Source of the DNA: Acidisoma silvae
Lineage (GTDB): Bacteria; Pseudomonadota; Alphaproteobacteria; Acetobacterales; Acetobacteraceae
NCBI RefSeq assembly: GCF_020618775.1
Contig: NZ_JAESVB010000002.1
Location: 434,001 to 498,000 of the forward strand
Reading direction: 5' to 3'
Length of the DNA stretch: 64,000 bases
The position numbers and the translations under genes are program-made. This document shows, piece after piece, positions 1-64,000 of this stretch; within the stretch, counting starts at the first letter, position 1, and each line of letters opens with the position of its first letter. Below the pieces are notes generated by a model. It made no database searches and had not been told where the DNA came from. It was given only the letters and a program-made list of their open reading frames with translations.

Positions 1-13
1 AAGCGGCGGCGAT

Positions 14-514
14 CTAGTGGCTATACATCCGCTGGTTTGAGGGCTGCTGCGTATAGGGCTGGCCGCCACCGCCGCCGCCACCATGCCAGCCGCCTTGCGG
101 CGGTTGACCGCCACCACCGCCGCCACCGTGCCAGCCACTCTGAGGCGGTTGACCGCCACCACCGCCATTCCAACCACCCGGCGGCGGACCGCCACCGCCA
201 CCGCCATGCCAACCACCCGGCGGCGGACCGCCACCGCCACCGCCATGCCAACCGCCAGGGGGCGGACCACCGCCCCCACCCCAGTAACCGCCGCCGCCGC
301 CACCCCAATAGCCGCCACCAACGACAACAGGGGCCGCGACATAGCCCGGCGCATAGCCGGGCGCATAAGATGGTGCGTAGGCCGGGGCTGCATAGCCGGC
401 CGATCCATAGCCGGGCGATCCGTAATACCCGTCCGGGTAATAACAACCGCCCAAGGCCAGCAGCGACGCGCCGGCCAAGGCTGCGCGGAACACTAACGAT
501 ACTCTGCGGGCCAT
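14..514 (-). CDS. Gly/Pro-repeat lipoprotein
   Basis: Predicted outer-membrane or cell-surface lipoprotein of about 166 residues with no assignable enzymatic role. The start is placed at the ATG at 514, because the following stretch is a classical lipoprotein signal: Arg-Arg, a hydrophobic core and the lipobox LALGGC. An in-frame upstream ATG at 610 would put about 32 unrelated residues in front of it. The mature part begins Tyr/Gly/Pro/Ala-rich (YYPDGYYGSPGYG). It then becomes five imperfect repeats of the type PPPGGWHGGGGGG, each with one Trp. Such Gly/Trp/Pro repeats occur in surface or cell-wall-associated proteins, but function is unknown. It is divergent from the haem-uptake locus. Confidence 0.7.
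   Translation of the reverse strand: MARRVSLVFRAALAGASLLALGGCYYPDGYYGSPGYGSAGYAAPAYAPSYAPGYAPGYVAAPVVVGGGYWGGGGGGYWGGGGGPPPGGWHGGGGGGPPPGGWHGGGGGGPPPGGWNGGGGGQPPQSGWHGGGGGGGQPPQGGWHGGGGGGGQPYTQQPSNQRMYSH
61..290 (-). repeat. Tandem coding repeat in the lipoprotein
   Basis: About five degenerate tandem units of roughly 39-45 bp, each coding for a PP(P/Q)xGW(H/N) core followed by 5-7 glycines. The units differ mainly in the number of Gly codons and in PPPGG versus PPQGG, as expected for replication slippage. The reading frame stays open throughout, so this is a protein repeat and not a CRISPR array. Confidence 0.75.
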
Positions 515-851
515 GATGCGGCACCCCCGGTTGAGCCCTGGGCTTCTACCCAGACATTCAGACTGGACCTCAACTTGGGCGCGGAGATGCAGGAAGCGAG
601 GCCGAACCAAGGCATCCCTGTTCTGCCACCAGGCCAGCCGCCTTCAATTTTGAGCGACCGGCCGTACCATCGGGCGAGGATTCGAGACTCGTATATTATG
701 CGATTGAGAATCACTTGCAGTTGATAGTGAGGCATCCTAGGGTGCGTTCGCGCCAGGATGATCACCTTTCACCCTGCTTCACCCTTCCCCGCATGCCACC
801 GCCGGACGGCCTTGCGGACAAATTTGTTCGATCAACTACAGGAATACGATC
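515..851. other. Divergent intergenic region, lipoprotein / haem locus
   Basis: About 337 bp without a convincing gene. It holds an AT-rich patch around 690-700 (GTATATTATG), immediately followed by an iron-box-like palindrome at 699-719, and an AGGA ribosome-binding site at 840-843 ahead of the GTG start at 852. Short open frames here lack codon bias or a ribosome-binding site. Confidence 0.5.
699..719. promoter_or_regulatory. Iron-box-like palindrome ahead of the haem oxygenase gene
   Basis: A 21-bp interrupted palindrome with half-sites TGCGATTGA and TCACTTGCA, separated by GAA; 7 of 9 positions are symmetric. It overlaps the downstream edge of an AT-rich patch that could be a -10 region. 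The same architecture, TGC(A/G)ATTGA-N3-T(C/T)A-N-TTGCA, recurs at 4107-4127 before the TonB receptor. Position and symmetry fit a Fur-family repressor site; which regulator binds is inferred. Confidence 0.6.
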
Positions 852-1211
852 GTGTTCATCGCCACCAACCGATTCAAAATCAACCCAGACCATCACACGG
901 CCTTCCGCGATCGCTGGCTGGCGCGCGAGACGCATCTGGAAACCGTTCCCGGATTCGTCGCTTTCCATCTTCTGGAAGGACCGAAGAAAGACGACCATGT
1001 TCTCTTCGTGTCGCATACCATCTGGCAGGAGCGCGAAGATTTCGAAGCCTGGACGAAATCCGAGCAATTTCGTGCCGCCCATGTGCAGGCCGCGCAGGGC
1101 GTTTCCATGGCACTCGGCCGTCCGGAATTCGAAGGCTTCGCTGTGGTGCAGGAACTGGTGATGGACGGCGCACCGGGCTTCCTGACGTCGGGCGCCACGC
1201 AAGCCGCCTGA
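852..1211 (+). CDS. IsdG/HmuQ-type haem-degrading monooxygenase
   Basis: Antibiotic-biosynthesis-monooxygenase fold protein of 119 residues, predicted to open imported haem in the cytoplasm and release iron. The three residues that define IsdG-type haem oxygenases are in register: Asn6 (TNR), Trp67 (FEAW) and His77 (RAAH), equivalent to Asn7, Trp67 and His77 of IsdG. The start is a GTG with AGGA 8 nt upstream. It is the first gene of the haem locus, ahead of HmuTUV and a TonB receptor, which strongly supports the assignment. An iron-box-like palindrome lies about 130 bp upstream. Family and role are well supported; the reaction product (biliverdin or a staphylobilin type) cannot be told from sequence. 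Confidence 0.82.
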   Translation: MFIATNRFKINPDHHTAFRDRWLARETHLETVPGFVAFHLLEGPKKDDHVLFVSHTIWQEREDFEAWTKSEQFRAAHVQAAQGVSMALGRPEFEGFAVVQELVMDGAPGFLTSGATQAA

Positions 1212-1228
1212 TTTCCGTCGCCCGTGCC

Positions 1229-1260
1229 AGCCTGCCGGCCGATGCGGCGGCCGGCAGGCT
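1229..1260 (+). other. Intercistronic hairpin in the haem operon
   Basis: A perfect 12-bp inverted repeat (AGCCTGCCGGCC / GGCCGGCAGGCT) with an 8-nt loop lies between the haem oxygenase and hmuT. No T-tract follows, so it is more likely an RNA-stability or attenuation element than a full Rho-independent terminator. Confidence 0.55.
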
Positions 1261-1304
1261 GCAAACCCGGCATCCCTTTTCCTCCCTGTAAAATCGAGAC
1301 AGAC

Positions 1305-2186
1305 GTGCGCGCGCTTCCTTGGCTTCCCCCTCGCCTGCTGGCCGGTACCCTCCTGACCGCCGCGATATTTGCGGTGCCCTTCAACGCCGCTTTTGCGCAG
1401 ACGCATATCGTCTCGGTCGGCGGTGCCGTCACCGAAATCGTCTACGACCTGCATCAGCAGGACAGGCTGGCGGGCGTCGACAGCACCAGCGACTATCCCG
1501 AAGGCGCCAAGACACGCCCCGATATCGGCTATATGCGGCGTCTGGCGGCCGAGCCCATTCTGGCGCTGCACCCCGATCTGCTGCTGATCGAGGCCGGATC
1601 CGGTCCGCAGGGCGTGCTGACGCAGCTACAAGGCGCGGGCGTGCCGATAATCATGATTCCTGACCAGCCCGGCCTGCCCGGCGTGCTCGATAAAATCCAC
1701 ACAGTCGCGGCGGCGCTCGGCCAGCAGGCAGCCGGGGATGTGCTGGCCGCGCAGGTGGAGGATAGTGGGCAAAAACTCGCCGCTCGTCTCACCCATGTGC
1801 AACGCCATCCGAAGGTTCTGGTCCTGATGTCCGGGGGCAAAGGCAATATCCTGGCAGCCGGTGACGGCACCGCAGCCCAGGCCATCATCCGCCTCGCCGG
1901 CGGACAGAACGCCGTCACCGGCTTTCCCGGCTATGCACCGCTCTCGCCGGAAATCGTCGCCGCCAGCGCACCCGATGTCATCTTGATTCCCGATTTCGCT
2001 TTGCCCGGGCTTGGCGGCGAAGAAGCCGTGCTGACCTTGCCCGATCTGGCCGGCAGCCCGGCCGCGCGCAACAAACGCATCGTGGTGATGGACGGCATGC
2101 TGCTGCTGGGCTTTGGCCCGCGCACGCCGCAGGCCGCCGCGCAATTGGCCGCCGTCCTGCACCCTGACCTGCCATCGGCCCAGTAG
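1305..2186 (+). CDS. hmuT: Haemin ABC transporter, periplasmic binding protein
   Basis: Periplasmic haem-binding lipocalin-free (class III, helical-backbone) substrate-binding protein that hands haem to HmuUV. The GTG at 1305 is preferred because it starts a clean signal peptide ending NAAFA|QTH; longer frames add 27 Pro/Cys-rich residues. The mature N-terminus IVSVGGAVTEIVYDL and the segment TSDYPEGAKTRPDIGYMR are characteristic of HmuT/PhuT, with Tyr in the position expected for haem ligation. Length (293 residues) is normal. It lies 8 nt before hmuU in the order HmuT-U-V, with the haem oxygenase upstream and the receptor downstream. Confidence 0.88.
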   Translation: MRALPWLPPRLLAGTLLTAAIFAVPFNAAFAQTHIVSVGGAVTEIVYDLHQQDRLAGVDSTSDYPEGAKTRPDIGYMRRLAAEPILALHPDLLLIEAGSGPQGVLTQLQGAGVPIIMIPDQPGLPGVLDKIHTVAAALGQQAAGDVLAAQVEDSGQKLAARLTHVQRHPKVLVLMSGGKGNILAAGDGTAAQAIIRLAGGQNAVTGFPGYAPLSPEIVAASAPDVILIPDFALPGLGGEEAVLTLPDLAGSPAARNKRIVVMDGMLLLGFGPRTPQAAAQLAAVLHPDLPSAQ

Positions 2187-2193
2187 TCGAAAG

Positions 2194-3282
2194 ATGAGCC
2201 GTGCAGTGCTGTCCGGCCGAGCGGTCTTGCGCACGCACTTGACCCGGCCGCGCATCGTTATGCTCATGCTGGGGCTTTTGCTTATTGTCAGCGTCTTGCT
2301 GTCGGCCGGGATAGGCGCCGTTCCCATTCCCCCGCGCGCCATCCTGTTGGTTTTAGGTCGAGCGCTTGGTCTGCCGGCTTTGGGCGATCACACGCCGCTT
2401 CAGGCAACCGTGCTGATATCCATTCGCCTGCCGCGCGTCCTGCTGGGGCTGATGGTCGGCGCCAGTCTGTCTGCCGCCGGCGCCGCGACCCAGGGCCTAT
2501 TCCGCAACCCCCTCGCCGATCCCGGCCTGATCGGCATATCCAGCGGCGCCGCACTGGCGGCTGGTTTGCTCATCGTGCTCGGCGACCGGCTGCTGACCCA
2601 TATGCCGCTGGAATATCGCGCGGCGATGCTGCCCTTTGCCGCCTTCCTCGGCGGCCTTGTCACCACCGGCATCGTCTATCATCTGGCAAGCCGCCAGGGG
2701 CGCACGCATGTTACGACCATGCTGCTGGCCGGAGTGGCACTGAATGCCGGCATCGGCGCCACCCTGGGCCTGCTGATTTTCCTGAGCAATGACCAAAGCC
2801 TGCGCGATCTCAACTTCTGGCTCCTTGGCAGTCTCAGCGGCGTCACCTGGCCCAATCTCATCGTCGCGGCACCTTTGCTGACCATCCCCGCGTTGCTTCT
2901 GCTGAAACTGGCAAGTCCGTTGAATGGATTGCTGCTCGGTGAAACCGAAGCCTTTCATCTCGGCTTTGCGGTCGAGCGCACGAAACGCACCGTCACCGTG
3001 CTGACCGCGCTGACCGTCGGTGCGGCTGTCGCCCTGACAGGGATCATCGGCTTCGTCAGCCTTGTCGTGCCGCATATCGCACGGCAATTGGTGGGGCCCG
3101 ATCATCGCGTGATGATGCCGGCGGCCCTGCTGTTGGGCGCCAGCCTACTGACCCTGGCCGACCTTCTGGCGCGCACTTTGGCGCTGCCGCAGGAAATCCC
3201 GATCGGTATCCTTACCAGCGCGGTCGGAGCCCCCTTCTTTCTCGTCCAATTGCTCCGCCATCGCGCAGCGGCGGAAGGCTGA
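2194..3282 (+). CDS. hmuU: Haemin ABC transporter, permease
   Basis: Inner-membrane permease of the FecCD/BtuC family, 362 residues with about ten hydrophobic segments; it carries haem from HmuT to the cytoplasm. Family signatures include RLPRVLLGLMVGASLSAAG, the GLFRNPLADPGLIG loop and GFVSLVVPHIARQLVG, the helix region that contacts the ATPase. The ATG at 2194 is chosen because it follows the hmuT stop by 7 nt and has a GAAAG Shine-Dalgarno. An in-frame start at 2113 would overlap hmuT by about 70 bp and add basic, non-family sequence. It is followed 5 nt later by hmuV. Confidence 0.9.
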   Translation: MSRAVLSGRAVLRTHLTRPRIVMLMLGLLLIVSVLLSAGIGAVPIPPRAILLVLGRALGLPALGDHTPLQATVLISIRLPRVLLGLMVGASLSAAGAATQGLFRNPLADPGLIGISSGAALAAGLLIVLGDRLLTHMPLEYRAAMLPFAAFLGGLVTTGIVYHLASRQGRTHVTTMLLAGVALNAGIGATLGLLIFLSNDQSLRDLNFWLLGSLSGVTWPNLIVAAPLLTIPALLLLKLASPLNGLLLGETEAFHLGFAVERTKRTVTVLTALTVGAAVALTGIIGFVSLVVPHIARQLVGPDHRVMMPAALLLGASLLTLADLLARTLALPQEIPIGILTSAVGAPFFLVQLLRHRAAAEG

Positions 3283-3287
3283 CTGTT

Positions 3288-4070
3288 GTGCTGGCGGCTC
3301 AGGCTATCCATTTCGCGCGGCGCGGAACGCCGATTCTGAGCGATGTCACCGTGACGGTAACGCCCGGAAAGGTCACCGCGCTGATCGGCCCCAATGGCGC
3401 CGGCAAATCAACCTTGCTGCATATTCTGTCCGGCGCATTGCCCCCCGATCGGGGCAGCGTGCATCTGCATGGCTCGCAACTGGCCGACCTGCCGCGTATG
3501 GCCTTGGCACGGCTTCGTGCCGTGCTGCCACAGACGACGAGCGTCAGTTTTCCCTTTACCGTGCTTCAGGTGGTGCTGATGGGCCGCAGCGCCCATGCCG
3601 GTCTCACCACGCGCACGGAGGATCGCGCCATCGCGCAGGACGCGATGCGGATGACCGGCGCGGAAGCGCTGGCGGATCGCGCCTTCACCAGCCTTTCGGG
3701 CGGCGAGCAACAGCGCGTGCAACTGGCGCGTGTCATCGCGCAGATTTCCGGCGCGCCGAGTTCTGGCGCCCGCTTCTTGCTGCTGGACGAGCCCACCAAC
3801 CATCTGGATCTGTCGCATCAGCTTAAAATTCTGGGTGTCGCGCGATCGCTGGCACGCGGCGGCGCGGGCGTCTTCGCGGTTCTGCATGACCCCAATCTGG
3901 CTGCCATGTTCGCTGATCAGGTCATCATCCTGAGCAAAGGGCGCATTGTGGCGCAAGGGCGGACCGATGACGTTCTGCGGGCGGATATCATCGAGGCCGC
4001 GCTCGGCGTGCGCGTCATCGTGCAGCGCCATCCCGCTTTCGATGTGCCGCATATCGTGCCGGTGGCATAA
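3288..4070 (+). CDS. hmuV: Haemin ABC transporter, ATP-binding protein
   Basis: Cytoplasmic ATPase that drives HmuU. All ABC motifs are intact over 260 residues: Walker A GPNGAGKST, Q-loop, signature LSGGEQQRVQLAR, Walker B FLLLDEPTNHLD and the H-loop histidine in VLHDPNLA. The GTG start at 3288 has a GGAAGG ribosome-binding site about 10 nt upstream and follows the hmuU stop by 5 nt, so the three transporter genes are probably translated from one message. The C-terminus (HPAFDVPHIVPV) resembles HmuV proteins, not FhuC. Confidence 0.9.
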   Translation: MLAAQAIHFARRGTPILSDVTVTVTPGKVTALIGPNGAGKSTLLHILSGALPPDRGSVHLHGSQLADLPRMALARLRAVLPQTTSVSFPFTVLQVVLMGRSAHAGLTTRTEDRAIAQDAMRMTGAEALADRAFTSLSGGEQQRVQLARVIAQISGAPSSGARFLLLDEPTNHLDLSHQLKILGVARSLARGGAGVFAVLHDPNLAAMFADQVIILSKGRIVAQGRTDDVLRADIIEAALGVRVIVQRHPAFDVPHIVPVA

Positions 4071-4090
4071 GCCAAGGCCCGTCGTTCAAT

Positions 4091-4105
4091 TGCGAATTAT
4101 TCGCA
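4091..4105. promoter_or_regulatory. Fur-box-like palindrome before the TonB receptor
   Basis: Perfect 7-1-7 palindrome TGCGAAT-T-ATTCGCA, in the same register as the canonical Fur core TGATAAT-N-ATTATCA. It lies 150 bp upstream of the receptor start, next to a second palindrome at 4107-4127. Fur-family binding is inferred from symmetry and the haem-uptake context. Confidence 0.65.
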
Positions 4106-4106
4106 T

Positions 4107-4127
4107 TGCAATTGACTCTTAATTGCA
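4107..4127. promoter_or_regulatory. Second iron-box-like palindrome before the receptor
   Basis: A 21-bp site with half-sites TGCAATTGA and TTAATTGCA (8 of 9 symmetric) around CTC. It matches the arrangement of the site at 699-719, suggesting that the haem oxygenase/transporter unit and the receptor are co-regulated. It starts 1 bp after the palindrome at 4091-4105, so tandem occupancy is possible. Confidence 0.6.
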
Positions 4128-4255
4128 TTAACTCTTCGTGAGCTTGGCGACAGGCATTCCTCTCTCCTCCCGCGCGATCATCCGCCGACGGCAGAAACTG
4201 CGAATGCGCTGGCGCCACATGATTGCGCTATCAAGTATCGTGGAGATTCCCTGTT

Positions 4256-6265
4256 ATGACGTCGCGTTCGCGCTGGTTACTGGCAAGTTCCGCTCTCGGC
4301 ACGGCCTTCCTTCTGATTCCGGCCCTCGCCTCCGCCCAGAGCGACACGGATCAGACCCAAAGCCTGAAACCCTTGGTCGTCAGGGCGACACAGGCGCAGC
4401 CGGGCGATAATTCAACTTCTATCAGTCATAAAACCGTGCAGGAACACGGCTCCCGCAAGCTGGACGATGTTCTGCGCTCCACCGCCGGCGTCTATACGCG
4501 GCAAAGTTCGCAGCAGGCCGGCGTGGCTGTGAATATTCGCGGTTTCGAAGGCAGCGGCCGCGTCAATATGTCGATCGACGGCGTGCGGCAAAGCTTCGGC
4601 TTTACCGATCATGAAGCCGCAGGCTTCACCTATGTCGATCCCAATCTACTGTCCGGCATCGACATCAGCCGTGGCCAGGTCACCGGCCTTGGCGGCGGCG
4701 CGCTGGCCGGCACGGTCAATTTTCATACGCTCGGCGTCGATGACATCGTGAAGGACGGCCAGACCTTCGGTGCGCTGTCCCGCGTATCGCTCGGCAGCAA
4801 TTCGGCCGGCCTGCAATCCATGATCGGCGTCGGCGCCCAGAAGGATGGCGTCGGTGTTGTCGCGGCGATCGATCGAAATGTCTCCGGCGATTACAAGGAC
4901 GGCGACTACAACTCCGTCGCCCATAGCGGCCAGAACCTGACCTCTGGCCTCGCCAAAACCGAAGTGCATATCGGCACCGACCAGACCTTCGGTTTCGGCG
5001 CCGTCATCTACAACAACAATTTCTATGCCGACAGCTATTACCAGACGATCCACAACAATACGATGAGCGCCAATTACGCCTATACGCCGGGCGGCGACCT
5101 CGTCGATTTCGTGTCGCACGTTTACTATAACGAGTTGAACATGAAATACACGGGCGGCACCGGCTCCTATGTCGGCCGCAAAATCTATGACCAGGGCATC
5201 GGCGGCGACGCGCAGAACACATCCCATTTCAATGTCCATGGCGTTCAAATCACCAGCGCCAACGGCTTCGAGATCTTCCATGACAATGCCGGTTCGCGTA
5301 ACGGCGGCGTCAATCCGGGTACCGGCCAGCAGGCCCAGGTCGGCGTCTTTACCAATAATACCTTAAACTACGGCATCTTCAGCGTCTCGCCGAGCCTGCG
5401 CTATCAGTATTTCTCGGAAAACGGCAATGGCTATCTGTCGACCGGCTATGGCAATTACGTGATCAACCAGTCGCATGGAAAAGTCGAACCCAAGCTGACA
5501 CTCGCGGTTCAAGCGACACCCTGGCTGCAACCCTATGTCACCTGGTCTGAGTCCATGCGCGCGCCGACGGTGCAGGAAACCATGCTGGGCGGCGAACACC
5601 CTGGCACCGTCTCGGCCAGCTTCATTCCCAACCCCTATCTGAAGCCTGAGACCGATACCGGCTGGGAATTCGGCACCAATAGCAGCGCCCATGGCATCTT
5701 TACGGCGGATGATGCCTTCACCGCGCGTGGCGATTTCTACCTGATGAATGTCAGCAATTACATCACCGGCGCCTATGTCGCGAGCCAGAAAGCCTATCAG
5801 TTCCAGAACATCGCCGGCACCAGCAAGGTCGATGGCGTGGAACTGTCGGCGAAATACGATGCCGGTTTCGCCTTCGCGACCTTCGACTATACGCATTCCC
5901 ATTCGGATCTGCCGGCGACCTTCAGCGGCCTCGGCGCATCGCAATACCTGCCCGATAATGTCGTGGCCACAACCGTCGCCGGACGGTTGCTACAGCGCAA
6001 GCTGACCGTCGGCGCTAATTACCAGTTCACCTCGGGCGGCTGGACGACCGGCTATAATTCCACCCTGACCGCCGCGACGACCGTTCCCAATAGCGGCGAC
6101 CCTTACAATATCGTCGGCCTCTTCGCGAGCTACCAGGTGACGGACAATATCAATGTCCATGGCGAGGTCGCGAACCTGCTCAACGCCGACTACACACCCT
6201 TCCTCAGCACCACCGGCAATGGCCCCGGCCGCACCTTCTATGTCGGCACCGAGGTTCGTTTCTAA
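4256..6265 (+). CDS. TonB-dependent haem/haemoglobin receptor
   Basis: Outer-membrane TonB-dependent transporter of 669 residues, predicted to import haem. The ATG at 4256 has GGAG 10 nt upstream and gives a standard signal peptide ending ALASAQ; an earlier TTG at 4223 only adds 11 residues. A plug domain (about residues 60-170) carries VAVNIRGFEG and the RGQVTGLGGGALAGTV segment. The barrel contains SMRAPTVQE and NPYLKPETDTGWEFG, which correspond to the FRAP/NPNL region of haem receptors. The protein ends in a C-terminal Phe (EVRF), as expected for barrel insertion. The adjacent HmuTUV, haem oxygenase and iron boxes fix the substrate class; haem versus a haemoprotein cannot be separated. Confidence 0.85.
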   Translation: MTSRSRWLLASSALGTAFLLIPALASAQSDTDQTQSLKPLVVRATQAQPGDNSTSISHKTVQEHGSRKLDDVLRSTAGVYTRQSSQQAGVAVNIRGFEGSGRVNMSIDGVRQSFGFTDHEAAGFTYVDPNLLSGIDISRGQVTGLGGGALAGTVNFHTLGVDDIVKDGQTFGALSRVSLGSNSAGLQSMIGVGAQKDGVGVVAAIDRNVSGDYKDGDYNSVAHSGQNLTSGLAKTEVHIGTDQTFGFGAVIYNNNFYADSYYQTIHNNTMSANYAYTPGGDLVDFVSHVYYNELNMKYTGGTGSYVGRKIYDQGIGGDAQNTSHFNVHGVQITSANGFEIFHDNAGSRNGGVNPGTGQQAQVGVFTNNTLNYGIFSVSPSLRYQYFSENGNGYLSTGYGNYVINQSHGKVEPKLTLAVQATPWLQPYVTWSESMRAPTVQETMLGGEHPGTVSASFIPNPYLKPETDTGWEFGTNSSAHGIFTADDAFTARGDFYLMNVSNYITGAYVASQKAYQFQNIAGTSKVDGVELSAKYDAGFAFATFDYTHSHSDLPATFSGLGASQYLPDNVVATTVAGRLLQRKLTVGANYQFTSGGWTTGYNSTLTAATTVPNSGDPYNIVGLFASYQVTDNINVHGEVANLLNADYTPFLSTTGNGPGRTFYVGTEVRF

Positions 6266-6276
6266 GCCACGCGCGT

Positions 6277-6308
6277 TGTCCCGGTTGCGGCCGATCGCCG
6301 CCGGGACA
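6277..6308 (+). terminator. Possible terminator hairpin after the haem receptor
   Basis: Inverted repeat TGTCCCGG / CCGGGACA closes a 16-nt GC-rich loop just after the receptor stop. There is no U-tract, so it may be a weak or Rho-assisted terminator, or an mRNA 3'-end stabiliser. Confidence 0.4.
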
Positions 6309-6430
6309 GTCCCGCCTCCGTAATCACATTCCGGAGAGCCTTATCTCTGCCACAGGCGAAACACCGTTTCGGCCTCATGTGAGTTCCAACTACGGCTCAC
6401 AGAAGCGTCCACAGCCTGAGGCAGCCTGCC

Positions 6431-8602
6431 ATGTCCTATCGCGTCCGATGGTCGCTTGTGCCGACCGTCATTGCCAGTATCGGCCTGGTCAGCGCCAATC
6501 TGGCGGCGAGCGCGCCCGCTTTCGCCCAAGCCGCGCCGCCACCGGCGCCGCCCGGCGCCACCGCGAATACAGCCGCTGATGCGGGTGACCCGCCTGCCCG
6601 CGTCGGCTGGCTGTCCAACCTCTCGGGCGCCGTCTCCTTCCACAGTGCCAGCCAGAATGCCTGGGCGACGGCGACGCAGAACTATCCGGTCGCGACCGGC
6701 GACGCGGTCTGGACCCAGCCCCAGGCCCAGGCTTCGGTGATGATCGATTCCAGCCGCATCGCGCTGGCCGGCGGCACCGAACTGACGGCCCAGGAAATTG
6801 ACCAGTCGACCATCACCGCCGCTCTGTCGCAGGGAGAGATCTTCCTCAATATCGTCGCCCTCGAAAACGGACAGAGCGTGGTGATCCAGACACCGCGCGG
6901 CACCGCGCAGATTACCGGCGCCGGCCAATATGAAATTTTTGCCGGCGACAGCAATACGCCGACCTATGTGACGGCGGTGACCGGCGCGATCCAGTTCACC
7001 GGCCTCGGCGCCAGCGGCCCGCAGGCCATCGCGGCACAACAAACCCTGGTCGTCTCCGGCACCAATCCGGTGCAGGCCCAATTGGGCGGCATGCAGCAGG
7101 ACCAGTTCCTGACCAGCATGCTGCAGCAGGCGGCCCCACCCCCGCCGCCGACCGCGACCGCCGCCCCGCCCGTGACAGCGCAGATGACCGGCGCCAGCGT
7201 GCTGACCCAATACGGCAGTTGGTCGCAGCAGGCCGGTGTCGGCGCAGTCTGGTTTCCGCAGGTCGCGTCGTCCTGGGTACCCTATCGCGACGGGCATTGG
7301 GCCTATGTCCAGCCCTGGGGCTGGACCTGGGTGGATAACGCGCCCTGGGGTTTCGCGCCCTTCCATTACGGCCGCTGGGCGCAATACGGCGACCGCTGGG
7401 GCTGGGTGCCGGAGCCCGCCGGCGACCCCGGCTATAATGAGGCCAGCTATCAGCCGGTCTACGCCCCGGCGCTCGTCACCTTCATCGGCGCGGCGGCCGG
7501 CGTGCTGACGGCGGCGGCCTTCGCTTCCGGCGCCATCGGCTGGGCGCCACTCGGGCCGCGCGAAGCCTATTACCCGCCCTATCCGGTCTCGCCGCGCTAT
7601 TTCGGCGCCTATAACCGCCCTTATGTGCAGAACTACAACCAGTTCTATCAGCGCAACGTGACGGTCGTGAACAACCGCATCAGCTACCGCGATGTCGGCA
7701 ACGAGAATAACGGGCCGGGCGCAGGTGGCGGCTTCTACAATCGCCAGGGTGCCACTTTCGCGCCGCGCGACGCCATGGTCGGCGGACGCCCCATCGCGAC
7801 CGTGGCCCACGGCCTGCCGCAGGGCGCGCAGGTCCAGGCCTTCCGCCCCGGCGCCGGTGGCGGCGGACAGCATGGCCTGCCGCCCGCACCGCAGGCCGGC
7901 CAGCAGCCCCATGGCGCGGCGGCACCTGGCCCGGCTTTCCGCCCGATACAGGCAGGCGAGGCCGGCGGCCGACGCGCAGCACCGCCGATGCTCGTTGCCC
8001 ATGGCGCGGTCGCGCCCAGCTTCCATGGCGGCGGCCAGCTTACAGGCGGCCAGCCCGTGCCCGGCGCTAGGCCGGCAGCGATGCCGCAACCACATGCGCC
8101 TCAAGCCGGCCCGCCCGGCATCGCGGCCCATAATCTGCCGGCTCTGGCTCCGGCGGCCGGTCATGCGGCGGCCGCCCATCCGCAGGCGATGCCCATGCAG
8201 GCGCCAATGCAGGCGCATGCCGCCCCTGGCCAACCGCAAGCGCCGCGTCCGGCGGCGATCCAGCCCGGCCAACCGCCCCGCACCGAGGCTGCTCGGCCTA
8301 CCACGCCGCCAATCCAGGCACCCCGGACAGCCGCACCCCGCCCTGCGCCGCAGGCGCCCCGCGCTGTGGCACCTCGCATGGAAGCGCCTCGGGCCGAAGC
8401 GCCTCGGGCGGAGGCGCCTCGGGTCCAGGCGCCTCGCCCGGCACCGGCGCCACGGGTGGAAGCGCCGCGACCTGCCGCTCCTCGGGTCGAAATGCCGCGA
8501 CCGGCGCCCGCGCCGCGCATGGAAGCCCCGCGACCGGCGCCGCACGCCGAAGCCCCCCGTCCCGCCCCGCATGGAAATCCACCAAGGCCTCCTCAGCACT
8601 AA
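6431..8602 (+). CDS. FecR-domain / DUF6600 exported protein
   Basis: Exported protein of 723 residues. It has a signal peptide (to APAFAQ) and a FecR-like beta-rich domain at about residues 55-215 ([31 protein letters not shown]). A DUF6600-type Trp-rich segment follows at about 255-340, with [29 protein letters not shown] and [18 protein letters not shown] hydrophobic stretch near 355-375 and a disordered Pro/Ala tail with APRxEAPR repeats complete it. In other bacteria these domains occur together in envelope proteins of unknown function. No TonB or sigma-factor gene is adjacent, so the FecR domain is unlikely to be a ferric-citrate-type anti-sigma factor here. The upstream neighbour is the haem receptor. 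Confidence 0.72.
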
Positions 8603-8751
8603 AGCCAAGCGACAGGGCAAAGGTGACGACGAAAATCCGCGACTTTGGACCGGATGAGAACCGGAAACACGAAACTGTAGGAATCCGGCCGCTAGTCTCT
8701 GGGCGATCATCACGATATCGTCCCGCCGGACAATCTCATAAGGAGGCTCGC

Positions 8752-9747
8752 ATGCAGCTCGGTATGATCGGCTTGGGACGGATGGGCGGCAATATTGCCC
8801 GCCGACTTATGCAGCACGGCCATGAGGTCTCGGTTTTCGACGTGAACCCCGCAAGCGTCGACACGCTGGCAAAGGAAAACGCGACCCCGACCCATTCGCT
8901 CGAGGAACTCGTGAAGTCCCTCGCGAAGCCCCGCGCTGTCTGGGTCATGCTGCCGGCCGGTGAAATCACCGAGAAGGCCATCGAGACTCTGACCGGCATT
9001 CTGGAGCCGGGCGACATCATCATCGACGGCGGCAATACCTTCTACAAGGAAGACATCCGCCGCGCCAAAGCGCTGGAGCCGAAGGGCCTGCACTATGTCG
9101 ATGTCGGCACCTCGGGCGGCGTCTGGGGCGTCGAGCGCGGCTATTGCATGATGATCGGCGGCGAGAAGGCGATTGTTGATCACCTCGACCCGATCTTCAA
9201 AACCCTCGCCCCCGGCCTCGGCGAAATCGAGCGCACGCCGAACTTCAGCGGCGATGCCCGCGCCGAGCAGGGCTACATTCATGCCGGCCCCGCCGGTTCC
9301 GGCCATTTCGTGAAGATGGTCCATAACGGCATCGAATACGGCCTGATGCAGGCCTATGCCGAAGGCTTCGACATCATGCGCGGCAAAAGCTCGGACAAGC
9401 TGCCGGAAGACGAGCGTTACACCCTCAACCTCACCGACATTTCCGAAGTCTGGCGCCGTGGCAGCGTCGTTTCCTCCTGGCTGCTCGACCTCACCGCCAT
9501 GTCGCTGAACGAGAGCCCGGACCTCGAAGAATTCACCGGCAAGGTCGATGACAGTGGCGAAGGCCGCTGGACCATCAATGCCGCGATCGAGGAAGCGGTT
9601 TCCGCCGAAGTCCTCACCGCTGCTCTCTTCGCCCGCTTCCGCAGCCGCATCGACAACAGCTTTGGCGAGAAGCTGCTCTCGGCGATGCGCAACAAGTTCG
9701 GCGGCCACGTCGAAGGCAAGAGCCACGCGCCGAGCATCCAGGGATGA
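8752..9747 (+). CDS. gnd: 6-phosphogluconate dehydrogenase, decarboxylating (short type)
   Basis: Oxidises 6-phosphogluconate to ribulose 5-phosphate and CO2. At 331 residues it is the short GntZ/YqeC-like form, which generally prefers NAD, not the about 470-residue NADP form. The nucleotide-binding GLGRMG is at residues 7-12. The substrate-site segments [14 protein letters not shown] and [10 protein letters not shown] are present, as is the catalytic Lys region [14 protein letters not shown]. The ATG at 8752 follows a strong AAGGAGG; an upstream in-frame start at 8623 is non-homologous. The stop overlaps the zwf start by 4 nt (ATGA), so translation is coupled. Confidence 0.92.
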
Positions 9748-11276
9748 GCGGCGACAGCGCAACCCACCGCGCCCCTCCGGTCGCCCCGCCATGCGCGATG
9801 GTGATTTTCGGCGCGGCGGGCGATCTGACGAAACGCCTCGTCATGCCTGCGCTGTACAATCTCTGCTGCTCCGGTCTGCTGCCTGAGAACTTCGCCCTCG
9901 TCGGCGTCGATCTCGTGCAGCAGGACAAGGACGCCTGGGCGCAGAACCTGCATGACTTCCTGGTCTCCACCCGCAAGAAGGGTGGAGAAGGGGCCGATCA
10001 GGATCACGCCGTGGACGAAACGGCATGGGGGCGGCTTGCCGCCACCATGTCCTACCTTTCCGGTGATTTCTCGAGCGAAGACACGTTCGAGCGATTGAGC
10101 GACCATCTGGAAAAGCTCGATCACGAAAAAGGTCTCGGCAAGAACGTCCTGTTCTATCTGGCCGTCGCCGAGCGCTTCTTCGGCTCAACCGTGGAAGGCC
10201 TCGGCCGTGCCGGCCTGACCGTCCAGGAAGGCGAAAGCTGGCGGCGCGTCGTGATCGAAAAGCCCTTCGGTCATGATCTTGCCTCGGCCATCGCGCTCGA
10301 CAAGCAGGTGCTGTCGGTCCTGTCGGAAGATCAGGTCTATCGTATCGACCACTTTCTGGGCAAAGAGACCGTCCAGAACATCATGGCGCTGCGCTTTGCC
10401 AATGGCCTGTTCGAGCCGGTCTGGAATCGCGACCGCATCGACCATGTGCAGATCACCGTCGCTGAGACGGTGGGCGTGGAACAGCGCGGCTCCTTCTACG
10501 AACATACCGGCGCGCTGCGCGACATGGTCCCCAACCACGTCTTTCAGCTCCTGGCGATGACGGCGATGGAACCGCCCTCGGCTTTCGACGCGGAAGCGAT
10601 CCGCGCAAAAAAGGCGGAGGTCTTCACCTCCATGCATGCGCTCGCGCCCGATAATGCCGTGCGCGGACAATATGCGGCCGGCGAGCTTGGCGGCGATCCG
10701 GTTCCCGCCTATCGGGACGAGGCGCATGTCTCCCCCACCAGCGTCACTGAAACCTTCGTCGCCATGAAGGTGATGATCGACAACTGGCGCTGGGCCGGCG
10801 TGCCTTTCTATCTGCGCACCGGCAAGCGCATGTCCAAGCGCAAGACGGAAATCGCGATCCGCTTCAAGCAAGCGCCCTTCGCGATGTTCCGCAATACGCG
10901 CGTCGATGTGCTGGGCGACAACTGGCTGATCATCTCGATCCAGCCGGAAGAAGGCATCAGGCTTCAGTTCAATGCCAAGAAGCCCGGTCCGATGCTGACC
11001 TTCGAGCGGGTCTCGATGAACTTCAACTACGATGACTGGTTCAAGCAGGCGCCCTCGACCGGTTACGAAACGCTGATCTTCGACTGCTTCATCGGTGACG
11101 CCACGCTGTTCCAGCGTGCTGATCAGTTGGAAGCGGCCTGGCGTGTCGTGCAACCTGTTGTGGACAACTGGGCTCTCCACGACGCATCCTTTCCGAATTA
11201 CGCAGCGGGCTCAGCAGGGCCCGAAGAAGCGAATCATCTTCTGGAAAGGGAGGGGAGATTTTGGCTGCCGATCTGA
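9744..11276 (+). CDS. zwf: Glucose-6-phosphate 1-dehydrogenase
   Basis: First enzyme of the oxidative pentose phosphate pathway, converting glucose 6-phosphate to 6-phosphogluconolactone with NAD(P). At 510 residues it is full length. The coenzyme motif GAAGDLTKR is at residues 23-31, and the active-site RIDHFLGKE at about 200-208 contains the catalytic His and Lys. The conserved [16 protein letters not shown]-type segment (here [16 protein letters not shown]) follows. The ATG overlaps the gnd stop by 4 nt, and the 3' end overlaps the kinase gene by 16 nt, giving a gnd-zwf-kinase operon. No pgl (6-phosphogluconolactonase) gene lies in the unit. Confidence 0.95.
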
Positions 11277-12064
11277 CGCCAAACGAAACCGGACAAAATA
11301 CCGGATCAGCGTCCCAGCCGGAAACGGCGCAGGCACTGAATATCCTCGCGATCGATATCGGCGGAACCGGGCTCAAGGCCTCCGTCATCGATCACACCGG
11401 GGCCATGATCGCGGACAAGGTGCGGGTGGCGACCCCGCATCCCTGCCCGCCCGGCGTATTGGTGGAAGCGATTGCCAATCTGGTGAAGCCGCTGCCGCAT
11501 TTTGACCGCATCGCCATCGGGTTTCCCGGTGCGGTGCGGGCCAATGTCATCCTCACCGCGCCGCATCTGGGCGAGGATGTCTGGCACGGCGTCAACCTGG
11601 CGGCCCTCGTCTCCCATCGCTTCGAGGGCATTCCGACCAAAATCGTGAACGATGCCGAAATGCAGGGTCTGGCGGTGATCAAGGGCGAAGGCCTGGAAGT
11701 CATCCTCACGCTCGGCACCGGCTGCGGCACCGGCATCTTCTACAACGGCGAGCTGGCGCCGCATCTTGAGCTGTCCACGCATCCGATCCACAAGAAATAC
11801 ACGTACGATCTCTATGTGGGTAACGCGGCTTTAGAGAAGATCGGCAAGAAGCGCTGGAACAAGCGTGTGGAACGGGTGATCGCGACCATCCGCGCGCTCA
11901 CGCATTTCGACCGTCTTTATATCGGCGGCGGCAATTCCAAACATGTGACGCTGAGCCTGTCGACCTCCGTCCGGCTGGTCTCGAACGAGGCCGGCATCGA
12001 CGGCGGCGCGCGCCTTTGGTCGGACGCCAAGGGCCGCCATCCGGAATACGATATCCAGGCTTAG
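11261..12064 (+). CDS. ppgK: ROK-family polyphosphate glucokinase-like protein
   Basis: Probable glucokinase feeding glucose 6-phosphate to Zwf. It is a ROK-fold protein of 267 residues with the phosphate-binding DIGGTG at residues 32-37, IGFPGAV, and LGTGCGTGIFYNGEL followed by HPIHKKYTYDLYVG. The LGTG region and the short length resemble polyphosphate-dependent glucokinases (PpgK), not hexokinase or repressor-type ROK proteins, and no HTH precedes it. The start is a TTG with a very strong GGGAGGGGAG just upstream; no ATG precedes the DIGGTG motif. It overlaps zwf by 16 nt. Phosphoryl donor (polyphosphate or ATP) is inferred. Confidence 0.78.
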   Translation: MAADLTPNETGQNTGSASQPETAQALNILAIDIGGTGLKASVIDHTGAMIADKVRVATPHPCPPGVLVEAIANLVKPLPHFDRIAIGFPGAVRANVILTAPHLGEDVWHGVNLAALVSHRFEGIPTKIVNDAEMQGLAVIKGEGLEVILTLGTGCGTGIFYNGELAPHLELSTHPIHKKYTYDLYVGNAALEKIGKKRWNKRVERVIATIRALTHFDRLYIGGGNSKHVTLSLSTSVRLVSNEAGIDGGARLWSDAKGRHPEYDIQA

Positions 12065-12211
12065 ATCGTTTCAGGCTTTCACTGAACCATCGTCATTCCC
12101 GCGTAAGCGGGAATCTTTTCCCTTTGGCACTGCGACGAAGCGTAAAAGATGCCCGCTTTCGCGGGCATGACGGTCTGAGAGGGGCGCCAGCCCAAACCTA
12201 AAACGCTCTAG
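12062..12211. repeat. MITE/REP-like element with terminal inverted repeats
   Basis: About 150-bp intergenic element between the convergent kinase and ugd genes. Its ends are imperfect inverted repeats: 12062-12078 reads TAGATCGTTTCAGGCTT and the complement of 12194-12210 reads TAGAGCGTTTTAGGTTT (14 of 17 identical). Inside are two oppositely oriented hairpins, 12091-12115 (ATTCCCGC-GTAA-GCGGGAAT preceded by CGTC) and 12148-12173 (GCCCGC-TTTC-GCGGGC followed by ATGACGG). It encodes nothing. The left end overlaps the kinase stop codon. A related element lies at 34108-34283. Confidence 0.6.
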
Positions 12212-12221
12212 AAAAGCGCGT

Positions 12222-13544
12222 TCACGCCCGGTCGGGCACCGCGCGGCCGATGGAGCTGTATTTGAACCCATCCGCCCGCATGGCCGTGGGATCGAAGATA
12301 TTCCGCAGATCGACGATGACGCGGCCCTTCATGACCGCCTTCAGCCGCGCCGGGCTGACAGCGCGGAAAACATTCCATTCGGTCAGCACGACCAGAACAT
12401 CCGCACCCGTCACCGCCGCGATGGCGTCGGTTTCATAGACCACGGCACCTGGCAGATGCGGCTTCGCGGCCTCCATCCCCTCAGGGTCGAAGGCGTGAAT
12501 ATCGGCCCCCTCCTCCACCAGCCGGCTGACGACGGGAATGGACGGCGCATCGCGCATGTCGTCCGTCTCGGGCTTGAAGGTCAGGCCCCAGACCGCGATC
12601 TTCTTGCCCCGCACGGACCCGCCGCAGGCCGTGGTGACGCGCTTCGCCATGGTCGATTTGCGCGCGTCATTGACCTGCACCACCGTTTCCACCAGCCGCT
12701 GCGGCGCGCCGGCGTCCTGGCCGATACGCGCCATCGCCAGCGTATCCTTGGGGAAGCAGGAGCCGCCGAAACCGGGACCGGCATGCAGAAACTTGCGGCC
12801 GATACGCCCGTCCAGCCCCATGCCGCGCGCGACGTCATGCACATCCGCGCCCACGCGCTCGCAAAGATCAGCCACTTCGTTGATAAAGGTGACCTTCATC
12901 GCGAGGAAGGAATTGGCGGCGTATTTGATCAGCTCGGCGGTCTCGATCGCGGTCACCACAATCGGCGTCTCGATCAGGAAGAGCGGCCGGTACAGCGTGC
13001 GCAGCACAGCCTCGGCGCGCTCGCTCTCGACCCCGATGACAACGCGATCCGGCCGCATGAAATCGCCGATGGCGCTGCCTTCCCGCAGGAATTCGGGGTT
13101 GGAGGCGACATCGAAATCCAGATCCGGCCGCGCCGCACGCATGATTTCGGCGACCTTACGGCCGGTCCCAACCGGCACGGTGGATTTGGTCACGATCACC
13201 GCATAGCCCGTCAGCTTGCGCGCGACCTGCTCCACCGCCTGATAGACATAGGTCAGGTCGGCATGGCCATCGCCACGACGGGTTGGCGTGCCGACGGCGA
13301 TGAACACAACCTCGGCGCCGACCAGCGCTTCGTCCATATTACCCGTGAAAGACAGCCGCCCGGCGGCGACATTCTCGGCCACCAGCGTATCAAGGCCGGG
13401 CTCGAAGATCGGAATCTTTCCCTGCTGCAAGGCCGAGAGCTTGCGCTCATCGACCTCGACGACCGCGACCTCCATGCCGAACTGGGCAAAACAGGCGCCG
13501 GACACCAGCCCGACATAGCCCCCGCCGATCATCGTGACGCGCAT
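12222..13544 (-). CDS. ugd: UDP-glucose 6-dehydrogenase
   Basis: Makes UDP-glucuronate from UDP-glucose with two NAD, a precursor of exopolysaccharide and lipid sugars. At 440 residues it is typical length. The N-terminal Rossmann motif GGGYVGLVSG is at residues 7-16, SNPEFLREGSA at about 148-158, and the catalytic Cys263 lies in GFGGSCFPKD. The C-terminal UDP-binding domain carries WGLTFKPETDDMRDAPS. It is monocistronic and convergent with the gnd-zwf-kinase operon, separated from it by the MITE-like element that may also provide terminating hairpins. A galE gene lies at 56.4 kb. Confidence 0.94.
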   Translation of the reverse strand: MRVTMIGGGYVGLVSGACFAQFGMEVAVVEVDERKLSALQQGKIPIFEPGLDTLVAENVAAGRLSFTGNMDEALVGAEVVFIAVGTPTRRGDGHADLTYVYQAVEQVARKLTGYAVIVTKSTVPVGTGRKVAEIMRAARPDLDFDVASNPEFLREGSAIGDFMRPDRVVIGVESERAEAVLRTLYRPLFLIETPIVVTAIETAELIKYAANSFLAMKVTFINEVADLCERVGADVHDVARGMGLDGRIGRKFLHAGPGFGGSCFPKDTLAMARIGQDAGAPQRLVETVVQVNDARKSTMAKRVTTACGGSVRGKKIAVWGLTFKPETDDMRDAPSIPVVSRLVEEGADIHAFDPEGMEAAKPHLPGAVVYETDAIAAVTGADVLVVLTEWNVFRAVSPARLKAVMKGRVIVDLRNIFDPTAMRADGFKYSSIGRAVPDRA

Positions 13545-13678
13545 CTCTGTTCCTTCACGCTCGGAGCAATCTCAAAAGTTCGGCGCCGCAGGCAGGAGAT
13601 CATCCTGCCCGTCGGCCGCCCAATCTGTTTGATAGCGCTTTGTGACCGATCTATGGGCCGATCGTAGCGATTCCGAGA

Positions 13679-15214
13679 CTAAGAGACGAGTCGCAAGCCG
13701 CGCCGGCGCGTCTCCGGCGTTTCCTGCGGCCATTCCAGTGGCAGGGTCGGCTCCAAATCGACGACGGAGGCCGACTGCGCCAATTCGCTTTCGTCCGGCT
13801 CGGGCAGGCTGCGGCCAAGATGGGCGGCGGCCAGATGGCGGAAGACGTAATCCAGCGTCGAGGTTGCGGCGCCAACGCTGGGATCGCCCTCGACCAGGCC
13901 GCCCGCACCGAAACGGGTGCCGACGAAGGTTTCGACGAATTGCTCCAGCGGCACGCCGTGCTGCAGGCCAAGGCTGACGGAAGCGGCGAAGGCATCCATC
14001 AACGCGCGGAAGGCCGGCGTTTCCTTTTGCAGGGAAATGCCGATCTCACCCAGCTTGCCGTCCTCGTATTCGGCCGTGCGCAGATAGACGCGATGGCCGC
14101 CGACGGCGGCTTTCTGCATCGTGCCGCTGCGGCGCATCGGCAGCTCGACCGGCTGCGCCGGATGCGGCGACAAAGGCTGACCTTGCTGCATCATGCCGCG
14201 ACGGTTGCGGCGCGGCTGGACCAGCGGCAGCACAGGCATGATGGGCGCCAGAGCGGCGTGCATGGCCGCATGCGCTTCGGCGGCAGCCGCAGGCAGCGGC
14301 TGCTCGCCCTGCAGCATCGCGGCCAGAGCCTGATCGGTTGAAAGATTGCGCACGGCCAAAAACTGCCGGGCCGCGCGCGTCAGGCGGCCGTCACCCGAGA
14401 CACGGGCGAAGGCAGGGGCGAGACCGGTTGTCTCGACACCCAAAATGGCTTCCGCGACATCGGCCGGCGTCTGCGCCGCAACCACTTCATGCGCGCAGCT
14501 ATGCAGGGCGGCGGCGTCATGAAAGGCGCGGGCAGCGGCCTCGGCCAGACCGGGCACGGCGCAATGCAGCGGCGGTGCCGACCAGATATCCGGCAGAACC
14601 TGCAATCCGGTGAGGCCCGACAGACGGGCGGACGCCGCTTCCGCGTGGCCGCGCAAAATTGCGGCGACGCAGGCGGCAATGTCGCGGCCGGCGATGCTGT
14701 CATAATTGATGCCCAGACCGGCCAGCAGCCCGTCCAGATCGGCGAAACCCACAGCGATCCGCTTGGCGTCGGGGCGCAGCAGCGTCAGCGTGACAGTCGC
14801 GACCTCGGCCGCTTCCTGAAAGCCCGCCAGGTCGAAGCCGGTGCTGGGGTCGAGGAAGGCCGGCAGATTAAGGACAAAACGCGGTGCCGCGCCCAGGCTG
14901 GTCGCCGGGTCGGTCCACAAGCTGCCGCCGGGCGCCGCGCGCCGGCGCAGCAGAAGATCGTGCAATGTGTCGGCCAGACTGGTGGCGGCGAAAACCTCCG
15001 CCGCCTCAGCGCGGCTTGCGGCCAGCCCGATCCAGCCATCGGCCAGATCAGCCAGGCTGACGCGCCGGGCGTCCGGCAAAAGCCCGGCAAGTGCCACCGC
15101 CGCACCGTCATCCCAGGTGGTCGGCAGCAGGACCGGAATCGGGGCGGAATCGGGATCGGCCGCCGCCTCCACCCAACGCAACCGCACGCCCCGCCACGCC
15201 TTGCTTGCTTTCAT
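13679..15214 (-). CDS. Degenerate NrdJ-like protein with TSCPD domain
   Basis: 511-residue relative of adenosylcobalamin-dependent (class II) ribonucleotide reductase that appears to have lost catalysis. The C-terminal segment (about residues 365-475: HRVYLRTAEYEDGKLGEI, FRALMDAFAASVSLGLQHG, TLDYVFRHLAAAHLGR) matches the NrdJ TSCPD domain closely. Upstream, LNLPAFLDPSTGFDLAGF and FADLDGLLAGLGINYDS-GRDIAACVAAI align with the NrdJ barrel segments around its LNLLKFLD and YANLGTLLM regions. The NPCSEY-type active-site motif, most barrel strands and the C-terminal CxxC redox tail are absent; only three Cys are seen. Role unknown: a regulator or structural paralogue is possible. The ATG start follows GAGGT by 11 nt. 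Confidence 0.75.
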   Translation of the reverse strand: MKASKAWRGVRLRWVEAAADPDSAPIPVLLPTTWDDGAAVALAGLLPDARRVSLADLADGWIGLAASRAEAAEVFAATSLADTLHDLLLRRRAAPGGSLWTDPATSLGAAPRFVLNLPAFLDPSTGFDLAGFQEAAEVATVTLTLLRPDAKRIAVGFADLDGLLAGLGINYDSIAGRDIAACVAAILRGHAEAASARLSGLTGLQVLPDIWSAPPLHCAVPGLAEAAARAFHDAAALHSCAHEVVAAQTPADVAEAILGVETTGLAPAFARVSGDGRLTRAARQFLAVRNLSTDQALAAMLQGEQPLPAAAAEAHAAMHAALAPIMPVLPLVQPRRNRRGMMQQGQPLSPHPAQPVELPMRRSGTMQKAAVGGHRVYLRTAEYEDGKLGEIGISLQKETPAFRALMDAFAASVSLGLQHGVPLEQFVETFVGTRFGAGGLVEGDPSVGAATSTLDYVFRHLAAAHLGRSLPEPDESELAQSASVVDLEPTLPLEWPQETPETRRRGLRLVS

Positions 15215-15396
15215 GCTGACAAGTTACCTCATCGAGTCGGGAAGCGGAAGAACATGTGGGGCGTCGATTCGACGTTACCCACAACTTCTAGCGATCCGAC
15301 CCCTCCATTCCCGGCAAATCGCCCATGCCGAACACGAAGCAGCAAGATCGGCGCTGCCCGATGGACCAGCGTCCGGCCTTCGCCTATAGAAGCAGC

Positions 15397-15768
15397 ATGA
15401 ACCTCGCGAAGATCGGCTACATCGGCACCTCCCTCTTCACGCGCTTTCGCGGCCGTGGCGTAGGCAAGGATGTGTTTGGCAATCGCTACTTCGAAGAGAA
15501 GTCGGCGGTACCCGGGCGGCATGTGCGCCGCTGGGTGGTTTACGCCGGCCCGCTGGAAGCTTCCACCGTACCGCCGGAATGGCATGCCTGGCTGCATTAC
15601 ACGGTTGATGCGCCGCTTTCGGAAAGCGCGCGCTTGCCCTGGATGAAGCCGCACCTGCCGAACCGCACCGGCACGGCCTACAGCTATCGCCCGCCGGGAC
15701 ATGATTATCGCGGCGGTCGCCGTCATCGGGCAACCGGCGACTACGACGCCTGGACACCGGGAGAATAA
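15397..15768 (+). CDS. NDUFA12-type complex I accessory subunit
   Basis: Alphaproteobacterial homologue of NDUFA12 (B17.2), an accessory subunit of NADH:ubiquinone oxidoreductase also found in mitochondria; 123 residues from the ATG at 15397. Family features are the start MNLAKIGYIGTSLFTRFRG, then VGKDVFGNRYFEEK, RRWVVYAG, VPPEWHAWLHY and LPNRTGTAYSYRPPGH. The earlier in-frame ATGs at 15325 and 15361 give a non-homologous N-terminus. The stop is 2 nt before the mlaD-like gene, an arrangement commonly kept in Rhodospirillales and Acetobacteraceae. Confidence 0.9.
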   Translation: MNLAKIGYIGTSLFTRFRGRGVGKDVFGNRYFEEKSAVPGRHVRRWVVYAGPLEASTVPPEWHAWLHYTVDAPLSESARLPWMKPHLPNRTGTAYSYRPPGHDYRGGRRHRATGDYDAWTPGE

Positions 15769-15770
15769 GC

Positions 15771-16292
15771 GTGGCGCGGCGTAACGCCGCCGAGATACTG
15801 GCGGGCCTTGCCGTTCTGGTCGTCGCTGCGGGCTTTTTGGCCTATGCGCTTGCGACATCGGGCTCCGCCGGCGTTCCCGGCTATACATTTTCGGCTGAAT
15901 TCGATCGTATCGATGGATTGAGCGTCGGTTCCGACGTGCGCATGGCGGGCGTCAAGGTCGGCTCCGTCACCAATACGACAATCGATCCCAAGACCTATCT
16001 CGCGGTCGTCGATTTCACGGTGCAGAAGAATATCGACCTGCCGTCGGACAGCAGCGCTGCCATCAGCAGCCAGAGCCTGCTGGGCGGCGATTATCTCGCC
16101 CTGGTTCCCGGTGGCGCAGAAACCATGCTCAAGCCCGGCGGCCGCGTGACCATCACGCAGGGCTCGGTCAGTCTTGAAGACCTGCTCGGCAAGTTCATCT
16201 TCAGCGTCACCGATCTTGTCTCGGGCCTAAAGAAGAATAGCGGACAGGCTGGCGACGCTGCGGGCAGCAGCACACCGGGCGGCGCGCAATGA
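15771..16292 (+). CDS. mlaD: MlaD-type phospholipid transport protein
   Basis: Inner-membrane-anchored periplasmic MCE-domain protein of the Mla pathway, which moves phospholipids between the inner and outer membranes; 173 residues. It has one N-terminal transmembrane helix (about residues 8-28) followed by an MCE domain. The MCE domain includes FSAEFDRIDGLSVGSDVRMAGVKVG (a run of hallmark Gly/Val residues), SSQSLLGGDYLAL and a C-terminal VTDLVSGLKK helix. The GTG start at 15771 has GGGAG upstream. The stop overlaps the next ORF (ATGA). The MlaE, MlaF and MlaC genes are not in the window. Confidence 0.88.
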   Translation: MARRNAAEILAGLAVLVVAAGFLAYALATSGSAGVPGYTFSAEFDRIDGLSVGSDVRMAGVKVGSVTNTTIDPKTYLAVVDFTVQKNIDLPSDSSAAISSQSLLGGDYLALVPGGAETMLKPGGRVTITQGSVSLEDLLGKFIFSVTDLVSGLKKNSGQAGDAAGSSTPGGAQ

Positions 16293-16549
16293 CCACGGGC
16301 GCCGGTCCGGTTGCCGCCGATCCGGCCATCGTTGACCCGGACGGCAATCACTGGCCGCGAACGGATGGCAGCGCGGTCGATTGCCGCGAAAAGCTGCGTC
16401 AGCTCCGCGAAAATCAGGCCGACCTGACACAGTGCCTGCAGGATTATTTCGAAGACGCGATTTTGATGGATGTCGACGCGGAAGCGCTGCGCCGCCTTCT
16501 GCACGGCATGGTCGACCGGTTGCGTGATCCTCGGCACGGCCGCGCATGA
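16289..16549 (+). CDS. Small conserved-context protein of unknown function
   Basis: 86-residue cytoplasmic protein with no recognised domain. The N-terminal 30 residues are Pro/Asp-rich. The rest is predicted helical and acidic (CREKLRQLRENQADLTQCL, DYFEDAILMDVDAEALRRLL), with Cys at about residues 32 and 49. The start and stop both overlap the neighbouring genes by 4 nt (ATGA), so it is almost certainly translated as part of the mlaD / DUF2155 operon. This coupling is the main evidence that it is a real gene. Confidence 0.65.
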   Translation: MTTGAGPVAADPAIVDPDGNHWPRTDGSAVDCREKLRQLRENQADLTQCLQDYFEDAILMDVDAEALRRLLHGMVDRLRDPRHGRA

Positions 16550-17127
16550 CGACGACAGTCCGGCATTGCCTTGTCGCCCTGTCGGCTTGTGCCGTTTTGA
16601 CAGCCCTGCCGACCGGCAGCAGCTGGGCGCAGTCGCAGGATCCGTCCACGGCCGCCATTCAAGGGCAGTCGCTCGCAGCACCCCCCAATACCGATGAAAG
16701 CAAGGTGCTGGGCAGCGGCGCCGCAGCGAACACGACGGCGAGCGGCGAGATTGCACCGCCGGTCACACCACCCGCCCCCGAGGCCGCGCCACCGGCAAGT
16801 ACCGCCACGATCCCGGCTTCCACCAGCTGGGTCGCGAAAAGCCAGGCCGATCTCATCGTCCTCGACAAGATTTACGGCAGCGCCCGGGAGGTCACAACTA
16901 ATGTTGGCACCCCTTTCACGGAACGTTTCCTGACGATAACGGTTCTTGCCTGTTACGTGCGCCCGCCGGACCTGGCGCCGGACGCCGCTGTTTTCCTGCA
17001 AGTGACTGATACAAAAGCCCCTGCCGGAACCCCACCGAAGTTCCGCGGCTGGGTTTTCGCGGCGGAACCGGCGCTATCCGGGATGACGGATCCGGCGACG
17101 GATGTGTCCGTCAAGGGATGCCATTAA
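16546..17127 (+). CDS. DUF2155 periplasmic protein
   Basis: Exported protein of 193 residues with a signal peptide (to SSWAQ), a Pro/Ala/Ser-rich linker and a C-terminal DUF2155 domain. Domain landmarks: ADLIVLDKIYGSAREVTTNVG, FLTITVLACYVRPPDLAPDAAVFLQV, FRGWVFAAEPALSG and the closing Cys in VKGCH. The two conserved cysteines probably form a disulphide. Function is unknown, but the family is restricted mostly to Alphaproteobacteria and often sits beside NDUFA12 and mlaD genes, as here. It may have an envelope role linked to lipid transport. Confidence 0.82.
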   Translation: MTTTVRHCLVALSACAVLTALPTGSSWAQSQDPSTAAIQGQSLAAPPNTDESKVLGSGAAANTTASGEIAPPVTPPAPEAAPPASTATIPASTSWVAKSQADLIVLDKIYGSAREVTTNVGTPFTERFLTITVLACYVRPPDLAPDAAVFLQVTDTKAPAGTPPKFRGWVFAAEPALSGMTDPATDVSVKGCH

Positions 17128-17249
17128 GTAGCCAAGTCACGGTCTTCACGTGTTAGTGTTTCTACAGTAACGCTTGGTGATATTTTGGCTGCTTCCGCAC
17201 CCGGCAAATGAATGCTTAAAGAGCTAAGAATTCCTTTGGATTCACCGAG

Positions 17250-17279
17250 TTGGACCGTTCGTTCCGCCTTCTGTGTTAT
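17250..17279 (+). promoter_or_regulatory. Candidate sigma-70 promoter for the OmpA-type gene
   Basis: TTGGAC (17250-17255) and TGTTAT (17274-17279) with an 18-bp spacer, in an unusually AT-rich stretch 145 bp before the OmpA start. This implies an untranslated leader of about 135 nt, as seen for many porin mRNAs. Based on hexamer similarity only. Confidence 0.4.
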
Positions 17280-17423
17280 TTTTATCACGGTGTGTCGGAA
17301 ACGCAGCGGAAAGACTGGGAAAGCTAGAAGAAGATGATAGATTTATCTTACCGAACAGCAGGCAACGCCTCCGAGCGACCGGCCCGGCTGAATGGTATGC
17401 GTCGGTCAAAGAGGAGAAATACA

Positions 17424-18503
17424 ATGAAGCTTCGCAGCACGCTTATGGCGGCGACTGTGCTGGCGGTTCCGGTTCTTGCCCTTCCCAGCTTGGCGAAGGC
17501 ACAGCCGGTTACCGGTCTCTATGTCGGCGCTGGCGCCGGCTATGACTACCAGGGCAGCACGAAGGTTACCGGTGGCCCGGGCGGTCTCGCTGGCGGTCGC
17601 GCCTTCTACAAGGGTGGCGTTTCCGGTAGCGGCAGCATCGGCTACGGCCTCGGCAATGGTCTGCGTCTCGAAATCGAGGGCATCTACCTTCGTGCTTCGA
17701 ACAAGAACATCAAGCCGGGCGCTTATGGTCCGAACAACGCTTACCATGGCTACCAGCAGAAGTACGGCGCGTTCGCGAACGCTCTGTATGACATCGATGT
17801 CGGCAGCCCCTACATCTTCCCGTATGTCGGTGCCGGCGTTGGCTACCTCTGGACCTCCATCCCGAGCGGCGCTGTGACCTCGGCTGGCGTTTCCAACATC
17901 AGCGACACCTCGGGCAGCTTCGCTTACCAGGGCATCGCTGGCGTCTCGATCCCGGTTCCCCCGGCTCCGGGCCTCTCGATCACGGCTGAGTACCACTACA
18001 TCGGCCAGACCAACAAAGAGAAGTTCAGCGCGACCTACCAGGGCGCCCCGAACGACGTGACCTTTGGCCCGTCCACCACTCAGACGGTTCTTATTGGCCT
18101 GCGTTACGCCTTCAACACGCCGTCCGCTCCGCCGCCGCCGCCCGCTCCGGTGGTTGCTCCGGCTCCGGCTCCGGCCCGTACCTACCTCGTCTTCTTCGAC
18201 TGGGATAAGTACAACCTGACGCCGCGCGCCAAGGAAATCATCGCCGAGGCCGCTTCGAACTCGACGCACGTGCAGTACACGCAGATCGCTGTTAACGGCT
18301 ACACCGACACGTCGGGCACGGCCTCCTACAACATGGGTCTGTCCATCCGCCGCGCGAAGAGCGTTCAGGCTCAGCTGATCGCCGACGGCGTCCCGGCTTC
18401 CGCGATCTCCATCGCGGGCTATGGCGACACCCACCTGCTGGTTCCGACCGGCCCGGGCGTCCGCGAGCCGCAGAACCGCCGCGTCGAAATCATCATCAAG
18501 TAA
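17424..18503 (+). CDS. OmpA-family outer-membrane protein
   Basis: Outer-membrane porin-like protein of 359 residues that probably anchors the outer membrane to peptidoglycan. It has a signal peptide (to LAKAQ) and an N-terminal 8-strand-type barrel (about residues 25-230) rich in alternating aromatic/Gly residues. A Pro/Ala hinge (PPPPPAPVVAPAPAPA) leads to a C-terminal OmpA domain with FFDWDKYNLTP, NGYTDTSGTASYN and NRRVEIIIK, including the Asp/Arg pair that binds diaminopimelate. The ATG at 17424 has GAGGAGA 8 nt upstream. The codon set is narrow (many CTC, GGC, AAG), consistent with very high expression. Two strong terminators follow. Confidence 0.92.
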   Translation: MKLRSTLMAATVLAVPVLALPSLAKAQPVTGLYVGAGAGYDYQGSTKVTGGPGGLAGGRAFYKGGVSGSGSIGYGLGNGLRLEIEGIYLRASNKNIKPGAYGPNNAYHGYQQKYGAFANALYDIDVGSPYIFPYVGAGVGYLWTSIPSGAVTSAGVSNISDTSGSFAYQGIAGVSIPVPPAPGLSITAEYHYIGQTNKEKFSATYQGAPNDVTFGPSTTQTVLIGLRYAFNTPSAPPPPPAPVVAPAPAPARTYLVFFDWDKYNLTPRAKEIIAEAASNSTHVQYTQIAVNGYTDTSGTASYNMGLSIRRAKSVQAQLIADGVPASAISIAGYGDTHLLVPTGPGVREPQNRRVEIIIK

Positions 18504-18533
18504 TTTCCCTTTCGGGAACTTGCCGAATGGTGA

Positions 18534-18565
18534 GGGGCGCTCCGCAAGGAGCGCCCCTTTCGTTT
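18534..18565 (+). terminator. Rho-independent terminator of the OmpA-type gene
   Basis: Perfect 10-bp GC-rich stem GGGGCGCTCC / GGAGCGCCCC with a GCAA tetraloop, followed by TTTCGTTT. Confidence 0.9.
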
Positions 18566-18586
18566 GTGGGGTGACCCGTCACCCGC

Positions 18587-18619
18587 AAAAAGGGCGGCGC
18601 CGGTGGCGCCGCCCTTTTT
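18587..18619. terminator. Bidirectional terminator, OmpA-type gene / MFS gene
   Basis: AAAAAGGGCGGCGCC - GGT - GGCGCCGCCCTTTTT: a 10-bp GC stem flanked by A and T runs. It can terminate the convergent transporter gene (minus) and act as backup for the OmpA-type gene. Confidence 0.9.
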
Positions 18620-18668
18620 GCTTTCGACTGCCTGATCTGGCCGGGGCTAACCCCGGCCACCCACATCC

Positions 18669-20036
18669 TCAGCCAGCAATCTCTTCCAGGGAACGGTTGC
18701 GGGTGCGGGGCCCGAGCAGGCCGGTCGCCGCGATCACCACCACCATGCTGCCGGCGATCAGCATGAAGACGCCGGAAACGCCGAAGTCCCGCAGCGTAAA
18801 GGCGATGACGAAGGCCATGAAGATCACCGACAGGCGGCTCCAGGAATAGACGAAGCCCACCGCTACCGCGCGGATGCGCGTGGGGTACAACTCGGCCTGA
18901 TAGCTGTGGAAGGCAAAGGACAGGACGTTATTCGCCATCGTCACCAGGACGCCGAAGCCGACCACCGCCGCCGGGCTGCGCGCCTCGCCGAAACAGAGGC
19001 CAAAGACGGCGACCGCCGCCGCGCTGACGATGACCAGCACCTTGCGCTCGACCTTGTCCGCCAGACCGAAAAACAGCAGCGGTGCGAAGGGCGCGGCGAT
19101 GGCGATCAGGAAGGTATATTCAAGACTATGGGTAATGGTGATGCCGTGCTGGATCAGGAAGGTCGGCACCCAATTGGCAAAGCCGTAATAGCCGACCGCC
19201 TGGAAGACGTTGAACAGGATCAGCATCACCGTTCGCGCCAGATAGCGGCGATGCCAGATTTCCCGCAGCCTTCCTTTCTCTGCCACCGGCGCGGCGACAA
19301 GCGTCACCGGCAGTAAGGCGCCCGGCGGAACGTCCGCTTCCAGTTGTGCAACGATGCGATCGGCTTCGGCCAGTTGCCCACGCCCCGCCAGCCAGCGCGG
19401 ACTTTCCGGCAAGGGCCGCCGGATGAACCAAACGACGACTGCACCAGCCGCACCGATGATCACCAGCCAGCGCCAGCCGTCGAAACCCAGCGGCGATTGC
19501 GGCACCAGCCACCAGGCCAGGGCAGCCGCAATGGGCAGAATGCTGAACTGGATGGCGGCGTTGATGACGAAAGCGCGACCGCGCAAATGTTTCGGCATCA
19601 GCTCGGAAATATAGGTATCGATCGTCACCAGCTCGACGCCGATGCCGATGCCGGCCAGCAGGCGCCACAGATTGATGCTGGCGGCATCCGTCTGAAAGGC
19701 CATGATCAGCGTGCAGAGGCTGTACCAGATCAGGGAGACGGTGAAGATCCGCCGGCGCCCGAAGCGGTCCGCCACGAAGCCGAAGGCCAGCGTGCCGATG
19801 AAAAGACCGATGAAGAAGGCCGCGACGAAGCTGGCAATGCCGTTATTGCCGAAGAAGCCCGCGGTCGTCGCCGTGAAGATATGCGCATGGACCAGACCGG
19901 GCGCGATGGAACCGGTCAGGAAGAGGTCGAAATATTCAAAACAGCCGCCCAGCGACAGCAGCACCACCATCATCCAGATGCGGCGGGTACCGGGCAGGCG
20001 ATCGAGGCGCGCGGCGATGTCGGCGACAGATGTCAT
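18669..20036 (-). CDS. MFS transporter, sugar-porter/NiaP-like
   Basis: Inner-membrane carrier of 455 residues with about 12 predicted helices. Major-facilitator landmarks are GFVADRFGRRRIF (loop 2-3), RLLAGIGIGVELVTIDTYISE (helix 4) and PKHLRGRAF after it. The second-half motif GLADKVERKVLV and the C-terminal RNRSLEEI are like those of the sugar-porter family. Similar proteins carry sugars, aromatic acids or nicotinate; the substrate cannot be assigned. It is transcribed alone, ending at a shared bidirectional terminator, and lies next to, but not coupled with, the sensor kinase gene. Confidence 0.85.
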   Translation of the reverse strand: MTSVADIAARLDRLPGTRRIWMMVVLLSLGGCFEYFDLFLTGSIAPGLVHAHIFTATTAGFFGNNGIASFVAAFFIGLFIGTLAFGFVADRFGRRRIFTVSLIWYSLCTLIMAFQTDAASINLWRLLAGIGIGVELVTIDTYISELMPKHLRGRAFVINAAIQFSILPIAAALAWWLVPQSPLGFDGWRWLVIIGAAGAVVVWFIRRPLPESPRWLAGRGQLAEADRIVAQLEADVPPGALLPVTLVAAPVAEKGRLREIWHRRYLARTVMLILFNVFQAVGYYGFANWVPTFLIQHGITITHSLEYTFLIAIAAPFAPLLFFGLADKVERKVLVIVSAAAVAVFGLCFGEARSPAAVVGFGVLVTMANNVLSFAFHSYQAELYPTRIRAVAVGFVYSWSRLSVIFMAFVIAFTLRDFGVSGVFMLIAGSMVVVIAATGLLGPRTRNRSLEEIAG

Positions 20037-20128
20037 GATTGTTCACTCCCCGTCCGCCCATCGGTTGCAGGCAGATGACGGGGATGTGACATGGCACGCC
20101 GGCTGACGCCAGAGCGCGCTTGCCCGGG

Positions 20129-21664
20129 CTAGCGCGGCAGCGCCTGCATGCGCAGATCGGTCTTCGCCAGGCGGCGGCTGGCGCTGAATTCAGCCGGCAG
20201 AGACAGCACCGCCCGCACACCGGGATGATTGTCTTCCAGCCGCAATGTGCCGTTATGCAGTTGCACCACGGCCTGCACCAGCGACAGGCCAAGACCGGAG
20301 CCCGGCGTGCTGCGGGCGGATTCGCCACGATAGAAGCGCTCCGTCACCCGCATGCGGTCTTCGGGCGGAATGCCGGGGCCGGAATCGGCCACCACGATTT
20401 CGATGCGGTCGCCGAGCCGGCCCGCGCCCAGCAGAATAGGCTTGCCGGGGGGCGAGAATTTCAGTGCGTTTTCCAGAAGATTGGCAACTGCCTGCTGAAG
20501 CAGGTCGCGGTCACCGAACATGGGTAAAGGCGGCTGCGCCAGAAGGTCGATCTGCTGCCCCTGCTCTTCCGCCGCCGCGCCGTACAGCTCATGCATATCG
20601 GCCAGCAGCGCATAGAGATCGAGCGAGGCGAAGGCCGAGCGGCGCGCACCGGCCTCGATCTCGGCAATGCGCAGCAGACCCTGGAAGACCGAGACGATCC
20701 CGTCCAGATCCGAAGTCGCGCGTTCCACCGCCGCATGCAGATCACCGGCGTCGCGCGCATGCAGCGCCGCATCTTCCAGCCGCGCCCGCGCCCGCGTGAT
20801 CGGCGTGCGCAGGTCATGCGCGATGGCGTTGGAGACCTGGCGGACGCCATCCATCAGCCGCGCGATGCGGTCCAGCATGTCGTTGATGGTCTCAGCCAGC
20901 CGGTCGAACTCATCGCCTCGGCCGGAAATACGCACGCGATTGGACAGGTCGCCGCGCGAAATCGCATTCGCGGTCGCCGAGACATCGGCCAGGCTGCGGC
21001 GGAACAGGCTTTGAATGGCGATGGCGCCCGCCGAACCGAGCACGACCATGACCAGCACGGCCCAGAGCAGGCCGGCGGTCAGCAACGAGCGCAGCTTGGC
21101 GCGTGACCCGACGTCGCGCCCGATCAGCAGATGAAAGCCGCCCGGCAGGTCGTAACGGCGCAGCCGCGCGAGCGCCTGGCGGTCGCCGCGCTGAACCGTC
21201 AGCTCGAACCAGGAATCGGACCCCGAGACCTCTTTCGGCCAGATAGCCAGATTGCCGGCAATGGGGTGCAGGTCGTTATCGGCCAGAAGATAGATCGCGT
21301 TCTCGTCCACATTCTGGGACAGGCGATCCTGAATGGTCAGGATCAGCGCAGGAACGCCCCCTTCCTGGTAGCGCTCGCCCAATCCTTGCGCATCCGCATT
21401 GATGGCGGCTTCCACCTGCCGGTTGAGCAGGCCGGCGGTCGCCCACCATAGGAAGATCGCCAGCGCAACCGCGCTGAGGCCGAAGATGATCGCGTAAAGA
21501 GCGGCGAAGCGCAGGCCGGCAGACCGCAACAGCGGCGAGCCGCGCAGCCGCGCGAAAAACGCCCGCCGGCGGTCGCCCGGACAATGCGGCACACGCGCCA
21601 CCGTCCCGGCCCGCGGCGGACGCCGCAGCCGTATCGCGCTCAGTTTGAAACGCGCGGCGTCCAT
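20129..21664 (-). CDS. Sensor histidine kinase of the HtrA-linked two-component system
   Basis: Membrane sensor kinase of 511 residues that phosphorylates the regulator encoded just upstream. It has a basic N-terminus, a transmembrane helix near 53-75 and a periplasmic sensor loop (about 80-195). A second helix (about 196-218), HAMP and a HisKA box follow, with phospho-acceptor His283 in NAIAHDLRTPITR. The HATPase domain carries NLLENALKFS (N box), VVADSGPGIP (G1) and GSGLGLSLV (G2). The ATG is preceded by GAGGG and lies 6 nt after the regulator stop. A cognate stress signal from the envelope is likely given the linked HtrA protease. Confidence 0.92.
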   Translation of the reverse strand: MDAARFKLSAIRLRRPPRAGTVARVPHCPGDRRRAFFARLRGSPLLRSAGLRFAALYAIIFGLSAVALAIFLWWATAGLLNRQVEAAINADAQGLGERYQEGGVPALILTIQDRLSQNVDENAIYLLADNDLHPIAGNLAIWPKEVSGSDSWFELTVQRGDRQALARLRRYDLPGGFHLLIGRDVGSRAKLRSLLTAGLLWAVLVMVVLGSAGAIAIQSLFRRSLADVSATANAISRGDLSNRVRISGRGDEFDRLAETINDMLDRIARLMDGVRQVSNAIAHDLRTPITRARARLEDAALHARDAGDLHAAVERATSDLDGIVSVFQGLLRIAEIEAGARRSAFASLDLYALLADMHELYGAAAEEQGQQIDLLAQPPLPMFGDRDLLQQAVANLLENALKFSPPGKPILLGAGRLGDRIEIVVADSGPGIPPEDRMRVTERFYRGESARSTPGSGLGLSLVQAVVQLHNGTLRLEDNHPGVRAVLSLPAEFSASRRLAKTDLRMQALPR

Positions 21665-21670
21665 AGGCCC

Positions 21671-22357
21671 TCAGCCCTCATTATCGGCCCGCATGATGTA
21701 GCCGGCATTGCGGACCGTATGCAGCAGCGGCTTCGGAAAGGGCTTGTCCACCTTCTGCCGCAGGCGCGAGACATGGACGTCGATCACATTGGTCTGCGGG
21801 TCGAAATGATAGTCCCACACGCCCTCCAGCAGCATGGTGCGCGTCACGACCTGACCGGCATGGCGCATCAGATATTCCAGCAGGCGGTATTCGCGCGGTT
21901 GCAGGTCAATCTTCTGACCGGCGCGCTTCACGCTGCGCGACAGCAGGTCCATTTCCAGATCGCCCACGGCCAGACGCGTCACCGGGGAATCCGCCTTGCC
22001 GCGCCGGGTCAGCGCTTCCACCCGCGCCAGCAGTTCCGCGAAGGCGAAGGGCTTGGTGAGATAGTCGTCGCCACCCGCTTTCAGGCCCTTCACGCGGTCA
22101 TCGACCTGGCCCAGCGCCGAGAGAAACAGCACCGGCACGGTGTTTTCCTGTGCGCGGAGCGTTTCCAGAAGGCGCAGTCCGTCGACCCCACCAGGCAGCA
22201 TGCGATCCAGAATGATCGCATCGAACTGCTCGCTTGCCGCCATGAACAAGCCGTCGCGGCCATTCGCCGCATGTTCCACGACGTGATTCGCTTCCCGCAG
22301 TCCCTTGACCACGAAACCGGCGACGTCGCGGTCATCCTCGACCAGAAGAATACGCAT
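21671..22357 (-). CDS. OmpR-family response regulator
   Basis: DNA-binding response regulator of 228 residues. The receiver domain (1-120) has the acidic pocket EDD at 7-9, phospho-acceptor Asp51 (ILDRMLPGG) and the conserved Lys in YLTKPFAFAEL. The winged-helix output domain includes LQPREYRLLEYLMRHAGQVV, VIDVHVSRLRQKVD and the wing HTVRNAGYIM. It is the middle gene of htrA-regulator-kinase on the minus strand, 42 nt after the protease gene and 6 nt before the kinase gene. Confidence 0.94.
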   Translation of the reverse strand: MRILLVEDDRDVAGFVVKGLREANHVVEHAANGRDGLFMAASEQFDAIILDRMLPGGVDGLRLLETLRAQENTVPVLFLSALGQVDDRVKGLKAGGDDYLTKPFAFAELLARVEALTRRGKADSPVTRLAVGDLEMDLLSRSVKRAGQKIDLQPREYRLLEYLMRHAGQVVTRTMLLEGVWDYHFDPQTNVIDVHVSRLRQKVDKPFPKPLLHTVRNAGYIMRADNEG

Positions 22358-22399
22358 CTCAGTCCCCTCTCAACGCATCGAACATGGTGTCACGGTTTT

Positions 22400-23491
22400 T
22401 CATTGCGCTTGCGTCTCCGGACGCAGGCCGACCGTGACATTGGCCGACAGCACGCGGCCATGCCGGATGAAAGCGAGGCGCGCGCGCTCCCCGGGATGAA
22501 TTTCGGCCACCGCGCGGATCAGCCCCAGCGCCGTATCGACCTTCTTCGCATCGACCGACAGGATGCGGTCGCCGGCTCGCAGGCCGCTATGGCCGGCCGG
22601 GCCGGACGCCTGCACCATGGTCACGCGCACGCCGTCGCCGCTTTCGTCGTCGGCCAAGCCCACGCCGAGCCAGCCGCGATCAAGATGGCCGTGCTGCTCC
22701 AGGACCGAGACGACGTTTTGAGCGATCTCGCTTGGGATAGCGAAGCCGATGCCGACAGAACCGCCGGTAGGCGAGATGATGGCGGTGTCGACGCCCACCA
22801 CGCCGCCATTCAGATCAAAAGCCGGGCCGCCGGAATTGCCGGGATTGATGGGCGCGTCCAGCTGAAGGAAATCATCGAACGGCCCGCTCATGATGTCACG
22901 GCCACGGGCCGAAATGATACCGGCGGTCACCGTATTGCCCAGGCCGAAAGGGTTGCCCGCAACCATGATCCAGTCACCGACCTCCACCTGCCGGGAATCG
23001 CCCCAGCTGACATAAGGCAGCGGCCGGTCCGCCGTCACCTTGATGACAGCGATATCGGTCAACTGATCGACGCCGAGGATCTTGGCCGGCAACTGGGTGC
23101 CGTCGGCCAGAGAGACGGTGATCTTGGTCGCGCCCCCCACCACATGGTCGTTCGTGACAATGATTCCGCTGGGATCGATGATGAAACCCGACCCGGCACC
23201 ATACACTTTCTGGTGGCCCGCCTGCGGCGTCGGCGCGCCCTGGTCGCCACCGTCATCGGCTGCCGCCGCTGCCGCGCTTTCCGTCACCGCAATGCTGACG
23301 ACGGCCGGCACCACCTTTTTCACAAGGTTGCGGAAGCTCGGCAAACCCTGCTGCGCCATGGCCGGCGCGGCGGCCAGGCCCAGCGCTGCCGCCAGAGTCA
23401 GGCCCGCGCTCAGGCGCAGTCCGCCGCCGAAAGCCGGCAGCCGGGGCTGAAGCGGAAGAGGGGCGATTGATGTCATACTGCTACTTGTCAC
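22400..23491 (-). CDS. HtrA/DegP-type periplasmic serine protease, single PDZ
   Basis: Envelope quality-control protease of 363 residues. It has a signal peptide (to APAMAQ), a trypsin-like domain with catalytic His116 (TNDHVV), Asp146 (LTDIAVIKV) and Ser220 (INPGNSGGPAF), then one PDZ domain (about 265-350: GLRAGDRILSV). One PDZ, not two, makes it DegS/HhoA-like in layout, but the cleavable signal suggests it is released into the periplasm. The GTG at 23491 is chosen because GAGGG lies 8 nt upstream; the ATG at 23476 has no such site. It is first in an operon with a two-component system, implying that the system monitors misfolded envelope proteins. Confidence 0.9.
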   Translation of the reverse strand: MTSSSMTSIAPLPLQPRLPAFGGGLRLSAGLTLAAALGLAAAPAMAQQGLPSFRNLVKKVVPAVVSIAVTESAAAAAADDGGDQGAPTPQAGHQKVYGAGSGFIIDPSGIIVTNDHVVGGATKITVSLADGTQLPAKILGVDQLTDIAVIKVTADRPLPYVSWGDSRQVEVGDWIMVAGNPFGLGNTVTAGIISARGRDIMSGPFDDFLQLDAPINPGNSGGPAFDLNGGVVGVDTAIISPTGGSVGIGFAIPSEIAQNVVSVLEQHGHLDRGWLGVGLADDESGDGVRVTMVQASGPAGHSGLRAGDRILSVDAKKVDTALGLIRAVAEIHPGERARLAFIRHGRVLSANVTVGLRPETQAQ

Positions 23492-23663
23492 GAAAATCCC
23501 TCGCTCGCCCAGAGCCTGCTCACGAAAGCCGTTGCAATTTCTGAGCTTTAACCTTCCGTCATGCCGTGCTTCATCTAGGAAGGGCCGAACGGCCCTCTGC
23601 CTGCGTCAAAAAACGCTGTCCGGCAGCCAAGGGCCAGCAAGACTATCCGAAAGGAAGCGCGCC

Positions 23664-24008
23664 GTGACGACGGAACCCGTAACCATCGACGAATTCGAGC
23701 GACTCGACATTCGTGTCGGCACCATCACCGATGCTCAACCCTTTCCCGAGGCGCGCAAGCCTGCGATCAAGCTGTGGATCGATTTCGGCGGCGATCTCGG
23801 CGTGAAACGCTCCTCCGCGCAGATTACCGTGCATTACCGGCCGGACACGCTGATCGGCCGACAGGTCTGTGCTGTGGTCAATTTTCCGCCCCGGCGCATC
23901 GGTCCTTTCGTCAGCGAGGTCTTGACCTTGGGCCTGCCGGATGCGCAAGGCGGCATCGTTTTGATCAGGCCCGATTTCAAGGTGCCGGACGGAGGGAAGC
24001 TTTTTTGA
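23664..24008 (+). CDS. csaA: CsaA-type tRNA-binding/export chaperone
   Basis: Single-domain OB-fold protein of 114 residues of the CsaA/tRNA-binding family, reported elsewhere as an export-related chaperone. Hallmarks: [11 protein letters not shown], a [15 protein letters not shown] strand pair, [24 protein letters not shown] and [10 protein letters not shown]. The GTG at 23664 has AAGGAAG 7 nt upstream; longer frames begin with unrelated sequence. The stop overlaps the gpt start by one base (TGATG), so the two are translationally coupled. Confidence 0.9.
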
Positions 24009-24496
24009 TGGCGCCGCAATATTACACCGTCACCTGGGACCAGTTGCACCGCGATGCGCGCGCCTTAGCCTGGCGGCTGATCGATACCGGCCCCTGGAAA
24101 GGGATCGTCGCCGTGACGCGCGGCGGCCTTATTCCGGCTGCCATCATTGCCCGCGAGCTGGAATGCCGCCTGATCGAAAGCGTCTCGGTCGAAACCTATA
24201 ACGAGGAGTCGATCGGCCATCCGGTCGTCACCAAGGCGCCGACGGCGGCCGGCGACGGCGAAGGCTTCCTGATCATCGACGATCTGGTCGATACAGGCAC
24301 TACCGCGCGCGTCGTCCGCAAGCTGCTGCCGAAAGCGCATTTCGCGACCGTCTATGCCAAGCCGGCCGGCAAGGACATCGTCGATACCTTCGTCACCGAG
24401 GTCAGCCAGAATACCTGGATTCTCTTTCCCTGGGACACCGACGCCGCGCCGCAATTCGTGGCGCCCATCGCCCGCGCGCCGGGTCGCGGCGCTTAA
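24008..24496 (+). CDS. gpt: Xanthine(-guanine) phosphoribosyltransferase
   Basis: Purine salvage enzyme that joins xanthine, guanine or hypoxanthine to PRPP; 162 residues, the expected size for Gpt. The PRPP-binding loop [13 protein letters not shown] (about residues 90-102) is intact. The N-terminal [19 protein letters not shown], the [11 protein letters not shown] loop and C-terminal TWILFPWD are typical of the family. GGAGGG about 11 nt upstream lies inside the csaA end. No other purine gene is nearby. Confidence 0.93.
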
Positions 24497-24505
24497 CAAG
24501 GCTGC

Positions 24506-25720
24506 TTAGCCGCTGATCCCCATCGCGCGCTTCATGAAGAAGCGCTTGACCGGCGGCAAGCGATGGACCGCCGCAATGCCGAGGTCGCGGGCCAGACGGA
24601 TGGCGGGATTGTCGTTACTGAACAGCCGGTCCAGAGCGTCCGTCGCCGCCAGCATGGCCAGATTGTCCGGCCGCCGCTGCCGCTGATAGCGGGCAAGCAT
24701 ATCGGCCTCACCCGGATCGTTGCCCGAGGCCAGGGCCTCGCCGATCAGGTCGGACAGAACGATCGCGTCGCGCAGGCCGAGATTGAACCCTTGGCCGGCG
24801 ATGGGGTGGATGCCATGGGCGGCGTCGCCCACCAAAGCCAGCCGCTGATCGACATAGCGCGTGGCGAGCAAAGCCGAGAGCGGATAGTTCCAGCGACGGC
24901 CCAGCAGCCGGATCGGCCCCAGATGGTCCCCCAGGCGCCGCGCCACCTGATGGGTGAAACTGTCGGAGTCCATCCGCATCAGCGCGTCCGCGACAGCGGT
25001 TTTTTCCGTGAAAACGATGGCCGAGACGTGCGGCGCGCCGGCCGTTGGGCCCAAAGGAAGCTGGGCAAAGGGACCGCCGGGCAGGAAATGCTCCAGCGCC
25101 GTATTCTCATGCGGGTATTCATGGGCGATGGCACAGACCACGCCGCTCTGCCGGTAGGGATAGCGGATGACGGGAATATTCGCCTCCCGCCGCAGCGGGC
25201 TTTGCCGTCCCTCGGCCGCGATGACGAGGCGCACCTGCGCGACCAGGCCGGTGGAGAGCCGAACCGTCACGCCATCCGCGCGCCGTTCCACCCGTGCTGT
25301 GGCCGGCGCCGCCAGGGTGACGCCCCGCCCCGCGTGAAGACGGCGGTTGAGTGCGATGCGCAGGCTGCGCGCTTCCACCATCCAGCCGAAAGGACCGCTC
25401 GCCTCCCCCAGCTCGCGGCGATCGAAATGCAGGAACAGGGGGGAGGCAGGCCGGCCCGGCTTGCCGTCCGAGACATGGATCTGCTCGATCGGGCAAGGCT
25501 GGAAAGGCAACGCCTGCCACAGCGCGGCATCGTCCAGCAGAGGCTGGGTTCCGGCGGCGATCGCATAGGCCCGACCGTCGAAACCGGGATCTTCCATTGG
25601 CGGCAGGGCGGCGCGATCGACGATCAGCACGCGGGCGCCGCTTTCAGCCAGCTGGCAGGCCAGGGCACCGCCGACAGGCCCGGCTCCCAGGATGCAGACG
25701 TCAAACTCGGTATCGCTCAT
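24506..25720 (-). CDS. UbiH/COQ6-family FAD-dependent hydroxylase
   Basis: Flavoprotein monooxygenase of 404 residues, probably hydroxylating the ring of a ubiquinone precursor at the inner membrane. The N-terminal FAD motif LGAGPVGGALACQLAESG and the middle GWMVEARSLRIALNRRL are present. The family signature LVGDAAHGIHPIAGQGFNLGLRD carries the FAD-ribityl binding GD. UbiH, UbiF and UbiI cannot be reliably separated from sequence alone, so no symbol is given. It is convergent with gpt (9 bp apart) and divergent from glnK. Confidence 0.88.
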   Translation of the reverse strand: MSDTEFDVCILGAGPVGGALACQLAESGARVLIVDRAALPPMEDPGFDGRAYAIAAGTQPLLDDAALWQALPFQPCPIEQIHVSDGKPGRPASPLFLHFDRRELGEASGPFGWMVEARSLRIALNRRLHAGRGVTLAAPATARVERRADGVTVRLSTGLVAQVRLVIAAEGRQSPLRREANIPVIRYPYRQSGVVCAIAHEYPHENTALEHFLPGGPFAQLPLGPTAGAPHVSAIVFTEKTAVADALMRMDSDSFTHQVARRLGDHLGPIRLLGRRWNYPLSALLATRYVDQRLALVGDAAHGIHPIAGQGFNLGLRDAIVLSDLIGEALASGNDPGEADMLARYQRQRRPDNLAMLAATDALDRLFSNDNPAIRLARDLGIAAVHRLPPVKRFFMKRAMGISG

Positions 25721-25895
25721 CGCAACTGGTCCCTCTGTCGCGGTCTATAGGCCGTAAGTCACTGACCTTGAAAGAGCAGCTTCTGCCTCGCCCGCAGGCG
25801 CTTGACCCAATTTTCGATGCATAAAATTTAGGCAGCCCTTTCACGACATGGAGAAAAGATTAGAAATACCCCTTTCGGTGCTATCATCACGAACT

Positions 25896-26321
<426 letters not shown>

Positions 26322-26332
26322 AGGAAACCCGG

Positions 26333-27670
26333 ATGACTGGACCATCCATGCAACGCTTTAAAAGCTCCCGGAGTCTCCTCCGGGCCCTTCCCCTAGCCCT
26401 GCCGTTGCTGGGCTTCGCCGCTCCGGCTTTCGCCGCCGACGCGCCGAAGATCGACACCGGCAACACCGCCTGGATGCTGGCATCCACGGCGCTGGTGCTG
26501 ATGATGACCATTCCGGGTCTGGCGCTGTTCTATGCCGGCATGGTGCGCAAGAAGAACGTTCTTGCGACCATGATGCAGTCCTTCGCGATCTGCTGCCTTG
26601 TCACCATCGTCTGGTGCGTTGTCGGCTACAGCCTGGCCTTCACCACCGGCAATGCCTATGTCGGCGATCTGTCCCAGTTCATGCTCAAGGGCTTCGCCAA
26701 GACCTGGAACAATGACTTCCTTCTCGGCGGCACGGTCGATCAGACCATCCCCGAGAGCGTCTACATGATGTTCCAGATGACCTTCGCGATCATCACCCCG
26801 GCCCTGATCTGCGGCGCCTTCGCTGACCGCATGAAGTTCAGCGCCATGTGCGTCTTCATGGTGATCTGGTCGATCGTCGTCTACAGCCCGATCGCGCATT
26901 GGGTCTGGTCCACCACCGGCTGGGCCGGCGGCATGGGCGTGCTCGACTTCGCGGGCGGCACCGTCGTTCACATCAATGCGGGCGTTGCCGGCCTGATGTG
27001 CGCCATCGTGCTTGGCAAGCGCGTCGGCTACGGCCACGACAACATGCACCCCTACAATGTCGGCTACGCCATGATCGGCGCCAGCCTTCTGTGGGTGGGC
27101 TGGTTCGGCTTCAATGCGGGTTCCGCCGTCGCCGCCAACGGCCGTGCGGGCATGGCCATGGCCGCGACCCAGATCGCGACCGCCGCTGCCGCTCTGGCCT
27201 GGATGTTCGCCGAATGGATCACCAAGGGTAAGCCGAGCCTGCTCGGCATCGTGTCCGGCGCCGTCGCCGGCCTCGTCGCCATTACCCCGGCCTCCGGCTT
27301 CGTTCTGCCCGGCGCTTCGATCATCATCGGCATCGCCGCCGGCGTGATCTGCTACTTCTTCTCCACCACGGTGAAGAACTTCTTCGGCTACGACGACAGC
27401 CTGGATTGCTGGGGCGTGCATGGCATCGGCGGTATCGTCGGCGCTCTGCTCACCGGCGTCTTCGCCTTCGGCCCGCTCTACGGCGGTTCCGGCGGCAGCG
27501 CCAAGCAGCTGCTGATCCAGTGCTACGGCGTCGGCGCCACCCTGATCTGGTCGGGCGGCATCTCCTTCGTCCTGCTCAAGATCATCGACCTCACCATTGG
27601 CCTGCGCATCACGCGGGACGAGGAAGTCGAAGGCATGGACATCACCCTGCACGGCGAACAGATCGTCTGA
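26333..27670 (+). CDS. amtB: Ammonium transporter
   Basis: Inner-membrane trimeric ammonium channel of 445 residues with a cleavable N-terminal signal (to PAFAAD) and 11 helices, the normal Amt arrangement. Conserved segments are GLALFYAGMVRKKN, ALICGAFADRMKF, IAHWVWSTTGW, DFAGGTVVHINAG (with the pore His) and DCWGVHGIGGIVGALLTGVF (second pore His). The ATG at 26333 follows AAGGAAA; the TTG at 26318 is an alternative. GlnK from the upstream gene is expected to dock on its cytoplasmic face. Confidence 0.95.
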   Translation: MTGPSMQRFKSSRSLLRALPLALPLLGFAAPAFAADAPKIDTGNTAWMLASTALVLMMTIPGLALFYAGMVRKKNVLATMMQSFAICCLVTIVWCVVGYSLAFTTGNAYVGDLSQFMLKGFAKTWNNDFLLGGTVDQTIPESVYMMFQMTFAIITPALICGAFADRMKFSAMCVFMVIWSIVVYSPIAHWVWSTTGWAGGMGVLDFAGGTVVHINAGVAGLMCAIVLGKRVGYGHDNMHPYNVGYAMIGASLLWVGWFGFNAGSAVAANGRAGMAMAATQIATAAAALAWMFAEWITKGKPSLLGIVSGAVAGLVAITPASGFVLPGASIIIGIAAGVICYFFSTTVKNFFGYDDSLDCWGVHGIGGIVGALLTGVFAFGPLYGGSGGSAKQLLIQCYGVGATLIWSGGISFVLLKIIDLTIGLRITRDEEVEGMDITLHGEQIV

Positions 27671-27700
27671 TCTGTCTGCCACCGCAGAGTTTGCCTCGGA

Positions 27701-27728
27701 AACCCCCGCGCTTTGCGCGGGGGTTTTT
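27701..27728 (+). terminator. Rho-independent terminator of glnK-amtB
   Basis: AACCCCCGCGC - TTT - GCGCGGGGGTT followed by a T run: an 11-bp stem ending in TTTTT. It stands 23 bp before the 3' end of the convergent ccmB gene. Confidence 0.92.
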
Positions 27729-27750
27729 CGTTTGGGAAAAGCCGTTGCCG

Positions 27751-28419
27751 CTATTCGGCGGCGGCTTTGGCGGCAGCGCCGGCCGCGAGGGGGCAAAGAA
27801 TAACGGCCAGGCACAGGAAAGCGCCCAGCAGCAGCAGCGCGGGCTTTTCCGCCACCCCGGTTTCGGCCGCGCCCGCCGCCGCCGTGCCGAAGATCAGCAC
27901 CGGCGTCGCCAGCGGCAGCACGATCAGCGGCAGCAGCACGCCGCCGCGCCGCGCGCCGATCACCAGGGCCGCGCCGGTCGTGCCCAGCAGCGACAGCGTC
28001 ATGCTGCCCAGGACAAGGCCGAGTTCCAGCGGCACCAGTGCTGCCGTCGGCAGGTTCAGCATCAGCGCCACCGGCATGGCGACGATCACCAGCGGCAGGC
28101 CGGCGAAAAGCCAGTGGGATGCGGCCTTGATCAAGCCCAGCAATCCGGGCGGCAGGCCCTGCAACAGCAATTGGTCGAGCGAGCCGTCCTCGTAATCCGC
28201 GCCGAACAGACGGTCGAGCGGCAGCAGGGCGGCCAGCAGCGCCGCAATCCAGATCGCACCCGGGGCGATCTTGCCCAGCAGCGCCGGCGCCGGGCCGATC
28301 CCCAGCGGAAACAGGCTGGCTGCGAGCACAAAGAACAGCAGAACGGCCAGGCTATCCGCGCCATGACGGAAGGACAGCCGCATCTCCCGCGCCAGCAGGC
28401 GCACGGCAATCGTCATCAT
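27751..28419 (-). CDS. ccmB: Haem exporter permease CcmB
   Basis: Inner-membrane subunit of the CcmAB(CD) complex that, with CcmE, delivers haem for cytochrome c maturation; 222 residues with six hydrophobic helices. Family segments are LLAREMRLSFRHGADSLAVLLFF, the conserved ADYEDGSLDQLLLQGLPPG loop and PLIVLPLATPVLIFG. It overlaps ccmA by 4 nt (ATGA). ccmC is not adjacent, so the remaining ccm genes must be elsewhere. The C-terminus is Ala-rich and ends close to the amtB terminator. Confidence 0.9.
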   Translation of the reverse strand: MMTIAVRLLAREMRLSFRHGADSLAVLLFFVLAASLFPLGIGPAPALLGKIAPGAIWIAALLAALLPLDRLFGADYEDGSLDQLLLQGLPPGLLGLIKAASHWLFAGLPLVIVAMPVALMLNLPTAALVPLELGLVLGSMTLSLLGTTGAALVIGARRGGVLLPLIVLPLATPVLIFGTAAAGAAETGVAEKPALLLLGAFLCLAVILCPLAAGAAAKAAAE

Positions 28420-29060
28420 GACAGCCGCACCGAACGGCCGCCGGGCATCGGCAGATCCTGATGGGTGGCCGCGATCACTATGCCGCCCTGCGCGCGATGG
28501 CGGGCGATCATATCCCCGAACAGCAGGACGGAGGCCGTATCCAGGCCCGTGACGGGTTCATCCAGCAGCCAGAGCGCCGCCGGTCGCAAGCACAGCCGCG
28601 CGATCGCCAATCGCCGCTTCTGTCCGGCCGACAGCATGCGGGCCGGAATATCGGCGAGATCGAGCAGATCCACCTGCTCCAGCGCGGCTTCGATGCCGGC
28701 CTCCCGCTCCGCGCGGCGGCCTGCGGCCCAGGTGGACAGATTTTCGGTGACGGTCAGGCCCGGCTTCACGGCATCCTGATGACCGAGATAGGCGAGGCGC
28801 GCGTGATAGGCGTTCAGATCGGCCATTGCGTCCTCGCCCGCCCAAAGCACCCGGCCCGAGGCCAGCGGCACCAGACCCGCGATCATGCGCAGCAGCGTGG
28901 TTTTACCCGCGCCATTACGCCCCGTCAGCGCAATGGCCTCGCCCGAAGCGACCGCAAAGGACAAATCCTCGAACAGAAGATGATCGCCACGAATGGCCGC
29001 GACGCTAAGAATTTCGAGCAAGCCGACGCTCCTGCTAGCCTGAACACGCGGTTTATCCAT
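28416..29060 (-). CDS. ccmA: Haem exporter ATP-binding protein CcmA
   Basis: ATPase of the cytochrome c maturation ABC complex, 214 residues from ATG 29060. Walker A is GRNGAGKTT, the signature LSAGQKRRLAIARL (the LSAGQ form is typical of CcmA) and Walker B LWLLDEPVTGLD. The ATG has no clear ribosome-binding site. The in-frame TTG at 29021 has AGGAG 8 nt upstream and begins LLEILSVAAI, exactly where CcmA homology starts, so the true protein may be 13 residues shorter. It is divergent from acnA, an arrangement familiar in Alphaproteobacteria. Confidence 0.9.
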   Translation of the reverse strand: MDKPRVQASRSVGLLEILSVAAIRGDHLLFEDLSFAVASGEAIALTGRNGAGKTTLLRMIAGLVPLASGRVLWAGEDAMADLNAYHARLAYLGHQDAVKPGLTVTENLSTWAAGRRAEREAGIEAALEQVDLLDLADIPARMLSAGQKRRLAIARLCLRPAALWLLDEPVTGLDTASVLLFGDMIARHRAQGGIVIAATHQDLPMPGGRSVRLS

Positions 29061-29245
29061 GGGGACAAGGAATTGCGCGGATTGACCCTCGATAGCAGCA
29101 GTTTCACTATGATGCCCCGCAGCAAACAGAGCCTATCCATGCGCCTGCGTCGTGGACCCGGGCGGGTGGGTATGGTTTAAGCCGCTATAAGATTCTTGGC
29201 GCCTCCCCGGGCGGGAGCAACGCCTCCTTTAGGGACAGAAGCAGC

Positions 29246-31939
29246 ATGAAAATGAGCGGGCAGGATAGTCTGGGTACCAAGCGGACCCTAGACGTCGGTG
29301 GCAAGAGCTACACCTACTTCTCGATTCCTGAGGCCGAGAAGACCCTGGGTGACCTGTCCCGCCTGCCAGTCAGCCTGAAAGTTCTGCTGGAAAACATCCT
29401 GCGCTACGAGGACGGCCGCACTTATAAGGTGGACGACGCCAAGGCCATGGCGGAATGGCTGCTGAAGGCCAGTTCCACCCGCGAAGTGCCTTTCCGCCCG
29501 GCCCGCATCCTGATGCAGGATTTCACCGGCGTTCCAGCGGTCGTCGACCTCGCCGCCATGCGCGACGGCATCCTCAAGCTCGGCGGCAACCCGGACAAGG
29601 TGAACCCGCTCATTCCCGTCGATCTCGTCATCGATCACTCGGTCCAGGTCGATATCAGCGGCACCGCCGACAGCCTGGAAAAGAACGTCGACATCGAATT
29701 CGAGCGCAACAGCGAGCGCTATACCTTCTTGCGCTGGGGCCAGGGCTCTTTCGACAATTTCGGCGTCGTGCCGCCCGGCACCGGCATCTGCCATCAGGTG
29801 AATCTGGAATATATCTCCCAGAACACCTGGACCGCTGAAGCGGACGGCGAGACCTTCGCCTATCCCGATACGCTCTATGGCACCGACAGCCACACCACCA
29901 TGGTGAACGGCCTCGGCGTGCTCGGCTGGGGCGTCGGCGGCATCGAGGCCGAAGCCGCGATGCTCGGCCAGCCCATCGCCATGCTGATCCCCGACGTCAT
30001 CGGCTTCCGCATCACCGGCAAGCTGAACGAAGGCGTGACCGCGACCGATCTGGTGCTGACCGTCACCCAGATGCTGCGCAAGAAAGGCGTCGTCGGCAAG
30101 TTCGTGGAATTCTTCGGCCCCGGCCTCGACCATATGCCGCTCGCCGACCGCGCCACCATCGCCAATATGGCCCCGGAATATGGCGCGACCTGCGGCTTCT
30201 TCCCGCTCGACAAGCTTGCCGTCGACTATATGCGCCTCACCGGCCGCACCGATCAGGCGATCGCGCTGGCCGAAGCCTATACCAAGGCGCAGGGCCTGTG
30301 GCGCGACACGAGCACGCCGGACCCGGTCTTCACCGATACGCTGGAACTGGACCTTTCGACGGTTGAGCCTTCCATCGCCGGCCCGAAGCGCCCGCAGGAT
30401 CGCGTCTCCCTCAAGAACGCCTCCTCCGCCTTCAAGACCGAGCTGACCAAAAGCCTGGGCGTGCCGGCGAATGATGTCAGCACCACCGCCAAGGTCGGCG
30501 ACCGCAACTACACCATCACCCATGGCGATGTGGTGATCGCGGCCATCACCAGCTGCACCAATACCTCGAACCCCTATGTGTTGGTCGCCGCCGGCCTCGT
30601 GGCCCGCAAGGCCCGCGCCCTTGGCCTGACGCCGCGCCCCTGGGTGAAGACCTCGCTGGCCCCCGGCTCCCAGGTCGTTACCGAATATCTCGACAAGTCG
30701 GGCCTGTCCGCCGATCTCGACGCGCTAGGCTTTCAGACCGTGGGCTACGGCTGCACCACATGCATCGGCAATTCCGGCCCGCTGGATGACGACATCGTCG
30801 ATGCCATCGAAAGCAACAAGCTGGTCGCCGTCTCCGTTCTGTCCGGCAATCGCAACTTCGAAGGCCGCGTGCATCCGAATGTGCGCGCCAATTACCTCGC
30901 CAGCCCGCCGCTGGTCGTCGCCTATTCGCTGCTCGGCACGATGAACGAGGATATCACCACCGCCGCGCTCGGCACGTCGAAGGACGGCCAGCCGGTCTAT
31001 CTCAAGGACATCTGGCCGACCGCCGCCGAAATTAACGGCATCGTCGGCAGCACGCTCAGCCGCGAAATGTTCCAGTCGCGCTATTCCGACGTCTTCAAGG
31101 GCCCGCGCCAGTGGCAGGAGATCGAGGTCGAGGCCGGCAGCAAGACCTATGGCTGGAACGACAGCTCCACCTATGTCCGCAACCCGCCCTATTTCGATGG
31201 CATCACGATGACGCCGAAGCCGGTGACGGATGTGACCGGCGCCCGCATTCTGGCGCTGCTTGGCGACAGCATCACCACCGACCATATCAGCCCGGCCGGC
31301 AGCATCAAGAAAAGCTCACCCGCCGGCGAGTATCTGATGCAGTACCAGGTGCAGCAAAAGGACTTCAACAGCTACGGCGCGCGCCGTGGCAATCATGAAG
31401 TCATGATGCGCGGCACCTTCGCCAATATCCGCATCAAGAACGAAATGGCGCCGGGCACCGAAGGCGGCGTCACCACGCATTACCCGTCCGGCAAGGTGAT
31501 GCCGATCTATGACGCGGCCATGCTCTACAAGGCGGAAGCGACCCCGCTGGTCGTCTTCGGCGGCAAGGAATACGGCACTGGCTCGTCGCGTGACTGGGCG
31601 GCGAAGGGCACCATGCTGCTGGGCGTTAAGGCCGTCATCACCGAAAGCTTCGAGCGTATCCATCGCTCCAACCTTGTCGGCATGGGCGTGCTGCCGCTGA
31701 CCTTCAAGGACGGCATGGACCGCAAGAGCCTGGGCCTCACCGGTCAGGAAACGCTGGACCTGCTGGGTCTGGAAGAGCTGAGCCCGCGCATGGACGTAAC
31801 GCTTGTCATCCATCGCCTGGACGGATCGAAGGACGAGGTGAAGCTGCTCTGCCGCGTCGATACGCTGGACGAAGTCGCTTATTACCAGCATGGCGGCATC
31901 CTGCATTACGTGCTGCGCGAAATGGCCAAGGCGGCCTGA
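29246..31939 (+). CDS. acnA: Aconitate hydratase A
   Basis: Citrate cycle enzyme interconverting citrate and isocitrate through a [4Fe-4S] cluster; 897 residues, the AcnA/IRP1 type. Cluster ligands are Cys437 (TSCTNTSNP) and Cys503/Cys506 ([12 protein letters not shown]). The swivel domain near the C-terminus has [13 protein letters not shown] and [17 protein letters not shown]. Starts at 29246 and 29252 are both possible; ribosome-binding sites are weak. It is monocistronic with a strong terminator. As an iron-sulphur protein it may be sensitive to iron status, but no iron box was seen upstream. Confidence 0.96.
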
Positions 31940-31955
31940 TCGACCCCGCTTACCC

Positions 31956-31990
31956 AAGGCCGCGCGGTTCGCCGCGCGGCCTTTTTTATT
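31956..31990 (+). terminator. Rho-independent terminator of acnA
   Basis: Perfect 10-bp stem GGCCGCGCGG / CCGCGCGGCC with a TTCG tetraloop and TTTTTTATT tail. Confidence 0.95.
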
Positions 31991-32008
31991 GGAAGTTTCC
32001 CAGCCGAC

Positions 32009-34111
32009 GTGACCGCCCTCAAGCGCTCCTCCTTCGCCGTCGATTTCGCGGCTTTCAGCCTGCAGGAAGGTGTGCGCGCGGGGCTTTCGGTCGCCGCACT
32101 CGTGGTGCTGCACGCCTGGTTCGATTTTCCGCTGCTTCTGCTGACCGCCCTCGGCGCGCTGCTGACCTGCCTGGCCGATGCCGGCACGCCGGGGCGCGAG
32201 CGGCTGCCGGCGCTGTTCGCTTTCGCGGTTTTGGGTGCGGCCATCGGCGTGCTCTTCGGGCTCGCCCGCGCGCAGGGCCTCTATCTTGCCATTCCCTTGG
32301 CCGGAATCGCGATCTTCATGGCGAGTTTCGCCCGCGTCTACGGCCCGGCTGGCATGCAGGTCGGCAATCTGCTCTCCGTCTGGATCGTGCTGGCGGTCGA
32401 CGTGCCGCAGCCGAGCCTGCCTACGGCTCTGATCTCTGGCGGCATGTTCTTTATCGGATGTCTTTGGGCGATTTTTCTGACCAGCGTCATCTGGCGCATC
32501 CAGACCACGCTGCCCTTCCGCCATGTCATCGGCGATTGCTACCGGTCACTCGCCGCCATGACCCAGGACATGCGGGAAATCCTGGCTTTGCGGCTGGACG
32601 CACCGCTGGCCGCCGCGCGCTGGGAGCAGAATGCGCGGGTCTTTCGCGGCGGCGGTCGCGTCGTTATCGAAACCGCCCGCACCGATGTTCTGGCGCTGGC
32701 CCGCAGCCATGGCAGCGGCCCGCGTGTTTCGCGCGCATGGCTGCGGCTGGAAGCCGCCGATCAGGCCTTTGCCGCGCTCAGCGGCGTGGCCGATCTTCTG
32801 GAAGCCGGCCGCCGCGTCAATCAAACCCGCGCCGGGCGCATCCTGCGGCATCTGCGGCAAGACATGCTCTCGATCGCTCATGCCATCGATACGGATGAAA
32901 GCATCGACCTGCCGCGCCTGACGAAAAGCCTGAACGGCGTGCGCGGCTATATTGGCGAACTGCCGCCCTATGATCCGCTGCGCAAGCTGGTGGAAACCAT
33001 TGCCGAGCGCCTTTTCGTCGCCGCCAGCCTGACGGCGCCGGAAAACCTCAATCCCGGAAGCTTCATGGACGGGCGCTCGGCGCTGCCATGGCCCGAGCGC
33101 GTGCTGGGGCCGATCCTCAGCAATCTGCACCGGGCATCGTCGCATCTGCGCCATGCCGGGATGGCCGGCTTCGCCGCTATCCTGTGCCTCTCCTATACGC
33201 TGCACCAGGAGCATGAATACGAACGCTGGCTGACCATCACACTGCTGATGACGATGCAGCCGCATTTCAGCCTGACATGGCAGCGCATGCTGGAGCGCAT
33301 CGGCGGCACGGTGCTGGGCGGCCTGATCGCCTCGGGTCTCAGCCTGTTCCTGCATACGCCGCTGACCGTCAGCCTGGCGATGTTTCCCCTCGCCGTCATC
33401 GCCTTCACGCTGCGGCGGGTCAGCTTCGGGCTGTTTCTGTCCGCGCTGACGCCGATGGTCATTCTGCTGGTTGAGTCTTCCGCGCCCGGCGCGTCCGAAA
33501 TCACCATCGCCCTGATGCGCGCGCTCTATACCGTCATCGGCGGCTTGCTCGCTTTGGTTTGCAGCCTTGCTTTGTGGCCTGGCCGTCAGCCGCAACGCGC
33601 CATGGAGGAAGTGCACGGCGCCATCGCCGCCCATGCCAAACTCGTCGACGGAACCTTGGGATTGATGCTGGGCGACACCGACATGGCGCATTGGGACAGC
33701 GGCCGCCGCCAATGCGGCATTACCAGCAACACGCTGGAGTCGGCTCTCAGCCGCAGCATGCTGGAGCCGCGCCTGATCTCCGGCAACCATGTGAATGCCG
33801 CGCTGACCATAGACGCGGCCTTGCGGCGCATCATGGGCCGCTCCACCGTCCTGCGCGTGTCCTGGGCGGGCGAGATCGCCGAAGGCAAGCCGCCGCCGGT
33901 TCCCATCGAAATCATCTTGCAATGGCGGCAATGGTGCGCGGATTGCGCCGCGCGCATTCTGGACGATGGCCCGGGGCGCGTGGCCAGCCTAACCCTACCG
34001 CCGCGCCCGGCGCTGGATGCGCCACCGGACGAACCGGTCGCCGATAGTCTCAGGCGCATCGCGCGGCAGATCGAATTGATCGCCGGCGCGATGCCGAAAT
34101 TGCGGCGTTAA
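32009..34111 (+). CDS. FUSC-family inner-membrane transporter
   Basis: 700-residue membrane protein of the FUSC (fusaric acid resistance / aromatic acid exporter) superfamily, resembling YccS/AaeB. It has two clusters of about five or six helices each (about 20-160 and 380-525). These are separated by a cytoplasmic helical region of about 220 residues, and a cytoplasmic C-terminal domain follows. The second membrane cluster starts with GFAAILCLSYTLHQEHEYERWLTITLLM, the conserved FUSC segment, and MQPHFSLTWQRMLERIGGTVLGG. These proteins form efflux systems for aromatic or hydrophobic acids. No membrane-fusion or outer-membrane partner is adjacent, so the substrate is unknown. GTG start, weak ribosome-binding site. 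Confidence 0.82.
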   Translation: MTALKRSSFAVDFAAFSLQEGVRAGLSVAALVVLHAWFDFPLLLLTALGALLTCLADAGTPGRERLPALFAFAVLGAAIGVLFGLARAQGLYLAIPLAGIAIFMASFARVYGPAGMQVGNLLSVWIVLAVDVPQPSLPTALISGGMFFIGCLWAIFLTSVIWRIQTTLPFRHVIGDCYRSLAAMTQDMREILALRLDAPLAAARWEQNARVFRGGGRVVIETARTDVLALARSHGSGPRVSRAWLRLEAADQAFAALSGVADLLEAGRRVNQTRAGRILRHLRQDMLSIAHAIDTDESIDLPRLTKSLNGVRGYIGELPPYDPLRKLVETIAERLFVAASLTAPENLNPGSFMDGRSALPWPERVLGPILSNLHRASSHLRHAGMAGFAAILCLSYTLHQEHEYERWLTITLLMTMQPHFSLTWQRMLERIGGTVLGGLIASGLSLFLHTPLTVSLAMFPLAVIAFTLRRVSFGLFLSALTPMVILLVESSAPGASEITIALMRALYTVIGGLLALVCSLALWPGRQPQRAMEEVHGAIAAHAKLVDGTLGLMLGDTDMAHWDSGRRQCGITSNTLESALSRSMLEPRLISGNHVNAALTIDAALRRIMGRSTVLRVSWAGEIAEGKPPPVPIEIILQWRQWCADCAARILDDGPGRVASLTLPPRPALDAPPDEPVADSLRRIARQIELIAGAMPKLRR

Positions 34112-34283
34112 AGTTTTTCAGGTTGAGACTGAAACCTTCCCTATCGTCACCCGCGGCTTCAGCTGCGGGTCTACCCGTCGCGGCGCCTGAACGCCGTTTG
34201 GGCGCCCAGGCGGGTAGATGCCCGGCATGAAGCCGGGCAAGACATGGGACGGGATAATTCTACGTCATACTGAGTCGCTCTAA
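34108..34283. repeat. Second MITE/REP-like intergenic element
   Basis: About 175 bp between convergent genes. It shares TTTCAGG-N6-ACTGAA(A)CC, ATCGTCA and CCCGC blocks in the same order with the element at 12062-12211, and both begin at the stop codon of the gene on their left. It contains hairpins (CCCGCGGCTTCAGCTGCGGG region and GCCCGGC-ATGAA-GCCGGGC) and ends in CGCTCTAA, close to CGCTCTAG of the other copy. Terminal repeats are weaker here, so it is probably an older or related copy. Confidence 0.45.
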
Positions 34284-34501
34284 TCTTCCAGCGCGCGCGC
34301 CTCGTCCGGCAGCATGATGGGAATGCCGCCACGAATGGGATAGGCAAGGCCTGCCGCCCGGCTGATGAGTTCGTCACGCTCGCGGTCATAGATCAGCGGT
34401 TGCTTGCTCAAGGGACAAACCAGAATTTCCAGCAGCCGGGGATCGACCGGCTGGTTCGGCACGGCCGTCTCTTCGGCAGCGCCACCCGTTACATCACTCA
34501 C
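34280..34501 (-). CDS. Trm112-family zinc-ribbon-like protein
   Basis: Small protein of 73 residues of the Trm112/YcaR family. Its core is [50 protein letters not shown]. Eukaryotic Trm112 activates methyltransferases; the bacterial role is unclear. Only one Cys of the zinc site remains, as in many bacterial members. The GTG start has AAGGAG 8 nt upstream. It is last of a three-gene minus-strand run with the Lon-N-domain and YbbN-like genes. Confidence 0.9.
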
Positions 34502-34513
34502 GCCAAGTCTCCT

Positions 34514-35194
34514 TCAGCTGAACCGAGGGTCGCTGCCCTCGCTATCGGTTTGGTGCTGGCCGAATTCCAGCAGGGTGGCCAAGGTCATGGCCCGCGTCGT
34601 CAGCGTATCCGCTTCCAGCAGGGCCTGTTTCTCGGACGGCGAGAAGGGACACATCATGCAGAGGCTGGTCAGCAGGGTCTGATCGTCCAGTTCATTGATC
34701 GCATCCCAGTCGGCGGTCAGTTTCTGCCTGTCGAAATAGAGCCGCAGGCTGGCGAGCAGACCCTGGCGCGGCAGGCCGATACCCTCATCCGTTTCCTGCA
34801 AATCCTGGGCGAAGGGCTCGTAGGACACGCGCAGCCGCCTATAGCCGCGCCGCATCTCCACCTCCTCCGTCGCCGCAAAGCGCGTGACGCCGAGAAGTGC
34901 GATCGCCAAACGGCCGTCCTCTGTTTCCGCGAAGCTGGTGACACGGCCCAGGCAGCCGATGCCGAACAGGCCGGGGCCTTTGGCATCCCCGGGCTTGAGG
35001 CTATCCGGCTGAATCATCCCGAACATGCGCCCGCCCGCCAAAGCATCCTCGACCATGGCCAGATAGCGCGGCTCGAAAATATTCAGCGGCAGGCGGCCGC
35101 CCGGCAGCAGCATGGCGCCGGACAGCGGAAAGACCGGAATCTCGGCCGGCAATTCACCCAGGACAGGATGAAACGCCCTTATGCCCGAGGCCAT
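34514..35194 (-). CDS. Lon substrate-binding-domain protein (no protease domain)
   Basis: 226-residue stand-alone LON N-terminal (substrate-binding) domain protein without ATPase or protease parts. Landmarks: IPVFPLSGAMLLPGGRLPLNIFEPRYLAMVEDAL, GLFGIGCLGRVTSF, GRLAIALLGVTRF and a helical C-terminal half. Function is unknown; adaptor or substrate-recognition roles are guesses from the domain. It is 5 bp downstream of the YbbN-like gene and 12 bp upstream of the trm112-like gene, a common alphaproteobacterial set. Confidence 0.9.
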   Translation of the reverse strand: MASGIRAFHPVLGELPAEIPVFPLSGAMLLPGGRLPLNIFEPRYLAMVEDALAGGRMFGMIQPDSLKPGDAKGPGLFGIGCLGRVTSFAETEDGRLAIALLGVTRFAATEEVEMRRGYRRLRVSYEPFAQDLQETDEGIGLPRQGLLASLRLYFDRQKLTADWDAINELDDQTLLTSLCMMCPFSPSEKQALLEADTLTTRAMTLATLLEFGQHQTDSEGSDPRFS

Positions 35195-35199
35195 GACGG

Positions 35200-36129
35200 T
35201 CAGCTGAACAGCAGGGCGGACAGCTTGCGGCGCGCCGCCATGGTGGCCGGGTCATCCAGGCCCCAGGCCTCGAAGAACTTCAGCAATTGCAGCCGCGCCG
35301 CGTCCTCGTTCCAGCCGCGCTGGCGCTTCATGATGTCGAGCAGCGCCGCCGCCGCTTCCGCGCGCCGGTCGGTCGCGTTCAGCGCGGTCGCGAGTTCATA
35401 GCGGGCTTCATGATCGTCGGCATCGGCGGCAAGGCGTGCTTCCAGTTCGCGCAACTGGCCGCTGGCCTGCTTGCCTTCGATGGCAAGCAGCAGGGCGCTG
35501 CGCGCGCCGGCGACTTCGGCATGATCCACGATCTTGGCCGGCACTTCCGCCAGCAGCGCTTCCGCTTCCTCTTCCCGTCCCGCCGCCAGGAAGCAGCGGA
35601 TCAGCCCGCCCCAGGCTTCCGGCTTCTCCGGCTCTTCCTGCAGCATGGCCTGATACAACTCGGCCGCGCTTTCGATATCGCCTTCTTCCTGCGCCGCGCG
35701 GGCGGCGGCCAGCAGATCGGCCGCCGGCATGGTGCCACCCGCCATCTTCAGCAGCGCCTCGACGAAGCGGCGCACTTCGCTTTCCGGCAAGCCGCCCTGG
35801 AAGATATCGGCGATCTGGCCCTGCCAGAAGGCCGCGACCGTCGGCACGGATTGCAGCGGCAGGCCAAGCTGGCTGAGCTGGGCGACCAGCGCCCGATTGG
35901 CATCCACGTCGATCTTAACCAAACGGACGCGGCCACCGGCCGCCGTCACCACCTTTTCCAGCGTCGGCGTCAGGGTTTTGCAGGGGCCGCACCAGGTCGC
36001 CCAGAAATCGACCAGAACCGGAATCTGGCGCGAGGCCTCGATCACGTCCTGCATGAAGGTCGCCTGATTGCCATCGATAATCGTGGGACCGGTGGCGGGC
36101 GTGGCGGCGGGCTGGCCGATAAGGTCCAT
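35200..36129 (-). CDS. Thioredoxin-fold co-chaperone (YbbN/CnoX-like)
   Basis: 309-residue protein: an N-terminal thioredoxin domain with active-site WCGPC (Cys47, Cys50) followed by a TPR-like helical domain (about 125-309). Homologues protect proteins against oxidation and hand them to GroEL or DnaK; retention of both active-site cysteines suggests redox activity. The ATG at 36129 begins MDLIGQPAA. An upstream in-frame start at 36210 adds a basic, non-homologous extension. First gene of the run with the Lon-N-domain and trm112-like genes. Confidence 0.9.
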   Translation of the reverse strand: MDLIGQPAATPATGPTIIDGNQATFMQDVIEASRQIPVLVDFWATWCGPCKTLTPTLEKVVTAAGGRVRLVKIDVDANRALVAQLSQLGLPLQSVPTVAAFWQGQIADIFQGGLPESEVRRFVEALLKMAGGTMPAADLLAAARAAQEEGDIESAAELYQAMLQEEPEKPEAWGGLIRCFLAAGREEEAEALLAEVPAKIVDHAEVAGARSALLLAIEGKQASGQLRELEARLAADADDHEARYELATALNATDRRAEAAAALLDIMKRQRGWNEDAARLQLLKFFEAWGLDDPATMAARRKLSALLFS

Positions 36130-36351
36130 GACTGTGCTTCTCTCTATGGTCGTCGGTCGTCGTTGGGACCGATCATAATGCGGATCGCGGCCAGCCCAAA
36201 CCTCTGACATGGACCGGCCTCATATGAATGGCCGAGCCGGTTCGCGGAGCTGAAAACGGCAGATTGAGCTAGAGGGGCTGACGCATGGCGGCAAGGCCGG
36301 AGTGGTCTTGCAATCAGATCGTAACCCGCTTAGAACCCGGCTCAACGGAGC

Positions 36352-36426
36352 GCGGGCGTAGCTCAGGGGTAGAGCACAACCTTGCCAAGGTTGGGGTCGT
36401 GGGTTCGAATCCCATCGCCCGCTCCA
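36352..36426 (+). tRNA. tRNA-Gly(GCC)
   Basis: Full cloverleaf of 75 nt including encoded CCA. Acceptor stem GCGGGCG / CGCCCGC, discriminator T, D-arm AGCTC..GAGC, anticodon stem CAACC/GGTTG with loop TTGCCAA (anticodon GCC at 36384-36386), T-arm with GTTCGAATC. A terminator follows at once. Confidence 0.97.
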
Positions 36427-36467
36427 ACTATCCCACCAGAATTCAGATGGTGAGATAGCCGGCAGAT

Positions 36468-36490
36468 AAAAGCACCTTCGGGTGCTTTTT
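36468..36490. terminator. Bidirectional terminator, tRNA-Gly / FhuC-type gene
   Basis: AAAAGCACC - TTCG - GGTGCTTTTT, a symmetrical stem with T tail on both strands. An additional imperfect stem (CTATC-C-CACC / GGTG-A-GATAG) at 36428-36458 lies just after the tRNA and may help 3' processing. Confidence 0.88.
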
Positions 36491-36512
36491 GTCTTTCTAG
36501 GCCATTCATGTC

Positions 36513-37340
36513 TCAATCGAGAACATAGCTGATCGGGCGGCCCGTCGCCGGATGGCGCAGAATGCCCAACGGCAGACCGTAGATCGCCTGCAATTGCTCG
36601 GGTTGCATGATCTCCTCCGGCGTGCCGCGCGCAATCATATGCCCGCCCTTCAGCGCGATGACGTCATCGCAGAAGCGCGCCGCCATGTTCACGTCATGCA
36701 GCACGATGACGATGCCCAGGCCCCGCTCCCGCGCCAGACGATGGACAAGGTCCAGCACCTCCACCTGATGGGCAATGTCGAGGGCGGCGATCGGCTCATC
36801 CAGCAGCAGGCATTCGGCATCCTGTGCCACCAGCATGGCCAGCCAGACCCGCTGCCGCTCCCCGCCCGACAGCGTATCGACAAGCCGGTCCGCCAGCGGG
36901 CCGATGCCGGTCAAGGCCATCGCCTCGGCCACCTTCTCCCGATCCGTCTGGCCGAAACGGCCCAGCGCACCGTGCCAGGGATAGCGCCCAAGGGCGACCA
37001 GTTCCCGCACCAGGATGCCGGGGGCAGCCGGCGTCTGCTGCGGCAGATAGGCAAGCTTGCGCGCGAAAGGCCGATCACCCCAGTCACCAAGATCTTGGCC
37101 GGCAAAGGCGATGCGCCCACCGGTCATTGTTTCCTGCCGCGCCAGGAGCTTCAACAGCGTGGATTTGCCGGAGCCGTTATGGCCGATCAGGGCGATAACG
37201 CGCCGCGCCGGCAATGTCAGCGTCAGCGGCTGCAACAGGCATCGCCCCTCCACCGTGAAGCTTGCCTCGTGCAAAGCGAACAGCGGTGATGCGCCATCAA
37301 CAACATGATCGATGGATGGCGCGGAAAGGACAGCCTGCAT
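36513..37340 (-). CDS. FhuC/FecE-type siderophore ABC transporter ATPase
   Basis: Cytoplasmic ATPase of about 275 residues of the iron-siderophore/vitamin B12 ABC family. Walker A is GHNGSGKST, followed by the FhuC-like ARKLAYLPQQTP and LVALGRYPWHGALGRFG. The signature is LSGGERQRVWLAM and Walker B CLLLDEPIAALD. The start is taken as the ATG at 37340 with GGAG 8 nt upstream; a GTG precedes it directly. No permease or binding-protein gene is linked, so it must pair with components elsewhere. A Fur-box-like palindrome about 100 bp upstream supports an iron role. Hydroxamate specificity is inferred from FhuC resemblance. Confidence 0.82.
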   Translation of the reverse strand: MQAVLSAPSIDHVVDGASPLFALHEASFTVEGRCLLQPLTLTLPARRVIALIGHNGSGKSTLLKLLARQETMTGGRIAFAGQDLGDWGDRPFARKLAYLPQQTPAAPGILVRELVALGRYPWHGALGRFGQTDREKVAEAMALTGIGPLADRLVDTLSGGERQRVWLAMLVAQDAECLLLDEPIAALDIAHQVEVLDLVHRLARERGLGIVIVLHDVNMAARFCDDVIALKGGHMIARGTPEEIMQPEQLQAIYGLPLGILRHPATGRPISYVLD

Positions 37341-37441
37341 CACAGCTTCTCCGGTGCCGACACGGACGCAGGCACGCTTGTCATATCATCAATAAGGGAG
37401 CCGATACCGGCCAATCGTCAGGGGTCTGTCCGTTTATCAAA

Positions 37442-37460
37442 AATGCGACGCATTCGCATT
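37442..37460. promoter_or_regulatory. Fur-box-like palindrome upstream of the FhuC-type gene
   Basis: AATGCGA-CGCAT-TCGCATT, a perfect 7-bp inverted repeat around a 5-bp centre, resembling the 7-1-7 box at 4091-4105. It lies between the divergent FhuC-type ATPase and S-formylglutathione hydrolase genes; iron control of the ATPase is the likelier assignment. Confidence 0.55.
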
Positions 37461-37571
37461 CACTCTTACTGCCGGCCAGTGGGATGCGGCAACCCTGCCC
37501 CTGTGCCACACCTTATATCGGGTCGCGATCTGCGGCATGGTGCCGGCCTATTCGCTTGATGGTGACCGCTC

Positions 37572-38414
37572 ATGGACCAGATCTCAGCCGCGCGCCTGTT
37601 CGGTGGCGTGCAATATGTCTTCCGCCACAGCTCGGAGGCGACGGGAACGCCGATGACTTTCGCGGCCTTCGTGCCGCCGCACGGCATCGGCGAGACCTTG
37701 CCGGTCGTCTATTTCCTGGCCGGCCTCACCTGCACGGAAGAGAATTTCACGGTCAAGGCCGGTGCCCAGCGGGTCGCGGCCGAGCTTGGCCTGATCCTGA
37801 TCGCCCCCGATACCTCGCCGCGCGGCGAAGGCGTGCCGGATGATGCCGAAGGCGCCTATGATTTCGGCCTCGGTGCCGGCTTCTATCTGAATGCGACCGC
37901 CCTGCCCTGGACCCGCCATTACAAGATGGCGGACTACATCCTTCAGGACCTGCCGCGCGCCGTCGCCAGCGCCCTGCCCGTCGATATGACGCGACAATCC
38001 ATCATGGGCCATTCCATGGGCGGTCATGGCGCCCTCACGCTATCGCTCCGCAACCCCGGCCGCTTCCGCGCGACCTCCGCCTTCGCGCCGATCGTCGCCC
38101 CCAGCCAATGCGCCTGGGGCGAAAAGGCCCTGGGCGGCTATCTCGGGCCGGATCGCGCCGCCTGGCGTGGCCATGATGCCGTGGCGCTGATCGAGGATGG
38201 TGCCAAAATCGCCGATATTCTGGTCGATCAGGGCCTGGCCGATAAGTTCCTGGCCGATCAGCTGAAGCCGGAGCTGCTGGAAGCCGCCTGCGACAAGGCC
38301 GGCATTCCGCTGACGCTGCGCCGTCAGGACGGCTACGATCATTCCTATTACTTCATCGCCAGTTTCATCGAAGACCATCTGCGCTGGCACGCGGCGAGGC
38401 TGGCACAAGGCTGA
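37572..38414 (+). CDS. fghA: S-formylglutathione hydrolase
   Basis: Alpha/beta-hydrolase (esterase D family) of 280 residues that splits S-formylglutathione in glutathione-dependent formaldehyde detoxification. Nucleophile Ser148 is in GHSMGGHGAL, and the C-terminal histidine is in GYDHSYYFI. FLAGLTCTEENF and APDTSPRGEGVPDD are near-invariant in this family. The glutathione-dependent formaldehyde dehydrogenase gene usually beside it is not in the window. Confidence 0.94.
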   Translation: MDQISAARLFGGVQYVFRHSSEATGTPMTFAAFVPPHGIGETLPVVYFLAGLTCTEENFTVKAGAQRVAAELGLILIAPDTSPRGEGVPDDAEGAYDFGLGAGFYLNATALPWTRHYKMADYILQDLPRAVASALPVDMTRQSIMGHSMGGHGALTLSLRNPGRFRATSAFAPIVAPSQCAWGEKALGGYLGPDRAAWRGHDAVALIEDGAKIADILVDQGLADKFLADQLKPELLEAACDKAGIPLTLRRQDGYDHSYYFIASFIEDHLRWHAARLAQG

Positions 38415-38509
38415 CGCCTCTTGCCGGGGGCAAGGCTTGCCGCCACTCTCTGGCCCAAACAAACACCGCCGCACAGCATGGCGGTGGAGATCGGGCCAGG
38501 GACGGACGC

Positions 38510-39538
38510 ATGACCATGAAAGCCAAGACACCCCGCGCATTCGGCAAAACGGGGCTGACCGTGACGGCGCTTGGCCTCGGCACCGCGCCCCTCGGCGGGC
38601 TTTACACGCCGGTCTCGGCCGCTGACGCGATGTCGGTTCTGGAAACCGGCTGGGATGCTGGCCTCCGCTATTTCGACAGCGCGCCGATGTATGGGCTGAC
38701 ACGGTCGGAACACCTGCTCGGCCGACTGTTGCAAGAAAAGACCGAGGATTTTGTCGTCTCGACCAAGGTCGGCCGGCTTATGACGACCGAACGGGCCGGG
38801 CGCGCTTTGCCGCCCGAGCCGCCGAAAAACCCGTTTGATGCCGGCTTCCAGAACGCCCTGCCGTTCCGGGAGGTCTTCGACTACAGCTATGACGGCGTCA
38901 TGCGCAGCTTCGACGACAGCCAGCAGCGCTTGGGTCTGCGCAAACTTGATCTTCTGTATGTCCATGACATCGGCCCCGTGACGCATGGTGACCGGCAGGC
39001 CCATCACTGGTCCGCCCTGACCAGGGGCGGCGGCTTCCGCGCCTTGGCCGAATTGAAGGCGCATGGCGACATTGCGGGCTTCGGCCTTGGCGTTAACGAA
39101 TGGGAAATCATTCGAGAGGCGCTGGAGGAAACCGACCTCGATGCCTGCCTGCTGGCTGGCCGCTATACCCTGCTCGACCGTTCAGCCGCAGAGACGTTTC
39201 TCCCCCTGGCCGAAAAGCGCCACGTCGCCATTGCCCTCGGCGGGGCCTTCAATTCCGGCATTCTGGCCGCGCCGCCGGGTGGCGCACAAAAGTTCAACTA
39301 TGTCGATGCGCCGAGCGCGATTGTCGCCCGCGTGGACGCGTTGCGCGCCGTCTGCGCGGACTATGCTATTCCGCTGGCCGCCGCCGCCATCCAGTTTCCG
39401 CTGCGCCATGCCGGCATCGCAACCGTCGTCATCGGCGCGCAGACCACAGCGCAATTGCTGCAGAATATCGCGTGGTTCGAAATGGACCTGCCGGACAATC
39501 TTTGGACTGATCTCGACCTTGTCACAGCCGGCGGCTGA
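38510..39538 (+). CDS. Aldo/keto reductase, aldose 1-dehydrogenase-like
   Basis: NAD(P)-dependent aldo/keto reductase of 342 residues. It resembles the branch annotated as D-threo-aldose 1-dehydrogenase or L-fucose dehydrogenase. Seen: start FGKTGLTVTALGLGTAPLGGLY, catalytic Tyr in RYFDSAPMYGLTRSE, Lys in VVSTKVGRLM, then DLLYVHDIGPVTHG. The gene lies near sugar genes (second aldo/keto reductase, aldolase, sugar ABC operon), suggesting sugar oxidation, but the substrate is not defined. It is likely monocistronic. Confidence 0.83.
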   Translation: MTMKAKTPRAFGKTGLTVTALGLGTAPLGGLYTPVSAADAMSVLETGWDAGLRYFDSAPMYGLTRSEHLLGRLLQEKTEDFVVSTKVGRLMTTERAGRALPPEPPKNPFDAGFQNALPFREVFDYSYDGVMRSFDDSQQRLGLRKLDLLYVHDIGPVTHGDRQAHHWSALTRGGGFRALAELKAHGDIAGFGLGVNEWEIIREALEETDLDACLLAGRYTLLDRSAAETFLPLAEKRHVAIALGGAFNSGILAAPPGGAQKFNYVDAPSAIVARVDALRAVCADYAIPLAAAAIQFPLRHAGIATVVIGAQTTAQLLQNIAWFEMDLPDNLWTDLDLVTAGG

Positions 39539-39819
39539 CACCCGAAACGGCATGGTCGCGCAGGTTTCGCGGACGAGGAGCGGCACGTGAAAACCAATCG
39601 GTTTTAGTTCGAAGTCGAAACACACAAGCCATTGCAACAGGTCTAGACTGCCTGAAGCGCATTCCGGGGCAGTCGCTTTTGTATTGACGATGAAGATGGG
39701 CTGCCCGATGGGTGGGCCGGTCTACTGAAACGATCCATACACTGCCATCGGTAAGGGGTCGTCAGGTTCTTCGCACGACGCTGCGCGCCGTGTTTCACCG
39801 CACAAGGAGCGCGCATCCC

Positions 39820-40587
39820 ATGGCAAGAACGAAGGTATTGCTGGTCGGCGAAAGCTGGGTCACGACCGCTACGCATTTGAAAGGTTTCGACCAATTCGGC
39901 AGCGTTACCTTTCATCTGGGCGCGGAACCCCTGGTGGCGGTACTGAAGGACAGCCCTTTTGAACTGACCTATATGCCGTCGCACGAAGCGGCGGAGAAAT
40001 TCCCCTTCGCACTGGAAGAATTGCAGCAATATCAGGTGATTTTGCTGTCCGATATCGGTGCCAATACGCTGCTGCTGCCGCAGTCCGTCTGGCTTCAGGG
40101 CAAGCCGGTGCCCAATCGCCTCAAGCTCATCCGCGACTGGACAGCCGCCGGCGGTGGCCTGGCCATGATCGGCGGCTATTTCAGCTTCCAGGGGATCGAC
40201 GGAAAGGCCCGCTGGCGCCGCACGCCGGTGGAAGACGCCCTGCCCGTGACCTGTCTGCCCTATGACGACCGTCTTGAAGTGCCCGAGGGATTTCAGGCCG
40301 ATATCCTGATGCCCGAGCATCCGATCCTGTCCGGCATCACCGGCCCCTGGCCGGTTCTGCTGGGCGCGAACGAGATCGAAGCCAAGCCGGGCACCGAGAT
40401 TCTCGCCCGACTGCCGGCCGAGGAAGGCGGGCATCCGCTGCTCGTCACAGGCGGCCATGGTCGCGGTCGGACGGCCGCCTGGGCCTCCGATATCGGACCG
40501 CATTGGGTGCCGAACGACTTCGTCGCCTGGGACGGCTACGGCAAGCTGTGGCGTAACCTATTGGGCTGGCTGTCTCACACGGCCTGA
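39820..40587 (+). CDS. ThuA-like class I glutamine-amidotransferase-fold protein
   Basis: Cytoplasmic protein of 255 residues with the GATase1-like flavodoxin fold (DUF1355 / COG5426 type): VLLVGESWVTTATHLKGFD, VILLSDIGANTLLLP, GGGLAMIGGYFSFQGIDGKA and GGHGRGRTAAWASDIGPHW. The nucleophile-elbow Cys of true amidotransferases is replaced by the IGGYFS turn, so glutaminase activity is not expected. Relatives occur in sugar catabolic clusters (for example ThuA) without a settled role. The ATG at 39820 has AAGGAG 10 nt upstream. Its end overlaps the convergent LysR gene by 13 bp. Confidence 0.8.
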   Translation: MARTKVLLVGESWVTTATHLKGFDQFGSVTFHLGAEPLVAVLKDSPFELTYMPSHEAAEKFPFALEELQQYQVILLSDIGANTLLLPQSVWLQGKPVPNRLKLIRDWTAAGGGLAMIGGYFSFQGIDGKARWRRTPVEDALPVTCLPYDDRLEVPEGFQADILMPEHPILSGITGPWPVLLGANEIEAKPGTEILARLPAEEGGHPLLVTGGHGRGRTAAWASDIGPHWVPNDFVAWDGYGKLWRNLLGWLSHTA

Positions 40588-41507
40588 CCATCCGGCGCGG
40601 TGCGATCGTTCCATTGCCGACGCATGATGGCGATCAACCGCGCCAGAGCCGGATGGCTCTGCCGCCTGCTGGGATAATAGAGGCAGAAGCCCGCGCCTTG
40701 AGATGACCAGGTGGGCAGCACGACTTCCAGCGCTCCGGTTTTGAGATCATCCGCTATCAGGGCTTCCAGCACATAGCCGATGCCTAAGCCGCCACGGATG
40801 GCGGTGAGCGAGGTCTGCGTGTCGTTGAAGGTCAGCATGCCCGGCACGTCGACCCGCATCATCGCAGCGCCATCCCCCAATTCCCAGCGATAGACGGCAT
40901 TATTGCCCAGCATCAGGCGAATGCAGTGATGCTGCTGCAAGTCCTCCGGGCTGTCCGGCCGGCCCATGCGCGCCAGATAGGCCGGGCTTGCCGCCAAGAC
41001 CCAGCGCAGGGCGCCGGTCAGCGGGATGGCGATCATATCCTGCGCCACGGCGTCGCCGTAGCGGATACCGGCGTCAAAACCTTCGGCCACGATATCGACC
41101 GGCCGATTATCCACACTGACCGTCAATCGCGTGCCTGGCGTTTTGGCTGCGAAAGCCGGCAAGGCTGGTTGCAGCAGCAAAACAGCGGCATCCGCCGGCA
41201 CATTGAGGCGGATTTCGCCCAAAACTTCAGCCTGGGTGCCGGCCGCCACCCGCAGCGCATCGTCGATAATGCCAAAGCCGCTTTCCAGCGCCCGCGCCAG
41301 ATCCAGGCCCAGCACCGTCGGCGCGACGGAGCGCGTGGTCCGGTTCAACAGCTTCGCGTTCAACCGGGTCTCCAACCGGCGGATGGCATGGCTGAGAGCC
41401 GAAGCGGTAACCCCCATTTCAATGGCCGCGCCGCGCAGGCTGCGATGGCGCAAAATAGTGGAAAAGGCGTTGAGATCGGCCAAGGTCGAGCGGTCGAGCA
41501 GCGGCAT
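40575..41507 (-). CDS. LysR-family regulator (CrgA-like)
   Basis: Transcription factor of 310 residues: winged HTH at about 9-66 (FSTILRHRSLRGAAIEMGVTASALSHAIRRLE) and a periplasmic-binding-like effector domain. The short N-terminus and LNVPADAAVLLLQPAL / GFDAGIRYGDAV segments place it with CrgA-type regulators, which frequently control a divergent oxidoreductase. It is divergent from the aldo/keto reductase gene at 41619 (111 bp between starts), its likely target. Confidence 0.9.
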   Translation of the reverse strand: MPLLDRSTLADLNAFSTILRHRSLRGAAIEMGVTASALSHAIRRLETRLNAKLLNRTTRSVAPTVLGLDLARALESGFGIIDDALRVAAGTQAEVLGEIRLNVPADAAVLLLQPALPAFAAKTPGTRLTVSVDNRPVDIVAEGFDAGIRYGDAVAQDMIAIPLTGALRWVLAASPAYLARMGRPDSPEDLQQHHCIRLMLGNNAVYRWELGDGAAMMRVDVPGMLTFNDTQTSLTAIRGGLGIGYVLEALIADDLKTGALEVVLPTWSSQGAGFCLYYPSRRQSHPALARLIAIMRRQWNDRTAPDGQAV

Positions 41508-41618
41508 TGTGAACTGCCCTCATGCGGTTACTGAATTCGGCTCAGCCTCCTACGGCTGTGCTTGGGACACAACGCATTATATCCAGGGCCATCGGACTCA
41601 TCTGATCGGAGAAGAATC

Positions 41619-42614
41619 ATGGAAACCATGACAATCGGCAAAAGCGGGGTCGTCACGTCCCGCGTCGGTCTCGGCACCTGGGCCATCGGCGGCTGGATGT
41701 GGGGCGGCACCGATGAGAAGGAAGCCATCGCGACCATCCGCTCGGCCGTCGAAATGGGCGTGACCCTGATCGACACCGCCCCGGTCTACGGTTTCGGCAA
41801 TTCGGAAGAAATCGTCGGCAAAGCCCTGGCCGAAGGCGGCCTGCGCGCGAAGGCGCAGATCGCGACCAAGGTCGGGCTCGCCTGGTCGGACGGCAAGGTG
41901 TTCCGCGACAGCCGCAGCGCCCGTATCGAGCAGGAAATCGATGACTCGCTGCGTCGCCTGCAGACGGATGTGATCGACCTCTATCAGGTTCATTGGCCGG
42001 ACCTGGAAACGCCTTTCGAGGAGACGGCGGCCGTTCTGCAAAGCCTGCTGGACAAGGGGAAAATTCGCGCCATCGGCGTCAGCAATTATTCGCCCGCCCA
42101 GATGGCCGCTTTCGCCAAGGTCGCCCGGCTGGATGCCGTGCAGCCGCCCTATAACCTGTTCGAGCGCGGCATCGAAGCGGACGTGCTGCCCTATTCGGCT
42201 GAAAACGGCCTGACGGTGCTGAGCTACGGTGCCCTTTGCCGTGGCCTGCTCAGCGGCCGCATCACCGCCGAGACCAAGTTCAACGGCGACGATCTGCGCA
42301 ACCGCGACCCGAAATTCCAGCCTGACACGCTGCCGCGCTACGCCGCTGCGGTGGCAGAACTGGACAAGCTCGCGAAGGAACGCTTCGGCAAGGATGTGCT
42401 GGCGCTAGCCGTGCGCTGGGTTCTGGACCAGGGCCCGACGATCGCGCTGTGGGGTGCGCGCCATCCGCGCCAGCTGGAGGCGATCGCCGCCGTCAGCGGC
42501 TGGTCGCTCGACGCTGAGACCAAGAAGGACATCGACGCCATCCTGGCCCGCACCGTGCGGGAGCCGATCGGGCCGGAATTCATGGCGCCCCCGACCCAGC
42601 GCCCGGCGCTGTAG
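41619..42614 (+). CDS. Aldo/keto reductase, divergent from LysR
   Basis: Aldo/keto reductase of 331 residues in the YajO/IolS-like branch. Motifs: GLGTWAIGGWMWGGT, LIDTAPVYGFGNSEE with catalytic Tyr, TKVGLAW (Lys), DLYQVHWPD (His) and the cofactor strand RAIGVSNYSP. The ATG at 41619 follows GGAGAAG. It is monocistronic, ending at a strong bidirectional terminator. The LysR-aldo/keto reductase pairing suggests induction by an electrophile or sugar-derived carbonyl; the actual substrate is unknown. Confidence 0.88.
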   Translation: METMTIGKSGVVTSRVGLGTWAIGGWMWGGTDEKEAIATIRSAVEMGVTLIDTAPVYGFGNSEEIVGKALAEGGLRAKAQIATKVGLAWSDGKVFRDSRSARIEQEIDDSLRRLQTDVIDLYQVHWPDLETPFEETAAVLQSLLDKGKIRAIGVSNYSPAQMAAFAKVARLDAVQPPYNLFERGIEADVLPYSAENGLTVLSYGALCRGLLSGRITAETKFNGDDLRNRDPKFQPDTLPRYAAAVAELDKLAKERFGKDVLALAVRWVLDQGPTIALWGARHPRQLEAIAAVSGWSLDAETKKDIDAILARTVREPIGPEFMAPPTQRPAL

Positions 42615-42635
42615 AACGACACGAAATCTTCAAAG

Positions 42636-42671
42636 AAAAAGCCCGGCGGGATTGCTCCCGCCGGGCTTTTT
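42636..42671. terminator. Bidirectional terminator, aldo/keto reductase / aldolase
   Basis: AAAAAGCCCGGCGGG - ATTGCT - CCCGCCGGGCTTTTT: a 10-bp GC stem with A/T runs on both sides between two convergent genes. Confidence 0.95.
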
Positions 42672-42690
42672 CATGGGGAACCTTTTGGGC

Positions 42691-43587
42691 TCAGACCTTG
42701 ACGGTCGAGGCCGTGTAGATTTCCGAGATAGCCGCGCCGATGGCGGCGTTGAATTCGGCGTCGCTCATCTGCTTGGTCAGCCCTTCCGTCAGCGCGCGGG
42801 AGAAGCTGGCGATCATGCCGTGGTTCGCCGCCAGATGCTGGCAGGCATCGGTGCGGGAATAGCCACCCGACAGCGCCACGACGCGCACGACCTTCGCGTG
42901 CTCGACCAGCGGCTTATAGAAATCCGGCACGGTCGGGATGGTCAGCTTCAGCATCACCTGACGGCCCGCCGGCAGGGCATCCAGCGCCTTCAGGATTTCC
43001 TGCTGCAGCAGAGCCTCAGCCTCGGCCTTCTGCGGGCTCTTGATCAGCACTTCCGGCTCGATGATCGGCATCAGCCCATGGGCCGAAATCTGCGCCGCGA
43101 TTTCGAACTGCTGGGCGACGATGGCGGCAACGCCGGTGGGCGAGGCCAGATTGATGGTCGAGCGCATCTTGGTGCCGAAAACGCCAAGCTTGACCGCGCG
43201 TTCCAGCAGCGGGTCCAGGCCGGGGATCGGCTTCATAAGGCTGACGCCGTCGGCCTCGGCTTCCAGACCCTTGTCCATCTTCAGGAAGGGAACGACGCCG
43301 CGCTCTTCCCACATAAAGGACGGAACCGGCTTGCCTTCGGCCTCGCCATCCATTGTCTTCTCAAACAGGATGGCGCCGATCACCTTATCGCCGGTGAAGG
43401 CGGGTGCCGTCATGATGCGGACGCGCATCTCATGCATCAGCTGGAACATTTCGGCATCGCCGCTATAGGCGCTGTCCGGAATGCCATAGGCCCGGAGCGC
43501 CCCAGGCGTGGACCCGCCGCTTTGATCCAGCGCGGCGATGAAGCCGCCTTTCTGAGCCATCTGCGTCAGCATTTTTTCATCGGCCAT
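42691..43587 (-). CDS. fda: Class I fructose-bisphosphate aldolase (bacterial type)
   Basis: Schiff-base aldolase of 298 residues that cleaves fructose 1,6-bisphosphate to dihydroxyacetone phosphate and glyceraldehyde 3-phosphate. It resembles the Staphylococcus-type class I enzyme: GGFIAALDQSGGSTPGAL, MRSTINLAS, IEPEVLI and the Schiff-base Lys214 in VMLKLTIPT, then ALSGGYSRTDAC. The ATG at 43587 has AAGGA 8 nt upstream; the GTG at 43593 is less likely. It is divergent from the iron-boxed pair and next to the sugar operon, whose triose products it could handle. Confidence 0.92.
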   Translation of the reverse strand: MADEKMLTQMAQKGGFIAALDQSGGSTPGALRAYGIPDSAYSGDAEMFQLMHEMRVRIMTAPAFTGDKVIGAILFEKTMDGEAEGKPVPSFMWEERGVVPFLKMDKGLEAEADGVSLMKPIPGLDPLLERAVKLGVFGTKMRSTINLASPTGVAAIVAQQFEIAAQISAHGLMPIIEPEVLIKSPQKAEAEALLQQEILKALDALPAGRQVMLKLTIPTVPDFYKPLVEHAKVVRVVALSGGYSRTDACQHLAANHGMIASFSRALTEGLTKQMSDAEFNAAIGAAISEIYTASTVKV

Positions 43588-43804
43588 GATCACGGTCCTT
43601 GAGAGCGGTCACGAGGAACAAACAGGGTCTCGGTACGACCGGATGCCCCGTCCAAGCGCCCGAGGGTTTTGGCATAGGCATCCTGCCCCCGCAATCTTGG
43701 CCTTTCCGCCAAGGCCAGCGAAGACGCACCCGCAAACCAGCCCCGCTCCCGGTTTTGTGAGGCCTGGCGTCGATACGGCTCCACGCCAGGGCTTCGAAAA
43801 TATT

Positions 43805-43823
43805 GATAATGATTATCACTATC
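43805..43823. promoter_or_regulatory. Near-canonical Fur box
   Basis: GATAATGATTATCACTATC differs at a single position from the 19-bp consensus GATAATGATTATCATTATC. It is the clearest metal-regulator site in the window and stands 111 bp before the unknown gene at 43934. Confidence 0.85.
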
Positions 43824-43860
43824 ATTCCTTGACGGAGGCAGAAGCCCTCGGTTAGCCTGC

Positions 43861-43881
43861 AATTGCGAATCGTTCGCAATT
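43861..43881. promoter_or_regulatory. Second iron-box palindrome before the unknown pair
   Basis: AATTGCGAA-TCG-TTCGCAATT, a perfect 9-bp inverted repeat around 3 bp. The core TGCGAA-N3-TTCGCA equals that of the site at 4091-4105. It lies 38 bp downstream of the canonical Fur box, giving a double operator. Confidence 0.75.
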
Positions 43882-43933
43882 TTACACGACGCAGCCCCAC
43901 GACGCGCCGCTGACCATGCCGCGATAGAGGCGA

Positions 43934-44437
43934 ATGATGACTGATAGCGACGAAAAAGGCAGTCAGGCCGAGCAATTGGCCTTGTGGATTATCCGCAGCG
44001 CCAGACGCGGCCCCGGACTGCCCTTCAGTGTCTGGATGACGGGTCACCGGGATCACTGGCGCGATCTGCAATCCATCATCGCGCTCTTTCGGGATATCAA
44101 CCGGGACTTCACGGCCCGACGTGGCGCGGGCCTGGATATCGCGCCACTCAGCCAGCTGGGCATGACGGTGGAGGAACGCCACCTGCTGCGCGCCGCAGCC
44201 GCCGCCCAGGCCGAAGACGACGCCGTTCTGAGCGAGTTGACGGCCATGCTCTGCCCGCATCCCGCGCTGGTCTCCGCGCTCGCCGATGCCGCTTCCATGC
44301 TGGGCGCCGTTCTGGCCACGCATGGCTACTGGCTGCCGAAACCGGACAGCGATTGCCGCCGCCTGCCCGGCCCGGCGCTGTCGGTCGCCCGCCGCCGCAG
44401 CACGACCTGGGACCGCGCCGATATCATGTGGCCCTGA
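43934..44437 (+). CDS. Unknown iron-box-controlled protein, first of a pair
   Basis: 167-residue protein not recognised as any known family. No signal peptide or membrane helix is seen, so it is probably cytoplasmic. It is helical, with six Trp (for example LALWIIRSA, LPFSVWMTGHRDHWRDL, ATHGYWLPKP) and two Cys (about residues 108 and 145). The Ala-rich centre (HLLRAAAAAQAEDDAVLSEL) looks like a helical bundle. Starts at 43934 and 43937 are both possible; AGAGG lies just upstream. The codon use looks like its neighbours', so recent transfer is not indicated. Two iron boxes upstream and a shared terminator after the next gene argue for an iron-starvation operon. Confidence 0.7.
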   Translation: MMTDSDEKGSQAEQLALWIIRSARRGPGLPFSVWMTGHRDHWRDLQSIIALFRDINRDFTARRGAGLDIAPLSQLGMTVEERHLLRAAAAAQAEDDAVLSELTAMLCPHPALVSALADAASMLGAVLATHGYWLPKPDSDCRRLPGPALSVARRRSTTWDRADIMWP

Positions 44438-44500
44438 AAGCCGCAGCCATCCCCCTGACCGTCGATCACGACCGTGTCGGCCCGACAAGGATTTTTCGTC

Positions 44501-44995
44501 ATGCTCATGAACAGATATGTCGGACTTTGCGACAATCTCCCCCAGCTTGAAAACAGCCTGTTATGGACGATGCGCGCCTGGGTGCTGGGCCATTGCCGCA
44601 GGCGGGATGTGAGCGACAGCATCCAGGGCGTGTTCGACCAGCTGCGCGCCTCCGAAGCCTGTTTCCATTTCGACCATTTCATGCAGGCGCTCAGCCGTGG
44701 CGCCAACCGCAGCCTGGAAGTCAATTGCGTCTGCAATTCCATGTTCAGCGAGGATGAAGCCGCGCTCATCGACATTTTCGCGCTGCAGCAGCGCGAGCAG
44801 CATGAGGAAGCTTTCGAGAAGCTGACGCGCATCACCACCGAATTCGCTGCTATGGCGGGGTGCGACCATGCCAATCGCGTCGCCATCGCGCTGTCTGACA
44901 GCGGCCATGTCTTCAATGGCGCAACCGTCACGGCGTCACCTGGCCGCCGCTGGCAGGCGGTCTCGGTCAGCCCCGCCTCCCTCTCCATTCACTGA
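44501..44995 (+). CDS. Unknown Cys-rich protein, second of the iron-boxed pair
   Basis: 164-residue protein of unknown family, apparently cytoplasmic. It has six cysteines (C10, C32, C54, C76, C78, C121), including CVC at 76-78 and a Cys/His cluster ACFHFDHF, which together could bind a metal or cluster. The segments FDQLRASEACFHFDHFM, NCVCNSMFSEDEAALIDIF and TEFAAMAGCDHANRV look structured and conserved. The ATG at 44501 is preferred because AAGGA lies about 10 nt upstream; an in-frame GTG at 44474 would add nine residues. It follows the first gene by 63 bp and ends before a strong terminator. Confidence 0.7.
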   Translation: MLMNRYVGLCDNLPQLENSLLWTMRAWVLGHCRRRDVSDSIQGVFDQLRASEACFHFDHFMQALSRGANRSLEVNCVCNSMFSEDEAALIDIFALQQREQHEEAFEKLTRITTEFAAMAGCDHANRVAIALSDSGHVFNGATVTASPGRRWQAVSVSPASLSIH

Positions 44996-45036
44996 GTCTC
45001 GGCCGGAACCGCAATCGCCTTTCTGTTCGGCACGGC

Positions 45037-45074
45037 AACCGCGGCAGCCCACAGGGCTGTCGCGGTTTTATTTT
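45037..45074 (+). terminator. Terminator of the iron-boxed pair
   Basis: Long stem AACCGCG-G-CAGCCC / GGGCTG-T-CGCGGTT with an ACA loop, then TTATTTT. Confidence 0.92.
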
Positions 45075-45187
45075 GGGCAAAGGACGAAGCCCGGCCGGTG
45101 AAATTGTGCAGAGCAAAATCTCATAGGCCGATCAGACGTTCACGCTGCATCGGGCCGGCAGACAGACAGTCTGCGACATCATGACGT

Positions 45188-45208
45188 AAAAACCGGCGCA
45201 AACGCCGG
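45188..45208 (-). terminator. Minus-strand terminator without an obvious gene
   Basis: CCGGCG - CAAA - CGCCGG preceded on the plus strand by AAAAA, so on the minus strand the stem is followed by TTTTT. No convincing minus-strand gene lies upstream of it, hence a short untranslated RNA is possible. Confidence 0.55.
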
Positions 45209-45289
45209 AGGCTTACCCCAAATTCCCCCATTGCCTACCGAGGTCAAGGTTTCGCGACCGGATCGGCACTGCGCATGTGTGCCGGCCAG

Positions 45290-45318
45290 TTGACATTTGC
45301 ACGGGCGCGACGGAGAAT
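45290..45318 (+). promoter_or_regulatory. Sigma-70-like promoter of the sugar operon, with possible operator
   Basis: TTGACA (45290-45295), 17-bp spacer, GAGAAT (45313-45318). An inverted repeat CGGCAC-N9-GTGCCG at 45264-45284 sits directly upstream of the -35 and could bind a regulator. No regulator gene is encoded within the operon. Confidence 0.55.
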
Positions 45319-45399
45319 GTCTGCAACTAATGAAGATAAGATAACGGGAGGCGGTCCTCATATGCTGAGGCAGCACATTCTATCTGCGGAGATGCAAGC

Positions 45400-46056
45400 G
45401 TGAGCAGCGCTTCCTCCGTCAATCTGCAATCCGCCGCCCCGGTCATGTTTGATCTGGCCGACATCATCGTCCGCGAACAGGGCAAGTTGAGCGAAATCGA
45501 CGGCCAGACCGGCGATGGCGATCATGGTGTCAATATGGGCAAAGGCTTTCGCATCGCCGGTGAGCGTCTGCGCGCCCTGCCGTCCTTTACGCTGCCGGAA
45601 GGTCTGGCACTGCTGGGCGACACGCTGCTGAGCGATATCGGCGGGTCCATGGGTCCGCTCTACGGCACCTTCTTTACCGATATGAGCGAAGTATTGGACG
45701 GCAAGGACAGCCTGGACGCCGCCGACTTTTCCGCGATGCTGGCAGCCGGCCTCGCCGCCGTTCAAGGGCTGGGCGAAGCGAAGCCGGGCGACAAGACCCT
45801 GGTGGATGTCATCGTTCCCGCAAGCCAGGCCTTCAATGCCGCTGTCGCCGAAGGCAAAAGCTTCACCGAAGCGCTCGAGGCCTTACAAACCGCCGCCGCC
45901 GCCGGGCTGGAAGCGACGCGCGACATGGTGGCCAAGGTCGGCCGCGCCAGCCGCCTGGGTGAGCGTTCGCGCGGCACGCTGGATGCCGGCGCCGCGTCCT
46001 GTGACATGATTTTGGAAACCCTGGCCGCAGGGCTGATCAAACAGCTCGCGACCTGA
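45400..46056 (+). CDS. Stand-alone DhaL-type kinase domain protein
   Basis: 218-residue homologue of DhaL, the ADP/ATP-binding subunit of dihydroxyacetone-type kinases. Metal-binding aspartates are Asp34, Asp39 and Asp41 in IDGQTGDGDHGVNMGKG; DIGGSMGPLYGTFF and GDKTLVDVI are further family motifs. The C-terminal helix carries ASRLGERSRGTLDAGA. A DhaK partner is not directly adjacent, but a fused DhaK-DhaL protein is encoded at 50714. It could be an extra catalytic or regulatory subunit. The GTG start has GGAG 8 nt upstream. It is first of the operon and separated from the next gene by a hairpin. Confidence 0.85.
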   Translation: MSSASSVNLQSAAPVMFDLADIIVREQGKLSEIDGQTGDGDHGVNMGKGFRIAGERLRALPSFTLPEGLALLGDTLLSDIGGSMGPLYGTFFTDMSEVLDGKDSLDAADFSAMLAAGLAAVQGLGEAKPGDKTLVDVIVPASQAFNAAVAEGKSFTEALEALQTAAAAGLEATRDMVAKVGRASRLGERSRGTLDAGAASCDMILETLAAGLIKQLAT

Positions 46057-46060
46057 CCAA

Positions 46061-46087
46061 AAAGGGGCAAGCATCGCTTGCCCCTTT
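46061..46087 (+). other. Intercistronic hairpin after the DhaL-like gene
   Basis: AAAGGGGCAAGC - ATC - GCTTGCCCCTTT, a perfect 12-bp stem but with only three T residues after it. It could partially terminate transcription or set 3' ends so that dhaL and the transporter are expressed at different levels. Confidence 0.6.
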
Positions 46088-46285
46088 GACTGCCGTCGAC
46101 AAGAAGGGACGCAAGTCCCCAGTCTTCTTTTCCGTTGCGGGCCTTGTCTCTTTTGCCCGCCAAAAGAACAGAGATGTCCGGGATGCGTATAGCCATGACG
46201 CGCCTCTTCGTGCCGCCCGCCGCCCGCGCCCTTCACGCGGTCAGGCCATGCGGCGACCTGCCCCATTTCCATACGGTTTGATGTC

Positions 46286-46942
46286 ATGAGCGCAAATACC
46301 GCCACCCGCACCGTTGCCCGCACCTCCCCCGCCTTGCGCCGCCTGATCGGCGGCGGTGTCGTGGTCGTGCTCGTCATTGCCATGGCGCTGAACACGAAGA
46401 TCGTGAAGATCGGCAGCCAGGCCGATGCGACGCCGGGCGCCTTCGACCCCGCGACCTACGGCCAGAGCGAATTTCCGAAAATCCAGTCCGCGATCGAGGC
46501 CAAGGCCGTGGATGCCGCAACGCTGGCAGCCGCCATCGCCAAGGATCCGGCGGCTGCGGCCAAGCAATACGGCCTCGCCGCCGATATCGGCACCGAATAT
46601 TCGGTCAAGTTCACGGCCGTCGTCGGCAAGGGCAATTTCGGCATCTATTTCATGAAGATCGCCGGCGTGCCGGACAATCTTTTCGTGCGCGTGCAGATGG
46701 GCCCGGCGATCAACGGCACGGCGGTGCGCGACGCTACCGGCCAGATCAACTTCGGGCAGTTCACCAATCAGATCGACTACCAGAATGCCGGGTCATCGCT
46801 GAATAACGAGATCAAAAAGCAGGTTCTGGGCAAGATCGATACCAAGAACCTCACCGGCAAGACGGTCAATGTCGTCGGCTCCTTCCAGTATGTGGTGCCG
46901 AACAGCTGGCTGATCACCCCGGTCAAGGTCGAGGTGCAGTGA
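46286..46942 (+). CDS. DUF2291 protein linked to sugar ABC transporter
   Basis: 218-residue DUF2291-family protein: an N-terminal membrane anchor (about 15-35: LIGGGVVVVLVIAMALN) and a periplasmic domain with the conserved FNGTAVRD-type segment (here INGTAVRDATGQINFGQFTNQIDYQNAG) and VGSFQYVVPNSWLITPVKVEV at the C-terminus. The family is found almost only next to ribose/sugar-type ABC transporters, and its role is not established; a transporter accessory role is likely. It ends in an overlap with the ATPase gene start. Confidence 0.85.
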   Translation: MSANTATRTVARTSPALRRLIGGGVVVVLVIAMALNTKIVKIGSQADATPGAFDPATYGQSEFPKIQSAIEAKAVDAATLAAAIAKDPAAAAKQYGLAADIGTEYSVKFTAVVGKGNFGIYFMKIAGVPDNLFVRVQMGPAINGTAVRDATGQINFGQFTNQIDYQNAGSSLNNEIKKQVLGKIDTKNLTGKTVNVVGSFQYVVPNSWLITPVKVEVQ

Positions 46943-48477
46943 TGGATCAACTACCCAGCTCCTACCTCGCGCCAGATGTCGTTCTCTCGGCCCGCGACGT
47001 CGTCAAATCCTACGGCAATACCCATGCCCTGAAGGGCGTGAATTTCGACATCCATCGCGGCAAGGTAACAACGCTATTCGGCGAAAACGGCGCCGGTAAG
47101 TCGACGCTGATGAAGATCCTGTCGGGGGTTATCAACCCCACCAGCGGCACCATCACGCTGGACGGCAAGCCGGTGCATTTCGCCAATTCCACCGAAGCGC
47201 GCGATCACGGTATTTCCATCATCCATCAGGAACTCAGCCTCGCGCCCAATCTGAGCGTGCGCGACAATATCTTCATGGGCCGCGAAATCATGACGCCCAC
47301 GGGGGTCAATTTCGCCGAGGAAGCGCGCCAGGCGCAGCTGCTCATGGAGGAATTGGAAGAAGAGATCGACCCGCTGACCCCGGTCGAGGAATTGCGCCTC
47401 GGCCAGCAGCAGATCGTCGAAATTGCCCGGGCGCTGTCCGTCGATTCCCGAATCCTGATCATGGACGAGCCCACTTCCGCGCTGAGCGCGAGCGAGGTTG
47501 AGGTTCTGTTCAAGGTCATCCGTGACCTAACGGCGCGCGGCGTCTCCATCGTCTATATTTCGCATCATTTGGAAGAAGCTTTGCAGATCACCGATTACGC
47601 GGTGGTTCTGCGCGATGGCAATATCACCGCCACGGCCGAGGCCCGCGACATCGATCTGGAATGGATCGTCCGCAATATGGTGGGCGAGAATTTCGATCTC
47701 GGCTCCCCGCCGACAGGCTATGAATTCGGCGAGGTTGCGCTCTCCATCCGCGATATCAGCGTTCCGGGCGCGCTACCCGATACACTGTCGGTCGATCACC
47801 TGTCGCTCGATGTCCGCGCCGGGGAAATCGTCTGCATCTACGGATTGATGGGCGCAGGCCGCACCGAATTGCTGGAATGCGTCGCCGGCCGCGTGCAGAA
47901 AGCCGGCGGGCAAGTTCTGCTTGAGGGCCGAGACGTGTCGCGGTTGACGATTGCCCAGCGTATCGCCGAAGGCCTGGCGCTGGTTCCGGAAGACCGCCAG
48001 CGCGACGGCCTGGTGCAGACCATGTCGGTGGGTGAAAACCTGTCTTTGGCCAGCATCACCAATTTCGTGCGCGGTCTGTTTTTGTCGACCGGTCTGGAAC
48101 GTAGCCTTATCCAGCAGTCGATCAAAGACGTGACGGTCAAGACCTCCGGCGGTGAAGCGCCGATCGGCTCACTGTCGGGCGGCAATCAGCAGAAAGTCGT
48201 CATCGGCAAGATGCTGGCGACCCATCCCCGCGTCATCATGCTGGACGAGCCGAGCCGTGGCATCGATGTCGGCGCCAAGGCGGAAGTCTTCAAGCTTCTG
48301 GCCGAACGCGCCAAAACCGGCCTCGCCGTCATCTACTCGACCTCCGAAGTCGGCGAATGCCTCAGTATCGCGCATCGGATCGTCGTCATGAGCCGCGGCA
48401 AGATCGCGGCCGAATTCAGCGCTGACGCCACCAAGGAAGAGATCATGGCCGCCTCCGGCGAAGCCGTGGTCGCCTGA
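46942..48477 (+). CDS. Sugar ABC transporter ATPase, RbsA-type (duplicated)
   Basis: 511-residue ATPase with two fused ABC domains, energising sugar uptake. Domain 1 (about 12-250): Walker A GENGAGKST, signature region LRLGQQQIVEIARAL, Walker B ILIMDEPTSAL. Domain 2 (about 260-505): GLMGAGRTE, LSGGNQQKVVIGKML and VIMLDEPSRGIDVG. The ATG at 46942 has GAGG 7 nt upstream; a GTG at 46939 is directly before it. The overlap with the DUF2291 gene indicates coupled translation. CUT2-family layout, as for ribose, xylose or tetritol systems. Confidence 0.92.
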   Translation: MDQLPSSYLAPDVVLSARDVVKSYGNTHALKGVNFDIHRGKVTTLFGENGAGKSTLMKILSGVINPTSGTITLDGKPVHFANSTEARDHGISIIHQELSLAPNLSVRDNIFMGREIMTPTGVNFAEEARQAQLLMEELEEEIDPLTPVEELRLGQQQIVEIARALSVDSRILIMDEPTSALSASEVEVLFKVIRDLTARGVSIVYISHHLEEALQITDYAVVLRDGNITATAEARDIDLEWIVRNMVGENFDLGSPPTGYEFGEVALSIRDISVPGALPDTLSVDHLSLDVRAGEIVCIYGLMGAGRTELLECVAGRVQKAGGQVLLEGRDVSRLTIAQRIAEGLALVPEDRQRDGLVQTMSVGENLSLASITNFVRGLFLSTGLERSLIQQSIKDVTVKTSGGEAPIGSLSGGNQQKVVIGKMLATHPRVIMLDEPSRGIDVGAKAEVFKLLAERAKTGLAVIYSTSEVGECLSIAHRIVVMSRGKIAAEFSADATKEEIMAASGEAVVA

Positions 48478-48507
48478 CACAGATCGCACAGAGTAGCGGA
48501 ACATAGC

Positions 48508-49596
48508 ATGAGCAACACCAGCCAGACGCTTCAGCGCAGCCGGTCCGGTCTTTTCAGCGACGGCTTCGATATCGGCCAGATGTTGCTGAAGGGCCGCGCC
48601 TTCTTCGCCCTGATCGCGATCATCATCGTCTTCTCCTTCCTGTCGCCCTATTACTTTTCGGTCGGCAATTTCCTGACCATGGCCTCGCATGTCGCGATCT
48701 ATGCCATTCTCGCCATGGGCATGCTGCTGGTCATCCTGAACGGCGGCATTGATCTGTCGGTCGGTTCCACGCTTGGCCTGTCAGGCATCATCGCCGGCTT
48801 CCTGATGCAGGGCGTGACGCTGAAAGCGCTGGGCGTGACGCTGTATCCCTCGGTCTGGGTGGTCGTCGTGCTGTCCTGCGCGCTTGGCGCGGTGGTGGGC
48901 CTTGTCAACGGCGTGCTGATCGCCCGCTTCAAGGTGCCGGCCTTCGTGGCCACGCTGGGCGTGATGTATGTGGTGCGCGGCATCGCCCTGCTCATCACCA
49001 ACGGCCTGACCTACAACAATCTCAGCGGCCAGGCCGATCTCGGCAATACCGGCTTCAACTGGCTGGGCTTCAACCGGCTGTTCAATGTTCCCATCGGCGT
49101 GCTGGTGATGATCGTCATCGCCATCATCGGCAGCCTGATGCTGAACCGCACCGCCTTCGGCCGCTGGCTCTATGCCTCGGGCGGAAACGAGCGTGCGGCC
49201 GAATTGTCGGGCGTGCCGACCAAGCGCGTGCAGATCCTGGTCTATATGGCGTCGGGCGTCTGCGCCGCCATTGCCGGGTTGATCCTGTCCTCGCAGCTGA
49301 CTTCGGCCGGTCCGACCGCCGGCACGTCCTACGAGCTCACGGCGATTGCCGCCGTCGTTATCGGCGGCGCGGCGCTGACCGGCGGACGCGGCAATATTCG
49401 TGGCACCCTGCTGGGCGCCTTCGTCATCGGCTTCCTGTCCGATGGCCTGGTGATCATCGGCATCTCCTCCTACTGGCAGACGGTCTTCACCGGCGGGGTC
49501 ATCGTCCTCGCGGTGCTGCTGAATGCCGTTCAGTACAAGAAGCGCGCCAAACCCGCGCCGAAAGCTTCTCCTCAGCAAACCGGCAAGCCCGCCTGA
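48508..49596 (+). CDS. Sugar ABC transporter permease, RbsC-type
   Basis: Inner-membrane permease of 362 residues with about 9-10 helices, CUT2 (RbsC/XylH) family. Seen: GMLLVILNGGIDLSVGSTLGLSG, RFKVPAFVATLGVMYVVRG, TAFGRWLYASGGNERAAELSGVPT and GGAALTGGRGNIRGTLLGAF, the loop that contacts the ATPase. The C-terminus is Lys/Pro/Ala-rich. It lies 30 bp after the ATPase gene and 73 bp before the binding-protein gene. Confidence 0.92.
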   Translation: MSNTSQTLQRSRSGLFSDGFDIGQMLLKGRAFFALIAIIIVFSFLSPYYFSVGNFLTMASHVAIYAILAMGMLLVILNGGIDLSVGSTLGLSGIIAGFLMQGVTLKALGVTLYPSVWVVVVLSCALGAVVGLVNGVLIARFKVPAFVATLGVMYVVRGIALLITNGLTYNNLSGQADLGNTGFNWLGFNRLFNVPIGVLVMIVIAIIGSLMLNRTAFGRWLYASGGNERAAELSGVPTKRVQILVYMASGVCAAIAGLILSSQLTSAGPTAGTSYELTAIAAVVIGGAALTGGRGNIRGTLLGAFVIGFLSDGLVIIGISSYWQTVFTGGVIVLAVLLNAVQYKKRAKPAPKASPQQTGKPA

Positions 49597-49669
49597 CCCA
49601 GGCCAGACCGCGACGGTGAGAGAATAGCCGGGCAACCGGCAGAGCCTGCTACAAACAAAGGGAACGACC

Positions 49670-50641
49670 ATGTCCAAGAAGACCAAAGCCTGGATGCTGA
49701 CGGCCATGACGCTGGCAGCCCCGCTCGCCACGGGTGCCTTTGTGGCGCCCACCGCCGCACACGCCGCCGGCGGCCTCATCTCCATCATCGTCAACGACCC
49801 GGCCAATAACTACTGGCTGACGGAAGGCAAGGTTGCCCAGGCCGAAGCCGAAGCGCTGGGCTACAAGGCCACCGTCGGCGCCAACAAGGGCGACACCAAT
49901 TCCGAAAGCAACCTGATCGACACCGCGATCACCAATAAGTCGGTCGCCATCATCCTTGACCCCGCCAATGCGTCCGGCTCCATCGGCGCCGTCAAGAAGG
50001 CGGTCGCCGCCGGCATTCCCGTGTTCCTGGTCAATGCCGAAATCAACCAGCAGGGCCTGGCCAAAGCGCAGCTCGTCTCCAACAACGCCCAGGGCGCCGC
50101 AATCGGTGCGCAGGAATGGGTGAAGGATGTCGGCCAGCAGGGCAATTATGCCGAACTGCTCGGCGCGCCCTCCGACAACAACGCCGCCACGCGCTCCAAC
50201 GGCTACGAAACGGTGCTGAGCCAGTATCCCGGCTTGGTGAAGACGGCCTCTCAGGTCGCCAACTGGGACCGCACCCAGGGTCATGACAAGATGCAGAGCA
50301 TGTTGCAGGCGCATCCCGATATCATCGGCGTCATCAGCGGCAATGACGAAATGGCGCTCGGCGCCATCGCCGCCCTGAAGGAAGCCGGCAAGATCGGCTC
50401 GATCAAGGTCGGCGGTTTCGACGGTTCGCCGGACGCGGTTGCCGCTATCAAGGCCGGTGAGCTGCAATATACCGTGCTGCAGCCGGTCGCCATCTTCTCC
50501 AAGAAGGCGGTCGATGAGGCCGATGAATTCCTCAAGACCGGCAAGACCGGCGCCTCGGCCGAGAAGCAGCTGTTCGACTGCATCCTTATCACCAAGGATA
50601 ATGTCGGCGATTTCGTGGCCCCCTTCACGCTGAAGCAGTAA
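49670..50641 (+). CDS. Sugar ABC transporter periplasmic binding protein, RbsB-type
   Basis: Periplasmic binding protein of 323 residues (Peripla_BP_4 fold). The signal peptide ends AAHAAG. The mature protein shows the two-lobed pattern: IIVNDPANNYWLTEGKVAQA, TNKSVAIILDPANASG, FLVNAEINQQGLAKAQLVSNN, GHDKMQSMLQAHPDIIGVISGNDEMALG and VGGFDGSPDAVAAI. The Asn/Asp/Trp positions fit a small polyol or sugar ligand, but identity cannot be predicted. A strong hairpin right after the stop probably stabilises this part of the message. Confidence 0.92.
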   Translation: MSKKTKAWMLTAMTLAAPLATGAFVAPTAAHAAGGLISIIVNDPANNYWLTEGKVAQAEAEALGYKATVGANKGDTNSESNLIDTAITNKSVAIILDPANASGSIGAVKKAVAAGIPVFLVNAEINQQGLAKAQLVSNNAQGAAIGAQEWVKDVGQQGNYAELLGAPSDNNAATRSNGYETVLSQYPGLVKTASQVANWDRTQGHDKMQSMLQAHPDIIGVISGNDEMALGAIAALKEAGKIGSIKVGGFDGSPDAVAAIKAGELQYTVLQPVAIFSKKAVDEADEFLKTGKTGASAEKQLFDCILITKDNVGDFVAPFTLKQ

Positions 50642-50649
50642 CTTGCGAC

Positions 50650-50680
50650 TGCGGGAGCATCGCACCGCGATGCTCCCGCA
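50650..50680 (+). other. Long intercistronic hairpin after the binding-protein gene
   Basis: Perfect 14-bp stem TGCGGGAGCATCGC / GCGATGCTCCCGCA with an ACC loop and no T tail. This is the usual position of hairpins that protect binding-protein mRNA and reduce read-through to the following genes. Confidence 0.7.
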
Positions 50681-50713
50681 CCGGATTCCGCTTCGCTAGG
50701 GCAGATTATTCCC

Positions 50714-52432
50714 ATGACCCATCTATTCGACGACCCTGACGATTTCGCGGCTGCGGCGCTTCACGGGTTCTGTGATATTCACGCCCGTCTGGTGCGCGCC
50801 ACCCCCGGAGGCGTGCTGCGCGCGACGAAAACCGAGCCCGGCAAGGTCGCGCTCGTCATCGGCGGCGGCAGCGGGCATTACCCGGCTTTCGCCGGCTATG
50901 TCGGGCCCGGCTTCGCCGATGCGGCGGTTGCAGGCGACGTCTTCGCCTCCCCCTCCACCCGTCTGGTTCATGACGTTGCGGCAAAAGCGCATCGCGGCGG
51001 CGGCGTCATCCTGGGCTACGGCAATTACGCCGGTGACGTGCTGAACTTCGGCGCGGCGGCTGAGCGGCTGCGCAGCGGCGGCATCGACGCGCGCACGCTG
51101 GCCATCACCGACGACGTTGCCAGCGCATCCGCCGAGGAAATGCCTAAGCGCCGTGGCGTCGCGGGCGATGTCGCGGTCTTCAAGATTGCCGGGGCCGCAG
51201 CGGAAGCCGGCCTCTCCCTCGACGCCGTTGAGCGCGTCGCGCGCCTTGCCAATGACCGCACGCGCTCCTTCGGTGTCGCCTTCGGCGGCTGCACCCTGCC
51301 GGGTGCCGATGGGCCGCTCTTTACCGTGCCGCACGGCCGCATGGCCATCGGGCTGGGCATTCATGGCGAACCCGGTATCGCCGAGAGCCCGATCCTGCCG
51401 GCGGCAGACCTCGCTGCGCTATTGGTGGACCGGCTGGTGCAGGAAGCACCAGAGGGCGCTGGACAGCGTGTTGCCGTCATCCTCAACGGGCTCGGTAGCA
51501 CCAAGCAGGAAGAACTCTTCGTTCTCTGGACCAGCGTCGCCGCCAAACTGAAGGCGCATGGTCTGGTCGCGGTCGCTCCGCTCGTCGGCGAATATGTCAC
51601 CAGCCTCGACATGGAAGGCTGCTCGCTGACCCTGACCTGGCTGAACGACGAGCTTGAGGGCTTCTGGCTTGCCCCCTGCGATACCGCCGTGCTGGCGGTC
51701 GGCCGCATCGACGCAGAACCGGCAGACATCGACGCCCTGACCGCTGAGGTGGTGGACGCTCCGATCGCGCCGGGCAGCGCCGAATCGCAGGCCGATGGAC
51801 AGCGAATCGCCGCCGGCTTCGCCCGGCTCGCCGCAGCCCTGAAAGACGCCGAGGCCGAACTGGGCCGCATCGACGCCCAAGCGGGCGACGGCGACCACGG
51901 CCAGGGCATGGCCCGCGGCTCGGCCGCCGGTGCTGCCGCCGCGCAGCGGGCCGCCGAGGCCGGCGCAGGGGCGGCAAGCGTGCTGGCCGCTGCCGCCAAT
52001 GCCTGGGCCGACCGCGCGGGCGGCACCTCCGGCGCCATCTGGGGCCTTGGCCTGCTGGCCGCCAGCCGCGCACTGACCGATCAAACGTCGGCTGACGGTG
52101 CCGCTGTCGCGAAGGCGGCGCGCCAGGCGCTCGACAGCGTGCTGACGCTGGGACGCGCCCGTCCGGGCGATAAAACCCTGGTCGATGCCTTTGTGCCGTT
52201 TGTGGACGCGCTCGGTGCGGCCATGGCCGCAGGCGAAGCTTTGCCGAGGGCCTGGGCGGCCGGCGCTGCGGCGGCGGAACAAGGCGCCGAGGGCACAAAA
52301 CAACTGATCCCGCGCCTGGGCCGGGCCCGCCCCCTGGCCGAGCGCAGCCTTGGCCACCCGGATGCGGGGGCTGTGTCCTTCGCCCTTTGCAGCCGCGTCG
52401 TTCTGGAATTCATGGGAGAGACCGATGTCTGA
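50714..52432 (+). CDS. Fused DhaK-DhaL sugar kinase (tetrulose/dihydroxyacetone kinase)
   Basis: 572-residue ATP-dependent kinase joining a DhaK domain (about 1-330) and a DhaL domain (about 350-570). Dha[16 protein letters not shown] at 50-64 and the substrate-binding His217 in GLGIHGEPG, which forms a hemiaminal with the ketone. DhaL: metal-binding [14 protein letters not shown] and a C-terminal [17 protein letters not shown]. Single-chain enzymes of this form phosphorylate dihydroxyacetone or erythrulose. The coupled RpiB-type isomerase gene (8-nt overlap) favours a tetrulose 4-kinase (DerK/LerK-like) over a glycerone kinase; this is inference. Confidence 0.88.
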
Positions 52433-52904
52433 GCAAAAATTTACCATCGTCATCGGATGTGACGATGCCGGCACGCGCTTCCGCGAAGCCCTGGCTGCGG
52501 ACTTGCGGAAAGATCCGCGTGTCGCCGAGGTCATCGATATCGGCGTCAGCGGTGATGACAAGACGGCCTATCCGCATGTCGCGGTAACGGCAGGGCGGAT
52601 GGTGGCCGAAGGCCGCGCCGATCGCGCCCTGCTGATCTGCGGCACCGGCCTTGGCGTCGCCATCAGCGCCAATAAGGTGCCCGGCATTCGCGCCGTGACG
52701 GCGCATGACCCCTTCTCGGTCCAGCGCGCGATCCTGAGCAATAATGCACAGGTCCTTTGCCTGGGCGAGCGCGTCATCGGCCTGGAACTTGCCCGGGTTC
52801 TGGTGAAGGAGTGGCTGGCCCATCGCTTCGACGAAAGCTCGGCCTCTGCCTCCAAAGTGGCAGCCATCAGCGCCTATGAATCGGAATATGCCAGCCGTTG
52901 CTGA
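52425..52904 (+). CDS. RpiB/LacAB-family sugar-phosphate isomerase
   Basis: Aldose-ketose isomerase of 159 residues. The family core is present: [53 protein letters not shown] and [33 protein letters not shown]. The general-base Cys is in LLICGTG. Ribose-5-phosphate isomerase B and the erythrulose-4-phosphate isomerases (DerI/LerI/EryI) share this fold. The overlap with the DhaK-DhaL gene makes a tetrulose-phosphate substrate plausible. Last gene of the operon, followed by a terminator. Confidence 0.88.
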
Positions 52905-52923
52905 TGTGATCGCGATGCATGGC

Positions 52924-52956
52924 AAGGGGATCTGCCGCCAGGCAGGTCCCCTTTTT
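52924..52956 (+). terminator. Terminator of the sugar operon
   Basis: AAGGGGA-T-CTGCC / GGCAG-G-TCCCCTT stem with GCCA loop, ending in TTTTT. Confidence 0.92.
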
Positions 52957-53136
52957 CATGTCTGACCGCAAGGCGCGCCAGCGCTGAAACCCCGCCGTCC
53001 CGCGACCCCACTGCCAAGTTTCAGCCGCCACGCAATTGACGCAGCCCAAGCCAGCATTCTTTGAATCTCGGAAGGGCTTGCACGGTGCTGGAAACTACAT
53101 TAGGGCCGGCACCCGTCAAACTCAGGATTTTGAGAC

Positions 53137-53406
53137 ATGAGCAAAGCCTTCCTCGCCTCCGTTCTTCAGGAGTCTCTTGATTGCACCGGTGTTGCGGCCA
53201 ACCGCGCCGCGAGCGCCCTTGTGGACTCCATCGTGCATCAGCTGAAGACGACCGGCGGCTTCACCCTGCCGTCCTTCGGCACCTTCACGGTGAAGAAGAC
53301 CAAGGCCCGCAAGGCTCTGAACCCGCGCACCGGCGAGCCGGTGAAGGTTAAGGCCGGCAAGACCGTCCGCTTCAAGGCCAGCCCGTCGCTGAAGAAAGAC
53401 GTCTGA
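53137..53406 (+). CDS. HU-family DNA-binding protein
   Basis: Nucleoid protein of 89 residues that bends DNA as a dimer. Family features: N-terminal helices SKAFLASVLQESLDCTGVAANRAASALVDSIV, the turn GGFTLPSFGTFTVKKTKARKALNPRTGE, and the beta-arm VKVKAGKTVRFKASPSLKK with the terminal Lys. Note that the arm tip reads NPRTGEPV, with the intercalating Pro present. Codon use is strongly biased (AAG, GGC), consistent with high expression. Monocistronic. Confidence 0.93.
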   Translation: MSKAFLASVLQESLDCTGVAANRAASALVDSIVHQLKTTGGFTLPSFGTFTVKKTKARKALNPRTGEPVKVKAGKTVRFKASPSLKKDV

Positions 53407-53428
53407 GGCTCTCCGCCTCTCAGGATAG

Positions 53429-53461
53429 GCGCCCCACCGACCCGCAAGGGCGGTAGGGCGC
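53429..53461 (+). terminator. Possible terminator hairpin after the HU gene
   Basis: GCGCCC-C-ACCG-A-CC / GG-G-CGGT-A-GGGCGC imperfect stem with CGCAA loop; no T tract, so assignment is tentative. Confidence 0.4.
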
Positions 53462-53517
53462 TGGTCCGCCTCTATCAGCGGCCACCGACACGCTGATCAT
53501 TGGCGTTTGGTAAGTAT

Positions 53518-54429
53518 CTAGAGCAGAACGAAATCCTGCGGCTGTAGCGGTTTCGGAATCTCTGTCTCCCCCAAGGCTTCCAGGACAGAAATCTCAATGA
53601 TGCGCGCCAGCGCGTCCAGCGGCACGGCATTGGCCGTCCGTTCGAAGGGTTCCTGAAGCTCCTGCCCCAGCGCATCAAGTCCAAAAAACGCATAGGCCAG
53701 CACGACCGTTGCGAATGGCGTCATCCATCCCAGGGTGGAGGCAATGCCGATCGGCGCCAGAAGGCAGAACAGCCAGGCGGTGCGGTGCAGAAGCAGCGTA
53801 TAGGCGAAAGGCGTCGGCGTGGACTGCAGGCGTTCGCAGGCAGCCTGAATATTACCCATCACCGCCAGACGCTCGGAAAAAAGCCGATACAGGATATCGG
53901 TCATCGCGCCGTCGCGCAGCGCCCCGGCGATCTCACGCGACTGGATATTGAGGATTTCGCCCGGCTTGCCTCTCAGCGCCGCAAGGGCCGCCCAGTCCTG
54001 CGCGGGCAGCCAGGGCTGCGCCGCCTCCAGCGGCTCGCCCCGCAACTGGCAGCGCAGCGCATGGGCGAAAGCAACGGCGCGGCGCCCCAGGCGCTGCCGT
54101 CGCTCCTCCTGACCCGGCAGAAGGGCGCCAAGATCACGCATGAAGGACCGGGTCTCGGCAATCAGCTGGCCCCATTGCTGGCGGGCTTCCCACCAGCGCT
54201 GGTAACAGGCATTGTTGCGGAAACCCAGGAAGATCGAGAGCGCAAGACCCAGTAGGGTAAAGGGCGCCAGGCTGATTCCGGAAAACCACATCGGCCTGAG
54301 ATGGTAGACCCCGGTGACGCAGGCGGCGGCCAGGAAGACGACCACCAGCTCCGCGACAATCGCGCGAATGATCGACCCGCGCAGGATGAACAGCAGGCTG
54401 ATGGGACTGGGATGAGGACGTACGATCAT
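53518..54429 (-). CDS. Bestrophin-family (UPF0187) membrane protein
   Basis: Inner-membrane anion-channel-type protein of 303 residues, bacterial bestrophin family. It has the N-terminal helix IIRAIVAELVVVFLAAACV, the FLGFRNNACYQRWWEARQQWGQL segment that is diagnostic for the family, a central helical region and a C-terminal membrane segment IGIASTLGWMTPFATVVLAYAFFGLDALGQELQEPF, ending in a soluble tail. Bacterial members form pentameric channels; the physiological ion is uncertain. Divergent from the FAN1-type gene. Confidence 0.9.
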   Translation of the reverse strand: MIVRPHPSPISLLFILRGSIIRAIVAELVVVFLAAACVTGVYHLRPMWFSGISLAPFTLLGLALSIFLGFRNNACYQRWWEARQQWGQLIAETRSFMRDLGALLPGQEERRQRLGRRAVAFAHALRCQLRGEPLEAAQPWLPAQDWAALAALRGKPGEILNIQSREIAGALRDGAMTDILYRLFSERLAVMGNIQAACERLQSTPTPFAYTLLLHRTAWLFCLLAPIGIASTLGWMTPFATVVLAYAFFGLDALGQELQEPFERTANAVPLDALARIIEISVLEALGETEIPKPLQPQDFVLL

Positions 54430-54542
54430 AGGCGCAATCTGCTTTTGGCGGGTGATTGGGGAGGCTGATGCGCGGCGAAGCCGAGCCGGATCAGGTCGAG
54501 GATAAAGACCTGGGGATTAGTCATCCCTGGGATGGGTCGGCA

Positions 54543-56171
54543 ATGCAACCCGCGCCGCTGCCCTATTACCTGGACCATTTCATGCAGGTGCTGAGGTCCG
54601 TGGCGGCGCGCTACGGCTTCCTGCTGTCGGAGGACGAGGCGCGGCATATCGACCGCCTGCGGGGTCTGACCCTGCCGGCGCAGATGCTTTATGCGCGCCT
54701 GGCCAATCGGCTTGGCCCCTGCTTCCGGGTCGACAAGCTGCGCTATCCCGAGATTGCCGCTTTGGCGCCTGCCATCGCCGAGTTGCAGGCTGCTGACCTG
54801 CTGCACAGCTGCCAGACGGGCGAAGATAGCGACCCACTGCTCCGCTGCTTCACCTTGCCCGAGCTGACGGCCGCGCTGCGGCCGAGAGATGTCGCGGCAC
54901 CCAAGCAACGCGGCGCATTGCTGGCTTGGCTTCATGATTGGGATGCGCGGGATGACTGGCTGGCCGGGCTTCTGGCCCGTTACCGCGTCGTCCGGTTGCC
55001 GGCCAAGGACGCTTGGCCTTTTCTCCGCTTTCTGTTCTTCGGCGAGTTGCGGGACAATCTCTCCGATTTCGTGGTGCGCGAACTTGGCTTCCTGACACCC
55101 GAGGCGATGGCGCCGGATCAGCTTGCCATCCGCTTCCACAGCCGCACCGAAGCAACGGATGCCTTTCGCATGGCCAATCTTTATGCGGAATTTCGCGTCA
55201 TCCGCGAGACTGCCAGCGCCGCCGAGACTCTCGCATGGTGGCAGAGCCAGGGGATAGATCGCGGCGCTCTGACAGCCGGCCAGGCGGTCTTCGACCGGCT
55301 GATCGACCGGCTGGGGCGATTGCTGGAACGCGCGCGCGAACCCGCGCTCGCCCTCGCGCTTTACACCGCAAGCCCGCAGGGCAAGGTGCGCGACCGCCAT
55401 GCCCGGTTATTGCTGAAAGACGGACGCCGCGCCGAGGCCAAACGCCTGGTCGACGCCATGCTGGCCGCCCCCCGCAGCACGGAGGAAGCCTATGCCGCGC
55501 GGCATCTGCAACGCCGGCTATCGCGGGTCCGACAGACCAGCGACGCCCGCAGCCTGCAGAAACTGGGCCGCATCGTGCATCTGACGCATGCAGCCGATAC
55601 GGTTGAAGAGGCAACGCTCCTGCATTACCGCGCACGCGGCTGGAACGGCATTCATGCCGAAAACTGGCTATGGAACGCGACCTTCGGCCTTCTGCTCTGG
55701 GACAGCATTTACGATACCGGCCCTGGCACCTTTCATTCGCCATTGCAGACCGCGCCGTCAGATCTTTACGATATCGATTTTTATAAACGTCGGGCCAATG
55801 CCATCGAAACGCGACTGGCGGAACTGGCGCAGAACGGGCAGGCACTGTCACTCGCGCAGACGACGTTTACCACCAAACGCGGCCTGACCAATCCCTTCGT
55901 CCCCTGGCAGGACGATGTCATTCATTGCGTTTTAGCCCTTATCGAGCGATTGCCCCCGACCGGCCTGGCCGCCGTGCTGCGCCGCTTCGCGCAGGATATC
56001 CGTCATCATGCGCGCGGATTTCCCGATCTGTTTCTCTGGAAGGACAACCGCTATCGCTTTGTTGAAGTCAAATCGGAGAGCGACCAGCTCTCCCCCGCGC
56101 AATATGAGTGGGTGACGTTCTTTGAAGCATCCGGCCTTTGCGTCTCTATCGACAATGTCGTCAGGCCGTAA
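54543..56171 (+). CDS. FAN1-type structure-specific nuclease (VRR-NUC)
   Basis: Bacterial homologue of Fanconi-associated nuclease 1, about 542 residues; it cuts 5' flaps and helps unhook interstrand crosslinks. The N-terminal FAN1 helical region has PYYLDHFMQVLRSVAARYGFLL and LYARLANRLGPCFRVDKLRYPEI. The C-terminal VRR-NUC domain has the PD-(D/E)xK residues Asp495 (GFPDLFLW), Glu508 and Lys510 (FVEVKSESDQLSPAQ). The ATG at 54543 fits family N-termini; in-frame starts at 54456 (TTG) and 54468 (ATG) remain possible because GGGGAGG lies before the latter. Confidence 0.9.
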   Translation: MQPAPLPYYLDHFMQVLRSVAARYGFLLSEDEARHIDRLRGLTLPAQMLYARLANRLGPCFRVDKLRYPEIAALAPAIAELQAADLLHSCQTGEDSDPLLRCFTLPELTAALRPRDVAAPKQRGALLAWLHDWDARDDWLAGLLARYRVVRLPAKDAWPFLRFLFFGELRDNLSDFVVRELGFLTPEAMAPDQLAIRFHSRTEATDAFRMANLYAEFRVIRETASAAETLAWWQSQGIDRGALTAGQAVFDRLIDRLGRLLERAREPALALALYTASPQGKVRDRHARLLLKDGRRAEAKRLVDAMLAAPRSTEEAYAARHLQRRLSRVRQTSDARSLQKLGRIVHLTHAADTVEEATLLHYRARGWNGIHAENWLWNATFGLLLWDSIYDTGPGTFHSPLQTAPSDLYDIDFYKRRANAIETRLAELAQNGQALSLAQTTFTTKRGLTNPFVPWQDDVIHCVLALIERLPPTGLAAVLRRFAQDIRHHARGFPDLFLWKDNRYRFVEVKSESDQLSPAQYEWVTFFEASGLCVSIDNVVRP

Positions 56172-56354
56172 ACAAGCGCCGAATATTATTCCGGCTAAGA
56201 AAAAACCAGTCACCCTCTCGTGATGTTTTTAAAGACACAACCTACTTATTTAGATCGAAGGCCGCGCATCTTTTCAGCCGATTGACGCACCGCAGACCGG
56301 ATTGGTAAAACCACGTCCTGTCACGGCAACAATTCTGTAACGAGGTCCTCGCCC

Positions 56355-57374
56355 ATGAGCCGCAAGCGCTTTCTGGTGACCGGCGGCGCCGGCTTCGTCG
56401 GCAGTCACCTTGTCGCGGCTCTTCTGGAACAGGATGCCGACGTCACGGTGCTGGACAACCTGTCGCTTGGCCATCGCGCGGCCGTGCTGCCGGGGGCTAA
56501 GCTGATCGTGGCCGACCTATCGGACGCCCAGGCCGTCGACGACATTCTGAGCGACGGCCCCTGGGACGCCGTCTTCCATTTCGCGTCTCTGTCCCTCGTG
56601 GGGGAGAGCATGAAGCTCCCCTTCAAATATCTGCTCGAGAATGGCGTGAACGGCATGAAGCTGATCGAGGCCTGTGTGCGCCACAAGGTCTCGCGCTTCG
56701 TCCTTTCCTCCACCGCCAATCTCTTCGGCACGCCCGAACGCATCCCCATCGACGAGGCCGTCACCATCGAGCCGCATTCGCCCTATGGCGAAAGCAAGTT
56801 CATGATCGAACGCGCGCTGCACTGGGCCAATGAAATCTGTGGCCTGCGCAGTGCCTGCCTGCGCTATTTCAATGCTGCCGGCGCCGATGCACGCGGCCGC
56901 ATCGGGGAGGATCACGACCCGGAGACGCATCTGATCCCGCTCGCAATCGACGCGGTGCTAGGGCGCCGGCCGCCGCTGGCGATCTTCGGCAATGATTACC
57001 CGACGCCGGACGGCACCTGCATTCGCGACTATATCCATGTCGAGGATCTGGCCGACGCCCATATCCGCGTGCTGGACCAGCTGACCCACCGCAGCGTGCG
57101 CTATAATGTCGGCACCGGGCGCGGCTATTCGGTGACGGAAATCATCGAATCGGTGGGCCGCGTCGCCGGCCGGCCGGTGCCCGCCCATTTGGCCCCGCGA
57201 CGGCTGGGGGACCCGGCCGTGCTGATCGCCGGCGCCGAGTCTCTGCGCGCCGATACCGGCTGGTCGCCGCGCTACACCGATCTCGACGCGGTGGTGGAAA
57301 CCGCCTTCCGGTGGCGGGAAGCCCATGCCCAGGGCTACGACGATCGCAAACTGGCTGAGCCCGCGCTGGCCTGA
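56355..57374 (+). CDS. galE: UDP-glucose 4-epimerase
   Basis: Interconverts UDP-glucose and UDP-galactose for surface polysaccharide synthesis; 339 residues of the extended SDR family. NAD-binding GGAGFVGSH is at 10-18, the catalytic YxxxK is Tyr144/Lys148 (SPYGESK), the Ser in FVLSSTANLFG is present and the C-terminal substrate part includes IRDYIHVEDLADAH. The ATG at 56355 follows GAGG about 12 nt upstream. It appears monocistronic; ugd, which uses the same UDP-glucose pool, lies at 12.2 kb. Confidence 0.93.
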   Translation: MSRKRFLVTGGAGFVGSHLVAALLEQDADVTVLDNLSLGHRAAVLPGAKLIVADLSDAQAVDDILSDGPWDAVFHFASLSLVGESMKLPFKYLLENGVNGMKLIEACVRHKVSRFVLSSTANLFGTPERIPIDEAVTIEPHSPYGESKFMIERALHWANEICGLRSACLRYFNAAGADARGRIGEDHDPETHLIPLAIDAVLGRRPPLAIFGNDYPTPDGTCIRDYIHVEDLADAHIRVLDQLTHRSVRYNVGTGRGYSVTEIIESVGRVAGRPVPAHLAPRRLGDPAVLIAGAESLRADTGWSPRYTDLDAVVETAFRWREAHAQGYDDRKLAEPALA

Positions 57375-57496
57375 AGAAGGCCGCTCGACCAGGGTTCAAC
57401 CCGCAGGCTGTCGCAACTCCCTTGCAAGGGCTCGGGTAGCCGTGCCTATTTAGGCACTGAAAATCCTGCGGATGTCACTGCCTACGAGGTCCCCAA

Positions 57497-58387
57497 TTGC
57501 GGCGCGCTCTTAACCTCAACTGGGTTCGAAGCTTTGAAGCATCGGCCCGGCTTCTCAGTTTCACCAAGGCCGCGCAGGAACTGGGCCTGACTCAGGCTGG
57601 CGTCAGTCAGCATATGCGCATGCTGGAACAGCAGCTGGGCGAGCGCCTTTTCGTCCGCCTGCCGCGTGCCGTGCGGCTGACGGATGCGGGTGAAGCCTAT
57701 CTGCGCGTCGTCCGCGAAAGCCTGGAAAGGCTGCGGCTGGGCACATCCGATATTTTCGGCTCAGGTAGCGAAGGCGCGGTGCGGCTGCGCGCCGAACCCG
57801 GTTTCGTCTCCTACTGGCTGGCACCACGCCTGCGCGGCTTTCTGACGGCCTATCCCGAAATCTCGCTACAGATCTCGCCCATCATAGCCGGGGTCGATAC
57901 GGACTGGGACGAATTCGATATCGAGATCAGCTTCGACAGCGACCGCATGAGCGGGCTGGATGCCATCGTGCTGATGGATGACCCTGTCTTTCCGGTCTGC
58001 GGGCCGCAACTGGCCAGCGCGCTGCGCACGCCCCAGGATTTGGCCAGCCAGCATCTTCTGCATGTGGGCGGTCACCGGCGCGGCTGGTCGGAATGGCTGA
58101 CACTCGCCAAGGTCACCCCCGATGCCGAGACATCGGTGCTGCAGATCGACTCCATGGAATCCGCCCTCGCTTTCGCCGAACAAGGCATCGGCGTCGCGCT
58201 CAGCCACGGGTCTTTCGTCGAGGCTCCGCTGAAACAGGGACGACTGATCCGCCCTTTTCCGGCGCCGCTGGAAACGATCGGCATATTCTATCTCATCACG
58301 CCCAGCGCCTTCCCCTTGCGCCGTCAGGCGCGGCTGTTCCGGGACTGGCTGCTGACCGAAGGCACGAAGACCGTCGACGAGGTTTAA
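57497..58387 (+). CDS. LysR-family regulator (GcvA-like)
   Basis: Transcription factor of 296 residues. The winged HTH (about 8-65) reads WVRSFEASARLLSFTKAAQELGLTQAGVSQHMRMLEQQLGERLF, the GcvA-like form; an effector domain with the LTDAGEAYLRVV hinge follows. The TTG start has GAGGT 6 nt upstream and lies at the N-terminus expected for the family. No divergent target gene is adjacent; galE ends 122 bp upstream and the downstream gene is convergent, so the target is unknown. Confidence 0.88.
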   Translation: MRRALNLNWVRSFEASARLLSFTKAAQELGLTQAGVSQHMRMLEQQLGERLFVRLPRAVRLTDAGEAYLRVVRESLERLRLGTSDIFGSGSEGAVRLRAEPGFVSYWLAPRLRGFLTAYPEISLQISPIIAGVDTDWDEFDIEISFDSDRMSGLDAIVLMDDPVFPVCGPQLASALRTPQDLASQHLLHVGGHRRGWSEWLTLAKVTPDAETSVLQIDSMESALAFAEQGIGVALSHGSFVEAPLKQGRLIRPFPAPLETIGIFYLITPSAFPLRRQARLFRDWLLTEGTKTVDEV

Positions 58388-58752
58388 AACCCGTCGATCG
58401 CCGCCCGCGCGCGCAGATAGACTTGCGCGGAAGCCTGCTGCAAAGCCTGCCCCGGATTGTCCTGACATTGCCGGGCCAGAAGGGTCATGACCGCAGGCGT
58501 ATTCACCATCTGCGCGGCGATGGCCGGGTGGCCGGCCGCCATGGTCTGGCGATCCATCGCCTGCCATTGCGCCAGAACATCGGTCACCACGCTCGGCGCC
58601 TCTATGCCCGGATGAAGGGAAACCAGCGTCATCGCGGCCGCGCAGTTCAGCGCGCTTGCGGCCTGCGCCGGGCCGAGGGCGGGCCAGCCAGTCATCAGGG
58701 CCAGACATAAGGTTGCCCCGACCGCCGCCTTCACCCAGTGATGCAAGGTCAT
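58384..58752 (-). CDS. Small exported protein, possibly HdeA-like
   Basis: 122-residue protein with a signal peptide (to PAQAAS); about 91 residues mature, with two cysteines (about Cys37 and Cys95) that could form one disulphide. The spacing of the cysteines and the LLARQCQDNPGQAL C-terminal segment recall HdeA-type periplasmic acid-stress chaperones, but the similarity is too weak for a firm call. Its stop overlaps the convergent LysR stop by 4 bp. Hypothetical exported protein is the safe description. Confidence 0.55.
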   Translation of the reverse strand: MTLHHWVKAAVGATLCLALMTGWPALGPAQAASALNCAAAMTLVSLHPGIEAPSVVTDVLAQWQAMDRQTMAAGHPAIAAQMVNTPAVMTLLARQCQDNPGQALQQASAQVYLRARAAIDGF

Positions 58753-58841
58753 CGGTCATCCCTCCCCAGGTCGTTCCTTGCGGATGAGGGGGAAGCATGA
58801 CAGGCCGATATTGCGGCCAGGTTAAGCACCGGCCGCCATTG

Positions 58842-59108
58842 TCAGCTCAGGCGTCGCAGCCGGCGATTGTCGCGCGGAACCGGAAAGCCGTCGGCCGCCA
58901 GCGAGCGCAGAATGATATGCCGGATGGAGGCACCGGTATCGGCCGAGCGTTGCCGCAGCGCGTCCCGCGTTTCCTCCGGAATCAGAATTTGCACGGGAAA
59001 TTGCGCAATCCCCCGCTTCGTGCGCCGCGCCCGCCCTGCCGCCATGGCCTGCTGCGACTCTCCCACGGACGGATAGAATTCGACATGTGTTCCGGCATTG
59101 CCCGACAT
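58842..59108 (-). CDS. Ribbon-helix-helix-like small protein
   Basis: 88-residue protein with a C-terminal ribbon-helix-helix-like segment: FPVQILIPEETRDALRQRSADTGASIRHIILRSLAADGF (strand, helix, turn, helix), typical of small DNA-binding repressors. The N-terminal 35 residues are basic (AAGRARRTKRG). The ATG has GGGGAG 7 nt upstream. No partner toxin gene is adjacent, so an antitoxin role is not supported. It lies just downstream of the flagellar export genes on the same strand and could regulate them; this is speculative. Confidence 0.65.
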   Translation of the reverse strand: MSGNAGTHVEFYPSVGESQQAMAAGRARRTKRGIAQFPVQILIPEETRDALRQRSADTGASIRHIILRSLAADGFPVPRDNRRLRRLS

Positions 59109-59202
59109 CGACAGCTCCCCGGTTGCGATTCACATCTAATGTCGAAACCACCGTGATTTTCTTTCCTAGCCGGGAGCCTTTTCTTGCCCCAGGCCAGCAG
59201 AA

Positions 59203-60333
59203 TCACGCCTCGCCCTGATCCTGCGGCATTCTGATGTCGGGGATTTTCGGCGGCATCGGCTTTTGCGCGGCGATGCCTGCCGCGCGCCAGGCTTCCAGCC
59301 GCCAGATATACGCCAGCACTTCCGCACAGGCCCGGTAGAGGGCGACGGGAATAGGCTCCTCCGGTTCGACATGGCGATAGACGGCACGCGCCAAAGGCGG
59401 CGCTTCGACGATGGGGATGCCGTAGCCGCGCGCCTTGCCGACGATCTCCGCCGCCATCAGGTCCACGCCTTTCGCGACCAGAAAGGGCGCTGCGTCTTGA
59501 CCCTTGCGGAAACGCAGTGCCACCGCAACATGCGTCGGATTGGTGACGATGACGGAGGCTTCTGGCAGGCGCCGCATTTGCCGCGCCCGCGCAATGCGCC
59601 GCTGCGCCGCGCGCTGTCTTTGCCGCACCTGCGGATTGCCCACGGCATCCTTCATCTCCTCCCGCATCTCCGCGTCCGACATGCGGTGGCGGCGGCGGTA
59701 CAGCCAAAGCTGCAAACCCATATCGGTGGCGGCGATCAGGGCAATGGCCAGGCAAATGCGGGATAATATCCCCAGAATGAGGGCGAAAGCCGGCGCCGCG
59801 CTGAAGGGCCGGACATGGCCGAGGCTGAGTAAACTGTCCCGCTCCTGCAGAAGGGAGAGGCCGCCGACAACGCCGATGACGACGAATTTCACGAAGGATT
59901 TCACCGTCTCGGTCAGGTGTGAGACGCTGAAGATCTCGCCCAGGCCGCTGAGGGAGAAAAGTTTGCCCAAGTCCGGCGACAGGCTGGAAAGGGAAAAACC
60001 CCAGCCGCCGAACAAAAAAGAGGCCAGCAGCGACAGCAGGGCCACCAGCACCAGCACCGGCAGGACCGACTGCATGACAAGGGTCATCTCCGCCCCCGCC
60101 GCCGCCGCCGCCGAGGGAGCCGTTCCCGCTGTCATGAGCGCCGTGCGAGCGACCTGTAGGATGATGCCGCCGACCAGGGCAGAGGCATGGAGCGCGATCA
60201 GCACGGTGAGGATGGTCGCGGTCGCCTTGGGCAGGTCGGTTGACCGCACCATGTCGCCACGCTCAACAGCCTGACGCAGGCGCCGCTCGGTCGGCGCATG
60301 TTTCTTCTCGGCGTCGGGCGCATGGTCAGACAT
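59203..60333 (-). CDS. flhB: Flagellar export switch protein FlhB
   Basis: Inner-membrane type III export component that switches substrate class from hook to filament; 376 residues with four N-terminal helices and a cytoplasmic C-terminal domain. The self-cleavage motif NPTH is at 265-268 in VTNPTHVAVALRF. Also seen: KKHAPTERRLRQAVERGDM at the N-terminus and EIVGKARGYGIPIVEAPPLARAVY. The start overlaps the fliR stop by 8 nt, which indicates coupling within the fliL-O-P-Q-R-flhB run. Confidence 0.94.
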   Translation of the reverse strand: MSDHAPDAEKKHAPTERRLRQAVERGDMVRSTDLPKATATILTVLIALHASALVGGIILQVARTALMTAGTAPSAAAAAGAEMTLVMQSVLPVLVLVALLSLLASFLFGGWGFSLSSLSPDLGKLFSLSGLGEIFSVSHLTETVKSFVKFVVIGVVGGLSLLQERDSLLSLGHVRPFSAAPAFALILGILSRICLAIALIAATDMGLQLWLYRRRHRMSDAEMREEMKDAVGNPQVRQRQRAAQRRIARARQMRRLPEASVIVTNPTHVAVALRFRKGQDAAPFLVAKGVDLMAAEIVGKARGYGIPIVEAPPLARAVYRHVEPEEPIPVALYRACAEVLAYIWRLEAWRAAGIAAQKPMPPKIPDIRMPQDQGEA

Positions 60334-61102
60334 GGGTGATCATGCGGGCCACCATGCGGGCGGCATCGTCCAGCAGCGCCTGGATCGCGCCGTTCATGAA
60401 CAGAACTGAGGCCGACAGCATGGTCAGCCCGCCGAGGATAAGCAGGGGAAAGCCGATGGTCAGCAGATTGAGCTGCGGGGCGAAGACCGTCATCAGCCCG
60501 ACCGTCAGATTGATGCAGAGGGCGACTGCCATGACCGGCAAAGCCAGCATGACGCCAGCATTGACGACCACGCCACCGAAGGCCGCCAGATCGCCCCAGC
60601 TTTGGGCTGAGAGGGGCGTCAGTCCGCCGCCCTGGAAGGAGTGGGCGACGGCCGCGAAAAGCCAGAGCGGCCCGCCGAGGCTGACATAGCCGACCAGACC
60701 CAGCCAGAACATCAAATCGTAGAGAGTCTCGGTATTGCCGGCGGTATCGCGGAATTGCAGGGTAGCGAAACTGAGGCCGATGGAGAGGCCAGCGATTTCG
60801 CCGATACTCGCGACCGCCGACACGACAAGCTGCGCTGTCAACCCAATGGCGGCACCGGTGCTGATCTGGGTGACGGTCTGCGCCAGCACGACGGCCGGGA
60901 TGTCGGGAAACGGCGGCAGATGCGGCAGCCAGAGCGACAGCGCCCAGGCATAGGCCAGCACGAAGACTGCCTTTACCCGTGCCGGGATGAAGCTGGAACT
61001 ATAGAGCGGCGCCGTCAGGAAAAGACCGGTCAGGCGCAACAAAGGCCAAAGCACGCGACCGGCCCAGGCGAAAATATCTCCGGCGACAAGGTTTGGCGCC
61101 AT
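60326..61102 (-). CDS. fliR: Flagellar export protein FliR
   Basis: Export-gate membrane protein of 258 residues with six helices: VLWPLLRLTGLFLTAPLYSSSFIPARVKAVFVLAYAW, IGEIAGLSIGLSFATLQFRD and FAPQLNLLTIGFPLLILGGL. The start at 61102 gives MAPNLVAGDIF and a one-base TGATG overlap with fliQ. An in-frame ATG at 61111 is an alternative three codons earlier; a longer open frame to 61408 is not coding in this frame. Confidence 0.92.
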   Translation of the reverse strand: MAPNLVAGDIFAWAGRVLWPLLRLTGLFLTAPLYSSSFIPARVKAVFVLAYAWALSLWLPHLPPFPDIPAVVLAQTVTQISTGAAIGLTAQLVVSAVASIGEIAGLSIGLSFATLQFRDTAGNTETLYDLMFWLGLVGYVSLGGPLWLFAAVAHSFQGGGLTPLSAQSWGDLAAFGGVVVNAGVMLALPVMAVALCINLTVGLMTVFAPQLNLLTIGFPLLILGGLTMLSASVLFMNGAIQALLDDAARMVARMITHV

Positions 61103-61377
61103 CACACCCATGGCTGCCGCACCAATCCATCCGCATGGGTCAGCCAGGCAATCATCAGCCGCTCGATACCGCCGAGCAGATGGAGACCGAAGACCAGGAC
61201 AAGCAGAATAACGGCCAGGGTTTTCGGCAGCAGGCTGAGCGCCGTATCCTCCAGTTGCAGACTGGACTGAACCAGCGCGGTCGCAATGGTGACGATCAGA
61301 ATACACAGGATCACCGGCGCCAGACAGCCAACCGCCGCGGCCAGCGCCTCGCCGAAAAGCCTGACATAGAGCGGCAT
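61102..61377 (-). CDS. fliQ: Flagellar export protein FliQ
   Basis: Two-helix export-gate subunit of 91 residues. Seen: YVRLFGEALAAAVGCLAPVILCILIVTIATALVQSSLQLEDTALSLLPKTLAVILLVLVFG, the canonical FliQ helix-loop-helix with the SSLQLEDTALSLLPK loop. Start and stop each overlap the neighbours by one base (TGATG). Confidence 0.93.
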   Translation of the reverse strand: MPLYVRLFGEALAAAVGCLAPVILCILIVTIATALVQSSLQLEDTALSLLPKTLAVILLVLVFGLHLLGGIERLMIAWLTHADGLVRQPWV

Positions 61378-62123
61378 CAGCCCCCGGCCCCGGCGAAACT
61401 ATGGGCAAGCGAACCCAGGATCAGCGTCCAGCCGTGGATGGAGACGAACATCAGCAGCTTCAGCGGCAGAGCGATGAGCGTCGGCGAAACCATGATCATG
61501 CCCAGCGACATGAGGATGGAGGCGACCGCGAGGTCGATCAGCACGAAGGGGATATAGACCAGAAAACCGATCTGAAACGCCGTCTCCAGCTCCGAGGTCG
61601 CGAAGGCCGGCACCAGAACCGCGAAAGGCACATCCTGCGGTGTCTTGTATTCGCCGCCGCTGAGATCGACGAAAAGATGCAGCGGCTGCTTGCGCGTCTG
61701 CGCCAGCATGAAGTTTTGCAGCGGCGGCTGGGCGGCCGCGACCGCCTGATGGAAATTGATATTGCCTGCCAGATAGGGGTCGACCGCGACCCGCTGCTCC
61801 TCCGCTATGACCCCGCGCATAACGAAAAAGGTCAGCGCCAAAGCCAAAGCCGCAAGCACCATATTCGGCGGCGTCGTTTGCAGGCCCAGCGCCTGGCGGA
61901 AGATCGACAGCACAATGATGATGCGGGTGAAGGCCGTTGTCAGCAGCAGCAGGCCGGGCAGAAAGGCCAGCCCCGTGACCAGGATCAGTGTCTGCACATC
62001 CAGCGAATAGGTTTCGCCCGCTGGCCCCGGCGTCGCGGTCAGCAGCGGCACGCCCTGCGCGCAAACATGATACGGCATCACGACCAACAGAACCGTGATG
62101 ACGATGGCGCATGCCCACCGCAT
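61377..62123 (-). CDS. fliP: Flagellar export protein FliP
   Basis: Core export-gate protein of 248 residues with a cleavable signal (to HVCAQG), as known for FliP. Landmarks: FLPGLLLLTTAFTRIIIVLSIFRQALGLQTTPPN, GVIAEEQRVAVDPYLAGNI, FAVLVPAFATSELETAFQIGFLVYIPFVLIDLAVASILMSLGM and the C-terminal FVSIHGWTLILGSLAHSF. The ATG at 62123 lies one base after the fliO stop; the longer open frame upstream is out of family. Confidence 0.95.
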   Translation of the reverse strand: MRWACAIVITVLLVVMPYHVCAQGVPLLTATPGPAGETYSLDVQTLILVTGLAFLPGLLLLTTAFTRIIIVLSIFRQALGLQTTPPNMVLAALALALTFFVMRGVIAEEQRVAVDPYLAGNINFHQAVAAAQPPLQNFMLAQTRKQPLHLFVDLSGGEYKTPQDVPFAVLVPAFATSELETAFQIGFLVYIPFVLIDLAVASILMSLGMIMVSPTLIALPLKLLMFVSIHGWTLILGSLAHSFAGAGG

Positions 62124-62124
62124 C

Positions 62125-62406
62125 TCAGCCCCGCCTGTCACGTTCTGGGCCGGATTCGACCGGCGCCAGCGGCACGATGCCGGATCGGGTCGCGGCCAAT
62201 AGAAATTTTCGCCCGTCGACCTGCACCAGAAGCAAGGAGACTTGCAGACCCAGGCGCCGGCTGGCGAGAATCTCAATCGCGGCGTTATCGCAACCCGGCA
62301 TTCGCTGCTGACGAAACCGGCGCGCAAGCAGGGCAGCGACGACAAGCAAGGCAAGAACGACTGCCATCGGCCAAAGCACCAGCGATGCATTGGCACCTGT
62401 GCCCAT
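62125..62406 (-). CDS. fliO: FliO-like flagellar assembly protein
   Basis: 93-residue protein with one N-terminal helix (about 9-28: LVLWPMAVVLALLVVAALLA) and a short cytoplasmic domain with EILASRRLGLQVSLLLVQVDGRKFLLAATRSGIVPL, the FliO core. It is shorter than enterobacterial FliO but fits alphaproteobacterial forms. Start taken at ATG 62406, two bases after the fliL stop; a TTG at 62412 is an alternative. Its place before fliP supports the assignment. Confidence 0.85.
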   Translation of the reverse strand: MGTGANASLVLWPMAVVLALLVVAALLARRFRQQRMPGCDNAAIEILASRRLGLQVSLLLVQVDGRKFLLAATRSGIVPLAPVESGPERDRRG

Positions 62407-62408
62407 CG

Positions 62409-62900
62409 TCAATCCTGCGTCACGAGATTGGCGATATAGGCGGCCGTGAAAGGATTGGGCGGATTGTAGCGGAGATTTTTGTTCAGGATGTTGTTCACAA
62501 TACTCAGCGTGCCGGTCATCAGCTCCGTCCGGCTTTGCTGGCTTTGCAGGCTTTGCGTCGTTTCATTCAGCAGCCGCGTGATGATGGCTGATTTGATGAC
62601 CGGCTGCATTTCATCGAAAGCGACGAGCGCCGCCTGGTCATTGGTTGCGAATTTGACGGAGAAGACGACATAGGAGGTTGCAGGCAGACCGGGTTGCGGT
62701 GGAATGCTGACGGTGACATCGGCCAGGGACGCGAAAAAGGTCGGCTTGATCACCGGTTTTTCCGGCTTACGAATAGCGGCCTGTGCATTGCCCGCTGCCG
62801 GCGGCGCATGAAACAGCCATTGCGTGACGCCTAATGTTCCACCGATCCCGACAAGCAGAGAGACCAGCGCGACGGCGGCCGTAACCAGAATCTTGCGCAT
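62409..62900 (-). CDS. fliL: FliL-like flagellar basal-body protein
   Basis: 163-residue single-pass membrane protein: N-terminal helix (about 5-27), Pro/Ala linker and a periplasmic FliL-type domain (FFASLADVTVSIPPQP, YVVFSVKFATNDQAALVAFDEMQPVIKSAIITRL) with a C-terminal LSIVNNILNKNLRYNPPNP helix. FliL sits around the stator and aids torque. The ATG at 62900 gives MRKILVTAAVAL; the frame open to 62957 is longer but non-homologous. Position just before fliO agrees with gene order in Alphaproteobacteria. Confidence 0.8.
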   Translation of the reverse strand: MRKILVTAAVALVSLLVGIGGTLGVTQWLFHAPPAAGNAQAAIRKPEKPVIKPTFFASLADVTVSIPPQPGLPATSYVVFSVKFATNDQAALVAFDEMQPVIKSAIITRLLNETTQSLQSQQSRTELMTGTLSIVNNILNKNLRYNPPNPFTAAYIANLVTQD

Positions 62901-62965
62901 CGCTTGCCCGCTCACCAATCCCCTCAGCTTTACCTGAGAGAAGTAAACAAACTGCAACTATCTCC

Positions 62966-64000
62966 CTATTGCACGGCTTGCAGAATGCTTTGAAACATCA
63001 TGCGCGTCGCCGATATGACCTGAGCCGCAGCCTGATAGGCCTGTTCATATTGGCTGAGCAGAACCGCTTGCTGATTGATATCGACACCGCCCACCGTTTG
63101 CAGATTGGTGGTCGCCGTCGTTACCTGCGCGGACGTGGTGCCCGACAGTGTGGTCGCCTGCTCGGCGGCACTGCCAAGACCCGTGCCGAGGCCAATGAAG
63201 GCCTGTTCCATCGTGCCGCTGCTGGTCGCCCCTGCGGCGGTCCACAGCGCCTGCATGCGTGTCGCATTGCTGCCGTCGCCGCTGCCGCCCACCGTCAATG
63301 TCATAACATCGCCCGCCGCCGGCGTGCCGGACATCGGCACTTGCCAATAGGTGCCGGCCGTGGCCCCCGTATCGGGATAGGCCAGTGCCAAAGTTGCAGT
63401 CGGGTTGCTGCCGCTGAGCGCGCCGCTGGCGATGGTTGTGGACGGATCGGCTGCGGTCGTGACCGTGAAATCCGTGGCACTGGTGAAGGTGATCTGCAGC
63501 GGCTGGCCGAAGACCGAAGACGGCACCACAACCGCGCCGGATGCCGGCGCATTCGTCACCGTGCTGCTGCCGGCTGTGATGGTGCCGCCATTGCCGTTGA
63601 CGATCGACCCGTCCGATCGCAGCGCGCCGGCGGTCGCGACATAGGGGTCCGCCGCCGCGACGGCATCGGGGCTCGACGCTGCCAGCGCAAAGCTCTGCGC
63701 CGCTGCGGGCGCGGGGTTGACCGTAAAAGCGTCACCGTCCGCCGGCGCGCCGGAGATCGCAACCGTTAGCCCTGCGAAACTCAGGCTGGCACCTTGCCCC
63801 AGGGCATAGGATTGCTGGCTGGCCTGATCCACAGCGCTCCATCCCTTGGCGCTGCTATAGGTCAGCGTGAACGGCCCGCCATCGGTCGGCAGGCTGCTGG
63901 CGTCCGTCAAAGCGGCGGTGACGGTCGCCCCACCGCTATTGCCGTCGGCCGGCGTGACGCTGGGCGGCGGCACCGCAAACAGCGCGCCGCCGGCGCCGCC
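62966..64000 (-). CDS. flgK: Flagellar hook-associated protein FlgK, C-terminal part (runs off window)
   Basis: C-terminal part of the first hook-filament junction protein. The frame stays open to the right edge, so the N-terminus lies outside the window. The very C-terminus (GGVDINQQAVLLSQYEQAYQAAAQVISATRMMFQSILQAV) is the conserved coiled-coil rod/hook domain. The preceding sequence is Ala/Thr/Gly-rich and beta-type, typical of the variable FlgK middle. It is 65 bp upstream of fliL on the same strand. FlgL or other hook proteins share the terminal motif; length and Ala/Thr-rich middle favour FlgK. Confidence 0.8.
   Translation of the reverse strand, partial: GGAGGALFAVPPPSVTPADGNSGGATVTAALTDASSLPTDGGPFTLTYSSAKGWSAVDQASQQSYALGQGASLSFAGLTVAISGAPADGDAFTVNPAPAAAQSFALAASSPDAVAAADPYVATAGALRSDGSIVNGNGGTITAGSSTVTNAPASGAVVVPSSVFGQPLQITFTSATDFTVTTAADPSTTIASGALSGSNPTATLALAYPDTGATAGTYWQVPMSGTPAAGDVMTLTVGGSGDGSNATRMQALWTAAGATSSGTMEQAFIGLGTGLGSAAEQATTLSGTTSAQVTTATTNLQTVGGVDINQQAVLLSQYEQAYQAAAQVISATRMMFQSILQAVQ

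Follow-up and report, generated by a model that had tools for sequence, protein, structure and literature searches.

Organization of the locus

The window, which is the whole 64-kb stretch of DNA that was analysed, belonged to a 5.4-Mb genome (G000) containing two FUR-family genes and one Lon gene. The counterpart locus (L042) was found in a second genome of the same genus (G003), on a contig that matched Acidisoma cellulosilyticum HW T5.17 (NZ_JAESVA010000003.1). The adjacent genes p1 and p2 were flanked by a divergent class-I aldolase gene (start 43593) and by a DAK2-domain gene at 45400, the first gene of a sugar-type cluster, and neither neighbour looked iron-related. The features of the locus were as follows:

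43805–43823, minus strand: Fur box 1, agreeing with the consensus at 18 of 19 positions, identical in L042
43861–43881, no strand: Fur-type box 2, arms TTGCGAA and TTCGCAA, 17-base core identical in L042
43934–44437, plus strand: p1, the paralogue without the Cys motif, 167 residues (166 with start 43937), C-terminus MWP
44501–44995, plus strand: p2, the Cys-motif paralogue, 164 residues, C-terminus SIH
44726–44734, plus strand: Cys76-Val-Cys78 of p2, at the position of the family Cys motif (from the sequence and family counts)
44756–44758, plus strand: Glu86 of p2, invariant across the 185 collected members in the family alignment
44981–44992, plus strand: C-terminal LSIH of p2, a putative Lon-type H-degron (from the sequence, member counts and literature)
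45037–45067, plus strand: intrinsic terminator after p2, 14 pairs, kept in L042

Box 1 differed from the 19-mer Fur consensus at one position on the minus strand and at two positions on the plus strand. When up to three mismatches were allowed, the 19-mer gave three overlapping matches in the window and none in 100 shuffles, in agreement with the near-perfect Fur box described in the initial annotation. The same annotation had described box 2 as a perfect palindrome, which was correct for the 7-base arms, perfect around a 3-base centre, and incorrect for the box as a whole, in which 18 of 21 positions were self-complementary. It had also claimed that the core was shared with the operator of a receptor gene, and the core indeed recurred upstream of a TonB-dependent receptor gene, at 4090–4105, where it matched TTGCGAATNATTCGCA at every position. 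With up to three mismatches, the box-2 pattern matched the window eight times against 2.2 expected, and eight matches were reached in one of 100 shuffles. Since this is only modestly above chance, box 2 taken alone carries far less weight than box 1.

Box 1 and the 17-base core of box 2 were unchanged in A. cellulosilyticum, with differences in the bases between them. Thus, a Fur operator was present before the first gene of the pair, and the strong terminator reported after the second gene was likewise found. No sigma-70-type promoter was detected upstream of p1 by a consensus scan. Together with the conservation of the genes, the operator supports the earlier view of the locus as a predicted iron-controlled unit of two undescribed proteins.

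At positions 1224–6265 of the window, genes for a Peripla_BP_2 protein, a FecCD permease and an ABC ATPase were followed by the TonB-dependent receptor gene, with the TTGCGAATTATTCGCA box at 4090. This region is probably an ordinary iron or haem uptake cluster. Next after the receptor gene, at 6431–8602, came a gene for a FecR/DUF6600 protein of 723 residues, whose long tail is rich in Pro and Ala.

Relationship of p1 and p2

Both open reading frames were present in A. cellulosilyticum under purifying selection, with NG86 dN/dS values of 0.142/0.974 for p1 and 0.028/0.774 for p2 (ratios of about 0.15 and 0.04), and shared 76% and 95% identity with their L042 counterparts, respectively. The second ATG (43937) is the more likely start of p1 because the first codon is not ATG in L042. 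The six Trp residues counted in p1 and the six Cys residues of p2, including the Cys76-Val-Cys78 pair, agreed with the initial annotation, as did the lack of a recognised family: a Pfam search with both proteins gave no match at E ≤10, and an NCBIfam search gave a single match at E 0.086, far below the cut-off. This missing family name is the one point in favour of p1 and p2 not being real genes, or of the boxes being a chance run. The idea is refuted by conservation, namely the low dN/dS values, the 185 members and the box enrichment described below, and it is given practically no credence.

In a search of 100 relatives, p2 was matched in 14 and p1 in six. Among five genomes of the genus, p1 occurred only in G000 and G003, a p2-like gene was present in G002 and G004, and neither kind was found in G001. 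Two alignments were compared: A1, with 13 rows of p2-like proteins and none of the p1 type, and A5, built independently from eight p1-type proteins. The A1 profile matched p1 both in the window (E 3.6e-5) and in L023 (E 5.5e-7), and profile–profile comparison of A1 with A5 by hhalign gave a probability of 95.4% and an E-value of 1.9e-8 over 130 columns. By these profile comparisons, p1 and p2 are ancient paralogues of one undescribed family, and not two unrelated proteins as they had been taken to be.

An AlphaFold2 model calculated from four sequences had a mean pLDDT of 44 and a pTM of 0.31. In this model there seem to be about six helices, the third and fourth of which flank the Cys motif, and at this mean pLDDT the description as helical stands on weak ground. 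When the profile of a 74-row family alignment (A2) was searched against solved structures, the best E-value was 0.32, which is noise. A PHROGs search with four proteins returned nothing below E 0.09, and no further family sequences were found in viral contigs.

Distribution and conservation of the family

The A1 profile matched at least 102 of 299 Acetobacteraceae genomes and at least 96 of 385 genomes of the class at E ≤0.001. These counts are lower bounds, as 9–12 first-look candidates were scored per genome; G071, for example, was missed in the class survey and yet matched A1 when scored directly. The A5 profile matched 43 of 200 Acetobacteraceae genomes, a part of these matches being p2-like genes. 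When A2 was searched against 299 genomes of the phylum, 25 matched: the genome of the window, a further 23 belonging to its class, and a single genome from elsewhere in the phylum, for which the E-value was 1.9e-4 over only 41 positions. The family therefore looks confined to the class, as far as sampled.

Family members have about 165 residues. Across the 185 members, profile position Glu90 was conserved in all 185, and Arg29, Gln101 and Trp31 were conserved in 98%, 91% and 84%, respectively. Named holders include Pseudoroseomonas cervicalis and Azospirillum lipoferum, oryzae and ramasamyi, in each of which the gene is annotated as "hypothetical protein".

The Pfam family DUF6628 (PF20333) was a distant homologue, matched by two of the 74 A2 members with a best E-value of 2.1e-4. 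The G071 protein, which lies over the DUF6628 cut-off, matched A1 at E 3.7e-10 and had an upstream box score of 15. In contrast, neither p1 nor p2 reached the curated cut-off of DUF6628 or matched it at E ≤10, and DUF6628 itself was rare, found in two of 289 class genomes, one of them over the cut-off. In a literature search by title and start of abstract, with most subscription papers outside its range, no paper on a family of this kind and no paper naming DUF6628 was found. In the available part of the main text on the Gluconacetobacter iron response (PMC9368920), no gene of this kind is named. The Fur-regulated hypothetical genes of Caulobacter were also considered, and no tie to the family could be made from the available part of that report (PMC3751524). 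A primer taken from it was used to look for the Caulobacter genome in 149 genomes of group f23, and matched only twice, each time with one mismatch, so that this route was abandoned.

Association with Fur-type boxes

The association of the family with Fur-type boxes was assessed with a degenerate 17-base pattern, drawn up after reading 19 upstream regions, all of which belonged to the first set of loci. A box was called when at least 14 of 16 positions agreed within 350 bases upstream. In the first set, a box preceded 54 of 74 members, compared with 34 of 684 upstream regions of other long open reading frames. The held-out set (L142–L244) consisted of 100 places hand-picked for spread from the A1 and DUF6628 genome surveys and three plasmid loci, and included some genera or genomes of the first set. 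Here a box preceded 96 of 111 members, whereas random stretches taken from these loci contained one in 13 of 406 cases and dinucleotide-shuffled versions of the held-out upstream regions in 24 of 2220. At least one boxed member was present in 62 of 68 genus groups and in 32 of 35 family groups, so the Fur linkage anticipated for the homologues extends far beyond the genus.

At the same threshold, 13 of 21 p1-type members carried a box. The members below the threshold numbered 20 in the first set, 15 of 111 in the held-out set and eight of 21 among the p1-type proteins. Several of those in the first set were second genes of tandem pairs, and such genes often lacked a box of their own (L023, L037, L107, L111 and L132–L136), as an operon predicts. 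Fur control of the family is predicted with high confidence from these associations. The protein that recognises the boxes may be Fur itself or a closely related regulator (Mur or Irr).

The C-terminal tail and Lon

The stretch past the last helix comprised about 25 residues and was variable and poor in acidic residues. A terminal His was found in 110 of 185 members, and a terminal [LIVMF]-His in 102, compared with five and two, respectively, of 215 neighbour proteins. The C-terminus of p2, L-S-I-H, has the hydrophobic residue and the terminal His, and that of p1, WP, has no such end. Of the 75 members without a terminal His, 15 ended in Arg. In an Acetobacteraceae subgroup (L182–L188), CPLCP-like motifs were accompanied by Arg-rich ends (PLR, PR) in place of His.

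In the available part of the report on Lon degrons (PMC11986505), C-terminal x-[LI]-[LIV]-H sequences are described as autonomous degrons, in which His works best at the final position, followed by Val and Pro, with Arg and Asp the least suitable; H-end variants occur on about 2.3% of Caulobacter open reading frames. The Lon substrates of the SulA and Smg type resemble p2 in their hydrophobic-His H-degron (PMC11986505, in part), whereas no sequence relation between them and this family was found. The strict motif fitted only 14 of the 110 His-ended members, and p2 failed it because of a Ser at the antepenultimate place; a degron is therefore something that we infer. On balance, p2-type members have about an even chance of carrying a Lon degron, which is accordingly listed here as putative.

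The His tail might also do more than mark the protein for degradation. LarA (DUF1150), an alphaproteobacterial heat-shock protein, uses its last five residues to bind Lon and switch it on, and loses this ability when its terminal His is changed (available part of PMC10665427). A Lon regulator of this kind would use the tail to switch on or aim Lon when iron is scarce, and would thereby remove iron-using proteins. The L-S-I-H end of p2 can be compared with Val86 and Val88 before His89 of LarA, which is likewise a small stress-induced protein with hydrophobic residues and His at its end (PMC10665427, in part), and a connection between Lon and limiting iron has been reported for Klebsiella pneumoniae (PMC7194016). 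However, LarA is under heat-shock rather than Fur control and has 89 residues, and no homology to its family was found: at the thresholds used, DUF1150 was not matched by p1 or p2 in Pfam and did not appear in the list of 10 families obtained with the 74 A2 members. Furthermore, H-ends are common (PMC11986505, in part) and the proteins that carry them are mostly plain substrates, and the 75 members without a terminal His also speak against a regulator of the LarA type, which is considered rather improbable.

The Cys motif and the question of a metal site

Residues Cys76 and Cys78 of p2 lie at the position of the family CxC/CPxCP motif. The proportion of His-ended members rose with the number of Cys residues at this motif: two of 34 members without any, 18 of 32 carrying a single Cys and 90 of 119 carrying at least two. 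A shared metal site is possible, and so is the loss together of two ancestral traits. In the first case, a single site for metal, Fe-S cluster or haem would be built from the motif, the C-terminal His and perhaps the invariant Glu, and the protein would store, deliver or sense iron, zinc or a cluster in starvation, with p1 as a metal-free partner. This is consistent with a His end in 108 of the 151 members with at least one motif Cys, against the two of 34 without, and with Fur-type control of nearly the whole family.

Although these raw counts were strong, the joint change of Cys and His on the tree was not significant, with few supported independent pairs (five and nine) and a median p of 0.25, and co-evolution of the two was rejected as proof of a metal site. 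In addition, 32 of 185 members had only one motif Cys and 34 had none, and no likeness to a known metal protein emerged from the Pfam, NCBIfam and solved-structure searches. The motif is missing from p1 as well as from those 34 members and thus cannot represent a core function shared by all members. Metal handling is regarded as an unlikely reading, worth keeping in view.

Gene arrangement and neighbours

Two members lay within 1.5 kb of each other, in tandem or head to head, at no fewer than 23 of 162 loci, a lower bound because many loci were covered for only about 1 kb on each side. Pairing was thus found in a minority of loci, and homologues usually stand unpaired. Unlike pairs recurred, in which a member with the Cys motif and His tail stood beside a member with neither (L112, L115, L137 and L152–L154). 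At L119 (5791–6972), a single frame of 394 residues contained two tandem copies of the family domain. L105 and L106 represent two copies in one genome, and inspection by eye revealed a peroxiredoxin-like gene closely after each.

Another reading is that the proteins assist a system for iron uptake or storage, for instance as cytoplasmic partners of a TonB system or of a ferritin. A Ferritin, TonB_C or TonB-dependent receptor gene adjoined in six of the 35 loci scanned, and the box core of p1 and p2 is shared with the receptor cluster about 40 kb away in the window. Against this, 29 of the 35 loci had no such gene among the one or two proteins tested per locus, and clustering of neighbours across genera gave no cluster specific to the family. 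An accessory role in uptake or storage is judged very unlikely.

The widest neighbour cluster, a class-III aminotransferase, covered six loci, four of them from one genus, and LysR regulators, a common class, adjoined four of the 35 scanned loci. In five loci (L026, L043, L112, L125 and L127), which represent several genera, a methyl-accepting chemotaxis protein was encoded no more than 4.5 kb from the family member. This was the sole recurrence across genera and counts against a flat statement that no neighbour is conserved; it is possibly due to chance. Since methyl-accepting receptors are abundant and their signalling domain is common, the link to chemoreceptors was not built on. With mostly lone members and varying neighbours, action in trans is most likely.

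Proposed role in iron starvation

The preferred reading is that the family consists of helical regulators or adaptors that serve in iron starvation, are controlled by Fur and act in trans, and that those with a His tail are passed on to Lon. It is held at roughly equal chances of being right and wrong. The assignment to a regulator or adaptor role, and not to a transporter, is more tentative and falls somewhat short of an even chance. Common descent, selection and the repeated association with Fur-type boxes are read from sequence, and the remainder we infer.

In the proposed mechanism, the two-gene, iron-repressed operon would carry both diverged paralogues. Iron-loaded Fur would block the transcription of p1 and p2, and both proteins would be made when iron falls. 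Being small, apparently soluble and probably mostly helical, they would act in trans on something outside the operon. The hydrophobic-His members, p2 at this locus, would be recognised by Lon through the tail, which would either make the response short-lived or allow the protein to engage Lon itself. The p1 protein, which lacks the Cys motif and the His tail, may be a partner or a longer-lived variant. A likeness in idea only is found in the iron-sparing proteins FbpA, FbpB and FbpC of Bacillus, which are small, Fur-induced and act in trans.

In a bolder form, by analogy, this Fur-induced family would couple iron starvation to Lon across the class, with the His-tailed member engaging or activating Lon to reshape the proteome under iron shortage, much as LarA does in heat shock, and the tail-less paralogue supplying the target or shielding the pair. 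Such a coupling seems a long shot at present; if true, it would be a protein-based iron-sparing arm in alphaproteobacteria.

The core claim of an undescribed pair behind Fur boxes is right and was understated, as the Fur linkage is family-wide. Pairing and the proposed metal handling came out weaker than first supposed. About a quarter of the sampled alphaproteobacterial genomes match the family, yet Pfam represents it by no more than a remote branch. Because Fur-type boxes accompany it almost constantly, the family is a new candidate component of how this class responds to iron starvation, and through the His tail a possible connection of iron with the Lon protease can be tested directly. Should the Lon reading prove wrong, the family would still offer experiments a concrete target, being widespread, linked to Fur and uncharacterised.
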